Shown here piece after piece: positions 1 through 64,000 of a stretch of 64,000 nt of DNA. Below the pieces are notes generated by a model. It made no database searches and was not told where the DNA came from. It saw only the letters and a list, made by a program, of their open reading frames with translations. This stretch comes from Candidatus Vesicomyosocius sp. SY067_SCS001 (lineage in GTDB: Bacteria; Pseudomonadota; Gammaproteobacteria; PS1; Pseudothioglobaceae), in contig NZ_CP054877.1 of the NCBI RefSeq assembly GCF_014706615.1, positions 372,001 through 436,000 on the forward strand, in the 5' to 3' direction. The position numbers were made by a program, and so were the translations under genes. The first letter of the stretch is position 1, and each line of letters starts with the position of its first letter.

Positions 1-2
1 CA

Positions 3-251
3 TTTTTAAGTGTTAATAAAACAAACTATTTTGATCAAGTATTGTCAAATGTGCCTGCTAAAGTAGGCAGAGAACAGCTAAGTATTATTCTATATGATGC
101 TTATGATGTGTTAAAAACAGGCGGTAAAATAACATTTGTAACCATTAATGGCTTAAGATATTTCATTAAAAATAATTTAAAATTTGTATTTGGTAATTAT
201 AAAAAACTCAAACAGGGGCAGAAGTATACAGTTTCTCAGGCAATTAAATAA
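3..251 (+). CDS. Class I SAM-dependent methyltransferase, C-terminal part (partial at left edge)
   Basis: The frame is open from the first bases of the window, so this is the 3' end of a gene that begins outside it; the apparent TTG start at 42 is only an internal codon. The visible 82 residues contain a motif-IV-like segment, D-Q-V-L-S-N-V-P-A-K-x-G. This resembles the NPPxxxG motif of the methyltransferase-small family (RsmC, RlmG, YbxB type). It is followed by the usual L-K-x-G-G-K strand and a final strand pattern. The motif reads NVPA rather than NPP, so the acceptor base cannot be assigned. The next gene, grxD, follows after 49 bases on the same strand. The family call is fairly safe; the substrate is not. 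Confidence 0.6.
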   Translation, partial: FLSVNKTNYFDQVLSNVPAKVGREQLSIILYDAYDVLKTGGKITFVTINGLRYFIKNNLKFVFGNYKKLKQGQKYTVSQAIK

Positions 252-300
252 TATATGAGTAAAATACTCAGTAATTAAACATGAAATAGGAGTAAGTAGA

Positions 301-630
301 ATGAATGTAATGGATAGAATTCAACATCAAGTAGATAGCGCTGCAGTTGTACTTTATATGAAAGGTACGCCACAATTTCCTCAGTGCGGATTTTCTGCTA
401 AAGCAGCACAAACACTAACTTCAACAGGTGTTGAGTTTGCCTATGTGAATATTTTTGAAGATCAAGAAGTATTCCAAAACTTGCCAACTTTTGCAAATTG
501 GCCGACATTCCCTCAAATTTATTTTAATTCAGAATTAGTTGGGGGCGGAGATATTATTGTTGAAATGGCTGAAATGGGTACTTTAAAAGATGAGATGAAA
601 AAAGCCTCTGAAAAGTTTGATATTAAATAA
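301..630 (+). CDS. grxD: Monothiol glutaredoxin, Grx4/GrxD type
   Basis: A cytosolic monothiol glutaredoxin of 109 residues, the usual family length. The active-site motif C-G-F-S lies near residues 30-33 and is preceded by the K-G-T-P-x-x-P-Q motif that binds glutathione. The W-P-T-F-P-Q-I-Y segment and the later G-G-x-D-I motif are also present. Proteins of this family bind a [2Fe-2S] cluster with glutathione and help deliver clusters to target proteins. An AGGAG ribosome site lies 7 bases before the ATG. It is convergent with purL, with 71 bases between the stop codons. nfuA elsewhere in the window acts in the same broad Fe-S assembly process. Confidence 0.95.
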   Translation: MNVMDRIQHQVDSAAVVLYMKGTPQFPQCGFSAKAAQTLTSTGVEFAYVNIFEDQEVFQNLPTFANWPTFPQIYFNSELVGGGDIIVEMAEMGTLKDEMKKASEKFDIK

Positions 631-701
631 TATGTTTACATATGTTAGTATAATCACAATAGTCAATCTTTATCTTGTCTTATTAAATACCATAGTTTGT
701 A

Positions 702-3700
702 TTAATCAACCCAAGCTCTAGCGTTTTCAAACATTCTTATCCATGGGCCACGTTCACGCCAATATTTTGGATAATAAGAGTTTTGTACGCTTCTAATAAC
801 ACGCTCTGGGTGTGGCATCATAATAGTGACTTGCCCAGATTTATTTGTAACGCCTGCTGTAGCAAAATCTGAACCGTTTGGATTATGCGGATAATTTTGT
901 GTTGGCTTTCCATCATGGTCAACATATTGCATAATTGAATAGTTTTTATTCATTTGAAGTGCAAAGCTTGCACGACCTTCGCCATGAGCAATACTAATTG
1001 GTATAATTGATCCTTCCATTTCTTTGAAGAAAATTGAGTTTGATGGTTTGATTTTAACCGAGGAAAAACGTGCTTCAAATTGTTCAGAAGCGTTACGTTT
1101 AAAAGTTGGGAAATGCTTACTATCAGGGATAATTTGTGTTAAATTAGACATCATTTGACAGCCATTACAAACACCAAGTGCAAAACTATCATTTCGATTA
1201 AAAAAAACTTCAAATTCGTTTTTAGCACGTTCATTATATAGAATAGAACTTGCCCAACCGCGCCCTGCGCCAAGCACATCGCCATAGGAAAAACCACCAC
1301 AAGCTACTAAGCCTTTAAAATCAACTAGGGATACTTTTCCAGATAAAATGTCACTCATGTGTACATCAATCGCACTGAATTGTGCTTTGGTAAATGCTAC
1401 ACCCATTTCAATTTGACCATGAATGCCTTGTTCTCTCAAGATGGCAATTTTTGGCTTTGTTGGTATTTTGATATAAGGTGCTGATATGGATTTGTTAATA
1501 TTAAAATTTAAATCAATTTTAATTCCTGATGTGCACTCACTAATATTGCTAAACTCTTCTTTAGCACAATTTGGATTGTCTCTTAATTTAGCAATTTTAT
1601 AAGAAGTTGATGACCAAAGTTTTTGTAATTCAGCTCTTGGTTTGTTGTAAATTAAATTATCATTTGAACTAATTTGAATCATGTCAGTATTATTAATTAA
1701 AGCAATAGTACGTGTGAAATTAGAGAGTCCTATCTTATCAAGAGCCTTCATCACTGTTTGTTTGTTATCATTTTTAACTTGAATGACACAACCTAACTCT
1801 TCATTAAATAACTCTTCAATTTGACCATTAAAAGTTATATCTAGACCACAATGTGAGGCAAATGCTATCTCTAATAAAGTTACAATTACACCACCATCAC
1901 TACGATCATGATAGGCACTAATCAGCCCGCTCTTATTAAATTGGTTAATGACAGTGAAGAATTTTTTAAATGTAGTTTCTTTGTCGAGATTAGGTGCAAT
2001 ATTTCCTATTTGATTATAAACTTGTGCGATACATGACCCGCCCATTCTATTTTGACCAAAGCCTAAGTCAATAAGCAATAATTCACTTTTTTGTGTGGTT
2101 TCAAGTAGTGGTGTGAGTTGCAACCTTACATCGGATGTTTTAGAAAAGGCGGTAATGATAAGAGAGAGTGGTGCAGTGACTGATTTGTTTATATCATTAT
2201 CTTTCCATGTGCTTTTCATGTTCATTGAATCTTTTCCAACTGGTATAGTTAAGCCTAATTTAGGACATAAGTCCATGCTTATAGCTTTCACTGCTTCAAA
2301 AAGCTTAACATCTTCATTTTCATGCCCGCTTGCACTCATCCAATTTGCACTAAGGTTGATATGATGAATATCTTCAACATATCCACCAAGCATATTAGTG
2401 AGAGCTTCTCCAATTGTCATTCTAGCTGCACAGCGTGCGTCACAAAGTGCCAAAGGTGCACGTTCTCCAAGTGACATAATTTCGCCCTTAAAACCAACGT
2501 AGTCTGCAATTGAAATTGCACAATCAGCAACTGGAACTTGCCACGGGCCAATAAATTGATCACGAGCAATCATACCAGTAACGCTTCTATCGCCAATTGT
2601 GATTAAGAAATTTTTACTCGCGACGCTTGGCAGTTGTATAATTCTAGTGATTGCATCATCTAGTTTAATATTGCTAGTATCTAAAATATTGAGTATATCA
2701 GTAGATGACTTGGCATTAATACTAATTTTAGGCGGGTTGCCTAATAAAACAGTCATTGGGATATTAATAGGAATATTATTAAATAATTTATCATTTAGAA
2801 TTAATACTTGTTCCTTAGTTGTTTCGCCAAGTACAGCAAATGGCGAGCGCTCACGTTTGCAAATATCTGTAAATACGTTTAAGTTTTTTTCACTAATAGC
2901 AAGTACGTAGCGCTCTTGTGATTCGTTGCACCAAATTTCAAGTGGTGACATTTGGTTATCATCATTTGGAATGGCACGTAATTGAAATTTTCCGCCTCTG
3001 CTAGAATTATTGATTAGTTCAGGTAATCCATTTGATAATCCTCCTGCACCAATATCATGAATAGAAATAATTGGGTTGTTTTCTGCTAGATTGGTACATT
3101 TATCAATAACTTCTTGGGCACGTCTTTGCATTTCAGGATTGGCACGTTGTACTGAGGCAAAGTTTAGGTCTTCATTTTGTTTGTCACTTTTAATACTTGC
3201 TGCTACGCTACCTCCTAAACCAATCAACATTGAAGGTCCGCCTAAAACAATAATTTTACTTCCAACTGGAATAGTACCTTTTTTAATATGTCTTCGTTGA
3301 ATATGTCCCAATCCACCAGCAAGCATAATAGGCTTATGGTAACCTCTTATATCTCCATTAGGCATTTGTTGTTCAAAAGTTCTAAAATATCCTAATATAT
3401 TTGGTCTACCAAACTCATTATTAAAACTTGCTACTCCAATAGGAGCCTCTAGAATAATATCAAGGGCTGATTGAATTTGATTTGGCTTTCCATATTCAAT
3501 TTCCCATGGCTGCTTAGCATTTTTAATTTTAAGATTAGATACACTAAAACCACATAAACCGACTTTAGGTTTTGAACCCTTACCTGTTGAACCCTCGTCA
3601 CGAATTTCACCACCAGAGCCTGTTGCAGCGCCTTGATGCGGAGCAATAGCAGTAGGGTGATTATGCGTTTCAACTTTCATTAAAATTGCACGGTGTTCTT

Positions 3701-4526
3701 GAGTGCTTACATATTCATTATTTTCATTTGCGTAAAAACGCTCACCTTGATAACCTGCCATCACTGCTGAATTGTCTGAATAAACACTTAATAAACCTTT
3801 TGGGTTTTGATGATAAGTGTTTCGAATCATAGAAAATAAACTTTTTTCTTGAGCTATATCATTAATTATCCAATTAGCATTAAATATTTTATGTCGGCAA
3901 TGTTCTGAATTTATTTGTGTGAACATCATTAGTTCAATATCATTTGGATTTCGTTTAAGGTGTGTGAAATTCTCATTCAGATAGCTAATTTCACTATCAG
4001 ATAAAGACAAGTTTAACTCAATATTGCTACGCTCTAATGCAGACTTTCCTCCATTTAGTATATCAATACTAGATAGTGATTTTGCTTTAAGTTTATTAAA
4101 AATTAAATACATATTATTAATTGAGCCAAGTTCTGATTCTGTCATCTTATCCATAATCATTGTTAGAATAGCAGCTCTATTATCTGATATCTTATCAAAA
4201 TGATAAATTATCCCACGCTCAATGCGACGTATTTTTTCAAGTCCACATAAGTGTAAAATATTACTTACTTTTGAAGACCAAGGTGAGATTGTTCCAAAAC
4301 GTGGTATGATAATAATTTGTACACTGTTATTTATTTTAATATGTGCTTCATAACTTAATAATTGTTCAAGTATAAGTAGCTCACTATTGCTAAGTGTATT
4401 TTCACAATCAGCAAAATGTATATATTCTATACCAATTAGATTTACCCCAAGTAAAGCTATTTTCTTATTAAGAATGTCTTTTTTGAAAGCGCTTAGAGCT
4501 TGAATGTGTTGAATGGTTTTAATCAT
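702..4526 (-). CDS. purL: Phosphoribosylformylglycinamidine synthase, large single-chain form
   Basis: Catalyses the fourth step of purine synthesis, converting FGAR plus glutamine and ATP to FGAM. At 1274 residues it is the fused proteobacterial type: an N-terminal PurS-like region, two synthetase halves in the middle, and a C-terminal glutaminase. The ATP-binding region holds the H-N-H-P-T-A-I-A-P segment. The glutaminase has its nucleophile in G-V-C-N-G-C (Cys near 1120) and the His/Glu pair in M-P-H-P-E (about 1239 and 1241). The frame is intact over 3.8 kb despite the AT-rich, decaying surroundings, so the gene is under selection. It is the first gene of a long minus-strand stretch, but 141 bases separate it from yebC, so it may have its own promoter. 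Confidence 0.97.
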
Positions 4527-4667
4527 AATTAATTTTTATCTTTTGTAGCTTTTAGTTCTTTGTAAGTTTATTTTGATATTGTTTGATATGGTTTGTAGTT
4601 TTTTGTATAATTATCTTTAAAGACTGTTAGGTATGGATAATTTGCCTGTATTATTGTACAAATCATT

Positions 4668-5411
4668 TTAGAATTGTGATACTATTTCATCAGAAATATC
4701 CGCGTTGTGATACACCTCTCGAGTGTCGTCTAAATCTTCTAGACTATCAATTAGTTTTATGAATTTTTCTGCATCATGCAGATTAAGTTTAATATAGTTG
4801 ATAGGTTTCATTATTACCTCAGAGTGACTTGGTTCTAACCTTGCTGTGATAAGTGTATTTCTAATGGTGAAAAAATCTTTAGTTGTAGTGATGACATAAA
4901 TAGAACCATTATCATTGGTGATAATATCTTTTGCACCTGCATCAAGTGCTACTTCCATAATTTGTTCTTCATCGCCTGTCTCAAAATTGATAAATCCTTG
5001 TTTAGTAAATAGATAAGAGACTGAACCTTCTATGCTTAAATTACTCCCGTATTTTGAGAAAGCATGACGTACATCGGCAACTGTTCGATTGCGATTATTT
5101 GTTAGTGTATCAACTATAATGGCAGTACCAGCTAAACCATAACCTTCGTAACGCACTTCATCATAGTTCTTATTATCTACTAAATCGACACTACCGCGTT
5201 TAACTGCATTTTCGATTGTATCGCGTTTCATATTGGCTGCTAAAGCTCTATCAATTATTATTTTAAGGGAAGGATTATTTTCAATCATACTCCCACCTGT
5301 TTTAGTAGCTATGATAATTTCTTTAATGAATTTGCCGAATATTTTGCCACGTTTAACATCTTGTATCCCTTTTCTGTGTTGAATATTATGCCATTTACTA
5401 TGTCCTGCCAT
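4668..5411 (-). CDS. yebC: YebC/PmpR family protein (TACO1-like)
   Basis: A 247-residue member of the YebC family. It begins with the hallmark M-A-G-H-S-K-W-x-N-I-x-x-R-K and carries the G-G-S-x-x-x-N-P-x-L segment. Family members are described as DNA-binding regulators, or as factors that help ribosomes through difficult sequences, as for mitochondrial TACO1; which applies here cannot be read from sequence. The gene starts 11 bases after the nadA start region on the minus strand and is downstream of nadA, so co-transcription with nadA and aspS is likely. In many proteobacteria yebC sits near aspS and ruvC. The ruvC neighbour is absent from this window. Confidence 0.93.
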   Translation of the reverse strand: MAGHSKWHNIQHRKGIQDVKRGKIFGKFIKEIIIATKTGGSMIENNPSLKIIIDRALAANMKRDTIENAVKRGSVDLVDNKNYDEVRYEGYGLAGTAIIVDTLTNNRNRTVADVRHAFSKYGSNLSIEGSVSYLFTKQGFINFETGDEEQIMEVALDAGAKDIITNDNGSIYVITTTKDFFTIRNTLITARLEPSHSEVIMKPINYIKLNLHDAEKFIKLIDSLEDLDDTREVYHNADISDEIVSQF

Positions 5412-5422
5412 TAAACTGCCTC

Positions 5423-6373
5423 TTATAAAGTAAAATTGAGTAATTTGTGTATTGATTTTTTTGCTTGAATTACGATTGATTGATCAATTATTATCTCATG
5501 TGTTTTATTTTGAATAGCATCAAGGCAATTATCTAGGGTATTCATTGCCATCCACTGACAATGTGCGCATGATTCACAATCTGCACTTTCGCCCATAGTA
5601 GGAGCTTCTATTAGTTTCTTATTCGGTGCAACTTCATGCATTTTATGGAAAATACCATTGTCAGTTGCGACAATAAAAGTTTGTTCTTTTCTATTTTTAA
5701 CTGCATTAATTAGTGTTGTAGTTGAACCGATTACATCTGCTAAATCCACCACTTCTTGTGGTGACTCTGGATGAACTAATGTCGCGGCTTCTGGATATAT
5801 ATTTTGTAATTGAATGAGTGCTTTAGCTTTGAAACGTTCATGTACCAAACAAGCACCTTGCCAAAGTAGCATGTCAACACCTGTTTTATTTTTGACATAA
5901 TTACCTAAATTCTTATCAGGTGCCCATAAGATTTTTTTACCTTTATCTTTAAGATATTTGACAACATTAAGCGCACTACCTGAGGTAACTACCCAATCAG
6001 CTTTTGCTTTGACTTGTGCTGAAGTGTTAGCGTAGACAACAACTGTTCTATTAGAGTGTTCATCGCAAAATTTTGAAAATGCGTCAATTGGACAATCCTC
6101 ATCTAACGAACAAGTAGCTTTGTCATCCAAAATGAGTACTGTTTTTTCAGGAGAAAGGATTTTAGCAGTTTCTCCCATAAATTTAACTCCTGCAACGATA
6201 ATGATATCTGCATCACTGTTTTGGCTAAAGCGTGCCATTTCTAATGAATCAGAGACGATGCCCCCAGTTTCTTCTGCTAAGGTTTGCAATTTAGCATCCA
6301 CATAGTAGTGTGCAACTAAGATTGCATTATGAGCCTTTAGTGCTGTTTTAATTTTTTCTTGAATCGACAACAC
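5423..6373 (-). CDS. nadA: Quinolinate synthase A
   Basis: Condenses iminoaspartate with dihydroxyacetone phosphate to quinolinate in de novo NAD synthesis. The protein has 316 residues, somewhat shorter than the 347 of E. coli. Cysteines expected to ligate the oxygen-sensitive [4Fe-4S] cluster are visible in D-K-A-T-C-S, in W-Q-G-A-C-L-V-H-E-R-F, and in the C-terminal C-E-S-C-A-H-C cluster. The opening H-Y-Y segment of the substrate site is present. It lies 6 bases downstream of aspS on the minus strand and 11 bases upstream of yebC, so it is almost certainly part of one transcript. nadB and nadC are not in this window. Confidence 0.95.
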   Translation of the reverse strand: MLSIQEKIKTALKAHNAILVAHYYVDAKLQTLAEETGGIVSDSLEMARFSQNSDADIIIVAGVKFMGETAKILSPEKTVLILDDKATCSLDEDCPIDAFSKFCDEHSNRTVVVYANTSAQVKAKADWVVTSGSALNVVKYLKDKGKKILWAPDKNLGNYVKNKTGVDMLLWQGACLVHERFKAKALIQLQNIYPEAATLVHPESPQEVVDLADVIGSTTTLINAVKNRKEQTFIVATDNGIFHKMHEVAPNKKLIEAPTMGESADCESCAHCQWMAMNTLDNCLDAIQNKTHEIIIDQSIVIQAKKSIHKLLNFTL

Positions 6374-6379
6374 GGATGA

Positions 6380-8134
6380 TTAGTCTTTTTCTGGTAATCT
6401 AATCTTAACATTTAATTCGCGTAATAATTTTTTTGGTACGTTTGCAGGTGCATCGGTTAGTAAACATGTGGCAGTTTGAGTCTTAGGAAAAGCAATTACA
6501 TCACGAATGAGATCTGTACCTGTCATAACCATTATTAAGCGGTCAAGGCCAAATGCCATACCGCCATGAGGTGGACAACCATATTCCAGTGCATCTAGTA
6601 AAAATCCAAATTTATCTTGTGCTTTTTGATTGGAAATGCCTAATAATTTTAACACTGTTTTTTGCATTTCAACTTGGTGAATACGAATAGAGCCACCGCC
6701 CACTTCGGAGCCATTAATAACTAAATCATACGCACGAGAAAAGGCAGTTTTAGTAGTTTGTTTTAATGTTTCTTTGTCAACTGTAGGTGCTGTAAATGGA
6801 TGATGAGTAGCATTTAATGAACCATTATCATTTATTTTAAACATTGGAAAATCAACTACCCAAATAGGCGCCCATTTTGTATCAAATAAATTTAAATCTT
6901 TAGCAATTTTCTCACGTAAATTGCCCAAAGATTCATTAACAATTTTGGTTTTATCAGCACCAAAGAAAATAATATCTCCTGTCTTTGCACTTGTTATTTC
7001 TATGATTTTATTAGTAATTTCATCGTTTAAGAATTTTAAAATGGGAGAAGTTGGACCATTCTTATTAAGTTTGATATAAGCTAAGCCTTTTGCCCCATAA
7101 ATACCAACGTATTTAGTATATTTATCAATATTTTTACGGCTAATACTAGCACCACCTGATATTTTTAAAGCAGCAACGCGAGAACTACTATTATTAGCGG
7201 GTTCTGAAAATATTTTAAAATCAACATTTTTCATTAATTTATCTATACTTATTATTTGTATTGGGATGCGCATATCTGGGCAGTCGAGTCCGTATTTTTC
7301 CATGGCATCTTCATAGGTAATGGTAGGGAATTTATTGCCTAAGTCGACATTAATAACTGATTTAAATAAGTATCTAGTCATCCTTTCCATCATTTTCATG
7401 ATTTCATTTTCATTCATAAATGATGTTTCAATATCTAATTGAGTGAATTCAGGCTGGCGATCAGAACGTAAATCTTCATCTCTAAAACATTTAATAATCT
7501 GATAATAACGTTCAAATCCTGAAATCATTAAGAGTTGTTTAAATAATTGTGGTGATTGTGGTAAAGCAAAGAATTTGCCTGGATGAGTGCGTGAAGGTAC
7601 TAAATAATCACGCGCACCTTCTGGAGTGGCTTTAGTTAAGAAAGGAGTCTCAATGTCTAAAAAATCATGTTTATCCATAAATTTACGAATGTAATGAGTA
7701 ACACGAGAACGTAATTGCAAGCGTTTTTGCATAGCATCATTACGTAAGTCTAAATATCTATATCTTAGTCGTATTTCTTCCGAGGTGTTGATTGCATTAA
7801 TTTGGAATGGTGTTGGTTTAGAAGTATTAAGAATTTCAATATTTTGTGCTTTAATCTCAATTTCACCACTGACCAGTTTAGGATTATTTAAACCTTTGCC
7901 TCTAGCAATAACTAGACCTGAAATTTTTAATACGAATTCATTACGAATAGTTTCAGCTAAATAAAAATCTTTATTATCAGGATTGATAACTACTTGGACA
8001 ATACCTCGTATGTCTCGTATGTCTAAAAAGATAACACCGCCATGGTTACGTTTTCGATTGACCCATCCACAAATTTCTACTATTTGTCCCGCATCAAACA
8101 AATTTATTTTACCACAATAATGTGTTCTTATCAT
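6380..8134 (-). CDS. aspS: Aspartyl-tRNA synthetase
   Basis: A class II aminoacyl-tRNA synthetase of 584 residues, close to the 590 of E. coli. The N-terminal OB fold (about 1-105) binds the anticodon. Motif 2 is visible as [18 protein letters not shown], and motif 3 as G-G-x-A-F-G-L-D-R-L near the C terminus. The bacterial GAD insertion domain lies between them. The start codon overlaps the stop of the upstream DUF502 gene by four bases (ATGA), indicating translational coupling. Whether the enzyme also charges tRNA-Asn (non-discriminating type) cannot be decided here. Confidence 0.97.
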
Positions 8135-8742
8135 TTTATTTGTCCTTCTTGTATTGGTGTTATCACGCCAGTAGAAATAACCAGTTTAAATGCTTCATCA
8201 ACACTCATGTCAAGTTCAATTACATCATTTTTTGCTAGCATAATGAAAAAGCCAGAAGTAGGGTTGGGTGTAGTGGGTACGTAAATATTAATCATTTCTT
8301 GTCCAATTTTTTTTGCCACTTCGCCGCTATAGTTGCTTGTTCGAAAGGCGATAGTCCACATACCTTTACGTGGATATTCAACCAATACTGCTTCTTTGAA
8401 GCTTTTACCAGAAGGGCTAAGTACCGTATCCGAAAGTTGTTTAAGTGCACTATAAATGCTTCTAAAACCTGGAATCTTGTTGAGTAATTTTTCCCAAAGT
8501 TGGATTAGTTTACGACCAATAAAGTTATTAACTAATGCACCTGTTATCAATAGGATTAAAATAACCCAAATAATACCAGATCCAGGAATGGTTCCATTTA
8601 AATCAAATAAAGCTTCTGGCAGATATTGAAAAGGGACAATATTATTAATTAGCTCTAAAAAGAATTTAATAACAACAATACTTAAGCCTAATGGTATCCA
8701 AAACAATAGACCAGAGATAAAATAATTTCGTAAGCGTTTCAA
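8131..8742 (-). CDS. DUF502 family inner-membrane protein
   Basis: A 203-residue protein with two predicted membrane segments, about residues 8-32 and 57-77. A soluble C-terminal part includes the G-x-x-x-I-P-G-x-x-x-I-Y and the late P-T-T-P-N-P-T-S-G motifs typical of DUF502. The function of the family is not established. The gene is translationally coupled to aspS through a four-base overlap. The map gene ends 56 bases upstream, so it sits inside the map-DUF502-aspS-nadA-yebC run. Pairing of DUF502 with aspS is common in proteobacteria. Confidence 0.88.
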
Positions 8743-8798
8743 TGATTTAAAATAATAACAATAAAGAAGGTTATTTTAGCATAAGCATTATATTATTT

Positions 8799-9575
8799 TT
8801 ATACTGGCTCTTCATCTCTGAGTGTTAAAATTTCGCATCCATTTTTTGTAACTAAAATAGTATGTTCCCATTGCGCAGAAAGTGTGTGATCCTTTGTGGT
8901 TACTGTCCAGTTATCTATTTTTGAGGTGATGACTTCGAATCCACCTAAATTAATCATAGGTTCAATTGTAAATGTCATACCTGCTTCAAGGATTGGGCTG
9001 ATATTTAATCTTCCATCATCATAATGAATTACTTGAGGCTCAGCATGGAACTCAGTTCCAATACCATGTCCACAATAATCACGCACTACAGCGCAATTAT
9101 TTTTGCTTGCATAAGCGCCAATTGTTTTGCCAATTTCACCTAAATGAACTCCAGGTTTTACCTGTTTAATGCCGATATATAAACATTCTTGTGCAATTTT
9201 GCAAATGCGTTGTGCTTTGATACTAGATTTACCAATGATGAACATTTTTGATGTATCACCATGAAAACCATTTTTAATAATAGTAATATCAATATTAATA
9301 ATATCACCTATTCTAAGTTTTCTATTTCCAGGAATGCCGTGGCAAACTACATGGTTGATACTAGTACAAATAGATTTTGGAAAGCCGTGATAATTAAGTG
9401 GGGCAGCAATAGCTCCTTGTCGATTAACAATGTAATTGTGACAAATTTTGTCTAATTCATTTGTGCTAATACCAGCCTTAACATAGGGTGATATCATATC
9501 AATAACATTAGCTGCTAAACGTCCAGCCATACGCATTTTTCCTATTTCGTCTTTTGATTTGATTGCTATTGACAT
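8799..9575 (-). CDS. map: Methionine aminopeptidase, type I
   Basis: Removes the initiator methionine from nascent proteins in the cytosol. Its 258 residues match the short bacterial type I form without an N-terminal zinc finger. The metal-binding residues sit in D-I-T (within G-D-I-I-N-I-D), H-G-D-T, C-G-H-G-I-G-x-x-F-H, F-T-I-E-P and W-E-H-T. The substrate-gate histidine is in the V-V-C-H-G-I-P segment. The start overlaps the end of the upstream M48 protease gene by ten bases, suggesting coupled translation. The usual neighbours rpsB and tsf are not in this window, so the gene has been relocated compared with E. coli. Confidence 0.96.
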   Translation of the reverse strand: MSIAIKSKDEIGKMRMAGRLAANVIDMISPYVKAGISTNELDKICHNYIVNRQGAIAAPLNYHGFPKSICTSINHVVCHGIPGNRKLRIGDIINIDITIIKNGFHGDTSKMFIIGKSSIKAQRICKIAQECLYIGIKQVKPGVHLGEIGKTIGAYASKNNCAVVRDYCGHGIGTEFHAEPQVIHYDDGRLNISPILEAGMTFTIEPMINLGGFEVITSKIDNWTVTTKDHTLSAQWEHTILVTKNGCEILTLRDEEPV

Positions 9576-10594
9576 GAGGCTTTATTTTGAATTCTTTTAA
9601 TACGTTTTTTTAGTGGTGGATGTGTGGCGAATAATTTATTACCCATGCTAAATAGCATGGCATGGGCATATTCTTTGGCATTAGGATTTTTAAGTGTAGT
9701 TATAGCATCACCTTTTATGATTTTAAATGCCTCTATCAACCCGCTAGGGTAGCGAGTAAATTGGATAGCAGAGGCATCTGCTAAGTATTCGCGTTGGCGT
9801 GACATTGCTGCTTGCAAGAGACGACCAAACCAAACTGTCATCATTCCAATTAAAGCAATAATAGCAGCGATTGCCAGTAATAATAATTTTGCGCGACCAT
9901 CCATACGACGACTATAAGCGGCTTGGTAAAATATCACTCTAGAGAAGAAGAGTAGCACAGTAAAACTAAACACAAACGCACTAATTTGGATATTAAGCTT
10001 AATATCATGGTTAACAATATGTCCGATTTCATGAGCAATTATACCAGATAATTGAGTACGATTAAAACTTTTCATTGAACCTTGGGTAATGGCAATAATT
10101 GCTTCTTGAGTAGTTTTTCCTGCAGCAAAGGCGTTAATAGCATTATCTGGAATTATGTATAAGGCAGGAGTAGGAATGTTAGCTGCTAAGGCTTGTTCAG
10201 TAACGATATTAAGCGCTTGTTTTTCTCCAATTGATAGCTCGTTGTCTTTATCACTAATTAATTTACCATCAAAAGCAAGTGCGACTTTATGTCCATTTGA
10301 TTTTTGAAAAAAACCAAATACTGTAGCACTTATCATTGCTAATAATACCATTATTAAAAATCCTAAAAAATTGAGTAATTGTTCTTGATTTTGAAAGACG
10401 ATTTGATTAGCAGCAATGAACTTTTCACTAAGACTGTATTGTTGATATTCAGGTTGATAAAACTGTGCTAAATTTAGTCCAACAAACAAAGTATAAGATA
10501 TTAATATAGATGAAATTAGTAATAAAACAAGGTATAAAGACCAAATGATTAGAGTGTTTTTTTTAGCTTTGTCTTGATGTTTCCTAAAATCCAT
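9566..10594 (-). CDS. M48 family membrane zinc metallopeptidase (HtpX-like)
   Basis: A membrane-bound zinc endopeptidase of about 342 residues. Two membrane segments near the N terminus (around residues 18-40 and 75-95) precede the H-E-I-G-H zinc motif, which is near residue 190. Two further hydrophobic segments follow, then the third ligand in R-E-Y-L-A-D-A. Relatives degrade damaged or misfolded inner-membrane proteins. An in-frame ATG lies 18 bases further upstream. I prefer the internal ATG because a GGAGG stands before it and because family members usually begin M-(D/N)-F-x-x-H-Q. LemA is encoded 140 bases upstream on the same strand; LemA-M48 pairing is frequent in bacteria and suggests joint action. 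Confidence 0.88.
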   Translation of the reverse strand: MDFRKHQDKAKKNTLIIWSLYLVLLLISSILISYTLFVGLNLAQFYQPEYQQYSLSEKFIAANQIVFQNQEQLLNFLGFLIMVLLAMISATVFGFFQKSNGHKVALAFDGKLISDKDNELSIGEKQALNIVTEQALAANIPTPALYIIPDNAINAFAAGKTTQEAIIAITQGSMKSFNRTQLSGIIAHEIGHIVNHDIKLNIQISAFVFSFTVLLFFSRVIFYQAAYSRRMDGRAKLLLLAIAAIIALIGMMTVWFGRLLQAAMSRQREYLADASAIQFTRYPSGLIEAFKIIKGDAITTLKNPNAKEYAHAMLFSMGNKLFATHPPLKKRIKRIQNKASCQ

Positions 10595-10734
10595 TGTTAG
10601 GAGATCCTCCATAAATCATAGTTTGATTTAGGAGCTACATTCTTTTCATCACCTTTTCTAGGGATAAAAAAAAGTTTAGTTTTACATATTTTAGTATGAA
10701 CTCCTGCCATTGTATATATATAATGTTTCTGTAC

Positions 10735-11343
10735 TTAAGAAAATAAGTCTTTAGGTGCTTGCTTTAATTGTTCTATGCTTTCGTTGAATTCTAAGTTTTG
10801 TGCATCTACACTAAATTTAAATATACTGGTAAATAATATATTTGGAAATGATTTTTTATACTCATTAAACTTTTGAACCAAGTCGTTATACCCTTGTCTA
10901 GCACTAGCAATGCGATTTTCTGTTGCGATCATTTCCTCGCTTAGTTGTATCATATTACTGTTTGCTTTTAAATCAGGATACGCTTCCATTTTTAAGTTAA
11001 AACCATTCATTGCACTTTCCAAAGCTATTTGAGAGCTTGCCAAATTTGTCATGGCATTTTTTTTATCTGGATTTTTTTGTGCTACCTTGTTGGTTTGTAT
11101 TAATTCTGTTCTAGCTTTAGTAACAGTAGTCAACGTTTCTCTTTCATGCTCCATGTATTTTTTGGCAATATCAACTAAATTACCAATTAAGTCTAAGCGT
11201 CGTTTAAGTTGTACTGAAATTTGCTCAAAACCATTCTGATACTGAGTTTTATAAGAAACCAAGTTGTTATAAATACTAGCAAGCCAAATAAGTAAAACAA
11301 TAATAATTGTGATCAGTAACCAGTTTTGTATTAAAAATTCCAT
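10735..11343 (-). CDS. lemA: LemA family protein
   Basis: A 202-residue protein with one N-terminal membrane helix (about residues 8-26) and a long alpha-helical body. The body contains the Y-N-x-L-V-x-x-x-x-x-x-x-x-x-G-F-x-Q-I-x-V-Q-L-x-R-R-x-D-L-I family signature and a late A-R-Q-x-Y-N-D-x-V-x-x-x-N. LemA proteins have no confirmed biochemical role. The next gene downstream encodes an M48 metalloprotease, a common pairing. An 800-base stretch without genes precedes it, so its promoter should lie there. Confidence 0.9.
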   Translation of the reverse strand: MEFLIQNWLLITIIIVLLIWLASIYNNLVSYKTQYQNGFEQISVQLKRRLDLIGNLVDIAKKYMEHERETLTTVTKARTELIQTNKVAQKNPDKKNAMTNLASSQIALESAMNGFNLKMEAYPDLKANSNMIQLSEEMIATENRIASARQGYNDLVQKFNEYKKSFPNILFTSIFKFSVDAQNLEFNESIEQLKQAPKDLFS

Positions 11344-12151
11344 TTTTAAACTCCTATAAAAAGTTAATCAATATTAATTTTTAAAATGTTGATTATATAC
11401 GCTATTATCATTTAAATTTAAATCTTGAATTTAATTTTCAATAATTGTTGAATATTTTACATTCAAATAGGTAACAATAAATTCAAGTGGAGCTCGATTA
11501 AACTTGTAAATCTTAAGCGTGTATTTTTTTCAATTTTTTTAAGATCCTACCACTAATGATTGGATAACCATAACCACTTAAATGCTTTTTTGTTACCTAT
11601 TTTTTATTTACTTATAGTGATAAGTAAGTTTATTTTTTCACAAACTTGTTATCTAGTGTGATTGTTCTATTTGGAAACTTTCTTTTAATAAATTTATTTC
11701 TAATTTACTGGTTAGTAAATATTTTAGATAAATTATGTACTATAATTTGAGTGAGTAATAATCGTTAACTCATTGGTTTTATTTATTAAATATTTATACT
11801 TAAAAACTATAACAATTTAAAGATTTTTAGCCAACCTTCTAAGTATATATTGGTCTTTCTATTTTAGGTTTTGGAAAATACCACTAGTTTGGTTAAATTA
11901 AATACTATATTTTTGTTTAATAATAATTTAGCTAGTTGTTTCTATTTAAGATAAATAAAAACTTCTTGTCAATTTCTGAATAGTCTTTTTAATAGATCTT
12001 GCTCAGTTATTTTTTACTATAATTGTAAGTCGCTTATAACTTTTATATAGTTTTGATAAATCATAGGAGTTTGTTGTTAAAGTATCAAATAATAATTGAT
12101 TATCATTTTTTTTGATAAAATGCAAACCTAAGAATATAAATACCAGCATGA
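11344..12151. other. Gene-free stretch upstream of lemA
   Basis: About 800 AT-rich bases with stop codons in all frames. I translated parts of both strands and recognised no coding remnant. It presumably holds the lemA promoter and the downstream end of the tRNA transcript. It may be an old gene decayed past recognition. Confidence 0.5.
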
Positions 12152-12228
12152 TGGGGCGAGAAACGGGATTTGAACCCGCGACAACCGGAATCACAATCCG
12201 GGGCTCTACCAACTGAGCTATTCCCGCC
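12152..12228 (-). tRNA. tRNA-His (GTG)
   Basis: A cloverleaf with anticodon GTG in the loop T-T-G-T-G-A-T. The acceptor has the extra 5' G (G-1) paired with the discriminator C, the identity mark of histidine tRNA, giving an eight-pair acceptor stem. The T-loop reads GGTTCAAATCC. The CCA end is encoded. It is last in a Pro-Arg-His cluster read on the minus strand. Confidence 0.96.
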
Positions 12229-12260
12229 ATAAATTATACCTCAAGTTTTATCCTTAGATG

Positions 12261-12337
12261 TGGTACGCCCAACACGATTCGAACGTGTGACCTACGGCTT
12301 AGAAGGCCGTTGCTCTGTCCAGCTGAGCTATGGGCGC
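12261..12337 (-). tRNA. tRNA-Arg (TCT)
   Basis: A 77-base cloverleaf with acceptor GCGCCCA pairing with the 3' TGGGCGT arm (one G-T pair), D-arm TAGCTCAGCTGGACAGAGC, anticodon TCT in the loop C-T-T-C-T-A-A, T-loop GTTCGAATC, and encoded CCA. It is the middle gene of the Pro-Arg-His cluster, 32 bases upstream of tRNA-His. The anticodon reads AGA and AGG. Confidence 0.96.
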
Positions 12338-12379
12338 ATATACCAAGGTTGTTACGTTCTATAAATGCAAGGTATTTTT

Positions 12380-12456
12380 TGGTCGGAGTGGAGGGATTTG
12401 AACCCCCGACCACCTGGTCCCAAACCAGATACGCTACCAAACTGCGCTACACTCCG
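12380..12456 (-). tRNA. tRNA-Pro (TGG)
   Basis: A 77-base cloverleaf with acceptor CGGAGTG pairing with CACTCCG, anticodon TGG in the loop T-T-T-G-G-G-A, T-loop GTTCAAATC, and encoded CCA. The C1-G72 type acceptor start is normal for bacterial proline tRNA. It is the first gene of the cluster in the direction of transcription. The gap of 42 bases to tRNA-Arg suggests one precursor. Confidence 0.96.
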
Positions 12457-13074
12457 AAAAAAACAATGATTATACTTTGTTAAATTGGAATGTAAATAGT
12501 GATTGTGTTACAATTAGTCAATTCACAATTAATACTAACATACTATCAATTTTTTTTGTATGGTTTTTTGTCTATTTTAATTAGGTTCTTCTATTCGTGA
12601 TTGGGTTTGCTCCAGTAAGATTATACTAGTGTTACTAATTCCTATTTTTGAGTCAAGATTATAAATTGATGAAGCAAGGTCAGGAGAATTGGTCGGCGTA
12701 TTATTAATCAAAGTAGTGTTATAGTTTAGATCAACGTATGTGTTTAACATACAAATTACTTTTTTCAAATTTTGGTGTAAAAATCATCAATAATTACAAA
12801 TTTGTTGTAATTGCTATTCTGATATGAGAAAGCTTCTATCTTTATAGATAGAAATCTATTATAAGTGGAGTGATAAATATCTAAATTTTATCGTTTCTAT
12901 ACATATCTTTATTGATTATCATCATCGATTAAATAGTGGTGTAGCATTTTTAAATTAAAAGACTTGAATGAATAGTCTATCTGTTTTATAGAATTATTGT
13001 TTAGTATCAACTTTTAGTGTAATGTGGTTGAGTTCGTTTTGTTTTTTAACTTGGCGATAAATCTAATAATTGCC
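12457..13074. other. Gene-poor stretch between the tRNA cluster and dnaQ
   Basis: About 620 bases, presumably containing the tRNA-cluster promoter. One minus-strand frame of 63 codons (12577-12768) exists, but it starts with TTG, has no clear ribosome site and no recognisable similarity. A hairpin with 8-base arms (TTCTATCT, loop TTAT) lies at 12834-12853. I see nothing else I can name. Confidence 0.45.
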
Positions 13075-13737
13075 TTAAAGTTTTTTAAAGTAATTTGCGT
13101 GCTCTGCGAGTTCTTTTTTATTTGCATAAATAATTTTGATTTTGCCAATAGCATTGTTTATCCTAATAATATTATTAGCCTGTTTATTAATGGTTTTATC
13201 ATTGCCAAATAAAGTAGATTGTCCACCAGTCATTGCAAGATAAACTTGTGCTAGAATTTGTACATCTAACAGCGCACCATGCACAATTCTTGCACTTGAG
13301 TCAATTTTAAATCGCCGACATAAAGAATCAAGGTTATGCAGTGTACCAGGTCGTTGTTTTTTAGATAATTCTAATGAATCAATAATGTTGCATTTGTCTT
13401 CAATACGTTCATTAATACCTATAAGTTTAAGTTCGTGATTTAGAAATCCAAGATCAAATGGAGCATTATGGATAATGAGAGTTGTTTCTTTAATATAAGC
13501 TAAAAATTCTTCAACAACCTCTTTAAATTTAGGCTTTTTTGTTAAAAATTTATCAGTAATGCCATGGATACGCACTGAATCACCAACATTACGATTTGGT
13601 TGTATGTATTCATGATATTCATTATTTTTAGTGATTTGTCTGTTTATAATCTCTATACAACCAATTTCAATGATACGATGACCTTCAGAAGGTTTAATCC
13701 CTGTAGTTTCAGTATCTAGTACAATTAGTCTTTCCAT
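13075..13737 (-). CDS. dnaQ: DNA polymerase III epsilon subunit (3'-5' proofreading exonuclease)
   Basis: The DEDDh-type proofreading exonuclease of the replicative polymerase. Exo I is V-L-D-T-E-T-T-G (residues about 6-13), Exo II is I-I-H-N-A-P-F-D-L-G-F-L, and Exo III is H-G-A-L-L-D-V. All four acidic residues and the histidine are therefore present. At 220 residues it is shorter than the E. coli protein (243). The C-terminal tail that binds the alpha subunit is present but divergent. rnhA, the usual divergent neighbour, is absent here. The gene is divergent from rpoZ with 71 bases between the starts. Confidence 0.93.
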   Translation of the reverse strand: MERLIVLDTETTGIKPSEGHRIIEIGCIEIINRQITKNNEYHEYIQPNRNVGDSVRIHGITDKFLTKKPKFKEVVEEFLAYIKETTLIIHNAPFDLGFLNHELKLIGINERIEDKCNIIDSLELSKKQRPGTLHNLDSLCRRFKIDSSARIVHGALLDVQILAQVYLAMTGGQSTLFGNDKTINKQANNIIRINNAIGKIKIIYANKKELAEHANYFKKL

Positions 13738-13808
13738 CGAATATTTATTAAACTTATTTTTTCGTGTACAATTATCTCATTTTATCATAAGTAATATTAT
13801 TAAATATT

Positions 13809-14123
13809 ATGGCAAGAGTAACAGTCGAAGATTGTTTAGACCATGTAGAAAATCGCTTTGAGTTGGTATTGGTAGCAGCAAAACGCGCACATCAGTTAAG
13901 TTCTGGAGGTTATAAACCATTATTAAATGCAGGGAAAGATAAGCCAACGGTAGTAGCTTTAAGAGAGATTGAGGCAGGGTTAATTGACTCTTCAATTTTA
14001 AGTGAAATTTATGTAATAGATGAGCAATTATCAGCACAACAAAAAGTATTGGATAGTGTAAAAATATCTGAGATTAAAGATAAATTATCAGTAACAGATG
14101 TTGATAAAGTTATTGATAAGTAA
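13809..14123 (+). CDS. rpoZ: RNA polymerase omega subunit
   Basis: The smallest core RNA polymerase subunit, 104 residues against 91 in E. coli. It begins [10 protein letters not shown] and contains the [12 protein letters not shown] segment and the [10 protein letters not shown] motif that contacts beta-prime. spoT, which usually follows rpoZ, is absent; decayed sequence follows instead. A small hairpin (arms ACGAAT, 14123-14139) covers the stop codon and could end transcription, although there is no strong T-run after it. Confidence 0.93.
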
Positions 14124-14139
14124 CGAATATTTAATTCGT

Positions 14140-14519
14140 GATGTGATGTATGTTATTATTTATTAAAATAATATGATAATCGGCAGTTATTTATGTATTA
14201 CTGTAGTTTTTGAATTTTGAATTTTGAATTTGATTTTAGTATAACAACATTTGCAATAGCAACAGACTCTGGATGAGTGTAATATCATTTATATCCATGG
14301 TAGATTTAATTGTTTATAGTTGTGGCAGTTTTATTTTCTTAATGGATTGGATAGATGATTATATTTAATATATGATGTTGCTTTTATTTTAAGGAAATAT
14401 GGTTCGTTTACAGTTCCATAATTTATTTCTAATTAGAATATTTTAAAAAATTTTTTGTTATTTTAGTTATTTTATTATACTAAATAGGATTTTTTATTAT
14501 TTTTATGTATTCCAATTAA
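14140..14519. other. Non-coding stretch between rpoZ and the acs fossil
   Basis: About 380 bases with no open frame of note. A heptamer (GAATTTT) repeats about three times near 14212-14232. It may contain the lost promoter and 5' end of the acs fossil. No remnant of spoT could be read. Confidence 0.45.
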
Positions 14520-16097
14520 AGGTGGCCATATCAGTAAACCTATCAAATCATCTATGTATGATGAAGTAACTTATGAATAAATGTATCAAAATTCAATTGA
14601 TGACGACGACATAGTAACCGAGATAATTTCTAGATTGTCAAAAAGATTTGAATTAAATTCTCTAATACTAATTATATAAAAGACCAAATTGACTGGTTTA
14701 AAGGGAGTGAGTTAAATATTATTTACAATTATATGGATAAACATCTATTTATATGTAAATTAAATTATTATCATTTTTGTAAGGTTATGAACCTAAGTTG
14801 AGTTAGTATTTACTTGTTAACAGATTCATGACGAGGTGGCAAAACTTAGCAATGAACTTAAAACTTTAAGGGTTGAGAAAGGCGGTTCGAGGTTACATTT
14901 ATATTTTGATGATTTTACAAGCAATTTATGCTATGTTATCTTGTATTTGTATTAATACTGTTCATTATATGGTATTAATTATTTCTTACTAGAAGTATTA
15001 AAAATAGAATTTTAGACTCTCAATGTAAGATTGTTATTACTGGTAATAAAGATATACGCATTGGTATAACCACTGAGTTAAAGGCAAATTTTGATTAAGT
15101 AGTTATTGTGTGTGATTGTATTGATATAGATATCTTATATCATGATTTAGCTTCTGAAGTTTCAGCTAAATATCCATAATTTATATTGAAATACTACTGT
15201 TTATTTTTTATAGTTCTGGTTCTACTGTAAAGCCAAAATGGATGTTACCTATTTTAGGTAACAATAATACACATTATAGTTGGTTGAGCGGTAAGGTGTT
15301 CTTATTTTATTTATGGTACTACTTGGGAACAGTATATTAATAAGTTTTAATACTGTATTGATAATTATCCGTACATATGGGTGCTAGTGGTAAAATATGT
15401 TATTAACAATTAATGTTTGAGTTTGCGTATTTTGGCATAATTGGTGAATCAGTTAATTTTTAAAATGGAAGTGATATTATCATCCTATTAGGAAAATCAA
15501 GTGTCCTATTGTTAATATTTGGAGGTAATCAGAATAGGTAGTCATATGATTACGCTTTTGCCATATTTAATTAAACTTAAACCATGGGCTCAGTAAGCAA
15601 TCTATTTTTTAGTATTGAGTTACAAGTTATAAATGCAAAAAGTAAAGCAATTAACAGGAGAATCTAATAATGGTTTAATTATTAATTTCTTGACTAGGAT
15701 AAATGCGTACTTTTTACAAATAGTTATCAATGTTTTATAAAGATTTTTTTTCAATATCTAGGTAAATAATTTTTAGGTAATAGGACATATTAGGCTTGAT
15801 ATTAATGGTTATTATTTGATTGCTAGGCTTGTAAATTATGTAGTTAATATTCTTTAGGTGTATGTAGAGATTAAATCTAGACTGTAGTTCTAGTATTGGA
15901 CTATCCTTACGATATTAAAGATTATTATCCTTGGTTAGGATTAATAATGACTAGCAGTTATCTAACGAGTTGGTTTAAAACTGAATTGGTTAAGTTAGTA
16001 ATCCATGAGATTAGATCTATTGTTACTATGGTTGCTAAAGATTCTTAAGATGAGATTTATGCGTAGGATTTTAATAAAAATTTTACAAAAAAGCTAA
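14520..16097 (+). pseudogene. acs: Acetyl-CoA synthetase fossil, heavily frameshifted
   Basis: Translating the three plus frames in pieces gives, in the right order, many segments of acetyl-CoA synthetase. Near 14540-14600 is H-I-S-K-P-I and S-M-Y-D-E then Y-Q-N-S-I-D-D. Near 14690-14760 is I-D-W-F-K-G-S-E-L-N and M-D-K-H-L. Near 14825 is I-H-D-E-V-A-K-L-S-N-E-L-K. Near 15000 is L-K-N-R-I-L-D-S-Q-C-K-I-V-I-T. Near 15210 the P-loop reads Y-S-S-G-S-T-V-K-P-K. Near 15640 is G-E-S-N-N-G-L-I-I. Near 15800 is D-I-N-G-Y-Y-L-I-A-R-L-V-N-Y-V-V-N. The end is M-R-R-I-L-I-K-I near 16060. Frames change repeatedly and stops interrupt throughout. At about 1.58 kb it is shorter than an intact acs (about 1.95 kb). 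No acetate-activating activity can come from it. Confidence 0.9.
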
Positions 16098-16144
16098 AAT
16101 AAGTTTTCTTTTTTATTTTCTAGTTATAACCTTTTTTTGAAACT

Positions 16145-16783
16145 TTATTTCCTTAAGCATTGTTGCTGATAGTTTATTCGCATATTCTTATTTAGCGATA
16201 TAACCTTACCAAATAGCTTGTATCCTAAGTTCATGGTATTTTTAATATTATTACAGTAGTTTTGTATTTCTTCAGAAGTGTAAGAGATTAAGGTGGCAAT
16301 ACCAATAGCAGGTACAATAAGTCCTGTTACAGCAATATTTGTTGAGGCTTCTTTTAATTTTTTAATACTGGTAATGTTTTTCGTGATTATGTTTTTATTT
16401 TGTTCTTCAAAAATACCTTCTAAGTATTTAAGCTTTTTATCAGAGGTTTGTAATTTTTTTTGAACTGAAGTTAATAAATATTTTAAGTCTGTCATTTTTA
16501 TTTTAGCATCATTCAAAACATGATCTTTGCTAGTTTCTAGTGAAAGTTTATCTTGTGCTTTTTTTAATTCTGAATGTGTTTTGATTAACTGTTTATTGAG
16601 ATTTTCTATCGTATCGATATTCCTCATGGTAACAGGAAGTTTTGCTATTTGTTTAACATTGTATTCTTGTTTAAGGTTGCTGATTTTATTGTTAAGTTGA
16701 ATAATTTGATTATTGTGTATAAAATAACCAATAATTAAAGTTAGTATTAGAGCAATTGAGCTAAACAATGATTTATTTTCCAT
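16145..16783 (-). CDS. Hypothetical membrane-anchored coiled-coil protein
   Basis: I do not recognise this 212-residue protein. It has an N-terminal membrane helix (about 7-22) and a lysine-rich, heptad-like helical region (about 25-145) rich in L/I/K/N. A second hydrophobic stretch (about 149-168, V-T-G-L-I-V-P-A-I-G-I-A) is followed by a basic tail with one further cysteine. The layout suggests an inner-membrane protein with a periplasmic or cytoplasmic coiled coil between two membrane passes. It lies between the acs fossil and hemB and reads in the hemB direction, 47 bases after hemB. An intact frame in a decaying neighbourhood argues that it is a real gene, but no function can be given. 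Confidence 0.65.
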   Translation of the reverse strand: MENKSLFSSIALILTLIIGYFIHNNQIIQLNNKISNLKQEYNVKQIAKLPVTMRNIDTIENLNKQLIKTHSELKKAQDKLSLETSKDHVLNDAKIKMTDLKYLLTSVQKKLQTSDKKLKYLEGIFEEQNKNIITKNITSIKKLKEASTNIAVTGLIVPAIGIATLISYTSEEIQNYCNNIKNTMNLGYKLFGKVISLNKNMRINYQQQCLRK

Positions 16784-16830
16784 AATAATTTCTCAAAAAA
16801 TTAATATACTTATACTTTGATGTAAGTATA

Positions 16831-19732
<2,902 letters not shown>

Positions 19733-19878
19733 ATTTTTATTAACTTAATTTAAAAATGATCGACTATTTTCTTAAATCTTTTTTAAACAGTGTAGAGTTG
19801 AAGGATTAAGATTTTTGTTTATTGAAGCAATATTATTTTTATATTGTTTGTAGGTGTTATATTTTTTTACATTGTAGA

Positions 19879-21129
19879 TTATATAAATTTATTGATTAAT
19901 TGTAATGTATTTTTTACTGCACCTTGTTTACTGTACAAGTATTGTTGGGCGTTATATCCTAATACTTTGCATTGTTTTTCATCATTTAATAGCATTATTA
20001 TTATTTTAAATAAGTCGCTTACATTTTGAATTAGAATAGCAGCATTTTGCTCTAGTAAATCTAATGATATTTCAGTAAAATTAAATATGTTAGAGCCAAA
20101 TATAATAGGTTTAGCAAAAGCAGCAGGTTCAAGCATATTATGTCCACCAGTATTACTTAAACTACCTCCCATAAAAACAATATTAGCAATATCAAAGTAG
20201 GACATCATTTCACCCATAGAATCGCCTAAAAGAATTTGAACATCTTGGGAAGGTCGGTTTTCTGAACGACGAGCAATATTCAGATTAGCATTTTTAGCTA
20301 GTTTATAGACTATATTAAAACGTTCTGGATGTCTTGGAATGATAACAAGTAAGGCATTAATAGCACATTTATTTTTTGAGTATTCGTTAATAATTTGTAT
20401 TTCTTCATTTTTATGAGTGCTAGCAAAAATAACAGTTTTACGTTTACCAATTATTTTTTGTAATGTATTGCTTATTATTTTGTCAGGTGTTGTGTTTTGA
20501 TCAAATTTAATATTATTAGTTATTACGACATAATTATTTTTAGCACCTAATTCAATAAAATTGTTAGCAGAATTTTGATTTTGAGCAACGATTAAGCTGA
20601 TCTTATTTAAGGATTGTTTGACTAAGTTAGAGGTAAATTTTTGGTATTTTTCTTTTGATTGTTGTGATAATCTGGCATTGATAAGTAGTATTGGGATATT
20701 TTTTTTGTTGAGTTCGTGGATTAGATTAGGCCAAATTTCTGTTTCTAATAGTAGACATATTTTTGGATTAATTTGCTTAATATAATGCCTAATAATCAAT
20801 GGTAAATCATAAGGAAAATAAAGATTAACTACCTTATCTTTATAATAACTTATCACTGCGTCAGAACCTGTAGGTGTAGTTGTGGTGACTAATAATTTAT
20901 GATTAGGGTGTTGTTTAATAAGCTTATCAATAATAATAATAGCTGCTTTAAATTCACCTACAGAAACACAATGTACCCAAATAATAGGTTCTTGTATTCT
21001 AGTAATTAAGCCAAGTCGTTCATTAATTCTTTGTCTAAATTTAGGTGTTTTTATGCCTTTAATTATTAACCTTAGGATTATAAATGGTAATAAAATATAT
21101 CCTATTATATTGTAGAGACTTTGGTCCAT
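19879..21129 (-). CDS. waaA: 3-deoxy-D-manno-octulosonic acid (Kdo) transferase
   Basis: An inner-membrane-associated GT30 glycosyltransferase that adds Kdo to lipid IVA in lipopolysaccharide core synthesis. The protein has 416 residues. It starts with a hydrophobic anchor (about 6-24) and contains W-V-H-C-V-S-V-G-E, the L-L-V-T-T-T-T-P-T-G segment, the L-L-L-E-T-E-I-W-P-N motif, and the C-terminal G-G-S-L-x-x-T-G-G-H-N-M-L-E-P-A-A donor site. With lpxC elsewhere in the window, this implies that a Kdo-lipid A outer membrane is still made. It is convergent with thiC across 146 bases. Its start region lies 53 bases from obgE, which reads the other way. Confidence 0.93.
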   Translation of the reverse strand: MDQSLYNIIGYILLPFIILRLIIKGIKTPKFRQRINERLGLITRIQEPIIWVHCVSVGEFKAAIIIIDKLIKQHPNHKLLVTTTTPTGSDAVISYYKDKVVNLYFPYDLPLIIRHYIKQINPKICLLLETEIWPNLIHELNKKNIPILLINARLSQQSKEKYQKFTSNLVKQSLNKISLIVAQNQNSANNFIELGAKNNYVVITNNIKFDQNTTPDKIISNTLQKIIGKRKTVIFASTHKNEEIQIINEYSKNKCAINALLVIIPRHPERFNIVYKLAKNANLNIARRSENRPSQDVQILLGDSMGEMMSYFDIANIVFMGGSLSNTGGHNMLEPAAFAKPIIFGSNIFNFTEISLDLLEQNAAILIQNVSDLFKIIIMLLNDEKQCKVLGYNAQQYLYSKQGAVKNTLQLINKFI

Positions 21130-21182
21130 TTTGGAAGTGGTATAATATAGTTCATTATATTTTAGCGGTTTTGAAGTCCTTT

Positions 21183-22187
21183 ATGAAATTTGTTGATTCT
21201 GCCAGTATTCGTATTGAGGCTGGTAAAGGTGGGGCAGGGTGTTTGGGCTTTCGTAGAGAAAGGTATATCTCTGATGGCGGTCCTGACGGTGGTGATGGTG
21301 GTGACGGTGGTCATGTGTATTTTCAAGGGCAAGATGGATTGAATACACTTAGTGAGTTTTGTTTTAAACGTTTGTTTAGGGCAAAAAATGGACAACCTGG
21401 ATCAGGCCAAAATAAACGCGGAAAATCAGCACAACATTTGACGGTCGGAATTCCATTGGGTACTAAGGTTTATGATCTTGCAACTGATGAGTTAATTGGA
21501 GAGATGACTAAACATGAACAAACTATACTAGTAGCTAAAGGTGGTTTTCATGGGTTAGGTAATACACGATTTAAATCTAGCATTAATCGCGCTCCTAGAG
21601 AAACTACACCAGGTTTTCCAGGTGAAGTTCGTGAGATTGGTCTAGAGTTAAGCGTTATGGCTGATATTGGTCTTTTGGGTATACCTAACGCCGGTAAATC
21701 AAGTCTAATTAGACAAATTTCAAGTGCAAGACCTAAAGTTGCTGACTATCCATTTACTACGTTACACCCATCGTTAAGTGTGGTATCTTGCTATGATAAG
21801 CATATTGTCATAGCAGATATTCCAGGGCTAATTGAGAATGCTAGTAAAGGCGCTGGCTTGGGTTTTAAATTTTTAAAGCATTTGTCACGTGTAAAAGTAT
21901 TGTTGCATGTTGTGGATATTTTGCCAGTTGATGGGTCTGATCCAGTTAAGAATTTTTTAATCATTGAAAAAGAACTTAAAAGATATGATCAAGAACTGTC
22001 CAATAAGGAAAAATTATTAGTGATTAACAAAATAGATTTATTGCCAGAGAAGGATAGGAATACTATAGTTCAAAGTTTATTAAAAGATATTTATTATAAG
22101 GGTAAATTTTATAGTATCTCTGCTTTGAATGGTTTTGGTTGTAAAGATTTAGTTGCTGGATTATTTAAATTAGTGATAATAAAATGA
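21183..22187 (+). CDS. obgE: Obg/CgtA GTPase
   Basis: A ribosome-associated GTPase needed for 50S assembly. The N-terminal glycine-rich Obg domain (about 1-158) shows G-G-x-G-G-D-G-G-D-G-G. The G domain follows with G-I-P-N-A-G-K-S-S-L-I (P-loop), D-I-P-G-L-I-E (G3) and N-K-I-D (G4). At 334 residues it lacks the acidic C-terminal extension of the E. coli protein (390). The frame continues upstream, but M-K-F-V-D-x-A is the family start. rplU and rpmA, its usual upstream partners, are missing. It heads a tight plus-strand run, and its stop overlaps the proB start by four bases. Confidence 0.95.
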   Translation: MKFVDSASIRIEAGKGGAGCLGFRRERYISDGGPDGGDGGDGGHVYFQGQDGLNTLSEFCFKRLFRAKNGQPGSGQNKRGKSAQHLTVGIPLGTKVYDLATDELIGEMTKHEQTILVAKGGFHGLGNTRFKSSINRAPRETTPGFPGEVREIGLELSVMADIGLLGIPNAGKSSLIRQISSARPKVADYPFTTLHPSLSVVSCYDKHIVIADIPGLIENASKGAGLGFKFLKHLSRVKVLLHVVDILPVDGSDPVKNFLIIEKELKRYDQELSNKEKLLVINKIDLLPEKDRNTIVQSLLKDIYYKGKFYSISALNGFGCKDLVAGLFKLVIIK

Positions 22188-22954
22188 ATAATAAAAGATG
22201 GGTAATTAAAATTGGATCTTCGCTTTTAACTAATGACGGTAAGGGTTTAGATAAAACTTTTATTGCTGCTTTGGTAAAGCAAATTAAAGAATTAAAGCAA
22301 CAAAATATTGATATTATTTTGGTTTCAAGTGGTGCAATTGCTGAGGGTATGAAACGTCTAGGTTGGCATGGTCGTCCTGAAAATATACATAAATTACAAG
22401 CAGTAGCAGCAGTAGGTCAAATGGGCTTGATACAAACTTATGAAACTTTGTTTTCTCAGTATAATATTCATACTGCTCAAGTATTATTAACACATGTTAA
22501 TTTAGCAAATACTGATCAAAGTAATAATATTTCTGCTACTTTAAATACATTATTAAATTTTGATATAGTGCCAATTGTGAATGAGAATGATACTGTTGCT
22601 ACAGATGAAATTAAATTTGGTGATAACGATACCTTAGCGGCATTGGTGGCAAATTTGGTTAATGCAACTCAATTGGTTATTTTGACAGATCAAGGTGGTG
22701 TTTATGATGCTGATCCACGTCAAAATGCTGATGCTAAATTGATTGATAAAATTCATGTAAATAACGAAAAATTAACACAAGTTGCTAATAGAACAGGCGG
22801 TTCATTAGGATCTGGTGGTATGTATACTAAAGTATTAGCAGCTCAAATAGTTGCTAAATCAAATATGATTACTATTATTGCTTCAGGCAGACAAGCAAAT
22901 GTTTTGTCTAAAATGTACGCAGGCGAACCTATTGGGACATTGATTTATTGTTAG
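22184..22954 (+). CDS. proB: Glutamate 5-kinase, catalytic domain only
   Basis: Phosphorylates glutamate in the first step of proline synthesis. The amino-acid-kinase fold is complete: K-I-G-S-S-L-L-T near the N terminus, V-S-S-G-A-I-A-E-G, N-E-N-D-T-V-A, L-T-D-Q-G-G-V-Y-D-A-D-P, and G-S-G-G-M-Y-T-K. At 256 residues it ends where the catalytic domain ends, so the C-terminal PUA domain of the 367-residue E. coli enzyme is absent. PUA-less forms exist elsewhere and are active, but feedback behaviour may differ. It overlaps obgE (4 bases) and folK (7 bases). proA is not in the window. Confidence 0.94.
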   Translation: MNNKRWVIKIGSSLLTNDGKGLDKTFIAALVKQIKELKQQNIDIILVSSGAIAEGMKRLGWHGRPENIHKLQAVAAVGQMGLIQTYETLFSQYNIHTAQVLLTHVNLANTDQSNNISATLNTLLNFDIVPIVNENDTVATDEIKFGDNDTLAALVANLVNATQLVILTDQGGVYDADPRQNADAKLIDKIHVNNEKLTQVANRTGGSLGSGGMYTKVLAAQIVAKSNMITIIASGRQANVLSKMYAGEPIGTLIYC

Positions 22955-23421
22955 CATATATTGGATTAGGGTCGAATCTTAATCACCCTAAAAAACAAAT
23001 TAAAAATGCATTGATTGCGCTTAATTCTACTAAAGGTATTAAGGTGGATGGTTTATCAAATATGTATCAATCTAAGCCGATTGACGGTTCAAAGCAACCT
23101 GATTATATTAATGCCATGTGTCAGGTTGACACACACTTGACTGCATTAGAATTGTTGCATGTTTGCCAAGATATTGAAATTAAACAGCATCGTGTGCGCG
23201 AAAAAAAATGGAGTGCAAGAACCATTGATTTGGATATTATTATTTATGGTATGCAAGTAATTGTTTCTAGACAATTGATTATTCCACATCCTAAAATGAT
23301 GAATAGGGCATTTGTATTGGTACCGTTAGCAGAAATAGAACCTAACTTTAAAGTACCAGTTTTAGGACCTATTCAAAATTTGATTGATAAGTTAGATACT
23401 ACTGAATTGGTTAAATTATGA
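22948..23421 (+). CDS. folK: 2-amino-4-hydroxy-6-hydroxymethyldihydropteridine pyrophosphokinase
   Basis: Transfers pyrophosphate from ATP to 6-hydroxymethyldihydropterin in folate synthesis. The protein has 157 residues. Signature elements are the start A-Y-I-G-L-G-S-N-L, the S-x-x-Y-x-S-K-P segment, and the strongly conserved K-W-S-A-R-T-I-D-L-D-I-I-I-Y-G. The start must be the TTG at 22948, inside the end of proB, because the conserved N terminus begins at its second codon. Its stop overlaps the panB start by four bases. The folK-panB-panC order is common in proteobacteria. Confidence 0.94.
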   Translation: MLAYIGLGSNLNHPKKQIKNALIALNSTKGIKVDGLSNMYQSKPIDGSKQPDYINAMCQVDTHLTALELLHVCQDIEIKQHRVREKKWSARTIDLDIIIYGMQVIVSRQLIIPHPKMMNRAFVLVPLAEIEPNFKVPVLGPIQNLIDKLDTTELVKL

Positions 23422-24200
23422 ATATTGAAGCACTAAAGGTCTTTAAAGAATCTGGAGAAAAAATTACTTGCTTAACCGCTTATGATGCTTCATTTGCATC
23501 AGTCTTTGATGCATGTGGTATTGATATTATTTTAGTGGGAGATTCACTTGGCAATGTCATTCAAGGTGACAAAAATACATTGGATGTAAGTATGAGTGAT
23601 ATGATTTATCATATGCAGGCAGTTGCTAAAGGTACACAAAATGCATTAAGAGTTGTAGATATGCCTTATCAAAGTTATACCTATGCTGAACAAACTTTAG
23701 TAAATGCTAAGCGTCTAATAATGGCAGGTGCACAAATGGTCAAACTTGAAGGCGGATGTGAACATGAAGCATCTTTTAGAATCTTGCAAGATAATAGTAT
23801 TTTTGTTTGTGGGCATTTAGGGTTACAACCACAATCAGTAGTAGAAATAAATGACTATAGAGTGCAAGGTAGAGGAAAACAAGGCGCTAATAAAATTATT
23901 AAAAATGCTTTAGCATTAGCTTCTTGGGGTGTTAAAGTAATAGTGTTAGAATGTGTACCTGCTGAATTGGCTAAACAAGTATCACAATCTGTGAGTATCC
24001 CTATTATTGGTATTGGTGCCGGTTTAGATTGTGATGGACAGGTATTAGTAAGTTATGATATGTTGGGTGTGAATGTAAGGCGTGTACCAAAATTTGTTAA
24101 AAATTTCTTAACTGATAATGGTGATGTAAAATCTGCTGTTAATGCCTTTATCAAGGCTGTAAAAGATGAGTCTTTTCCAAGCAAGAAGTACAGTTATTAA
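23418..24200 (+). CDS. panB: 3-methyl-2-oxobutanoate hydroxymethyltransferase
   Basis: Makes ketopantoate from 2-oxoisovalerate and methylene-tetrahydrofolate, the committed step of pantothenate synthesis. At 260 residues it is family-sized. Seen motifs are T-A-Y-D-A-S-F-A, D-I-I-L-V-G-D-S-L-G-N-V, the metal-binding D-M-P-Y-Q-S-Y, K-L-E-G-G, the G-H-L-G-L-x-P-Q segment, and I-I-G-I-G-A-G. Its 2-oxoisovalerate substrate comes from the ilvB-ilvH-ilvC pathway also encoded here. It shares one base with panC (TAATG). Confidence 0.96.
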   Translation: MNIEALKVFKESGEKITCLTAYDASFASVFDACGIDIILVGDSLGNVIQGDKNTLDVSMSDMIYHMQAVAKGTQNALRVVDMPYQSYTYAEQTLVNAKRLIMAGAQMVKLEGGCEHEASFRILQDNSIFVCGHLGLQPQSVVEINDYRVQGRGKQGANKIIKNALALASWGVKVIVLECVPAELAKQVSQSVSIPIIGIGAGLDCDGQVLVSYDMLGVNVRRVPKFVKNFLTDNGDVKSAVNAFIKAVKDESFPSKKYSY

Positions 24201-25048
24201 TGAAGTTGTGCTATCAAAATATTCAAATAACTGAGCTTGTTAACGATTGGCACGAGCAAGAGAAAACTATTGCATTTATTCCTACAATGGGGGGGTTGCA
24301 TCAAGGACATTTATCATTAATTGATATTGCTAAACAAAAAGCTGATAAAGTTGTTGTTAGTATTTTTGTTAATCCAGCTCAATTTGATAAAAATGAAGAT
24401 TTAGATAGGTATCCTCGTTCACTTAATGCTGATTTAATAGAATTAGAGGAAAATGTTGATAGTGTTTTTATTCCAGATGTTAAACAAATTTATCCTAATG
24501 GCATAAGTAAACATATTGATGTTGGGATGATTGGACGCATTTTATGTGGTAAAACTAGACCGCATTTTTTTAATGGGATGATACAGGTTGTGGAAATATT
24601 GTTTGAAATTGTACGACCTAATGTTGCAATTTTTGGTCAAAAAGATTATCAGCAATTATTAGTTATTAAACAAATGGTTAAAAATTTATCATTGGATATA
24701 TGTATAGAATCTGGTGAAATAATTAGAGAAAGAAGTGGCTTAGCAATGAGTACTAGAAATCAGTATTTATCTGACAATGATGTTAAAATAGCTGCTAACT
24801 TGTACAGGATATTAACTTATGTTAAGAATGAGGTTTTACAAAATAAAAAAATTGATGTGTTAAAGAAAATGGCAGAATTTGACTTAAAACAGCATTTTAA
24901 ATTGGATTATCTTGAAGTGTTAGATGCAAATACCCTTAAACAAATTACTGATAATACATGTCAAATTATTATATTATCTGCAGTATTTCTAGGCTCTGTA
25001 CGACTCATTGACAATATCATTTTCTTAAAAAGGGATAACTATGTTTAA
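24200..25048 (+). CDS. panC: Pantothenate synthetase
   Basis: Condenses pantoate with beta-alanine at the cost of ATP. The protein has 282 residues. The N-terminal P-T-M-G-G-L-H-x-G-H (HIGH-like) motif, the F-V-N-P-x-Q-F segment and the late S-T-R-N-Q-Y-L-S motif (KMSKS-like) are all visible. It is translationally linked to panB upstream and overlaps nfuA by eight bases downstream. panD, which would supply beta-alanine, is not in this window. Confidence 0.96.
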   Translation: MKLCYQNIQITELVNDWHEQEKTIAFIPTMGGLHQGHLSLIDIAKQKADKVVVSIFVNPAQFDKNEDLDRYPRSLNADLIELEENVDSVFIPDVKQIYPNGISKHIDVGMIGRILCGKTRPHFFNGMIQVVEILFEIVRPNVAIFGQKDYQQLLVIKQMVKNLSLDICIESGEIIRERSGLAMSTRNQYLSDNDVKIAANLYRILTYVKNEVLQNKKIDVLKKMAEFDLKQHFKLDYLEVLDANTLKQITDNTCQIIILSAVFLGSVRLIDNIIFLKRDNYV

Positions 25049-25619
25049 TATTACTAATAAAGCAAAAGTTTATATGGCTGATTTATTTGCTCAACAAGAT
25101 GAGAAAGACCTCGGCTTAAAGGTGGATATTGAAAAGGCAGGTACACCTGCTGCTACAGTTATTTTTAATTTTTGCTTTCCTAAAGAATTGAGCAAAACGT
25201 ATCAAAAATTTGAATATGAAGGGTTTTATGTTTATATTGATAAGCTAAATTTTGTATATTTAAAAGACTCAGAAGTTTCATTAAAAGATTCAAGTGTTGG
25301 TAAGAAGTTAATTATTACAGCGCCTAATGCCAAAGGCGAAGAGCCAAAAGAAGATGCGTCTCTTGAAGAGAAAATAAAATACGTTATTGCTGCTGATATC
25401 ACTCCTGGGCTTGCCTCTCATGGTGGTTTTGTTGAGCTAGTTGAGATTACTAAGCAAATAGATGTTATTCTTAATTTTGGTGGTGGTTGTCAAGGATGTT
25501 CATCGGTTAAATCTACTTTAGAACAAGGTGTTGAGGCTCAACTTAAAGCACGCTTTCCAGAAATTAAATCTGTACGTGATGTTACAAACCATGCAAATAC
25601 TGATAATGCTTATATGTAA
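25041..25619 (+). CDS. nfuA: Fe-S cluster carrier NfuA
   Basis: A 192-residue protein (E. coli 191) with a degenerate A-type N-terminal domain (about 1-95) and a C-terminal NifU-like domain. The cluster-binding C-Q-G-C pair lies in G-G-G-C-Q-G-C-S (about 149-156). NfuA carries a [4Fe-4S] cluster at the dimer interface and delivers it to client enzymes; the window encodes several possible clients, including ThiC, NadA and QueE. A strong AAAGGG-like ribosome site precedes the start, which lies within the end of panC. Confidence 0.95.
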   Translation: MFNITNKAKVYMADLFAQQDEKDLGLKVDIEKAGTPAATVIFNFCFPKELSKTYQKFEYEGFYVYIDKLNFVYLKDSEVSLKDSSVGKKLIITAPNAKGEEPKEDASLEEKIKYVIAADITPGLASHGGFVELVEITKQIDVILNFGGGCQGCSSVKSTLEQGVEAQLKARFPEIKSVRDVTNHANTDNAYM

Positions 25620-25663
25620 GTAATACTTTATTAGATTAGTAATGTAGTGTAAACTTAATAGTT

Positions 25664-26173
25664 ATGATTACTGTTATTGATGCTAGCATTAAAGAGCGTA
25701 GAGAAGCTAAAGCAGCACATGAATTATTTACTATTAATACGGTTATTGTTAATTTATTTTTTACCTTGGGTCTGATTAAATTACTCAATATTGACATGAA
25801 TAGTGCAATTTATTTGTCTATTTTAATTTCCTTTGTCATTATCATCTATACTTATTTTAGAACTAAAAAAGCTAAAAGTAATGATGCGTATTTAGTTTAT
25901 TTACACTGGCAGCTTTCACTTAATCGTTACAAATTACTTATTAGTGCTTATGTTTTTTATTTTTTAGTTACTTCACTAGGATTGATTATTTCAACAGATG
26001 TACCTGTAAGCATGGATGGTATAAGAATTATTGATTCAATTTTGAGTTTATTTGGCATAGTTCCATTATTTTTTTGTATTTTACTGTCCGTTGTATTAGG
26101 TTCTGGTTCAATGTTTAATGCTGGTCGTAGTGAAATTAATCAAAAATTAGTACAAAAATATCCTAAAAGTTAG
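25664..26173 (+). CDS. Hypothetical four-helix membrane protein
   Basis: An unrecognised 169-residue protein with four predicted membrane helices (about 25-45, 47-66, 90-111 and 127-149). A basic N terminus and the loop K-K-A-K-S-N-D between helices 2 and 3 suggest both ends face the cytoplasm. No catalytic motif is visible. It sits between nfuA and thiL, and its stop shares one base with the thiL GTG start, so it is translated as part of the obgE-thiL run. Genes for small membrane proteins such as PgpA often follow thiL, but this protein does not match PgpA. It may be related to conserved SUP05-group membrane proteins. Confidence 0.7.
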   Translation: MITVIDASIKERREAKAAHELFTINTVIVNLFFTLGLIKLLNIDMNSAIYLSILISFVIIIYTYFRTKKAKSNDAYLVYLHWQLSLNRYKLLISAYVFYFLVTSLGLIISTDVPVSMDGIRIIDSILSLFGIVPLFFCILLSVVLGSGSMFNAGRSEINQKLVQKYPKS

Positions 26174-27102
26174 TGAACGAGTTCTCTTTAATTGAAACTT
26201 ATTTTAATTGGGGTAGTTCGAGTTTAGCTAATTTAGGGATTGGTGATGATTGTGCTGTGATTAATATAGATCCTAATTATCAATTAGTAACTAGTGTTGA
26301 TACTTTGATTGAAGGCGTGCATTTTCCTTTAAATACTAGCGCAAGCGATATTGCCTATAAATCTTTGGCAGTTAATTTAAGTGATTTAGCAGCAATGGGA
26401 GCATGTGCAAAATATTTCACACTTGCACTAACATTGCCAAATATTAACAAGAAATGGCTTAGTCAATTTTCTACTTCACTTAAATCCTTATCAGATGAAT
26501 TTGGTATTATATTGGTTGGTGGGGACACTACAAAAGGTACTCTAAGTATCACTATTAATGTTACAGGGGTAGTTGAAAAAGACAAAGCATTATTACGTTC
26601 ATCTGCCCAAGTAGGAGATTTAATTTTTGTGTCTAATACGATTAGTGATGCAGCTTATGCTTGGAAGCAATTACAGAATAATCAAATACCTTCTGAGTAT
26701 GCTATTAACCACTTTAATCGACCTAAGCCACAATTAGTTTTAGGGCGACAGTTATCAACTATTGCTAACGCTTGTATTGATATTTCTGATGGTTTAGAAC
26801 AAGATTTAACGCATATTCTTACTTGTTCTAATGTAGGTGCGAGTATTAATATTGATGATATCCCATTGACTAATGAGGTTAAAACTTATATTACAAAAAC
26901 TAATGATTGGTGTTTGGTACTAGCAGGCGGTGATGATTATGAATTATGTTTTACTGTACCAGTTAAAAATATGAATTTACTAAAAAACCTACAAAGTAAA
27001 AATAATGTTACAGTCACTCAGATTGGTATTATTAATGATTCTATGATATTAACCAAAATTGGAACTTTTGATAAGCAGTGTTGTTTTTACCAGCATTTCT
27101 AG
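26173..27102 (+). CDS. thiL: Thiamine-monophosphate kinase
   Basis: Phosphorylates thiamine monophosphate to the active cofactor TPP. The protein has 309 residues. Seen features are E-F-S-L-I at the start, the G-D-D-C-A-V metal site, V-D-T-L-I-E-G-V-H-F, the S-D-L-A-A-M-G-A segment, G-G-D-T-T-K-G and D-I-S-D-G-L. The start is a GTG sharing a base with the preceding stop. TPP is needed by the acetolactate synthase encoded at 53 kb. Together with thiC this indicates a working thiamine pathway. Confidence 0.95.
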   Translation: MNEFSLIETYFNWGSSSLANLGIGDDCAVINIDPNYQLVTSVDTLIEGVHFPLNTSASDIAYKSLAVNLSDLAAMGACAKYFTLALTLPNINKKWLSQFSTSLKSLSDEFGIILVGGDTTKGTLSITINVTGVVEKDKALLRSSAQVGDLIFVSNTISDAAYAWKQLQNNQIPSEYAINHFNRPKPQLVLGRQLSTIANACIDISDGLEQDLTHILTCSNVGASINIDDIPLTNEVKTYITKTNDWCLVLAGGDDYELCFTVPVKNMNLLKNLQSKNNVTVTQIGIINDSMILTKIGTFDKQCCFYQHF

Positions 27103-27120
27103 TTAGTGAATAGATATTTT

Positions 27121-27531
27121 TTAAACTTCTTTTTTTTCTGCAATGGTTTTACAATCAATACATTCATCAGCAGTAGGACGTGCTTCTAGTCGCATTAAGG
27201 AAATTTCCGCACCACATGTTTTACAAAAACCATAATCACCTAGTTCAATAATATGCAAAGTTTTGTCAATTTTTCCAATCAGTTTTCTTTCACGGTCACG
27301 TGTCCTTAATTCTAAAGCAAATTCTTCTTCAAGAGTAGCTCTGTCGTTAATATCAGCAACTTGATTTGAATCTTCTTGGATATGATTAATAGTTGATTCA
27401 GCATCATCAACTAATTGTTCTCTCCACGTGTTTAATTTATTTTTAAAATGTTCAAGTTGAGCATCATTCATAAACTTTTCATTTTTCTTAGGTTGATAAT
27501 CAAGAATTTCTTGATAAATTGATTGCGACAT
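27121..27531 (-). CDS. dksA: RNA polymerase-binding regulator DksA
   Basis: Binds the secondary channel of RNA polymerase and tunes promoter choice with (p)ppGpp. The protein has 136 residues against 151 in E. coli. The coiled-coil arm carries the D-x-x-D-x-A acidic tip in V-A-D-I-N-D-R-A. The zinc finger is C-K-T-C ... C-I-D-C (about residues 105-129). The spoT gene expected next to rpoZ is not there, so the source of the partner nucleotide is unknown from this window. It is convergent with thiL (18 bases) and divergent from cbbY. Confidence 0.96.
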   Translation of the reverse strand: MSQSIYQEILDYQPKKNEKFMNDAQLEHFKNKLNTWREQLVDDAESTINHIQEDSNQVADINDRATLEEEFALELRTRDRERKLIGKIDKTLHIIELGDYGFCKTCGAEISLMRLEARPTADECIDCKTIAEKKEV

Positions 27532-27621
27532 AATAGCTAGATTAATTAAAAATAGTATGTTTATACCTAAACTACCTTAAAATAGCAATTTATTTTTTAT
27601 ATTTTTTATATTAAATTTTTT

Positions 27622-28383
27622 ATGGCATTAGAAGCATTAATCTTTGATGTTGACGGAACTATTGCAAATACTGAACGTGATGGACATTTGAAGGCCTTTA
27701 ATTTAGCGTTTAAGGAATTAGACTTAGATTGGCACTGGTCAAATAAAATTTATCACGAGTTACTTAATGTAACAGGAGGAAAACTACGTATTAAATATTA
27801 TTTAACAAAATACAATACAACATTTGAGCATCAATATTTGGATAATTTCATCGACTCTATTCATCAGTTAAAGACTAAAATTTATGTACGTTTAATGGGT
27901 CAAGGAGCAGTGCCTTTACGGATAGGTGTTAAACGTTTGTTTAATGAGGCAAGAAAAGCCAATCTAAGATTGGCAATTGCCACAACGACAACGTCTATTA
28001 ATGTTGATGCTTTGATTACAAGTACATTAGGATCTGATTCACTAGATTGGTTTGAGATTATTGGTTCTGGTAATATTGTGTCAAAGTTGAAGCCAGCTGG
28101 TGATATTTATACTTACGTATTAAAGCAGATGAGATTGGACCCTGCAAAATGTTTGGCTTTTGAAGATTCACATAATGGTATTATCTCAGCTACCGAGGCT
28201 GGGTTAAAAACTTTGATTACTACTAATGAATATACCAAGTCTCATCGTTTTGATGGTGCGATGGTGGTGCTTAATCATTTAGGTGAGTCTAATGTACCTT
28301 TTCAGTTAATTAAGGGCGATAAAACTAATGCAACTTATGTTAGTATTGATTATTTAAAGGAACTCTATGCAAAATATTGTTAG
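27622..28383 (+). CDS. cbbY: HAD-superfamily sugar-phosphate phosphatase CbbY
   Basis: A 253-residue HAD hydrolase. Motif I is D-V-D-G-T-I-A-N-T-E, motif II T-T-T, the lysine is in S-K-L-K-P-A, and motif IV is F-E-D-S-H-N-G-I. CbbY proteins dephosphorylate xylulose-1,5-bisphosphate, an inhibitor of RuBisCO, and are usually tied to Calvin-cycle carbon fixation. That fits a chemoautotroph, although RuBisCO itself is not in this window. It overlaps the threonine dehydratase gene by 17 bases. A beta-phosphoglucomutase-like role is the main alternative. Confidence 0.85.
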   Translation: MALEALIFDVDGTIANTERDGHLKAFNLAFKELDLDWHWSNKIYHELLNVTGGKLRIKYYLTKYNTTFEHQYLDNFIDSIHQLKTKIYVRLMGQGAVPLRIGVKRLFNEARKANLRLAIATTTTSINVDALITSTLGSDSLDWFEIIGSGNIVSKLKPAGDIYTYVLKQMRLDPAKCLAFEDSHNGIISATEAGLKTLITTNEYTKSHRFDGAMVVLNHLGESNVPFQLIKGDKTNATYVSIDYLKELYAKYC

Positions 28384-29344
28384 CCGTATTAAACGAGATG
28401 TTGTTAATGAGGTTGTTAGAAAAACTCAATTAGAATTTGCTAGTCAAATTAGTATGCATTTAGATAATAAAATTTATTTAAAACGTGAAGATTTAACCCC
28501 TGTACATTCTTTTAAATTGCGTGGTGCTTATCATAAGATTAGAACACTAAACATTCGACAATTGTCTAAAGGTGTGATTACTTGTTCAGCTGGAAATCAT
28601 GCACAAGGTGTTGCTTTTTCTGCAAAAAAATTAGGCATTTATTCTGTTATTGTGATGCCTAAAATCACTCCAAAAATTAAAGTTGACTCGGTTAAATCTT
28701 TAGGTGCAGAAGTTATTTTATTTGGAAATAGTTATGATGCGGCTTATGATTTTTCGCAAAATATCGCCAAGAAAAAAGGACATATATTTATTCACGCATT
28801 TGATGATCTTGATGTTATTGCTGGACAGGGAACGATTGCTTATGAGCTTTTGGAGCAATTGGATGATATTGATTATATTTTTGTTCCAGTTGGCGGCGGC
28901 GGTTTAATTACGGGTATTGCTAGTGTGATTAAAACGCAACGACCAAAGATTAAAATTATTGGTGTTGAGCCTGTTGGTTCTGCTGCATTTACACGTTCAA
29001 TTAATAGTAATACACATGCTGTTCTAGACGAAGTAGATATTTTTGCTGAGGGTGTTGCGGTTAAGAAAGTTGGATTTGAAAACTTGAGAATTGCTAAAAA
29101 ATTGGTTAATGGTACCGTTTTGGTTAGTAATGATGAGATGTGTGCAGCAATTAAGGATATTTATAATCAGAATCGTTATATTGTTGAGCCTTCTGGTGCA
29201 TTGGCTTTGGCTGGGATAAAGCGTTATATTTTTGATAAACAATTGCATAATAATAATATCATTAGCATTGTTAGTGGCGCAAATATGAATTTTGATCGTT
29301 TACGGTATATTACTGAGCGTGCTAATCTAAACGAGTGTAATTAG
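28367..29344 (+). CDS. ilvA: Threonine dehydratase, catalytic domain only
   Basis: A PLP enzyme that deaminates threonine to 2-oxobutanoate, the entry to isoleucine. The PLP lysine is in S-F-K-L-R-G-A-Y, the phosphate loop is V-G-G-G-G-L-I-T-G, and S-A-G-N-H-A-Q-G and the final S-G-A-N-M-N-F-D-R-L-R-Y are typical of biosynthetic IlvA. At 325 residues it stops just after R-A-N-L-N-E, where the 514-residue E. coli enzyme continues into two ACT-like regulatory domains. The stop looks like a truncation of a longer ancestor, because possible domain remnants follow. An AAAGGA ribosome site lies inside the end of cbbY. It feeds the ilvB-ilvH-ilvC genes at 53-56 kb. Confidence 0.92.
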   Translation: MQNIVSRIKRDVVNEVVRKTQLEFASQISMHLDNKIYLKREDLTPVHSFKLRGAYHKIRTLNIRQLSKGVITCSAGNHAQGVAFSAKKLGIYSVIVMPKITPKIKVDSVKSLGAEVILFGNSYDAAYDFSQNIAKKKGHIFIHAFDDLDVIAGQGTIAYELLEQLDDIDYIFVPVGGGGLITGIASVIKTQRPKIKIIGVEPVGSAAFTRSINSNTHAVLDEVDIFAEGVAVKKVGFENLRIAKKLVNGTVLVSNDEMCAAIKDIYNQNRYIVEPSGALALAGIKRYIFDKQLHNNNIISIVSGANMNFDRLRYITERANLNECN

Positions 29345-29742
29345 AAGGTTTTTAGTTAAATTAAACATTAATTTTATTAATGAGGTCATTTTTTATTGTT
29401 TTGGGTTTTTTTTGACGCCCATGCGTTTTACTTAATTTTATAAAAAATTAGTAGTTATTGGAATATTTCATATTTTAGTTATTTTAATTATGGTGCTTAT
29501 TTTTGATCGTGTATAAGTATAAGTTATAGATATATCTAACCTTATCAATTCTAACCTTATCAATATGTTAATAATTAATCACAAAAATATTGAAATATTT
29601 CGTATCTCAAATTTAAAGGTAAAAGGTTATCAACAGCGTTGATTAAAGAACTAAATCAATTTGATTAATTAGTTATGAGAGTAGTTTTTGATGATTCTAA
29701 ATTATGATTAAAAACTTATATTTGAATAAATTTTTAGGCAAG
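29345..29742 (+). pseudogene. Probable remnant of the IlvA regulatory (ACT-like) region
   Basis: The 400 bases after the ilvA stop hold no open frame. Broken pieces recall the C-terminal regulatory domain: F-N-Y-G-A-Y near 29478, L-I-K-E-L-N-Q-F-D near 29642, and D-D-S-K-L then L-K-T-Y-I near 29690. These resemble the E-F-N-Y-R-Y, L-x-x-x-L-N-Q and D-L-S-D-N-E-x-A-K-x-H-x-R-Y stretches of IlvA in the expected order. The similarity is weak and was judged by eye. Confidence 0.45.
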
Positions 29743-29796
29743 TAATTACTATTTAAATAGTAATTATGCTAAAATAATGCAGTTTTTAACTGCATT
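29743..29796. promoter_or_regulatory. Tandem dyads in the icd leader
   Basis: Two perfect inverted repeats precede icd. The first, 29743-29766, is a 24-base palindrome with half-site TAATTACTATTT, shaped like a protein-binding operator. The second, 29776-29796, has 9-base arms (AATGCAGTT) and a 3-base loop and ends 14 bases before the ATG. Between them lies CTAAAATAATG, a possible -10 region. Either regulator binding or an RNA hairpin at the ribosome-loading site is possible; icd lacks a clear Shine-Dalgarno. Confidence 0.5.
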
Positions 29797-29810
29797 ACTT
29801 ATTCATAATT

Positions 29811-31061
29811 ATGACTTACCAACACATTAAAATACCTCAAAAAGGTGAAAAAATTAGCTTTGAAAAAGGAGTTATTAAAGTACCAAATTATCCAATTATT
29901 ACTTATATTGAAGGTGATGGTATCGGTGTAGATGTATCACCAGTGATGAGAAAAGTGATTGATGCTATTGTTGCTAAAGCATATAACGGTTCAAAAGTAA
30001 TTCAATGGATGAATATTTATGCAGGAAAAAAAGCAAATGATATTTATGGTGAGTATCTACCCCAAGAAACTTTAGATGCTATAAAGGAATTTTCAGTTTC
30101 TATTAAGGGTCCGTTAACCACCCCGGTTGGGGGTGGTATTCGTTCTTTAAATGTAGCTATTCGTCAAATATTGGATTTATTTATTTGTCAACGCCCAATT
30201 AAGTATCTTAAAGGTATTCCATCACCAGTTAAAGCCCCTGAAAAGGTTGATATGGTTATTTTCAGAGAAAACTCTGAAGATATTTATGCAGGTATTGAAT
30301 ATCAGGCAGGCACTGCTGAGGTAAAAAAAGTTATTGATTTTTTACAATATGAAATGTGCACGAAAAAGATTCGTTTTCCTGATACTTCAGGAATTGGTAT
30401 TAAACCAGTTTCTAAAGAGGGTACAGAACGTTTAGTACGTGCAGCTATTCAATATGCTATTGACAATAATAAAGATTCAGTAACTTTAGTACACAAAGGT
30501 AATATTATGAAATTTACCGAAGGTAGTTTTAGAAATTGGAGTTATCAATTAGCATGTGATGAATTTGGTGCAACTACCATCGATGATGGGCCGTGGAAGT
30601 CGTTTAAAAATCCAAATACAGGCATGGTAATTATAATTAAAGATGTTATTGCAGACGCTTTTTTGCAACAAATTCTTTTACGTCCTGAGGAATATTCGGT
30701 AATTGCGACACTTAATTTAAATGGTGATTATATTTCAGATGCATTAGCTGCTCAAGTGGGTGGTATTGGCATTGTGCCAAGTGCTAATCTTTCAGATACG
30801 ATAGCAGTGTTTGAAGCAACACATGGTACAGCGCCAAAGTATGCAGAACTTAATAAAGTTAATCCAGGTTCAATTATCCTTTCAGCAGGAATGATGCTTA
30901 GGCATATTGGTTGGATACAAGCGGCTGATATGGTTTTAGAGGCAATGTCTAATGTTATTCAAAATAAAACTGTAACTTATGATTTAGAAAGACTTATGGA
31001 TGATGCGACACTGTTATCATGCTCTGAGTTTGGGGATGCACTCATTGATTATATATTATAA
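29811..31061 (+). CDS. icd: Isocitrate dehydrogenase (NADP-type)
   Basis: Oxidatively decarboxylates isocitrate to 2-oxoglutarate in the cytosol, giving NADPH and the carbon for glutamate, which proB and the arginine genes consume. The 416 residues equal the E. coli length. The substrate loop is [15 protein letters not shown], including the serine phosphorylated in E. coli, and [11 protein letters not shown] follows. The nucleotide site has H-G-T-A-P-K-Y. The leader holds two dyads described separately. It is transcribed alone. Confidence 0.96.
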
Positions 31062-31169
31062 AATTATTGTTTATTAATAAACTTACCATATTTCTAATAT
31101 ATGTATTATTCGTTCGAGTGGATATTAATTTGCGTATTTATATTACATATATTTTAATTAGGAGAAAAA

Positions 31170-31475
31170 ATGAAAAACGTAATAAAACTATTGGTAATTA
31201 TCTCATTTACATAGGTATTTTGGAATAATACAAACTCGGCTATGGCAATAATCTTTCTAACTGGACATTTTTTAGGTAAAGAGTGACTTTTCATTATAAT
31301 AATGAAAATACCCCTAACAATATATTTACTGTTTCAGCATATGAGAATGCAACTGGTGTGGTTTCTAAAAATACTAGGAAAAGGATAATGCTTATGTTAA
31401 ATGTTGCACAGATGGAAAGTTTGTGGGAAATACTGACAGTAGAAATCAAAAATATTCAAATGGTGTTAAATTAAG
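31170..31475 (+). pseudogene. Decayed copy of the Gly/Asn-rich secreted protein
   Basis: After a good AGGAG site, an ATG at 31170 starts M-K-N-V-I-K-L-L-V-I-I-S-F-T, then stop, a broken signal peptide like that of the intact gene 560 bases downstream. Shifted frames then give G-Y-G-N-N-L-S-N-W-T-F-F, and F-H-Y-N-N-E-N near 31285, matching G-Y-G-N-G-S-N-N-W-G-P-F and F-H-Y-N-N-K-N of the neighbour. The tail contains T-D-S-R-N-Q, like the neighbour's I-D-S-R-D-Q. It is a tandem duplicate that lost its frame. The open 31283-31474 frame is only part of it. Confidence 0.7.
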
Positions 31476-31731
31476 GCTATTTTATGGTGGTTTCTGTTAT
31501 TACTATATTAAATTTTGAGTATTTTTCCATATTTGTATAATTGTTTTAGTGAGATTATCTAGTGATATTTCTATTTTAGAATAAATGCTTTAATAGAAAA
31601 ATGTATGATAGATTTCTATAATGTTATTATCAGTTAATATTTATCGTATAATATCTAATATAGACACAGAGTCTGATACTTAAAACCCTCTTAATAATAA
31701 GAGCGTTATACTTTTAAATTTGGAGATTAAT

Positions 31732-32256
31732 ATGAAAAAGATAATTGCTATTGCTACTTTAGTAGCTGCTACATCAGCATCAGCTGGTTTCTTTAACAAT
31801 GGTTCAAATAATAATGGCTACGGCTATGGTAATGGTTCAAATAATTGGGGCCCATTTGATGGTGGTTCTAATTTTGGTCCAATGAATGGAGGTTCTAATT
31901 GGGGTCCTTTTTCAGGTGGTAATAATTGGGGCCCATTTGATGGTGGTTCTAATTTTGGTCCAATGAATGGAGGTTCTAATTGGGGTCCTTTTTCTAATAA
32001 TAATGATATGAACAATGATTCTGATTGGGGCTTCCATTATAATAATAAGAATAAAACTAAAAATGTTTCTAATGTAACCGCTGATGGTAAATATGCAGGT
32101 ACTGCTGATGCATTTGCTAAAGGACAAGCTGATGCATTTGCTAAAGGACAAGCTGATGCATTTGCTAAAGCTCAAGCTGATGCTTATGCTAAAGGTTATG
32201 CAGATGCTAAAGCTAATGCAACTATTGATAGTCGCGATCAAGTGATTGTTAAGTAA
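31732..32256 (+). CDS. Secreted Gly/Asn/Trp-rich repeat protein, putative sulfur-globule envelope protein
   Basis: A 174-residue protein with a clear signal peptide (about 1-19, cut after S-A-S-A). The mature N-terminal half is built from W-G-P-F-D-G-G-S-N-F-G-P-M-N-G-G-S-N units, rich in Gly, Asn, Trp and Phe with almost no charge. A short linker follows, then four eight-residue repeats of the A-F-A-K-G-Q-A-D type and a polar end. The composition recalls the Gly/Asn-rich sulfur-globule proteins of Chromatium-type sulfur oxidisers, which coat periplasmic sulfur, hence the call; no conserved domain proves it. The ATG at 31732 is preferred over the frame extension because GGAG lies 6 bases before it. 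A hairpin terminator follows, so it is monocistronic. Confidence 0.65.
   Translation: MKKIIAIATLVAATSASAGFFNNGSNNNGYGYGNGSNNWGPFDGGSNFGPMNGGSNWGPFSGGNNWGPFDGGSNFGPMNGGSNWGPFSNNNDMNNDSDWGFHYNNKNKTKNVSNVTADGKYAGTADAFAKGQADAFAKGQADAFAKAQADAYAKGYADAKANATIDSRDQVIVK
31840..32001 (+). repeat. 81-base tandem repeat within the Gly/Asn-rich protein gene
   Basis: Two adjacent copies, 31840-31920 and 31921-32001, are near identical at the nucleotide level and diverge only in the last few bases. Each encodes 27 residues of the N-N-W-G-P-F-D-G-G type. Identity at silent sites points to recent duplication or gene conversion. Copy number could vary between strains. Confidence 0.9.
32107..32202 (+). repeat. 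24-base tandem repeats encoding D-A-F-A-K-G-Q-A
   Basis: Four units of 24 bases. The first two (32107-32130, 32131-32154) are identical, the third differs by two bases, and the fourth is more diverged (D-A-Y-A-K-G-Y-A). The encoded repeat is an amphipathic alanine-rich helix, in contrast to the glycine-rich upstream repeats. Confidence 0.9.
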
Positions 32257-32281
32257 GTTTTTTTAGTATTTAAGGATCACT

Positions 32282-32311
32282 AAAGATCATCCTTTTTTGG
32301 GGTGGTCTTTT
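32282..32311 (+). terminator. Rho-independent terminator after the repeat-protein gene
   Basis: An 11-pair stem (arms AAAGATCATCC and GGGTGGTCTTT, with two G-T pairs) closes a 7-base T-rich loop and ends in a T-run. It lies 25 bases after the stop codon. Confidence 0.8.
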
Positions 32312-32510
32312 GCGTTTGGTAAAATTTTAGTAGTTTTAGAAGATTTTAGTATTAGCTTAAACAATTATAATTATAAAAATAACTATTTTATAGCTATGCT
32401 ATTGAGTAATGATTTTTTTAGTATAAAACCATACTAACTTAAAAGTTATAAAAATAACTGACCTTTAGATTGCTTTAGTAATCATGTATCATTATAATCT
32501 TATCTATTAT

Positions 32511-32586
32511 TCCTTGATAGCTCAGTTGGTAGAGCAATGGACTGTTAATCCGTTTGTCGGTGGTTCGAGTCCACCTCGAGGAGCCA
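32511..32586 (+). tRNA. tRNA-Asn (GTT)
   Basis: A 76-base cloverleaf with acceptor TCCTTGA pairing with TCGAGGA (one T-G pair), D-arm TAGCTCAGTTGGTAGAGCA, anticodon GTT in the loop C-T-G-T-T-A-A, T-loop GTTCGAGTC, discriminator G and encoded CCA. It stands alone, with a gene desert downstream. Confidence 0.96.
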
Positions 32587-33822
32587 TATTTTTTACGTAA
32601 GTTATTGATAATTTATATTAATATTATCAATTTTATAATATGTATCAAAATACCTACTATATACATCAAAGAAATAGTTTGTACTATTATGTTTAATGAC
32701 ATAATAGGTCTACATTCAAATAGTTGAATTAGTACTCTTATCTATGAAGACATGGATCACTAAATTTAAATGTAGTGATTAGTAAATATTAGTATGCAGT
32801 TAAGTATTTGGAGGTAATAATTTTATTTACTACATTATTTTAGTAGATGTATTTCAAAGTTGTGATAAATATACTAACTTATATATCTTCAACTGTTTAT
32901 ATCTTATTATCTAGGTTGAAAAGTCTCTTTTCTAAGGATTTGTTACTCTTATATATTTATTATAATTGTAAAATATTTATAATAGCCTAAGAGGCTTTAT
33001 TTTGTACATAATTTGATGAGCAGGTCAGGTATAAAGTTCAAACTTATATTCAGTATGATTTATATTATTAATTTAGATAAAATTGCCATTGATTTAGATT
33101 AGTTATTTGATTAAATTAAGAAACAATAATTATCATTATCATTGTTAAAAATATGTTAATAAATTTTTGTTATTTATTGATTATTTTGATGTATTTTAAG
33201 TTATTTTATTTAGACAGAAAAAACAGATTTAAAACCTTAAAGTATATTGTATATATATATTACGTATTTTTTCTTAAAATTTTTTATATTTAGTGTGACG
33301 AAAGATAGTTTTATATCTCGGTAATTCAGTATAAATTAATTATACTTATATTTTAAAGGTGTACTTCTTAAATATGGAAAGATAATCTTTATATTACTTT
33401 AGTACTAAAGTTTTGTTGGGTTTCCTAAAGTATTTAATTTTTATTCCTGATAATTTAAGATGATGATTCGTGAAAAATGGTTTTTCACGCTAGTTAATAA
33501 CTTAGGAAAAATTAAAGATACATGGTATTGTAATTTTGGTATCTTTTTACCCTATAAAATGATGAGTTTGATATTCTTACAGAAGAAGAATGTTAATTTT
33601 TTAAAGGTATTAAAAATAACGAGAAACTATTAAAAGAATTATTTGATAAATTAGACAAGTGATAGATAAGTTATTCTATATATAAGGTAGTATAGATATT
33701 GTATTATTCATATAATAAAAGTATCTATTGCTAAATATATAAGGAGTTTTTAGAATTGTGCTAACTTAACAAATTTAATGCTGATATTGTTTATTACTTA
33801 TAAATAAGCCAAGGAGAAGAAA
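32587..33822. other. Gene desert between tRNA-Asn and the DUF2130 gene
   Basis: About 1.2 kb of very AT-rich sequence without an intact gene. Short plus-strand pieces look formerly coding, for example D-E-Q-V-R-Y-K-V-Q-T-Y near 33017, and near 33500-33660 L-G-K-I-K-D-T-W, then T-E-E-E-C and N-E-K-L-L-K-E-L-F-D-K-L-D-K in shifting frames. I could not name the gene. A perfect hairpin with arms CGTGAAAAA and a TGG loop lies at 33469-33489. It also contains the promoter of the DUF2130 gene. Confidence 0.5.
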
Positions 33823-35082
33823 GTGGTACATAAAATTGAATGTGAACATTGTGGTAATAAAATCAATATTGAACAATCAATATGGAAAAGTATATCAATA
33901 GATTTAAATTCTAAATATGTCAAAAAAAATGTTGAAATTAAAGTAAGAGAGAAAGCACTTAATGATAAAAAAGAGAAGCAGGATGAAGAGGTTGCTTTTT
34001 TAGTAGCGCAGGAAAAGAGTGTATTAGTAAAAGAATACAACAATGTACAAAAAATTCAAGCAAAGATGATTCAAACTGAAGTTGATAAAAGAGTGATTTT
34101 AGATAAAGAATTTTTAGATAAACAGATACGTGAAGAGGTTAAAAATGATTTAGAAGATGCTAAACAGAAAAATATAGAAAATAACAAAATTAAAATAGAA
34201 AACATTAGGTTAGAGGCTACAGTTAATACAATGGAATCTCAACATCAGGTAGATATCGAAATGAAGGTAGCTGAAGCTATTAATTTATCTGAAAAAAAAG
34301 CTATAGAAGATAGAGAACAGCAACGTAGTGAGAACGATGTGAAAATGAAACAAATGCAAAAAAGTATAGAAGATGCACATCGCCAGTCTAATCAAGGTTC
34401 CATGCAGATTCAAGGCGAAGCTCAAGAACAAACTATTGAGAGTTTTTTAAAATATAATTTTCCGTTAGATATAATCGAACCAATCAAACAGGGTGCTAGG
34501 GGAGGGGATTATTTGCAATATGTAGTAAACAATAATAATCAAAAATGTGGAATAATTTATTATGAAAGTAAAAGAACAAAGAACTTTGAAAATTCTTGGG
34601 TACAAAAATTCAAAGCTGATATGCGTGAGAAGAATGTAGATATAGGTGTTTTGGTAACACAAGCTATGCCAATAGGTATGAAGCGTGCTGGATTAGTAAA
34701 AGGTATTTGGGTATGTTCACTTGAAGAGTTTAAAATGATATCTTATATTCTTAGAAAACAGTTGATTGAAATATATAAAATTAGGGGTATTAGCGAAAAT
34801 AGAGAAGATATAGTAAGTCATTTATATAGATATTTAACTAGTAGTGAATTTAAAATGGATATGGAAGCAATAGTTGAAGGTTTTACAGAGATGAGATCAG
34901 ATATTGATTCAGAAAAAAAGGCCTTTAATAGAATATGGAGTAAACGAGGTAAGCAACTTGAAAAAATTATGCTGAGTACTGTAAATATGTATGGATCACT
35001 ACAAGGTATTTCAAATAATTCTATTGAAACAATTAATGGGTTGGAGTTACCTGGAGATCATTATAGTTCAATTAAAGAATGA
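33823..35082 (+). CDS. DUF2130 domain-containing protein
   Basis: A 419-residue protein. The N terminus has one C-x-x-C pair (C-E-H-C, residues about 6-9), perhaps a degenerate zinc ribbon. A long charged helical region rich in K and E (about 30-200) probably forms a coiled coil. The C-terminal half carries the DUF2130 core, including G-G-D-Y-L-Q-Y-V-V, C-G-I-I-Y-Y-E-S-K-R-T-K-N-F, N-S-W-V-Q-K-F-K-x-D and a V-L-V-T-x-A-M-P segment. The E-S-K and D residues recall restriction-like nuclease folds, but the family role is not established. The start is GTG with a strong AAGGAG six bases before it. It stands alone between a desert and a convergent aminotransferase gene, and stays intact where neighbours have decayed. 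Confidence 0.85.
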   Translation: MVHKIECEHCGNKINIEQSIWKSISIDLNSKYVKKNVEIKVREKALNDKKEKQDEEVAFLVAQEKSVLVKEYNNVQKIQAKMIQTEVDKRVILDKEFLDKQIREEVKNDLEDAKQKNIENNKIKIENIRLEATVNTMESQHQVDIEMKVAEAINLSEKKAIEDREQQRSENDVKMKQMQKSIEDAHRQSNQGSMQIQGEAQEQTIESFLKYNFPLDIIEPIKQGARGGDYLQYVVNNNNQKCGIIYYESKRTKNFENSWVQKFKADMREKNVDIGVLVTQAMPIGMKRAGLVKGIWVCSLEEFKMISYILRKQLIEIYKIRGISENREDIVSHLYRYLTSSEFKMDMEAIVEGFTEMRSDIDSEKKAFNRIWSKRGKQLEKIMLSTVNMYGSLQGISNNSIETINGLELPGDHYSSIKE

Positions 35083-35135
35083 TAGAGTGTATAAATTTTT
35101 TTAGACCCATATAGATTTTATTTTATAATAAGTTT

Positions 35136-36314
35136 TTATACTTTTCTGATCTTATCAATAGCTTTTCTGATGTTATCCATACTTGTGGCAAATGAAAAAC
35201 GTATATAACCTGGCATACCAAAATCTGAACCTGGGACTAATGCAATATTCAATATTTCTAAGCAGTAAGTAGATAGTTCAATATCATCTTTTAAACCAAG
35301 ACGGTTAATTAACCCCTCAACTCTTGGAAAGGCATAAAAGGCGCCTTGTGATTTAGGACATTCAATGCCATTAATTGTATTTAATGCATCAACAATAAAA
35401 TCATGTCTTTTTTTAAAAGCACAAACCATTATGTTGATAATGCTTTGATCACCATTTAAAGCCTCTAAAGCAGCTGCTTGGGAAATAGAGCAAGGATTAG
35501 AAGTGGATTGACCTTGGATTTTTTTCATGGCTTGAATAATATCTTTTGGACCTGCACCATATCCAATTCTCCAACCAGTCATTGCATAGGCTTTAGAGAC
35601 TCCATTCAGAATAATAGTGCGGTCTTTTAGTGTTTTATCAACCATAACAATGTTAACAAAATTCTCATTATTGTTCCAATGAATATGTTCGTAAATATCA
35701 TCAGTGATGATTAATATTTTTGGGTATCTTTTTAATACATTTGCTAAAGCTTGTAATTCAGCTTGAGAATAAACTGCACCTGTTGGGTTGGAGGGGCTGT
35801 TAATAACAAATAATTTAGTATTATTGGTAATATTTGATTCTAATTGTTTTGGTGTAATTTTAAAATTTTGTTCCAATCCTGTTGTAATAATAATTGGTGT
35901 TGCATCAGCTAAAAGAGTTATATCTGGATAACTTACCCAAAAAGGTGCGGTAATAATTACTTCATCACCCTTGTTTAGTACTGCTTGGCAAAGGTTATAA
36001 AATACTTGTTTTCCACCTGATGAAACAATTACTTCGGTATTGGTGTAAGTTAGGCTATTTTCTCGTTTAAATTTATCAATAATTGCTTGTTTTAATATTG
36101 GTGTTCCATCTACCATTGTATAACGAGTTTGACCATTCTTAATAGCTTGTATAGCTGCTCTTTGAATATTGTTAGGTGTATCAAAGTCTGGTTCTCCTGA
36201 ACCCATAGATATAATTTGAATACCTTTAGATTTTAATTCGTTGGCTTTGGCAGTGACTTCAAGTGTGGCTGATGGTTTAATTTTTTGAATTCTATTGGAA
36301 AGATATGTTGACAT
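35136..36314 (-). CDS. aspC: Aspartate aminotransferase, class I (Ib-type)
   Basis: A PLP enzyme of 392 residues, moving amino groups between aspartate (and probably aromatic amino acids) and 2-oxoglutarate. Seen motifs are the start S-x-R-I-x-x-I-K-P-S-A-T, G-E-P-D-F-D-T-P, N-S-P-S-N-P-T-G, the PLP lysine in L-N-G-V-S-K-A-Y-A-M-T-G-W-R-I-G, and the late R-F-S-F-A-T-S arginine. These match the Ib type of Thermus and many symbionts rather than E. coli AspC. It is transcribed alone, convergent with the DUF2130 gene and divergent from the uvrB fossil. The exact substrate range is not readable; the symbol is used in the general sense. Confidence 0.85.
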   Translation of the reverse strand: MSTYLSNRIQKIKPSATLEVTAKANELKSKGIQIISMGSGEPDFDTPNNIQRAAIQAIKNGQTRYTMVDGTPILKQAIIDKFKRENSLTYTNTEVIVSSGGKQVFYNLCQAVLNKGDEVIITAPFWVSYPDITLLADATPIIITTGLEQNFKITPKQLESNITNNTKLFVINSPSNPTGAVYSQAELQALANVLKRYPKILIITDDIYEHIHWNNNENFVNIVMVDKTLKDRTIILNGVSKAYAMTGWRIGYGAGPKDIIQAMKKIQGQSTSNPCSISQAAALEALNGDQSIINIMVCAFKKRHDFIVDALNTINGIECPKSQGAFYAFPRVEGLINRLGLKDDIELSTYCLEILNIALVPGSDFGMPGYIRFSFATSMDNIRKAIDKIRKV

Positions 36315-36380
36315 GATTATGTAATAATAAAATAGATTAAAATTGGGTGCTTATGTTAATGAAAAAATCTTTTGTGTGGA

Positions 36381-37965
36381 TAATAAATTTCAACTGATAT
36401 CAAATTACCCCTAGTAGAAATCAGTTAAAAACGATTAAAATTTTGGTTGACAGAATGAATTATGATTCTAAGTTCCAAGTATCACTTGGTGTAATTAGTT
36501 CGGGAAAGACCTTTACACTAGCTAAATGTTATTCACTATAATAAACACCATAGTTTAATTATAGTACCAAACAAAACATTAGTAGCACAATTGTATAATG
36601 AAATGAAAGAGTTATTTTCACACAATTCAGTAGAATATTTTGTTTTTATTATAATTATTATCAGCCAAAGTCTTATGTTACTGCTTCTGATACTTGTATC
36701 AAAAGGAGGATTCTTTTATTAATAAACAAATAGAGCAAATATGTCTTGTGCTACTACCAAGGCTTTATTAGAGACGTGGATGATATTATTATTATTGCTA
36801 GAGTGTCTGCTATTTACGGTTTAGGCAATCCTGAAAGTTATATGGCGATGCTACTACTACATTTAAGTATTGTGAAAATTATTAATCAGCGTGGAATACT
36901 TTTACGCCTATCATAAATACAACATTCATGTAATGACATGACTTTAATATGTGGTTATTTTAGAGTTAAAGGTGAGGTAATTGATATTTTCCCTGCAGAT
37001 TCTAAAAAGCAAACTATACTTATTGAGATGTTCTATGAATAAATTGAACAACTTTATTGGCTTGATTCTTTAATAGGTAGAAAGCTATAATTTTTACAAA
37101 AAAATATTATGTTACACTAAAATCTAAAATCTAAAATCTAAAATTTTGAATATATTGGATTATATTAAAGAAGAGCTAAAGGATTAAATAAATGCATTAT
37201 TATTTGTTAATAAATTGGTTGAAGAGCAGCGTCTAACACAACTTGTACACATGGATATTGAAATGATAAGAGAATATAAGATATTATACAGGTATTAAGA
37301 ATTACTCAGGTTATTGCCTGGTCAAAAACCTGGTGTATCCCCCAGGTTTTATTGTATTATTTGCTATATAATTCATTGATTATTTTAAGATGAGTCACAT
37401 ATTACTGTTAGTCAAATTTAGTGGTATGTGTAAAAGGCGATAGGGCTCGTAAAAACGCTTGTTGAATGTGGTTTTTGTCTATCCAAGTACCTTAGATAAT
37501 ATATCACTTAGATTTTCAGAATTTGAAGATAGAGTTCATCAATGTATTTTGGTATCTGTTACCTCCTGTACGATATGAACTAGAAGTTTCTAGTATCATT
37601 ACTAACTTGGTAAGATCAACAGTATTATTAGATCCTAAAATTGATATTTTCTCTGTGAATACACAGGTAGATGATTTACTTAGTGAAATACTAATATATT
37701 TTAAAGTGGATGAACGTATACTAGTTACAATTTTGACCAAAAAAAATGATATTACACCTAAAGGTGTTTCCAAACTTATTATCAATATTCTTGATAATAA
37801 GTTTAATAAATAACATATATAGTAGTTCTTATTCAACTTTAGCCAGTGTAATTAGCAAAATAAATTAAAATATTAGAAGAGAAAATGTATAGTTTTGCTA
37901 CCGATTTAGAGTTTGAATATGCAGTAGATATACGTAATCAGATTAAACAACTAAAAGACACTTAA
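36381..37965 (+). pseudogene. uvrB: Excinuclease ABC subunit B fossil
   Basis: Ordered pieces of UvrB are spread over three frames. Near 36390 is F-Q-L-I-S-N-Y. At 36480-36520 a P-loop reads [13 protein letters not shown]. Near 36560 is [10 protein letters not shown]. Near 36800 is [11 protein letters not shown]. Near 36960 is F-R-V-K-G-E-V-I-D-I-F-P-A. Near 37310 is L-P-G-Q-K-P-G, and near 37390 D-E-S-H-I-T-V-S-Q-I. At 37520-37740 is the long piece with [11 protein letters not shown] and [11 protein letters not shown]. It then jumps to D-I-T-P-K-G-V-S-K, so some 200 residues including the later helicase motifs are deleted. The UVR domain ends it: L-E-F-E-Y-A-V-D-I-R-N-Q-I-K-Q-L-K. The 1.58 kb compares with about 2 kb for an intact gene. 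Confidence 0.93.
37117..37144 (+). repeat. Four tandem CTAAAAT heptamers inside the uvrB fossil
   Basis: Four exact copies of CTAAAAT in a row. They shift the frame of the former gene and are typical of slipped-strand expansion in unselected DNA. Confidence 0.9.
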
Positions 37966-37979
37966 TTTTAAAAAATATT

Positions 37980-38621
37980 ATGATTAACGTTAAATTAAAT
38001 ATTAATGAAATATTTTACTCACTTCAAGGTGAGGCACGTGAAGTTGGTTTGCCTAGCGTATTTATTCGCTTAACTGGTTGTCCACTTAAATGCACATATT
38101 GTGATACTGAATATGCATTTAAGGGAAATAATTTAATGAAAATTGATGCAATCATTAGTGAAATAAAACAATACGACACCCCTTATATTTGTGTAACAGG
38201 TGGCGAGCCTCTATTACAAAAAAACTGTTATTTATTGTTAGATAGATTGGTTGAAAATAATTATCAAGTGTCTTTAGAAACTAGTGGTAGCATTAACATA
38301 CAAGATGTTAATGCTTTAGTGTCAATAGTTATGGATGTTAAAACCCCAAGTTCTGGTGAATCTGAACAAAATAAGTACACAAATTTTAAAAAACTAACCG
38401 TTAAAGATCAGCTAAAATTTGTCATTGGATCACATTCTGATTTTGACTGGAGTGTGGCTATTTTGAACCAATATTCTATCACTGCAGGTGTATTATTCTC
38501 ACCTGTATTTGGCAATATTACACCAATGCAATTAGCAGATTGGATTTTGGATAAACAATTGAATGTGCGATTACAATTACAATTACATAAATTACTTTGG
38601 GGTGATGAAAAAGGAAAGTAA
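37980..38621 (+). CDS. queE: 7-carboxy-7-deazaguanine synthase
   Basis: A radical-SAM enzyme that converts 6-carboxy-tetrahydropterin to CDG in queuosine synthesis. The protein has 213 residues. The S-L-Q-G-E substrate segment precedes the cluster motif C-P-L-K-C-T-Y-C (C-x3-C-x2-C), and T-G-G-E-P-L-L-Q is the SAM-binding GGE motif. The start lies 14 bases after the uvrB fossil. The stop codon abuts, with no gap, the stop of the convergent Hsp20-like gene. queH at 59 kb performs a later step of the same pathway. Confidence 0.94.
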   Translation: MINVKLNINEIFYSLQGEAREVGLPSVFIRLTGCPLKCTYCDTEYAFKGNNLMKIDAIISEIKQYDTPYICVTGGEPLLQKNCYLLLDRLVENNYQVSLETSGSINIQDVNALVSIVMDVKTPSSGESEQNKYTNFKKLTVKDQLKFVIGSHSDFDWSVAILNQYSITAGVLFSPVFGNITPMQLADWILDKQLNVRLQLQLHKLLWGDEKGK

Positions 38622-39113
38622 CTATTGAATAGATATTTTTTGTACTTCTTGTGGTTTTTTCTGCTTAAGTTTTGGAATAGAGATATTCAGTATATTGTTG
38701 TCAAGGCTTGCATTGATATTATTGGTATCAACATCATCTGGTAGGGTAAATTTTTGGAAAAAACTGCTAGACGAAGTGCTTAAACTGTGATTGTTACTTT
38801 GAACTTTTTTGACACACCATTTGATTAAAATAATGTTATTATTGGTATAAATATTAAGATTTTCTTTACTGATTCCATTAACTTTTATTTGGATAATAAA
38901 ACTATTTGTTTGATTATCAAAGTATCTTCTACTTTGTGTTCTAAGGTTACTATAGTTTTGTGTTTGATTAATTTTATAATGTAGTTGTTTGAACTTTTGT
39001 TCAAAATCGTGCCAAATAAAATTGTTATCAAAGAGAGTGCTATTAAATAAATGGTTGTTATTGGCATTAATTGTGCTGGAAATTAGTAATATAGATAGTA
39101 GTATCTTGTACAT
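38622..39113 (-). CDS. Secreted Hsp20/alpha-crystallin-like protein
   Basis: A 163-residue protein with a signal peptide (about 1-17, L-L-S-I-L-L-I-S-S-T-I-N-A), then an asparagine-rich region. An alpha-crystallin-like domain (about 65-155) follows, with Q-I-K-V-N-G-I-S-K-E-N-L-N-I, the F-x-Q-K-F-T-L-P-D-D-V-D segment, and the terminal I-L-N-I-S-I-P-K pattern. The I-x-I tail found in many cytosolic small heat-shock proteins appears as I-S-I. Small heat-shock proteins are normally cytoplasmic; the leader here implies a periplasmic holdase, perhaps for outer-membrane proteins. It is transcribed alone and convergent with queE, with zero bases between stops. Confidence 0.72.
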   Translation of the reverse strand: MYKILLSILLISSTINANNNHLFNSTLFDNNFIWHDFEQKFKQLHYKINQTQNYSNLRTQSRRYFDNQTNSFIIQIKVNGISKENLNIYTNNNIILIKWCVKKVQSNNHSLSTSSSSFFQKFTLPDDVDTNNINASLDNNILNISIPKLKQKKPQEVQKISIQ

Positions 39114-39348
39114 TATTTTTCTTAGAATGGTTTTTATTAATTTTATTATACTAATTAATAGCTATATTTTCAAGGCTAAATCAAGCTAATTTATGATTTT
39201 TATATTTTTAAAATTATTTTTTTAGGAGTAAAATACTTGCAAGTTATGTGTATTGGAAATAAGTAAGAAGATATTAGGCCCATAATGTTTACCTAGTAAG
39301 TTTTAATATCGCTTATGTTATTTTATTTTGATTGTGTAGTGAACAAAT

Positions 39349-40446
39349 CTATATTGAGGATGGAATAATAGGTGTAATTGATGCAACGTTTGAGTTTTGA
39401 GCCCGATGACGCATGACGTGATCCATAATGGTTATTGCTAGCATAGCTTCAGCAATAGGTGTTGCACGAATGCCTACGCAAGGGTCATGTCGTCCCTTGG
39501 TGATTACTTTAATAGGCCTTCCATTTTTATCAATACTTTCAATTGGTAAGTTCAAACTTGAGGTTGGTTTTAGTGCAATAGACACCAAAATATCTTGACC
39601 TGAACTAATTCCACCAAAAATGCCACCAGCATGATTTGACTTAAAACCTGTCAAGGTAATGGCATCACGATGTTCAGTACCTTTTTGGTTAATTACTCTA
39701 AATCCATCACCAATTTCAACCCCTTTTACTGCGTTAATGCTCATCATACTATGGGCAATATCTGCATCTAATCTATCAAAAATCGGCTCTCCTAATCCAA
39801 CAGGCATATTATTTGCTATGATGTTGATTCTAGCACCTACTGAATCACCTGATTTTCGCAAAGTATCCATATATTTTTCTAAAATTTTAACTTTACTAAC
39901 ATCGAGGCAAAAAAATGAGTTGTTGTGTATTTCGAGCCAATCATAATTTTCAATTTTAATAGGTCCTAGTTGAGATAAATAACCTTTAATTTCAATGTCG
40001 TACTCTTGGTTTAAATACTTTTTAGCAATACCACCGCAAGCAACACGCATAGCAGTTTCTCTTGCAGAAGAACGTCCACCTCCACGATAATCTCTAATAC
40101 CGTATTTTTGATGATAAGTGTAATCAGCATGACCAGGTCGGAAGGTATCTTTAATATTTCCATAATCTTTGGAACGCTGGTCTGTATTTTGAATGATGAG
40201 TGCTATTGGTGTACCTGTTGTTTTTCCTTCAAACGTGCCAGATAATATTTTTACTAAATCCTCTTCATGGCGCTGACTAGTGTGGCGGGAAGTGCCTGGC
40301 TTTCTAAGATCTAAATCATCTTGTAAATCAACCTCAGTAAGCGTCAGTCCTGGAGGACAACCATCTACAATACCAATTAATGCCTTACCATGAGATTCAC
40401 CTGCTGTGGTAACTGTAAATAATTTTCCAATTGTATTGCCACTCAT
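39349..40446 (-). CDS. aroC: Chorismate synthase
   Basis: Converts EPSP to chorismate using reduced FMN, the last step of the shikimate pathway. The protein has 365 residues. The three family signatures are present: G-E-S-H-G-K-A-L at the start, R-P-G-H-A-D-Y-T-Y-x-x-K-Y-G and R-x-S-A-R-E-T in the middle, and the [10 protein letters not shown] segment near the end. It is a single gene with a gene-free stretch upstream. aroE, an earlier step, is at 44 kb. Confidence 0.97.
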
Positions 40447-40989
40447 TTACCATTCCTTATGTAGGATAATATTGTTATAAATTATTGTCTTAGTTCGTTT
40501 TTTAAGTCTTTAAAAATATGTTTTTGAATAGGCTTCTTAATGTTGTTTACAATAGTACCTATCTTAATTCTTGTGTGGTTTGGATTGTTTTTCAATTTTT
40601 ACACAATTGGTAAGTCATGTTTTTTACAAAAACCTATTTTATTAAAATTCTTTTTAAATTCAGTTAAGTTTTTTATATTATCATTAGTTGCAAACGCCAC
40701 ACTCTTGAGAATTGTGATATTTAGAGCAACGACACATATATAATATTGGTAATTTTATTGACGTAGTTTAAATTGTACTGATTCACACAAACATTTGTAC
40801 TTGATGTAAGAAATTTATTTTTAAAAATAATTATACCTAGTCTATTTAACTAGATGGTTATATAGTAAAGTAATTATAAGATTAATAATACTTGTGTCAA
40901 AAAACGTATAATACTAATAACTCTTAAAGTTAAAATGTTATTGTAAAGATTTTAATATTAATTTTTATGCATTTTTACTTTTTTAATTG
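40447..40989. other. Gene-free stretch between aroC and tRNA-Arg
   Basis: About 540 AT-rich bases. A plus-strand frame of 67 codons (40540-40743) is hydrophobic and lies in the aroC promoter region; I see no support for it. On the minus strand, C-R-C-S-K-Y and E-C-G-V-C-N can be read near 40690-40740 before stops, which might be debris of a small cysteine-rich protein. No call is possible. Confidence 0.4.
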
Positions 40990-41063
40990 TGCCTCCGGTG
41001 CGATTTGAACACACGACCTACCGCTTAGGAGGCGGTTACTCTATCCAGCTGAGCTACGAAGGC
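40990..41063 (-). tRNA. tRNA-Arg (CCT)
   Basis: A cloverleaf with acceptor GCCTTCG pairing with CGGAGGC, anticodon CCT in the loop C-T-C-C-T-A-A, T-loop GTTCAAATC and discriminator A. Unlike the other five tRNAs in the window, CCA is not encoded: CAA follows the discriminator. The 3' end must be completed by a CCA-adding enzyme. Confidence 0.95.
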
Positions 41064-41255
41064 AATGTGCTTATTATCCATGATATAATTATATATTGAG
41101 ATCTTTGCATTATTCTTTTATCTGATTTATTGATGATAATATGTTTTACTTATTTTTTAGGTGGATATTTATTTGAATGAAGTTTTATTTTACAAATTTG
41201 TAAAATTTAAATCACAGTATAATTTTAATACTTTTTATATTTATTTTAATCAAAC

Positions 41256-41951
41256 ATGAAGGATATTAAAGTTGAGAATAGACTTATATTTGCTTTAGAT
41301 GTGCCAGAAATTGAACAGGCTAAAGATTTGGTAATTCAACTGGATAATAGTATTAATTTTTATAAAATTGGTATGGAATTATTAATGACAGGACAATACT
41401 TTAATTTGCTTGATTGGTTATTAGAAAAAGACAAACAAGTTTTTGTGGATTTAAAATTTTTTGATGTACCAGAAACTGTAGGTAGAACCATTAAACGCTT
41501 AAGCCAATATGGGGCTACTTTTGTAACTATCCATGGTAATCAAGCACTTATGGAAAAAGCTAATGAAAATAAAAACAATCTTAAAATTTTAGCAGTAACT
41601 GCGCTTACTAGTGTTGATAGAGGTGATTTAGATGATTTAGGTTTTGATTGTGATGTGCTGGAGTTGGTTGTTTCTCGTGCTAAACGTGCTTTTGAAGCTG
41701 GTTGTGACGGTGTGGTATCCTCTGGACTTGAAGTGCCATTTTTGCGTGAATATGTTAACAATAAACTAATTGTTGTTACACCAGGTATCCGTCCTGTGGT
41801 TAATGATGATGATCAAAAACGTATTGTAGGGGTAGCAACAGCATTTAACTCAGGGTCAGATTATATTGTTGTTGGTCGTCCAATTAAAAATGCTACTAGC
41901 CCGTACCAAGCTGCGAAAGATATTCAAACAATTATTAAAGGTTGTTTTTAA
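41256..41951 (+). CDS. pyrF: Orotidine 5'-phosphate decarboxylase
   Basis: Makes UMP from OMP, the last step of pyrimidine synthesis. At 231 residues it is the short bacterial type. The catalytic D-L-K-F-F-D motif (D-x-K-x-x-D) is present in V-F-V-D-L-K-F-F-D-V-P-E-T-V. T-I-H-G-N, V-T-P-G-I-R-P and V-V-G-R-P-I complete the barrel. It is followed 19 bases later by tRNA-Val on the same strand, so both may share a transcript. Confidence 0.96.
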   Translation: MKDIKVENRLIFALDVPEIEQAKDLVIQLDNSINFYKIGMELLMTGQYFNLLDWLLEKDKQVFVDLKFFDVPETVGRTIKRLSQYGATFVTIHGNQALMEKANENKNNLKILAVTALTSVDRGDLDDLGFDCDVLELVVSRAKRAFEAGCDGVVSSGLEVPFLREYVNNKLIVVTPGIRPVVNDDDQKRIVGVATAFNSGSDYIVVGRPIKNATSPYQAAKDIQTIIKGCF

Positions 41952-41970
41952 GTAAAATTATAACTTCTTT

Positions 41971-42047
<77 letters not shown>

Positions 42048-42376
42048 AAGAGATAGTCAGTTTTTTAAAATATTTAGGGGATTTTAGAATAAAACAAATA
42101 ACTTAAACTATATATCTATTTTTAATTCCAAATGGAGAATTTTTATAATGCCAAAACTTAATAATGTAAATAATAAGATTATTTAGATACATATTTTATA
42201 AGTGTAGGCAACCCCAACAATAAGTATTAAAACTAATAATAGTTAAATATATTAAGGATAAACACTAATTTAATTTACTAATTAAATAAAAAATATAGTC
42301 AAATTGGATAACAATATAAATCATAGTAAGTGCTCGTGGTTATAATGCAGTATATTATTTTAATTTTTTTTGTTTA
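42048..42376. other. Gene-free stretch between tRNA-Val and the UbiM-like gene
   Basis: About 330 bases. A GGAG followed by an ATG at 42148 opens only twelve codons (M-P-K-L-N-N-V-N-N-K-I-I) before a stop. This could be the start of a lost gene, as a later frame gives I-S-V-G-N-P-N-N. I cannot identify it. The promoter of the following operon should be here. Confidence 0.4.
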
Positions 42377-43570
42377 ATGAAAGTTGATATTGTAATTATT
42401 GGCGGTGGTCCAGTTGGTTTAAGTTTTGCTAGTGCTATGCTGAATTCTAATATTAAAATATTATTGATTGAAAGATCAAGTCTTGACTCTATTGCAAGCC
42501 CTCAGGTAGATGGTAGAGAAATTGCATTAACACATTTGTCATTAAAAATTTTAAAGAAGTTGGGTGTTTGGGATTTAATCAATCAAGCAGAAGTTTCTCC
42601 TTTAAAAGAAGCAAAAGTGTTTGATGGCGATTCACCTTCTTTATTGAATTTTACAACTAAAAATACTTCAATAGAAGCCTTGGGTTATTTAGTTCCTAAT
42701 TATCAAATAAGAAAAGCGCTTTATACAAAAGTTAAACAGAAAAAAAAGATTGATATTATTACTAATATGGTAGTTGAGGATGTAATCCAATTGGATGAGT
42801 GTTCACAGGTTATTTTATCTAATGGCGATAAGATTGAGACTAAATTAGTTATTGCTGCTGATAGTCGTTTTTCAGATATTCGTAGAAAAGTTGGGATTCC
42901 GACCTTGATGAAGGATTTTTCTAAGCTTATGATTGTTACTCAAATGAGTCATGAATTATCACATAATAATGTTGCTTTAGAACGCTTTGATTATGGTAGA
43001 ACATTGGCATTATTACCAATGGTAGGCAATATTTCATCTATTGTATTAACAGTTAAAATCAACCAATCTAAAGCAATACTTGAAATGAATGAAACTGATT
43101 TTAATCACATGATAACACAATCATTTAAATATGAGTTAGGGCAAATGATACAAATAGGCGAGCGATATTCTTATCCATTGATTGCAACGCACGCTCAAAC
43201 TTTTATTTCTAAACGATTTGCATTGATTGGTGATGCTTCAGTAAGCATGCATCCTTTAACTGCGCATGGGTTTAATTTAGGTTTAAGAGGGCAAGCTATA
43301 TTAGCTAAATTAGTTAATGAGGCTTTAGACAATGGTCAAGACATTGGTTCTAAATCCTTACTAAAATTGTATGAGAAAAAGCATATTAATTTAACTAGAC
43401 TTATGTTTTTTAGTACTAATAGCATTGTGGCATTATTTACTAATGATGCACCGTTGATTAAACAAATAAGGAGCTTTGTGCTTAAGTTTGCCGAGCATTT
43501 TCCACCTATTAAGTATCTTATTTTTAATCATTTAACACAAGATAAAAAGTATAAATCTTTTCATTTTTAA
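42377..43570 (+). CDS. UbiH/UbiF/UbiM-family FAD-dependent hydroxylase
   Basis: A flavoprotein monooxygenase of 397 residues from the ubiquinone hydroxylase group. The Rossmann motif G-G-G-P-V-G-L-S (about 9-16), the R-E-I-A-L-T-H segment, the I-A-A-D-S-R-F-S-D-x-R motif and the C-terminal FAD site [18 protein letters not shown] are all seen. The D-G-R-E-I-A-L-T-H and S-P-L-K-E-A-K-V sequences look most like UbiM, the variant with broad position specificity; UbiH, UbiF or UbiI remain possible. It is coupled to pdxH by a one-base overlap (TAATG). Confidence 0.82.
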
Positions 43571-44208
43571 TGAAAGTTGATTTAATTGGTCTTAGGCGTG
43601 AATTTAGTCAGAGTGGATTAAATCGGACTGATTTGAATAATAGTCCTTTTTGTCAATTTAATTTGTGGTTTGAGCAAGCTCAAAAAGCAGATATTATTGA
43701 GCCAAGTGCTATGAGTTTAGCAACAAGTGATAATAATGAAATAGGTATTAGAACTGTATTACTTAAATATTTTGATATGTATGGTTTTGTGTTTTTTACA
43801 AATTACAATTCTAAAAAATCTAAACAACTTCAATCCAATCCGAATGTAGCTTTGTTGTTTCCATGGTTGGTTTTAGAGAGGCAAGTTAAAATTTCTGGTT
43901 ATGTGGAAAAGATCAGTATGCTTGAATCCTTAAAATATTTTTCTTCTAGACCTAAAGCTTCCCAATTGGGTTCCTGGGCATCTCAACAATCATCAAACTT
44001 ATCCTCAAGGAAGGTGTTATTATCTCAATTTGAACTAATGAAGGTTAAATTTAGTAAGGGAAAAGTGCCATTACCTGATTTTTGGGGCGGGTATCGTGTT
44101 GTGCCATTAAAAATTGAATTTTGGCAAGGAAGGGAAAATCGATTGCATGATCGATTTGTATATCAACTAAATAAAGGTAAGTGGAGAATTGAACGTTTAG
44201 CGCCTTAA
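43570..44208 (+). CDS. pdxH: Pyridoxamine/pyridoxine 5'-phosphate oxidase
   Basis: An FMN oxidase that forms PLP, used by the aminotransferases and threonine dehydratase in this window. It has 212 residues (E. coli 218). Seen motifs are [10 protein letters not shown], the W-L-V-L-E-R-Q-V-K segment, [25 protein letters not shown] and the C-terminal R-L-x-D-R pattern. It is translationally coupled to the upstream hydroxylase. Its 3' end overlaps the convergent aroE gene by 12 bases. Confidence 0.96.
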
Positions 44209-45000
44209 GTTACTTAGAACTTTTTTAGTATCAGGTTTAGTACCTGTCCAGAATTCAAAAGCTATTGCTGCCTGTTCAACTAACATGCCCAAGCCATCAC
44301 TAATCATTTTGGCGTGGTTGGTTTTTGCCCAATCCATAAATGGAGTTTGATACCCATACATTAAATCGTAACATATCGTATTATTGGCAACATTAAAGGC
44401 AATATTAGGTATTTTTCCATCAAGTGATGCACTAGTAGCATTGATAATAATATCAATTGACTCATGTTTAATTTTATTTAAACTAATACTACAAGTATTG
44501 CCAAATTTAGAGAAGTTTTTAGCTAGTCTAATTGCTTTAGAATGTGTTCGATTAGAAATGATAACTTGATTAGGCCCTTGTTTTAAAATAGGGAATAAAA
44601 TTCCTTGAGTTGCACCACCTGCACCTAAAATTAGAATAATTTTATTTTTTAATTTAATACCAATATTATGAGTTAAATCTTTAATTAGTCCAATTCCATC
44701 GGTATTTTCACCAAAAATTTTATCAGCCTCTATCTTAATAGTATTAACTGAACCTGCTATTTTGGCATTTAGTGTAAGTTCGTTTGCAAATTTAAATGCA
44801 TCTAATTTAAAAGGCATGGTAATATTAAAACCATTTCCCCCTTGATTGATAAATGCTTGTACTGGGGATACAAAGTCATCAACAGGTGCTAAGATTTTGT
44901 CATAGCTAATTTCAAAACCAGTTTGCTTAGCAAACTGGTTTTGAATATATGGCGACAAACTATGATGTATCGGATTACCAAAGACAGCGAATTTATACAT
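44197..45000 (-). CDS. aroE: Shikimate dehydrogenase
   Basis: Reduces 3-dehydroshikimate with NADPH. The protein has 267 residues. The substrate site [11 protein letters not shown] is at the N terminus, followed by the catalytic lysine in N-I-T-M-P-F-K, the E-N-T-D-G-I-G segment and the nucleotide loop [18 protein letters not shown] closes it. Its start overlaps the end of rne by eight bases, so it is probably translated from the rne transcript. Confidence 0.96.
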
Positions 45001-46723
45001 TATTAATCTTATTTTTATTTCGGTTTCTATTATTAGGATTTATTTTACGTTTATTAGGTTGTTTTTTCTTCTTTCCAAATAAAGTATTTTTGATTTTATC
45101 AAACAAGAAAATTTTCTTTTCAGGAACGCGAGTATTAGGTCTATTGACATTAATGGCTGGAATTTCAGCTTGATTCGCAAGACCATTCTCAACTAATATA
45201 TGTTGGGGCTTTGAAATACCTTGGTAGCTTTTATGTTGTGATTTTTTACCCCATTTTTGTTTATTAATAGTGAAATTAGGAAATTGCATATATGGATTAG
45301 GCAATAAGGTAATTTTAATACTATGTTTGTCTTCTAATTTTATTACCTCTTGGCGTTTTTCATTCAAAATGTAAGTAATCACTTCTATACTTGATTGAAT
45401 GGTTAAACGTGCTGTTTGTTTGGCAGCATTACAGCTATTTTCAAGTTGTCTTAAAATGGTTAATGCTAAAGTTGGAATAGTTGGAATAGTGCCACGACCA
45501 TGACAAATAGTGCAAGGCTTTTCGACTGATTCAGTGACTGAGTTCATCAAGCGTTGTCTTGACATTTCAAGTAAGCCAAATTGAGAAATTGTACCAATTT
45601 GAATACGTGCTCGATCTGAATTGATCGCTTTTTCCATAGCCTTTTCGATTGAAACTCTATGTTCTTCAGAGGCCATGTCTATAAAATCAATTACAATTAA
45701 TCCACCAATATCTCTTAATTGTAGTTGTAGGGCAATTTCTTTAGCTGCTTCAAGATTAGTGTTGTAGGCAGTTTCTTTAATGCCAGCACCTTTAGTAGCA
45801 CGAGCAGAGTTAATGTCAATTGAAGTGAGTGCTTCAGTTGGATCAAAAACAATAGTGGCTCCTGTTCGTAACGATACTTCACGGTTAAATACACTTTTAA
45901 CTTGGGTTTCGATGCCCATATGACTAAATAAAGAGTGTTCTGAAACATCAAAAAATTTGATGCGATCTAAATAGTGTGGTAATACAAAGCTGACAAATTC
46001 TTTAGCATTTTGAAAAGCTTCCAATTCATCAATAATGACACTATCAGTATCAGAGCGAAGGTGATCTCGTAATGTGCGAATAATAATATCACTTTCTTGA
46101 TAAATTAAGAAAGGTGCACCATGTACTAAAGCCATTGTGTTGATTGATTTCCATAAGTCAGATAGATAATCTACCTCCCATTGCAATTCTTCAAAACTTT
46201 TTCCAGATCCGGCAGTACGAATGATTAAACCTGAATGTTTAGGTAAAATAATTCTGCTAATAATTTCTTTTAAAGACTGTCGATCTGAGGAGACTATTTG
46301 TCTTGATATACCATGACTTTTCGGATTATTTGGCATTAAAATCATATAAGCACCGGCAAGATTGATATAAGTGCTAAGTGCCGCACCCTTATTACCACGT
46401 TCTTCTTTTTCAATTTGAACAATAATTTTTTGTCCTTCTTTTAAAACATCAGAAATGGTCAGTTTTTCACATTCAACTTTAGTGTCATTATATAAAGTTT
46501 CAGCAATTTCTTTAAAAGGTAAAAATCCTTGTTTTTCTTTGCCGTAGTCAACAAATGCTGCTTCTAGTGATTGTTCTATTCGAGATATTCTACCTCGGTA
46601 AATATTACCTTTTGTTTTTTTATTAAGGCTAGTTTCTATATTAAGACCAGTTAGTTTTTTGTTTTTTATAATACCTACTCTGATTTCTTCGGAGTGGGTA
46701 GCATTGATTAAAATATGATTCAT
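44993..46723 (-). CDS. rne: Ribonuclease E, catalytic half only
   Basis: An endoribonuclease of 576 residues for mRNA decay and tRNA/rRNA processing. The N terminus M-N-H-I-L-I-N-A-T-x-x-E-E-I-R-V and the S1 domain with I-E-x-S-L-E-A-A-F-V-D-Y-G match RNase E more than RNase G. The DNase-I-like active site has D-I-N-S-A-R-A-T-K-G and I-D-F-I-D-M. The Zn-link is C-T-I-C-H-G-R-G. After about residue 500 only a short Lys/Asn-rich basic tail remains, so the long C-terminal scaffold of the 1061-residue E. coli enzyme is missing. The tail may still bind RNA. A strong palindrome lies in the 5' region. RNase G is the alternative name. Confidence 0.9.
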   Translation of the reverse strand: MNHILINATHSEEIRVGIIKNKKLTGLNIETSLNKKTKGNIYRGRISRIEQSLEAAFVDYGKEKQGFLPFKEIAETLYNDTKVECEKLTISDVLKEGQKIIVQIEKEERGNKGAALSTYINLAGAYMILMPNNPKSHGISRQIVSSDRQSLKEIISRIILPKHSGLIIRTAGSGKSFEELQWEVDYLSDLWKSINTMALVHGAPFLIYQESDIIIRTLRDHLRSDTDSVIIDELEAFQNAKEFVSFVLPHYLDRIKFFDVSEHSLFSHMGIETQVKSVFNREVSLRTGATIVFDPTEALTSIDINSARATKGAGIKETAYNTNLEAAKEIALQLQLRDIGGLIVIDFIDMASEEHRVSIEKAMEKAINSDRARIQIGTISQFGLLEMSRQRLMNSVTESVEKPCTICHGRGTIPTIPTLALTILRQLENSCNAAKQTARLTIQSSIEVITYILNEKRQEVIKLEDKHSIKITLLPNPYMQFPNFTINKQKWGKKSQHKSYQGISKPQHILVENGLANQAEIPAINVNRPNTRVPEKKIFLFDKIKNTLFGKKKKQPNKRKINPNNRNRNKNKINNV

Positions 46724-47061
46724 GGTTAAGTCCTAGAGTGAATGAATTTGGTTGCGCATATAAAAGGTTCAAACACTGGCGTGTTAATTTTGTGTTACAG
46801 TGTGATTTATTTTTATCATAAAATGATTAAAAACTTATTCCTTAATAGTTTTAAACCTTTTTATTTAGTCGCTTTTAAGCGACTAAATAATTAATTTACT
46901 TTGATATGGCAACAAAAAGTCCAAAATATTAATAGTATTTTTGTGGTATTTATTTTTGGCATATAAAAAAATATTTTAAAAATCTTTTTAGTTGATAAAA
47001 TTTAAATATCAATTTTCTAAAATTATATCACAAAAATAGTATGATATTTATGCAAAGACCT
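46724..47061. other. Stretch between the SDR gene and rne, probable rne leader
   Basis: About 340 bases without a gene. It holds the large palindrome listed separately and otherwise AT-rich sequence. As the only gap upstream of rne it should contain the rne promoter and untranslated leader. Confidence 0.5.
46861..46890. promoter_or_regulatory. 30-base near-perfect palindrome upstream of rne
   Basis: Fourteen-base arms (TTATTTAGTCGCTT and its complement) flank a two-base centre. It lies 138 bases before the rne start and 172 bases after the SDR gene stop. There is no T-run directly after the stem on either strand, so it is not a typical terminator. It could be a structured element in the rne leader (RNase E regulates its own mRNA in E. 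coli) or a protein-binding site. Confidence 0.6.
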
Positions 47062-47781
47062 CTATTGATTAAGTGTTCGACCACCATCAACATTAATAAC
47101 TTGTCCAGTAATATATGTAGATTTGGCTAAAAATAAAACAGTATCAGCAATATCTTGTGCACTACCTTGTTTTCTAAGTGCAATTTTTTTAAGTATTTTA
47201 TTTTTTTGAACTTGATTAAGTTTAGCTACATTTGTTGGCCATAAAATTGACCCAGGCGATACTCCACAAACACGAACATTGGGTGCTAATTCTTTAGCTA
47301 AAGTTTTTGTCATCATAGCAACAGCTGCTTTAGAAATGCTATAAATTGTGTAATTTTTTAAAGGACGTTCGCTGTGAATGTCAATAATATTGATAATGCA
47401 ACCTTGATTATGAGCTAACTTATCACTTAAAGTACTAGATAAAAATAAAGGAGCCATAAGATTAGTGTTCATAATAGATTGATAATCATGTTGATTTAAT
47501 TTATCAACAGGTGTTGAGTAAAAAATAGATGCATTGTTAACTAAAATATTAAGTGACTTAATAGCATTGCAAAGTTTATTAACTTCTTGGATATTAGATA
47601 ATTCAGCTTGTAAAGTACTCGCAGAATTTTGACGAATGTTATTAAGTTTATTCATTAGATTGTTAGCATCTTGGAATGAATTTCTATAATGAATAATTAC
47701 AAAGTAACCATTTCTATGTAAAGTATGACAAATTTGCATACCAATTCTATGTGCTCCGCCTGTAACTAGTGCTATTTTCAT
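47062..47781 (-). CDS. Short-chain dehydrogenase, pteridine-reductase-like (FolM type)
   Basis: A 239-residue NADP-dependent SDR. The cofactor loop T-G-G-A-H-R-I-G (Arg in place of the usual Gly-x-x) and I-I-H-Y-R-N-S are typical of pteridine reductases and FolM. N-N-A-S-I-F-Y and the catalytic Y-S-I-S-K-A-A follow, then S-P-G-S-I-L-W-P and a terminal G-Q-V-I-N-V-D-G-G. Such enzymes reduce dihydrofolate or dihydromonapterin; the folA status of this organism is unknown here. It is divergent from the MidA-like gene with about 14 bases between starts. Confidence 0.8.
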   Translation of the reverse strand: MKIALVTGGAHRIGMQICHTLHRNGYFVIIHYRNSFQDANNLMNKLNNIRQNSASTLQAELSNIQEVNKLCNAIKSLNILVNNASIFYSTPVDKLNQHDYQSIMNTNLMAPLFLSSTLSDKLAHNQGCIINIIDIHSERPLKNYTIYSISKAAVAMMTKTLAKELAPNVRVCGVSPGSILWPTNVAKLNQVQKNKILKKIALRKQGSAQDIADTVLFLAKSTYITGQVINVDGGRTLNQ

Positions 47782-47795
47782 ATAAAATATGTCAA

Positions 47796-48890
47796 GTGGG
47801 TCTTGAACAAATTATTAAAAATACTATTATACAAAATACTAGTCCTATAGGTTTTGATGAATTTATGAATTTAGCGCTCTACTATCCTACATTGGGTTAT
47901 TATCGATCTGGTTTGGAAAAATTTAGTGAAAATGGCGATTTTATTACCGCACCAGAAACTTCAGATTTATTTGGATTTTGCTTGGCCAAGCAATGTGCTC
48001 AGGTGCTAAATGGTACCAATGATATTTTAGAGTTTGGTTCAGGTAGTGGTATTCTTGCTACTCAGATACTTCTTGAGCTAGGGAGGTTACAAAGGTTGCC
48101 TCAAAAGTATTATATTTTAGAGTTAAGTGGTGAGCTTAAACATAGACAAGCAGAAACCATTGGTAAGGTATTACCAGAATTAATAGATAGAATAGTTTGG
48201 CTTGATGAATTGCCATCAGATTTTTCTGGTGTGATTATTGCTAATGAGGTATTAGATGCCATGCCAGCAAAACGTGTTATTTATAAAAATAAACAATTTT
48301 ATGAGTTAGGTGTTGATTATCATGAAAATGAATTTTTTTGGAAAAAATTCGATTTTCCCTATCAAAATAATAAAATATTATTGCCTAATAATGTGATTGA
48401 AGATTATAAAACTGAAATAAATCTTTATGCTATAGCATGGATTAACTCCTTATATAATGCTACTAATAAGGCGCTTGTATTGTTGATTGATTATGGAATG
48501 AGTAGGGATGAATATTTTCATCCACAAAGGTTAGATGGTACTTTAAGGTGTTATTATCAACATAAAGCAAGTGAAAACCCATTTGTGAATATAGGTAAGC
48601 AAGATATTACTACATCAGTTAATTTTTCTGATATTGCTGACCAAGCAAGTATTAGTGGTTTTAAGGTTAGGGGTTATGCAACACAAGCGTTATTTTTGAT
48701 TTCACTGGGTATTAGTGATTATTTGCTTAAACAAAAAGATAAAAACGAATGTATGAATTTAGCACAACAAATTAAACAGTTGGTTCTACCTAGTGTAATG
48801 GGTGAAAGTTTTAAGGTGTTGGCCTTAAGTAAGAAATTATCGATAAAATTAATAGGATTTGTTGAACAAGACCTGAGCGGTAAATTGTAA
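47796..48890 (+). CDS. SAM-dependent methyltransferase, MidA/NDUFAF7 family
   Basis: A class I methyltransferase of about 364 residues. Family features are F-D-E-F-M-N-L-A-L-Y-Y-P-x-x-G-Y-Y near the start, G-D-F-I-T-A-P-E-T-S-D-L-F-G, the SAM loop L-E-F-G-S-G-S-G, and I-I-A-N-E-V-L-D-A-M-P. The eukaryotic relative NDUFAF7 dimethylates an arginine of respiratory complex I; the bacterial substrate is not established. The start is uncertain: the frame is open from 47769, but that would overlap the divergent SDR gene, so the GTG at 47796 is preferred. uppP begins 17 bases after it. Confidence 0.85.
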   Translation: MGLEQIIKNTIIQNTSPIGFDEFMNLALYYPTLGYYRSGLEKFSENGDFITAPETSDLFGFCLAKQCAQVLNGTNDILEFGSGSGILATQILLELGRLQRLPQKYYILELSGELKHRQAETIGKVLPELIDRIVWLDELPSDFSGVIIANEVLDAMPAKRVIYKNKQFYELGVDYHENEFFWKKFDFPYQNNKILLPNNVIEDYKTEINLYAIAWINSLYNATNKALVLLIDYGMSRDEYFHPQRLDGTLRCYYQHKASENPFVNIGKQDITTSVNFSDIADQASISGFKVRGYATQALFLISLGISDYLLKQKDKNECMNLAQQIKQLVLPSVMGESFKVLALSKKLSIKLIGFVEQDLSGKL

Positions 48891-48907
48891 AAGATTTTTG
48901 TATAAAT

Positions 48908-49702
48908 ATGGATGTTTCTCAGACAATTGTTTTAGCGTTAATCCAAGGTTTAAGTGAGTTTTTGCCTATCTCTTCTTCAGCTCATTTAATTTTAGTACCA
49001 AAGTTAACCAATTGGACTGACCAAGGTTTAGTATTTGATGTAGTGGTGCATATGGGTACTTTAAGTGCAGTGATATTTTATTATCAAGCAATGATTAAGA
49101 GTTTGTTTTTTGATTTTTATCATTCAATAATTAAACGTCAAATTATTGGTCAATCAAAGTTAGCATGGGGAGTGCTGTTAGGTACTATCCCAATAGGATT
49201 AGTTGGTGTGATATTTAAAGATTTTGTTGCAGTTGATTTACGTTCAATAGAGATTATTGCTTATACAACACTAGTGTTTGGATTACTTTTAGGTTTTGCT
49301 AATTGGTCTAATCATAAAAATAAAAATCCAAAAAGTGCAATCAGTTGGATAGATGTTAGCTTTGTTAGTATGATGCAAATCTTAGCATTAATTCCAGGAA
49401 CTTCTAGATCAGGAATAACAATTACTGCTTGTATGTTAGTAGGATTGTCTAGGAAGTTATCAATACAATTTTCATTTTTATTATCAATTCCTGTAATTAC
49501 TTTGTCATTAATACTTATGTTGGTTGATTTGTATCATCAGACACAATTGGTTAGTGTTAGTTTATTAGTTCTGGGTTTTGTAGTTTCAACAATTAGCGCT
49601 TATGCAACTATTATTTTTGTTATTAGGTTAATAGATATGGTTGGTATGACACCATTTATTGTCTATAGATTAACTTTAGGCGTATTTTTATTCTTTTTAT
49701 AA
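48908..49702 (+). CDS. uppP: Undecaprenyl-diphosphatase (UppP/BacA)
   Basis: An inner-membrane phosphatase that recycles the lipid carrier used for peptidoglycan and other envelope polymers. The protein has 264 residues with about eight hydrophobic segments. The two signatures are present: G-L-S-E-F-L-P-I-S-S-S-A-H-L near the N terminus and P-G-T-S-R-S-G-I-T later. Its survival next to the ddl/fts ruins shows that some wall-lipid chemistry is retained. Confidence 0.96.
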   Translation: MDVSQTIVLALIQGLSEFLPISSSAHLILVPKLTNWTDQGLVFDVVVHMGTLSAVIFYYQAMIKSLFFDFYHSIIKRQIIGQSKLAWGVLLGTIPIGLVGVIFKDFVAVDLRSIEIIAYTTLVFGLLLGFANWSNHKNKNPKSAISWIDVSFVSMMQILALIPGTSRSGITITACMLVGLSRKLSIQFSFLLSIPVITLSLILMLVDLYHQTQLVSVSLLVLGFVVSTISAYATIIFVIRLIDMVGMTPFIVYRLTLGVFLFFL

Positions 49703-50534
49703 ATATAAGTTTCAATCTAAACTTTTTTCTATTTGTTATTTAGTTATAACGGTATCATCGCTCTAGCAATATTGCTATTATATTAGATTATTAGTTATTT
49801 GTTGCACCTATATTAATTGCTTAGTAGTATGCTATTCAAATATGGAATAATTTTTAGGCTAATATTTAGCTTTTAGCTTATTAATTAGGTTTTACTTTAA
49901 AAATAAACTCAAAATGAATAGTCTATAATCTATTTGTAGTAAGTGCATGCCTAATGAGTATTTAATTCATACTATAAAGATTGAGTTTAGTTTGACTAAA
50001 ATGCAAATTATTTTCATCTTTTGAATTGATTAAACATTGATCGACACATTTAAATTTGATTACAAGTATTAATTTAGCGTAGAGTAAATGTATTTATAGG
50101 TGAATTATTTTTTTTAAATAGGTTTGATGTGTTAAGTATCTTTACTTCAATACATTTGAGATTCATAAATAAAAATATCTAGTATTTTTAATCAATGGAA
50201 TAATATACTATGACCACCTTTAATTCTAAAATCTTCGCACTTTGACTAATATTTGTTTTCCTATTTCATTGAAAAGATCTTAACTAGATACAAAAGTCAT
50301 GAATAAATATTTTTCCATTAAATCGTATACTTTTAACAGAATGTGTTGAAAAGTATTAAAATATTTATGTAATACAAACTATTTTTATTTAACATATTAA
50401 ACTTTTTACCCAATGTTATAGAGGTCTATTAGTTACAAACTTATATTTACTTTAATAACTAATCAAGTCGTTAACTTTTATTTATTGAACTAATATTAAA
50501 GTAAATGTATTAATCACCTTGTTAAAATAAAAGT
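49703..50534. other. Gene-free stretch between uppP and the ddl remnant
   Basis: About 830 very AT-rich bases, closed in all frames. By synteny the 5' half of ddl and possibly murB or murC once lay here, but I could not read a convincing piece of them on either strand. Confidence 0.45.
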
Positions 50535-50930
50535 TGTTTACCATAATCGTGGTTGAATCTTGTATAGGCGGAAGTTTTATCGGTATTACTTACTAAGTAA
50601 AGTGGTTTTTAAACCTATTTTGACCAAGCAAAAATTGATATGCTAGATATTATAGCTAATAATACTAGATAAGTTTAGTGTGGTTAGCGAACAAACTACA
50701 TTAGAAATTGTATGTGATGTAATAAAAACTCATTTACTAATATTATAATATATCAATCACTACTTTTTCTGGACTTAGTAGTGCTACGATAGATAAATCT
50801 GTTGATATGATTTGTTTTATTTTTTGTGCTCTAAAAAAACTGTTTTTAACTAGCATCAAACAGTTTGGTTAAAATCGAGTTAAAATAGTCTAGTAAAATA
50901 TTTATTTTATAAACTATTAAAGTAAATCTT
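50535..50930 (+). pseudogene. ddl: Probable D-alanine-D-alanine ligase remnant
   Basis: Near 50545-50600 the plus strand reads I-I-V-V-E-S-C-I-G-G-S-F-I-G-I-T, close to the V-V-K-P-x-x-x-G-S-S-I-G-I ATP-grasp loop of Ddl. Near 50770-50830 it reads S-G-L-S-S-A-T-I-D-K-S-V-D-M, and near 50875 R-V-K-I-V then N-I-Y-F-I-N, as in the R-V-D ... F-x-E-V-N end of Ddl. Stops and frame changes lie between. The position before ftsQ-ftsA-lpxC is the standard dcw-cluster order, which supports a weak match. Confidence 0.55.
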
Positions 50931-50944
50931 TATGTAGTAATAAT

Positions 50945-51250
50945 AATGGCTAAAGTGATATTTTATGACGATAAAAAATAGCCTGTTGGATTTTAATGTA
51001 TTTGAATATACTCCGGTATTGTAATTGGACGTTAAAGTGAGTCATTTGGAGAGACTTTTGATAGAGTGTAATTGGTTATTTTAGAGAATATTTAATGTAA
51101 ATATCGTGCTAGAAACTGTAATGGAATATGTTGATACAATTAGGAAATCAGTAGTGTGGTTAAATGTAATTATTGTGGGTGTATTAAATTAAGTGAAAGT
51201 TCTACTTGTTGATTTCATACTAAATTAGACTTATAATTAGGGTATTTTAA
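50945..51250 (+). pseudogene. ftsQ: Possible ftsQ remnant
   Basis: From the ATG near 50946 (M-A-K-V-I-F-Y-D-D-K-K) closed frames follow. The piece at 51085-51190, N-V-N-I-V-L-E-T-V-M-E-Y and then V-V-W-L-N-V-I-I-V-G-V-L, can be aligned with the W-V-x-x-A-x-V-R-R-x-W-P-x-x-x-x-V-x-V-x-E region of FtsQ. The match is weak and rests largely on position between ddl and ftsA remnants. Confidence 0.35.
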
Positions 51251-51335
51251 AGTAAAAAATACTAAAAATATAAAATATTTTTCAAGTGGAAAAATAGTTG
51301 AACATTAATTTTACTTAAATGAATGATATAAAATA

Positions 51336-51970
51336 ATGGTTAGTAGTGAGAATTATTCTGTAAGTGTTGATATAAGAATAAGCAAAATTTTGGTATTAAT
51401 TGCTGATGTTAATAAGATAGCAAAAGCAATGTTAAAAGTAGTTAAAACTGTTTATAGTATTGTAAATACTATAAACCATAATGTTTAACCAATATTTATG
51501 ATTTAAATTTAAGTACGATTAATCAATATAGAAAAATATTGGTAACAGGTGTAAGCAATATTTCTGTTTTTGTAGTTGACGGTATTATTTATAGTAATAT
51601 TTTTAGAATAGGTGATAATCAAATTACTCAAAATATTATTAATGTCTTTCTGTCTTATTTAAAAAGACAGAAAGATTCAAAATTAAACATATTTATGCTC
51701 AATTAAAAATAGTACTAGCGGATAAATTAATTGAATTAAAACAGTTCAATTCTATTGAACAATATTATTTATCATTACATAATTTAGTTGATACTTTAGA
51801 AAAATATTATTAAGATATTTATTTTTTTAAGTAAAATTTAAAATCTGAAAGATATATAGAAGACTCAAATCAGGATTGTTATTAACAGGTGATATGTCTT
51901 GAATAGAAGGTTGTAAGGGGTTGTTTATTAATATATTTAAATAAGCATCAAACTGGTTAAAGTTGATACA
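51336..51970 (+). pseudogene. ftsA: Cell-division ATPase FtsA fossil
   Basis: An ATG at 51336 opens S-V-D-I-R-I-S-K-I-L-V-L-I-A-D-V-N-K, matching the N-terminal V-D-I-G-T-S-K phosphate-1 motif of FtsA with G-T changed to R-I, and V-Y-S-I-V-N-T-I follows. Near 51550-51650 is I-S-V-F-V-V-D-G-I-I-Y-S-N-I-F-R-I-G-D-N-Q-I-T, like the central strand region. At 51866-51940 is S-G-L-L-L-T-G-D-M-S, stop, I-E-G-C, clearly the V-L-T-G-G-x-S-x-I-E-G motif near the C terminus. About half of the 1.26 kb gene is deleted and the frame is lost. Confidence 0.8.
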
Positions 51971-52134
51971 AATAAAATTATAAGTAAGAATGTGATTCTT
52001 ACTAGTTTTAATTATATTTGTATACTAAGCTTGTTGATGCATATTGACAATAATACTTATTTAGAAATAGTGTAAGAACCTCAACAAACTAACTTTGTGA
52101 GTAAAATAAAATTATTATTGGAATAATAAATATT
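51971..52134. other. lpxC leader; site where ftsZ would be expected
   Basis: Only 164 bases separate the end of the ftsA fossil from lpxC. In the usual dcw order an ftsZ gene of about 1.1 kb lies here. No FtsZ-like segment can be read, so it has been deleted. The remaining bases are AT-rich and must now serve as the lpxC promoter and leader. Confidence 0.7.
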
Positions 52135-53046
52135 ATGATCAAGCAAAGAACCATTAAAAAAGAAGTTAAAGCTAGAGGTATCGGTATTCATAGTGGTAGT
52201 GTTGTAAATATGACTTTGATTCCTGCTAAAGAAGACCATGGTGTAGTATTTAGGCGGATGGATGTGGGTGATAAGTTGGTGCGTGCACATAGTACCTTTG
52301 TTAATGAGGTGGTGCTTTCTACTGGGCTTGAAAATAAAGGTGTTAAAGTGTCAACAGTTGAGCATTTAATGAGTGCATTTTCAGCTCTTGGGATTGATAA
52401 TGTTTTAGTAGAACTTGATTCGTTTGAAGTACCAATTATGGATGGCTCATCTGCCCCTTTTATTTTTCTGGTTCAATCTGCTGGTATTGAAGAGCAAAGT
52501 ACTCATAAAAAATTCTTTGTCATCAAGGATACTATACGAGTAGAAAATGGTGATTCATGGGCACAAGTGTCTAAATATGAAGGATTTAAGGTATCACTTG
52601 AAATTGATTTTGATCATAAAAAAGTTAAGGAAAGTGGAGAAAAATTGAGTATTAATTTTTCCAAACAGTCATATTTAAAAGAAATTTCGCGTGCTAGAAC
52701 TTTTGGTTACATAAAGGATGTAGAAATGATGCAAAGACAAAATTTAGCGCTTGGTGCTAGTATGGACAATGCGATTGCTTTAAGTGATGATGATGTTTTA
52801 AACGAAGATGGCATGCGTTATCAAAATGAATTTGTTAAGCATAAAATTTTGGATATTGTTGGTGATTTATATTTATTAGGCAGTAATCTAATTGGACATT
52901 ACGAAGGATACAAGACAGGGCATTTGCTTAATGATCAATTGTTATCAACTATTTTAGCAAAGCCTGATACATGGTCTATTGAGACATTTGAAGAAGATAA
53001 CTCGCCTATTCAATTTTATTCTGAAGATTGGCAAAATTCCTTATAA
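52135..53046 (+). CDS. lpxC: UDP-3-O-acyl-N-acetylglucosamine deacetylase
   Basis: The zinc enzyme for the committed step of lipid A synthesis. The protein has 303 residues, as expected. The start M-I-K-Q-R-T-I-K, the G-I-G-I-H-S-G segment, the zinc histidine in S-T-V-E-H-L-M-S-A, the M-D-G-S-S-A-P motif, and H-K-I-L-D-I-V-G-D with the later G-H-Y-E-G-Y are all present. The gene is intact although everything just upstream in the ancestral dcw cluster has decayed. Confidence 0.97.
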
Positions 53047-53110
53047 TAGTGGATTGATATTGATATATCATTAGGTATAATTGATAGGTTATTATGCTAA
53101 ATTAAAAAGA

Positions 53111-54840
53111 ATGAAGTTAAATGGTGCTCAAATATTAGTTAATAGTCTTAAAAGTGAAGGAGTTAAGCACATTTTTGGCTATCCTGGCGGTGCAGTTTTA
53201 CATATTTATGACGCACTAAATGCTTGTGATGAAATTGAACATATTCTTGTTCGTCATGAACAAGGTGCGGCACATGCTGCAGATGGTTATACGCGAGCAA
53301 GTGGCAAGTGTGGTGTTGCTTTGGTTACTAGTGGGCCTGGTATTACCAATGCAGTTACAGGTATTGCGACTGCATATATGGATTCTATTCCCATGGTTAT
53401 TATTTCAGGGCAAGTGCCTTCAGCACTTATTGGTAATGATGCGTTTCAAGAGGTTGATGCGGTAGGTATTACTCGTTCATGTGTGAAACATAACTTCTTG
53501 ATTAAAAATATTAATCAAATTGTTAACACCATAAAGAAAGCATTCCATATAGCCACTACAGGCAGACCTGGACCTGTGTTGATTGATATTCCTAAAGATA
53601 TTACCATTGCTACTGTTGAACCAAAACCTTATCCAAATTCAGTTGAAATGCGTTCATATAAAGTTCCATCTCGTGCTGATAGTGCTAAAATTAATGCTGC
53701 AGCTGATTTGATTGCATCAGCCAAATGTCCAATTGTGTATTCTGGTGGAGGTTGTATTATTGGTAATGCTGATCAAGAACTTCGCGCATTTACACGTCAG
53801 TTAGGTTTTCCAATCACACAAACATTGATGGGCTTAGGTGCTTACCCAGCTACGGATAAGCAATCATTAGGTATGTTAGGTATGCACGGTACTTATGAGG
53901 CTAATATGGCAATGCATGATGCGGATTGTGTGATTGCTGCAGGTGTTAGATTTGATGACAGAGTGACAGCTAATATTGATAAATTTTGTCCTAATGCTAA
54001 GATTATTCATATTGATATTGATCCATCTTCTATTTCCAAAAATGTGGCTGTAGATATAGCAATTGTAGGCGATGTTAAATTAGTACTTAGTGATTTAATT
54101 GTTAAGATGAAAACCAAGTTCATTCAAGATATTTCCCTTTGGTGGTCGCAAATTGACCAGTGGCGCTCTGTTAATTCTTTGGCTTATCAAACTAAATTAG
54201 GTGTTATTAAACCGCAGACTGTTATAGAAACTCTATATGAAGTGACGAAAGGTAATGCTATTGTTACTTCTGATGTAGGCCAACATCAAATGTGGGCAGC
54301 ACAATATTATCAATTTGATTATCCACGTCGTTGGATTAACTCTGGAGGTTTAGGTACAATGGGCTTTGGTTTACCAGCTGCCATGGGTGCAAAACTTGCT
54401 AAACCAGAGTTGAATGTTGCGTGCGTAACGGGTGAAGGTAGTATCCAAATGATGACTCAGGAATTATCAACTATGTTGCAATATGCAACACCTGTTAAGA
54501 TTGTTAATCTTAACAATGGCTATTTGGGTATGGTGCGTCAATGGCAAGAATTTTTCTATGAAAAGCGTTATTCTATGTCGTACATGGATGCATTACCTAA
54601 TTTTGTTAAATTAGCAGAAAGCTATGGGCATATAGGCATTAAAGTTGAAAAAGAAAAAGATTTAAAACCAGCTTTGATTGAAGCATTTAAGCAAAAAGAT
54701 AGAACAGTATTTTTAGATATTTTAATTGACCCTACAGAAAATGTATTCCCAATGATTCCATCAGGTGCAGGACATCATGAAATGTTATTGGCTGGTCGTG
54801 ATGAGATGTCATCAATGAATGATGATGGATTGAATTTAGT

Positions 54841-54844
<4 letters not shown>
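53111..54844 (+). CDS. ilvB: Acetolactate synthase large subunit
   Basis: A TPP- and FAD-dependent enzyme that makes acetolactate or acetohydroxybutyrate, the first common step for valine, leucine and isoleucine. It has 577 residues from the ATG at 53111; the frame is open 30 bases further upstream, but M-K-L-N-G-A-Q-I-L is the family start. The catalytic glutamate lies in R-H-E-Q-G-A-A-H-A-A, and the TPP/metal motif is G-E-G-S-I-Q-M-M ... N-N-G-Y-L-G. It overlaps ilvH by four bases. It resembles the IlvI/IlvB type with a separate regulatory chain. Confidence 0.96.
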
Positions 54845-56366
<1,522 letters not shown>

Positions 56367-56416
56367 TCATTTAATAAACGTATAAGCTGATTAGACGTTT
56401 TAGCGAATAATACATA

Positions 56417-57163
56417 GTGGAAAGAAAAACAAAAAGAGGTATTTATTTATTGCCAAATATTCTCACGACATTTGGATTGTTTTCTGGTTTTTTTGCTATT
56501 ATTCTTGCCACTAAAAGCCAATATAGTGACGCTGCGATTGCAATATTTTTTGCTATGTTATGGGATGGACTTGATGGGCGTGTTGCTCGCTTAACCAATT
56601 CTCAAAGTGAATTTGGTGCACAGTATGATTCTATGGCTGATATGATTTCATTTGGCGTAGCTCCTGCATTACTAATGTATTTTTGGTTGCTGTCTGATTT
56701 GGGTAAGATTGGTTGGCTAGGTGCTTTTGTATATGTAGCGGCAGGTGCACTTCGTCTGGCTCGATTTAATACACAAATTGGTATTGAAGATAAATGTTAT
56801 TTTCAGGGTTTACCATCCCCAGCTGCTGCGGCATTAATTGCAGGTTTGGTTTGGACCAAAGAAATGATTGGGGTCACTGGTTATGATCAAAATTTAATTT
56901 TAGCTAGTTGGATTATTCTGGTTGGTTCTGGTGTGTTAATGGTTAGTAATATTCGTTACAATAGTTTTAAAGAAATTAATTTAAAAGGTAGATCGTCATT
57001 TAAATTATTATTAATTGCTACATTAATTATTATTGTTATTACTTTAGAGCCTAGTGCTATTTTATTTGTCTTCTTTTTTATTTATGCACTCTCTGGATTG
57101 TTAACAACAATGGTTGAAGTGAGAAAAAAACGTCGTTTAAAAAAACATCATCTAAAAGGTTAA
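56417..57163 (+). CDS. pssA: CDP-diacylglycerol-serine O-phosphatidyltransferase
   Basis: Makes phosphatidylserine, precursor of phosphatidylethanolamine, in the inner membrane. It has 248 residues with about six to eight hydrophobic segments. The CDP-alcohol signature D-G-L-D-G-R-V-A-R ... G-A-Q-Y-D-S-M-A-D is complete. This is the Bacillus-type membrane PssA, not the E. coli PLD-type enzyme. The start is GTG. pssA between ilvC and leuA is a conserved order in many beta- and gammaproteobacteria. Confidence 0.94.
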   Translation: MERKTKRGIYLLPNILTTFGLFSGFFAIILATKSQYSDAAIAIFFAMLWDGLDGRVARLTNSQSEFGAQYDSMADMISFGVAPALLMYFWLLSDLGKIGWLGAFVYVAAGALRLARFNTQIGIEDKCYFQGLPSPAAAALIAGLVWTKEMIGVTGYDQNLILASWIILVGSGVLMVSNIRYNSFKEINLKGRSSFKLLLIATLIIIVITLEPSAILFVFFFIYALSGLLTTMVEVRKKRRLKKHHLKG

Positions 57164-57243
57164 ATTTCCTTTATAATTATCCTCATAATGATTAATCAAT
57201 TTACATTTTATTTTCCTATAGAAAACATTCCTTTGTTTTTATT

Positions 57244-57271
57244 ATAATTATTGCTTTATGGCAATAATTAT
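57244..57271 (+). promoter_or_regulatory. Perfect hairpin between pssA and leuA
   Basis: Eleven-base arms (ATAATTATTGC) with a six-base loop TTTATG, 67 bases before the leuA start and 81 after the pssA stop. No T-run follows, so a terminator is unlikely. It may be an operator or an mRNA processing/stability element. No leader peptide rich in leucine was found, so classical attenuation is not supported. Confidence 0.5.
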
Positions 57272-57337
57272 CTGCGCACTATTGAAAGATTTTGTCCTCC
57301 AATTTGGAAATTTAAATAAACCAATTAGGAAACTTGA

Positions 57338-58873
57338 ATGACTAATAAACTAATTATTTTTGATACAACTCTTCGTGATGGTGAACAATCACCTGGTGCA
57401 TCCATGACTAAGGATGAAAAAATACGTATTGCTAGAGTATTGGAAAAAATGAAAGTAGATGTTATTGAAGCAGGTTTTGCTATTGCATCAGAGGGAGATT
57501 TTGAAGCCGTACAAGCTGTGGCCAATATAGTACAAAATTCTGTTATTTGTTCATTGGCTAGAGCGCTTGATAAAGATATTGATCGTGCAGGAGAGGCATT
57601 AAAAGGTGCTAATGCATCTCGTATTCACACTTTTATTGCCACTTCTAACATTCATATGAAGATGAAATTGCAAATGACCCCTGACCAGGTAGTAGGACAA
57701 GCAGTTCGTGCTGTTAAGCGAGCCAACCGGTATACGGATAATATAGAATTCTCACCAGAAGATGCAGGTCGATCAGATGAGGATTTTTTGTGCTATATTA
57801 TTGAGGCTGTGATTAAAGCTGGTGCTACAACTATTAATATTCCTGATACAGTAGGTTATAATATTCCACATCAGTTTGGTGCAACTATTAAATCTTTAAT
57901 TGAACGTATACCAAATTCTGACAAGGCTATTTTTTCAGCACATTGTCATAATGATTTGGGTTTAGCAGTAGCCAATTCATTGTCTGCTGTACTAAATGGT
58001 GCAAGGCAAGTTGAATGTACCATTAATGGTTTAGGTGAACGTGCAGGTAATACATCATTAGAAGAACTGGTTATGGCAGTACGAACCCGCCAAGATATTT
58101 TTGACTGTGATACCAATATTGATACCATGCATATTTTATCAGCTTCACGTTTGGCTTCAAGTGTGACAGGTTTTATTATACAACCTAATAAAGCAATTGT
58201 TGGTGCAAATGCTTTTGCTCATGAGGCAGGTATTCATCAAGATGGTGTTCTTAAACATCGAGAGACTTATGAAATTATGCGCGCTGAAGACGTTGGTTGG
58301 AATGCTAATAAATTAGTGTTAGGTAAACATTCAGGGCGCAATGCGTTTAAGGTTAGACTGGCTAAATTAGGTGTTGAGTTTAACGATAATGCAAGCCTTA
58401 ATGATGCTTTTAGACGTTTTAAAGAACTAGCTGATAAAAAACATGAAATTTTCGATGAAGATTTGCAAGCACTAGTATCTGAAACACAAACAGAGTCCTA
58501 TGATGAAGCTATTAAACTAGTGTCTTTGAAGGTATGTACAGAAACGAATGAGAAAAATACGGCAACTGTTGTATTATTTATTAATGATAAAAAGAAAACA
58601 GCAACGGCGAATACTTCAGGTGCGGTAGATGCTACTTTTAGTGCAATTAATTCATTGGCTAGTATCAAGATAAACCTTCAATTATATTCTGTTTCAAATG
58701 TTACTCAAGGTACAGATGCGCTTGGTGAAGTGAATGTTCGCTTAGAGTATAATGGTCGTATTGTTAATGGACAAGGAGTTGATACTGATATTATTACTGC
58801 TAGTGCAAAAGCTTATGTTCATGGTTTAAATAAGGTATTAACTGTAACTAATAAGGCGCATCCTCAAATATGA
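57338..58873 (+). CDS. leuA: 2-isopropylmalate synthase
   Basis: Condenses acetyl-CoA with 2-oxoisovalerate, the first step specific to leucine. It has 511 residues. The N-terminal [12 protein letters not shown], the metal-binding H-C-H-N-D-L-G, and [11 protein letters not shown] belong to the catalytic barrel. [11 protein letters not shown] and G-K-H-S-G-R lead to the C-terminal regulatory domain (about 390-511), which is present, so leucine feedback should be retained. leuB, leuC and leuD are outside the window. It overlaps the next gene by four bases. Confidence 0.97.
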
Positions 58874-59289
58874 ATGAATCTCTAAGATCTCGTTATTTAG
58901 AGGTGTTTGCTATACCTGAATTTTTGCATATTCAGGCAAAAACTCAAGATCTAAATTTTCTAAAAATTGATACACAATGTTTAGTAATTGAAACTAAAAT
59001 ACCTTCTTCATTTTGTCAAAAGGGTAAGACTCAAGACTTTTTATTCAAAATGTTAGGTGCTATTGGACTTAAAAAATCTGATATTAAATATGTTAGCATT
59101 AATATTAATGATTTAGATCAAACGCTTAGTCAATATAATGCAAAAACGGTATTATTAATGGATATAGGCTTAAAGTCATCTTCAATACATCATTTTTACA
59201 TTCATCATCCAAGCAATGTTTTGACTAATGGGAAACTCAAACGTGAAACCTGGGAAACGCTAAAAAAAGTTAGACAATGTCTCAAGTAG
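58870..59289 (+). CDS. Putative DNA polymerase III psi subunit-like (HolD/UDG-fold) protein
   Basis: A 139-residue protein without a strong family motif. The opening [13 protein letters not shown] resembles the Y-L-x-x-x-G-I-x-x-W start of HolD-like proteins. [16 protein letters not shown] resembles the helix-strand found both in HolD and in family 4 uracil-DNA glycosylases. The end [17 protein letters not shown]-x-x-L is shared by these folds. The catalytic residues of a glycosylase are absent, so a non-enzymatic clamp-loader protein is the better guess. It overlaps leuA by four bases and queH by 13. It may instead be an unrelated protein. Confidence 0.5.
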
Positions 59290-59969
59290 ATTATAGTTTG
59301 TTAGGTTATAAACGTCCTAATTTGACTTTACCAAATGGTGAAACTAAATTGCTAATGCATTCTTGTTGCGCGCCTTGTTCTGGTGAAATTATGGAAGCTT
59401 TAGCAGTATCAAATATAGACACTACTATCTTCTTTTATAATCCTAATATTCACCCAAAAGAAGAATATGAATTACGTAAAGAGGAAAATATACGTTTTGC
59501 ACAAAAGCTCAACATGCTATTTATTGATGCAGATTATGACTGTAATATTTGGTTTGATCGTACTAGAGGTCAAGAGCATGAACCAGAACGTGGCAAGCGT
59601 TGTACTACTTGTTTTGATATGCGTTTTGAAGTTACAGTTCAGTATGCCCAGAATCATGGTTTTAATTTAATTTCTTCAACACTTGGTATATCACGTTGGA
59701 AGGATATAAATCAAATTAATAATTGTGGTATGCGTGCAACACAGTTATTTAAAAGTATTTATTATTGGGATTTTAATTGGCGCAAGCAAGGCGGGTCAAG
59801 TAGAATGTTAGAATTGTCTAAACGTGAAGCATTCTATCAACAAGAATATTGTGGTTGTGTTTATTCATTACGTGATACTAATCGTTGGCGTGTGTCTTGC
59901 GGGCGAGAAAAAGTAAAACGTGGAGTTAAGTTTTATCAACAAACAATGGAAAGTTCTAAGGATTTTTAA
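59277..59969 (+). CDS. queH: Epoxyqueuosine reductase QueH
   Basis: Performs the last step of queuosine synthesis in tRNA, replacing the unrelated cobalamin-dependent QueG. It has 230 residues. The metal-binding cysteines are in H-S-C-C-A-P-C-S near residues 29-35, C-T-T-C-F-D-M-R in the middle and Y-C-G-C near the end. F-F-Y-N-P-N-I-H-P-x-x-E-Y is diagnostic of the former DUF208 family. Use of QueH fits an organism without cobalamin. It overlaps the preceding gene and ends four bases inside the convergent argF gene. Confidence 0.93.
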
Positions 59970-60865
59970 TTTAGTAAATATAATAGTAATGCTTTTTGTA
60001 CATGTAATCTATTTTCAGCTTCACTCCAAACTAAACTTTGATTACTATCAATTACGTTGGCAGAAACCTCTTTGCCACGGTGTGCAGGTAAGCAATGCAT
60101 AAATACAGCACTTGGTTTGGCTTTTGACATTAAGACTGTATTGACTTGAAAGTCTTTAAAGGCAATTTCACGCTTTATTTGTTCATTTTCTTGCCCCATA
60201 CTTGCCCAAACATCAGTTACTATCAAATCAACCTCTTTACATGCTGTTTTTATATCGGTGAATAGATGAATGTGGCTAGCATATTTTTCAATAAAACTTT
60301 GATCTGGTTGGTAGTTTTTAGGGGCAGCAATATTAAGTTTAAAGTTGAAACTTTTTGCTGCTTGTATATAAGTGTGGCACATGTTATTTCCATCGCCAAT
60401 CCAAGCTACGGTTTTATTAGCAATAGAACCGTTGTATTCTTGGTAAGTCATCATGTCAGCTAATAGTTGACATGGATGTGATTCATCAGATAATGCATTA
60501 ATAATCGGTACAGAAGAATGTTCTGAAAAGGTCTGAATATCCTCATGAGAAGAGACACGTATCATAATAGCATCAACCATTGAACTGATCACAATTGCGC
60601 TATCGATGATTGGTTCACCCCGACCTAATTGAATATCTTTATCAGATAAGAATAGGGCACGACCACCTAGTTGAGTCATTCCAGCTTCAAAAGAAACACG
60701 CGTTCGTGTAGAAGATTTATCAAAAATCATGGCTAATGTTTTATGTTCTAAACATTTATTTATTTTACCAGATTTATACTGTTTTTTTAATGTGATTGCT
60801 TGTTTAATGATTCGAGTTAAGTCATAATTCGATAAATCATTAAGATTAATAAAGTGTTTTATCAT
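59966..60865 (-). CDS. argF: Ornithine carbamoyltransferase
   Basis: Forms citrulline from ornithine and carbamoyl phosphate. It has 299 residues. The carbamoyl-phosphate loop is S-S-T-R-T-R-V-S-F, followed by [12 protein letters not shown] and the ornithine-binding D-V-W-A-S-M-G and [10 protein letters not shown] motifs. It lies 14 bases downstream of argD on the minus strand, so the two form an operon. Confidence 0.96.
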
Positions 60866-60879
60866 AGGGTATCCCCTTT

Positions 60880-62037
60880 TTATAAAGTATTGATCAAGTT
60901 ACTAACTTTATCAATAAGAATATCAGCATCAGATTGATTAATGATTAAGGGTGGAAGTAAACGTATTGTTTGACCAGTAATATTAATTAAAAGTTTGTTG
61001 TTTAATGCTTTTTGTAAAAGAGTAGAACAATTTTGGTTTAACTCAATGGCAATCATTAAACCTTTTGAGCGAATTTCAAATACTTTGTTTGAATTTTTAA
61101 GTTTGTTTCTAAAACTAGATGTTATGTATTCACCCATTACTAAAACATTATCTAAAATATTATCTTTTTCGATAATTTCTAATACAGTAAGTGCTGTTTT
61201 ACAAGCCAGTGGATTACCACCAAAGGTGGATCCGTGTGTACCAGGCATTAGTAATTGTGCAGCTTTTCCTTTTGCAAGACAAGCACCAATAGGCATACCA
61301 TTACCAAGTCCTTTAGCTAAAGTGAATAAATCTGGTGTTATATTGTTATAACAATGTGCAAATAATTTACCAGTACGACCTATGCCTGTTTGTATTTCAT
61401 CAAGAATTAATAACCAATTATTATTATTGCAAATTTTTTGAACTTGGTTCAGGTAATTCTTATTTGGGATGATAATACCACTTTCACCCTGAATAGGTTC
61501 AAGCATAACTGCAACAATATTCTTGTTATTTTCATGAGCTTTAATTGCTTTAATATTATTAAAGTCAAAATAGATAAATTTACTAACTAATGGTGTAAAA
61601 CCTTTTTGTATTTTAGGATTGCCAGTGGCTGAAAGTGTTGCCATAGTGCGTCCATGAAAACTTTGGTTAGCAGTTAAGATGGTTGGGTTGTTAATATGAT
61701 TAGCATGTCCATGTAAGCGAACAATTTTAATAGCTGCCTCATTTGCTTCAGCACCAGAATTGGCAAAAAAAGCTTTATCCATGTTAGATAATTGGCATAA
61801 TTTTTTAGCTAAATCTTCTTGGTGCTGGATATGATACCAATTACTGGTATGTAGTAAATTAGCAGCTTGTGTTTGAATTGTTTTTGTAATTTCTTGATGA
61901 CAATGTCCCAGACCAACAACACCCACACCACAAAGCGCGTCTAGATATTTTTCACCTTTGTCATCTATCAGATAGCAACCTACACCTTTAACAAAAGTAA
62001 CCTTAAGTGGTGTATAGTTTGACATTAAATAGGACAT
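60880..62037 (-). CDS. argD: Acetylornithine aminotransferase
   Basis: A class III PLP aminotransferase for arginine synthesis, possibly also serving lysine synthesis as succinyldiaminopimelate aminotransferase. It has 385 residues. Seen motifs are G-V-G-C-Y-L-I-D-D-K-G, F-F-A-N-S-G-A-E-A-N-E-A-A, the F-H-G-R-T segment, L-D-E-I-Q-T-G-I-G-R-T-G, and the PLP lysine in F-T-L-A-K-G-L-G-N-G. First gene of the argD-argF pair; hairpins just upstream separate it from the small gene before it. Confidence 0.95.
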   Translation of the reverse strand: MSYLMSNYTPLKVTFVKGVGCYLIDDKGEKYLDALCGVGVVGLGHCHQEITKTIQTQAANLLHTSNWYHIQHQEDLAKKLCQLSNMDKAFFANSGAEANEAAIKIVRLHGHANHINNPTILTANQSFHGRTMATLSATGNPKIQKGFTPLVSKFIYFDFNNIKAIKAHENNKNIVAVMLEPIQGESGIIIPNKNYLNQVQKICNNNNWLLILDEIQTGIGRTGKLFAHCYNNITPDLFTLAKGLGNGMPIGACLAKGKAAQLLMPGTHGSTFGGNPLACKTALTVLEIIEKDNILDNVLVMGEYITSSFRNKLKNSNKVFEIRSKGLMIAIELNQNCSTLLQKALNNKLLINITGQTIRLLPPLIINQSDADILIDKVSNLINTL

Positions 62038-62059
62038 TATGATTATCTAAAACAATTAA

Positions 62060-62084
62060 TAAAAAGCTCTAAATTAAGCTTTTA
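62060..62084 (-). terminator. Hairpin terminator between the small ORF and argD
   Basis: Seven-base arms (AAAAGCT/AGCTTTT) with an eight-base AT loop. Read on the minus strand, the second arm ends in a T-run (TTTTTATTA). It could end transcription of the 67-codon gene before argD. Confidence 0.6.
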
Positions 62085-62116
62085 TTACCAATCATAAAAT
62101 AATTTATGATTGGTAA
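62085..62116. terminator. Fourteen-base perfect stem at the end of the small ORF
   Basis: Perfect arms beginning TTACCAATCATAAA around a four-base ATAA loop. The stem covers the last four codons and stop of the minus-strand 67-codon gene (stop at 62104). Together with the neighbouring hairpin it makes a strong double stem-loop, which should block transcription or protect the 3' end of a small mRNA. Confidence 0.7.
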
Positions 62117-62307
62117 GTTAATGGTGGAGCCATTTCATTATTAATTTTATCTAATTCTTTTTTGTATCCTTCATAAAAAGAGCCCACTGGGGGGTTAATC
62201 CAATCTTTATAAGAAAAACCATTGACTTGTGTATGAGTTTTGAAAGTATTTTGTAATACAATTCTTTTAGCACTTAATTCGTTAAAATGTTGACTTGTTG
62301 CAATCAT
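62104..62307 (-). CDS. Small conserved-looking protein of unknown function
   Basis: A 67-residue protein that I do not recognise. It has a perfect AGGAGA site seven bases before its ATG, its own terminator structure, and an upstream gap of 157 bases shared with divergent hpf, so it looks like a true, separately transcribed gene. It is soluble, with no signal or membrane segment. The middle has an aromatic/proline patch, F-S-Y-K-D-W-I-N-P-P-V-G-S-F-Y-E-G-Y, and the end is M-A-P-P-L-T-Y. The compact, well-expressed look suggests a small abundant protein. Confidence 0.65.
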   Translation of the reverse strand: MIATSQHFNELSAKRIVLQNTFKTHTQVNGFSYKDWINPPVGSFYEGYKKELDKINNEMAPPLTYQS

Positions 62308-62464
62308 TTTGATCTCCTATAATATGTAAGTAAGTAAACGTCGGCATTATACACTTTAAATAAGATTTAAGGTTTTTGTCTTAAATGTGTATAAATTACC
62401 TTATAATTTATATTAAAGTTATGCTTTAATATAAATTATTTTTCAAAGAATTTAAGGAGTATAT

Positions 62465-62773
62465 ATGCAGTTAAATATTTCTGGTCATCATCTTGATATT
62501 ACCGAAGCAATTAAACAACATTCGTTAATAAAATTAAACAAAATAAAGAATCATTTTAATCAAGTAATTAACATTAATATAATCTTAGAAGTTAAAAAAG
62601 ATGTACAAAAAGCCGAGGCAATAATCCATGTTAGTGGTGCAGATTTATTTGCAAAAGCAGAAAGTTCTGATATGTACAACTCTATTGATCAAATGGTTAA
62701 TAAATTAGATGTTCAAATTAAAAAACATAAAGAAAAATTAAACAACCAGAGAAAAAAACTAATAACAATCTGA
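62465..62773 (+). CDS. hpf: Ribosome hibernation promoting factor (short HPF/RaiA family)
   Basis: A 102-residue protein that binds the 30S decoding region and inactivates or dimerises ribosomes when growth slows. Family features are the start M-Q-L-N-I-S-G-H-H-L-D-I-T-E-A-I and the D-M-Y-N-S-I-D-Q-M-V-N-K-L-D-x-Q-I-K-K-H-K-E-K segment near residues 75-95. The short form without the C-terminal dimerisation domain fits gammaproteobacteria. A good AAGGAG site precedes the ATG. rpoN, a usual neighbour, is absent. Confidence 0.93.
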   Translation: MQLNISGHHLDITEAIKQHSLIKLNKIKNHFNQVININIILEVKKDVQKAEAIIHVSGADLFAKAESSDMYNSIDQMVNKLDVQIKKHKEKLNNQRKKLITI

Positions 62774-62820
62774 GTTTTATTTAAACATTTATATTGTTTT
62801 AAAAGATAAGAGCAATACTG

Positions 62821-64000
62821 ATGTCAGAAGTTGAAAATACTTCGTTTGAAGAACGGCTTAAGAAATTAATAAAGTATTTTGGAGAACTTAAAATATAAAG
62901 AGGTAACCTCTTATCTTTGTTTGAGCTACACACACTTGAAATTGTTAGTTTGTTAGAAAGTATATCGTCTAAAGACAGGATTCAAGTTTGGTTAAATATT
63001 GATTTGGAATTAAAAGTGATATTATTAAAAATTTGAATGAAAATGAAAATGAAAATGTTGAATCTTACTTGTTAAGTAAAACGGATATTGCTAATATTGT
63101 AAAGACTATAGAAATCTTGGATACGAAGAATCCATCTGATATTATACCTAAATTACCTGAATCAGAAATACATAACTTATTATTAATATTGGATTATAAA
63201 CATAAAGATCACTTAAAACGAGTTTTATCTTATCCTAAAAACTCTGCTGCCGGTTTAATGAATATTGATATTATTACCGTACGTAGTAATGTGACAGTAG
63301 GTACAGTTATTCGTTATCTACGTTTGTTAAAAGAAATGCCGATTGATACTGATCAAGTATTTGTGGTTAATAAATCTTATCAATACCTGGGCTCTATTTA
63401 TATTGCTACTTTATTAACTAATGAAGCTGAACAAAATATTAATCTACTCATAAACAAAAAATTAAAACCTATTCTAGCTACTACTGTTGATAATGAAGTA
63501 GCTAGTCTATTTGGACAGAGGAACTTAATATCTGCTCCTGTGGTTGATGAAAGTAACCAGCTTATAGGCCGTATAACCATTGATGATGTGGTTGATATTA
63601 TTCGAGATGAAGCTGAACACTCAGTTATGTCAATGGCTGGTTTGAATGAAGATGAGGGCGTATTTTCTCCTGTTATACAAAGTGCTAAGCGTCGTAGTAT
63701 TTGGCTTGGAATTAATCTAATTACAGTTTTTATTGCTGTATTTTTTATCGGTCTTTTTGAAGCTACTTTACAAGAAAAAATTGCATTAGCAATTTTAATG
63801 CCAGTTGTGGCATCAATGGGTGGTATTGCTGGTACACAAACACTTATCTTGGTAACACGTGGTATAGCAACAGGCAGGGTAACAGAGACTAACCTTAAAG
63901 TATTAATGAATAAAGAGGTTGCAATTGGGGTTTTAAATGGTATTTTCTGGTCTTTAATTATTAGTGTGGTAACTTATATTTGGTTTACAGATTTGATGCT
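62821..64000 (+). pseudogene. mgtE: Magnesium transporter MgtE, frameshifted in the N-terminal domain (partial at right edge)
   Basis: The ATG at 62821 starts M-S-E-V-E-N-T-S-F-E-E-R-L-K-K, but the frame meets TAA at 62896. The next codons continue the MgtE-N domain by shifting one base forward and back (K-Y-K-E-V-T-S-Y-L, then H-T-L-E-I-V-S-L-L-E-S-I). A TGA at 63034 ends that frame, and a third frame, open from 63003, carries on as N-E-N-E-N-V-E-S-Y-L-L-S-K. From there to the edge it is intact: end of the N domain, both CBS domains (Y-L-G-S-I-Y and I-G-R-I-T-I-D-D-V-V-D-I-I), and the pore region with P-V-V-A-S-M-G-G-I-A-G-T-Q-T. Three small indels in A-rich runs suffice to explain it. A shortened protein starting at TTG 63033 is possible, so function is undecided. 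Confidence 0.75.

Follow-up and report, generated by a model that had tools for sequence, protein, structure and literature searches.

In the 64,000-nt stretch of DNA analyzed here (the window, which belongs to genome G000; G and L numbers denote the genomes and loci compared), the intact genes uppP and lpxC flank an interval of 2432 bases. The only listed open reading frame (ORF) of at least 60 aa that touches it is a 69-aa frame on the reverse strand at the lpxC edge. Based on comparison with relatives, the interval holds four ruined genes in the order uppP-[pepN, cinA, dusA, ftsA]-lpxC (Table 1). The order uppP-pepN-cinA-dusA-ftsA-lpxC is common in the family, and pepN-cinA-dusA lies upstream of ftsA-lpxC in many relatives' loci, the exceptions being rearranged or incomplete. 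Both flanking ORFs are open, as a first-pass annotation of this DNA had stated, and lpxC shows a dN/dS of 0.009-0.018 among G000, G001, and G009.

Table 1. Features of the uppP–lpxC interval (positions in the window) and of the MreB repeat (positions in the loci named)
Feature	Position	Strand	Remarks
uppP, intact flanking gene	48908..49702	+	264-aa ORF; upstream neighbor of pepN in many relatives
pepN (aminopeptidase N) ruin, scattered pieces	49910..50459	+	blastn to L001, best E 7e-18 and 5.5e-13
cinA (PncC domain) ruin	50501..50911	+	48.5 bits; shuffle maximum 23.9; holds GGSFIGI at 50568-50588
dusA trace, DNA level only	50944..51028	+	75% over 85 bases to L001 dusA, E 2.9e-10
ftsA ruin	51336..52129	+	ordered FtsA fragments; large internal deletions, frameshifts, stops
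Last ~45 bases of ftsA ruin and gap to lpxC	52085..52134	+	nearly unchanged in four sisters (alignment by eye)
lpxC, intact flanking gene	52135..53046	+	303-aa ORF
MreB triplication	L139:2816-2896 (G000); L153:4159 on (G001); L154:7960 down (G009)

The significance of each ruin was judged by comparing protein scores with those from 200 dinucleotide-preserving shuffles of the interval. The best of the four pepN protein pieces reaches 29.3 bits, and the best shuffle 28.1; we call PepN because all four pieces stand in order and because of the DNA matches listed in Table 1. The relatives' genes behind these calls match the pepN_proteo profile (1045 bits) and, for cinA, TIGR00199 (167 bits). At the protein level the dusA trace is no better than chance (41 of 200 shuffles equal or exceed it), and the Dus and FtsW protein scores of the interval are likewise at chance in this test. 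The first-pass annotation had read the interval as the remains of a ddl-ftsQ-ftsA cluster, with GGSFIGI as a Ddl-like motif. GGSFIGI is instead a decayed form of the CinA motif ESCTGG(N/S) within the CinA ruin, and neither ddl nor ftsQ lies upstream of ftsA here: the interval matches Ddl and FtsQ no better than random sequence does (56 and 159 of the 200 shuffles reach the respective scores), FtsZ gives zero matches in the same search, and an intact ddl follows murC-murB at G000:735596-736477, approximately 310 kb away. Of the four proteins that the annotation had suggested looking for in the interval, FtsA is the one that gives a significant match.

The FtsA pieces that it had recognized at 51370 and 51866-51920 do belong together, in a single ordered ruin. 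Placed on the FtsA of a relative, six pieces cover approximately residues 1-98 and 212-405, with about residues 25-50 and 99-211 missing. The best piece scores 74.7 bits compared with a maximum of 21.6 among the 200 shuffles, and the reversed interval, used as a control, yields FtsA matches no better than E 1.3. Relative to the intact ftsA of G004, the ruin carries 12 indels, 10 of which shift the reading frame, and 12 stops in register. FtsA homology extends to 52123 and a relic stop occupies 52127-52129, leaving a gap of 5 bp before the lpxC start at 52135, equal to that in G004, rather than the 164 bases first counted. Aligned by eye, the ftsA ruins of G000, G001, G009, and G002 have three lesions in common: the deletion of one base, a CAA codon turned into the stop TAA, and a late stop change. 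The gene was therefore already dead in their common ancestor. The near-identity of the last ~45 bases of the ruin in these sisters probably arises because they run into lpxC; together with the gap, they are probably conserved as the lpxC leader. An intact ftsA was found nowhere else in G000, again in agreement with the first-pass annotation: no protein exceeds the TIGR01174 cut-off, and the best match (66.5 bits) is MreB.

FtsZ and FtsA across the family

A tubulin/FtsZ profile finds zero matches in G000, bearing out the earlier statement that division here must proceed without a Z ring. The same profile, positive in 13 of 14 controls, finds FtsZ in 0/12 genomes of the genus and 0/83 of the family, loci titled as free-living Thioglobus included, with 49 of the 83 genomes at least 90% complete. 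An order-level search yielded these same 83 genomes, so that the outgroups were taken from a different set. At the locus itself, 38 of the 39 relatives' loci L001-L039 have an ftsA match immediately before lpxC (L027 is incomplete there), and none of the 39 has an FtsZ match; in the outgroup loci L040-L080, ftsZ is upstream of lpxC in 40 of 41 (L043 yielded only lpxC), sitting between ftsA and lpxC. The comparison with clam symbionts and free-living SUP05 that the first-pass annotation had in mind thus returns the ftsA-lpxC junction, and not an ftsZ at this site. Since FtsZ is missing throughout the family, free-living members included, it was lost before the clam symbiosis; indeed, this distribution shows the loss to predate the common ancestor of the SUP05 / Thioglobus / Ruthia / Vesicomyosocius type family. 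Two elements of this picture are already published, namely an FtsZ-less SUP05 bacterium, Ca. Thioglobus autotrophicus (PMC6509183), and the loss of ftsA in Candidatus Vesicomyosocius okutanii (PMC1974822).

FtsA exceeds the curated TIGR01174 cut-off in 73 of the 83 family genomes, the ten below it being G000, G001, G002, G009, and six drafts that are 53-86% complete. When the result rows are tallied for good genomes only (completeness ≥90%, contamination ≤5%), 45 of 49 have FtsA above the cut-off and the four exceptions are again G000, G001, G002, and G009; among the 45, the gene is split in G007 and has one in-frame TAA inside the match in G055. FtsA of G004 scores 276.5 bits (cut-off 175.85), compared with 44 for the PilM profile. 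The predicted model of the L126 FtsA (pLDDT 90.3) has a TM score of 0.86 to E. coli FtsA and of 0.74-0.86 across FtsA chains, compared with 0.55-0.65 to PilM. Purifying selection acts on ftsA within the genus, where 15 pairs from six members give a median dN/dS of 0.16 (lpxC 0.047). The protein diverges fast, with a mean identity of 0.43 among six family genomes versus 0.85 for both LpxC and MreB.

We aligned 63 family FtsA sequences (78 ORFs of at least 380 aa, less 15 repeats) with 36 outgroup sequences selected by the same rule. D14, G16, G45, D210, G212, G336, G337, and G381 (E. coli numbering) are kept in 62 or 63 of the 63 family sequences, and the ATP-site residues are retained. Arg300, which we take to be a residue that contacts FtsZ, is present in 36/36 outgroup sequences and 0/63 family sequences. 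As none of the 83 family genomes has FtsZ, the role of FtsA in tethering FtsZ to the membrane cannot apply in the family; many further outgroup-fixed sites have changed, and we therefore do not claim a release of the FtsZ site alone. Positions 96, 153, 215, and 286, which control oligomers in E. coli, are also replaced: position 153 is R in 35 of 36 outgroup sequences and in none of the listed family states (mostly V, N, or T), and position 96, an M in E. coli that varies among I, V, and M in the outgroups, is mostly polar or charged in the family. In E. coli FtsA, M96E combined with R153D blocks double filaments (PMC11323482). We note in passing that R286 has become H or Y in 36 of the 63 family sequences and that position 215, a T in E. 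coli, is V in 59.

Preferential erosion of FtsA subdomain 2B, within limits that we assumed for the subdomains, is unsupported: of the sites at least 90% conserved in the outgroups, a mean share of 0.41 has remained unaltered in the family in 2B, compared with 0.17-0.55 in the other regions. The C-terminal amphipathic helix has a median hydrophobic moment of 0.51 in the family and 0.57 in the outgroup, a test that does not discriminate, in that the moment exceeds the 90th percentile of shuffles in only 6/63 and 4/36 sequences, respectively. In the part of the ftsA, SUP05, and Thioglobus literature that was surveyed, we found no earlier report of FtsA without FtsZ across the family; ftsA occurs there as a general marker, and the main text of PMC6509183 does not mention it.

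Septal and wall genes in the ~1.0-Mb clade

We searched 26 of the 83 genomes, chosen by hand chiefly for being complete and for representing different genera, for SEDS proteins, FtsI, FtsQ, ZipA, ZapA, MinC, and the Mur enzymes. Two SEDS proteins occur in 22 of the 26, the second being fragmentary in drafts G012 and G076. In the ~1.0-Mb clade formed by G000, G001, G002, and G009, we found RodA only (G000, G001), RodA with a ruin of FtsW (G009), or a broken RodA (G002). FtsI is present in 21 genomes (split in G007) and missing from these four and from draft G080. In the corresponding stretches of all four clade members, ftsW is reduced to traces riddled with stops; next to an intact rsmH, ftsL-ftsI has left short traces or none. 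The FtsQ profile PF03799 is insensitive (10/26), missing G004, G005, and G061, where a SUP05 FtsQ query gives values ≤1e-35; with the G018 query, ftsQ was detected in these three genomes; the murC-murB-ddl stretches of G000 and G002, the two clade members covered, gave no match. ZipA and ZapA, at 0/26 each, are weak negatives because the controls were positive in only 1/14 and 4/14. In G004, FtsW scores 337.2 bits (cut-off 337.5), FtsL 29.8 (cut-off 42.45), and FtsI falls below every NCBIfam cut-off shown, so that the three names follow best fit and the neighbors murG and rsmH.

These comparisons show the septal set (ftsA, ftsW, and ftsI, with ftsL and ftsQ where examined) to have been lost in the ~1.0-Mb clade that includes G000, a loss that we did not find in the literature searched. 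Its confinement to one clade means that the co-loss counts as at most a few independent events. The less reduced clam symbiont G007 has split ftsA (L117:7551-8713) and ftsI (L142:5884-7751) genes and an open ftsW; it might be a second, partial case, with the splits reflecting either decay in progress or sequencing errors. As a separate observation, MinC, whose usual target is FtsZ, occurs in 16 of the 26 genomes, one of them below the cut-off (for example, G051:C1:1039113-1039403), and was not found in G000, G001, G002, G004, G009, G011, G012, G018, G019, or G043. MinC without FtsZ suggests either another target or a leftover.

The genes for making wall precursors and the lateral wall remain in G000, where MurC, MurD, MurE, MurF, MurG, MreB, MreC, MreD, PBP2, and RodA are open and Ddl is intact. 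Profile searches of the genome found no transpeptidase-domain protein other than PBP2 and no SEDS protein other than RodA, making the lateral-wall machine its only such wall synthase. Among G000, G001, and G009, dN/dS is 0 to 0.03 for mreB (at dS 0.12-0.13) and 0.11-0.15 for mrdA. The lateral-wall machine is intact in three of the four clade members. In the fourth, G002, mreB, mreC, mreD, mrdA, rodA, and murG are all fragmented (L140, L141, L152, L169) and the MurD match is shortened, so that at least one sister lives without the MreB machine invoked below; dacA, murC, murB, and ddl still give full-length matches. G002 is possibly without any wall.

MreB of G000, G001, and G009 begins MFNFLKGQSLDFLKGQSLDFLKGQSL, an N-terminal segment tripled in frame; the alignment shows a single copy in 11 other genomes of the family and in G002, whose gene is broken. 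In G000 the repeat consists of three copies of a 24-base unit with 97% matches and no in-frame start codon inside. The three species with the triplication are sisters that lost FtsA, FtsW, and FtsI, and in G001 the ftsA lesions, the loss of FtsW and FtsI, and the MreB repeat are identical in kind to those of G000. In E. coli, GFP is recruited to the membrane only slightly by a single MreB helix and completely by two in tandem (PMC3163269), and by analogy the tripled segment may strengthen membrane binding. The best 9-mer of the symbiont segment has a hydrophobic moment of only 0.30, versus 0.58 in E. coli; this does not support a strongly amphipathic helix and leaves the parallel with the E. 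coli tandem helix conjectural. The predicted structure of MreB (pLDDT 34) was not used. We found no mention of MreB in the part of the vesicomyid-symbiont literature surveyed.

Two steps of loss and the division of the cell

The comparisons show a history of two steps. In the first, FtsZ was lost before the common ancestor of the family, leaving ftsA directly against lpxC; most members have since kept ftsA whole, along with FtsW and FtsI and, in the genomes checked for them, FtsL and FtsQ. In the second, ftsA died in the common ancestor of the ~1.0-Mb clade of four, where ftsW, ftsI, and, in the members checked for them, ftsL and ftsQ are also ruined or gone. Read from its sequence, the interval is the trace of this second step: the window records the later loss of FtsA alongside other septal genes. 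The window's cell would divide by wall synthesis directed by MreB, RodA, and PBP2, broadly along the lines suggested for Chlamydia. In most of the family, FtsA would work with FtsW and FtsI without FtsZ, and these relatives may use an FtsZ-free, FtsA-based septum; FtsA has been proposed to activate FtsW directly (PMC10591338). G002 would divide with neither the FtsA module nor the MreB machine.

The loss history taken by itself is close to certain, the MreB step by itself could go either way, and the two joined form the account that we favor and consider probable. We consider less likely than not an extended form, in which two FtsZ-free modes of division succeeded each other, an FtsA divisome in free-living SUP05 and most of the family and then, in the ~1.0-Mb clam symbionts, an MreB takeover with the tripled segment. 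The SUP05-type divisome would be complete without FtsZ, comprising the membrane actin FtsA with FtsW, FtsI, FtsL, FtsQ, and often MinC, and its FtsA would have lost the arginine presumed to contact FtsZ and changed residues of the lateral interface.

The chief competitor to this two-step, MreB-guided account is plain reductive decay, in which life within the host makes the wall unnecessary, the septal genes are lost before the lateral-wall genes, MreB serves for shape only, and division is physical, through membrane excess or squeezing by the host. The mre-mrd-rodA-murG genes of G002, in pieces, and its shortened MurD fit such a course, and pliocardiine symbionts are said to make no wall, their peptidoglycan pathways being reduced (PMC7826175, citing Newton 2008); this last statement is the reason for the weight we give to decay. 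However, mreB and mrdA retain low dN/dS values in G000, G001, and G009, and MurC to MurF are open in all three, so that we regard decay as rather unlikely. A second alternative holds that the family's FtsA is no longer a division protein and is either a leftover or has another, perhaps PilM-like, role. Its fast divergence and the many changed outgroup-fixed residues, Arg300 in all 63 sequences among them, would suit this idea, but the profile score and the predicted fold both place the protein with FtsA and not with PilM, its ATP-site residues are kept, its gene is under purifying selection, and its loss fell in the clade that also lost FtsW and FtsI, which makes the idea improbable. Supply of a division protein by the host, for example from a transferred bacterial gene, follows from the dependence on the host that the first-pass annotation had raised and has a precedent in the Wolbachia ftsZ transfer stated in the introduction of PMC6952346; yet FtsZ is missing family-wide, free-living members included (see also PMC6509183), meaning that no host rescue was needed at its loss, and we give host supply hardly any credence. 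The recent deletion of ftsZ and ddl-ftsQ at this very interval, which the first-pass annotation took to be the site of ftsZ loss caught in the act, would agree with the outgroup position of ftsZ but is dismissed by relatives that lack ftsZ here and elsewhere (0/83) with ftsA abutting lpxC, by the chance scores of ddl and ftsQ, and by the intact ddl.

Comparison with other bacteria

Within the family, Ca. Thioglobus autotrophicus resembles G000 in having MreB and no FtsZ (PMC6509183). The relatives keep FtsA, FtsW, and FtsI, whereas G000 has lost all three. V. okutanii (AP009247, 1 022 154 bp) is a species-level genome distinct from that of the window, and the published statement on it gives gene absence only (PMC1974822). 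Taken together, the favored account would make the family a natural series in the dismantling of a division machine, from FtsA module plus MreB, to MreB only, to neither. For the division of free-living FtsZ-less bacteria, it points to concrete candidates in a cultured group, SUP05: FtsA, FtsW, FtsI, FtsQ, and MinC.

Chlamydia, like G000, has neither FtsZ nor FtsA, and its MreB has been proposed to direct wall synthesis (PMC4164004, PMC10591338). Unlike G000, it has FtsQ and FtsL in 99% and FtsK in all of the genomes in a review table (PMC10591338), and it depends on PBP3/FtsI together with PBP2 (PMC4164004), whereas G000 is without FtsI, FtsW, and, in the stretch examined, FtsQ. G000 thus shares with the Chlamydia type the absence of FtsZ and the presence of MreB, but not the retention of a septal FtsI. 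Most Wolbachia of supergroups B, C, and D lack FtsL, FtsB, FtsI, and FtsW but keep FtsZ and FtsA (PMC10591338). The same review table covers 12 groups of obligate intracellular bacteria, and in every one of them ftsA and ftsZ are either present together or missing together (PMC10591338); unlike in those groups, FtsA outlives FtsZ in this family.
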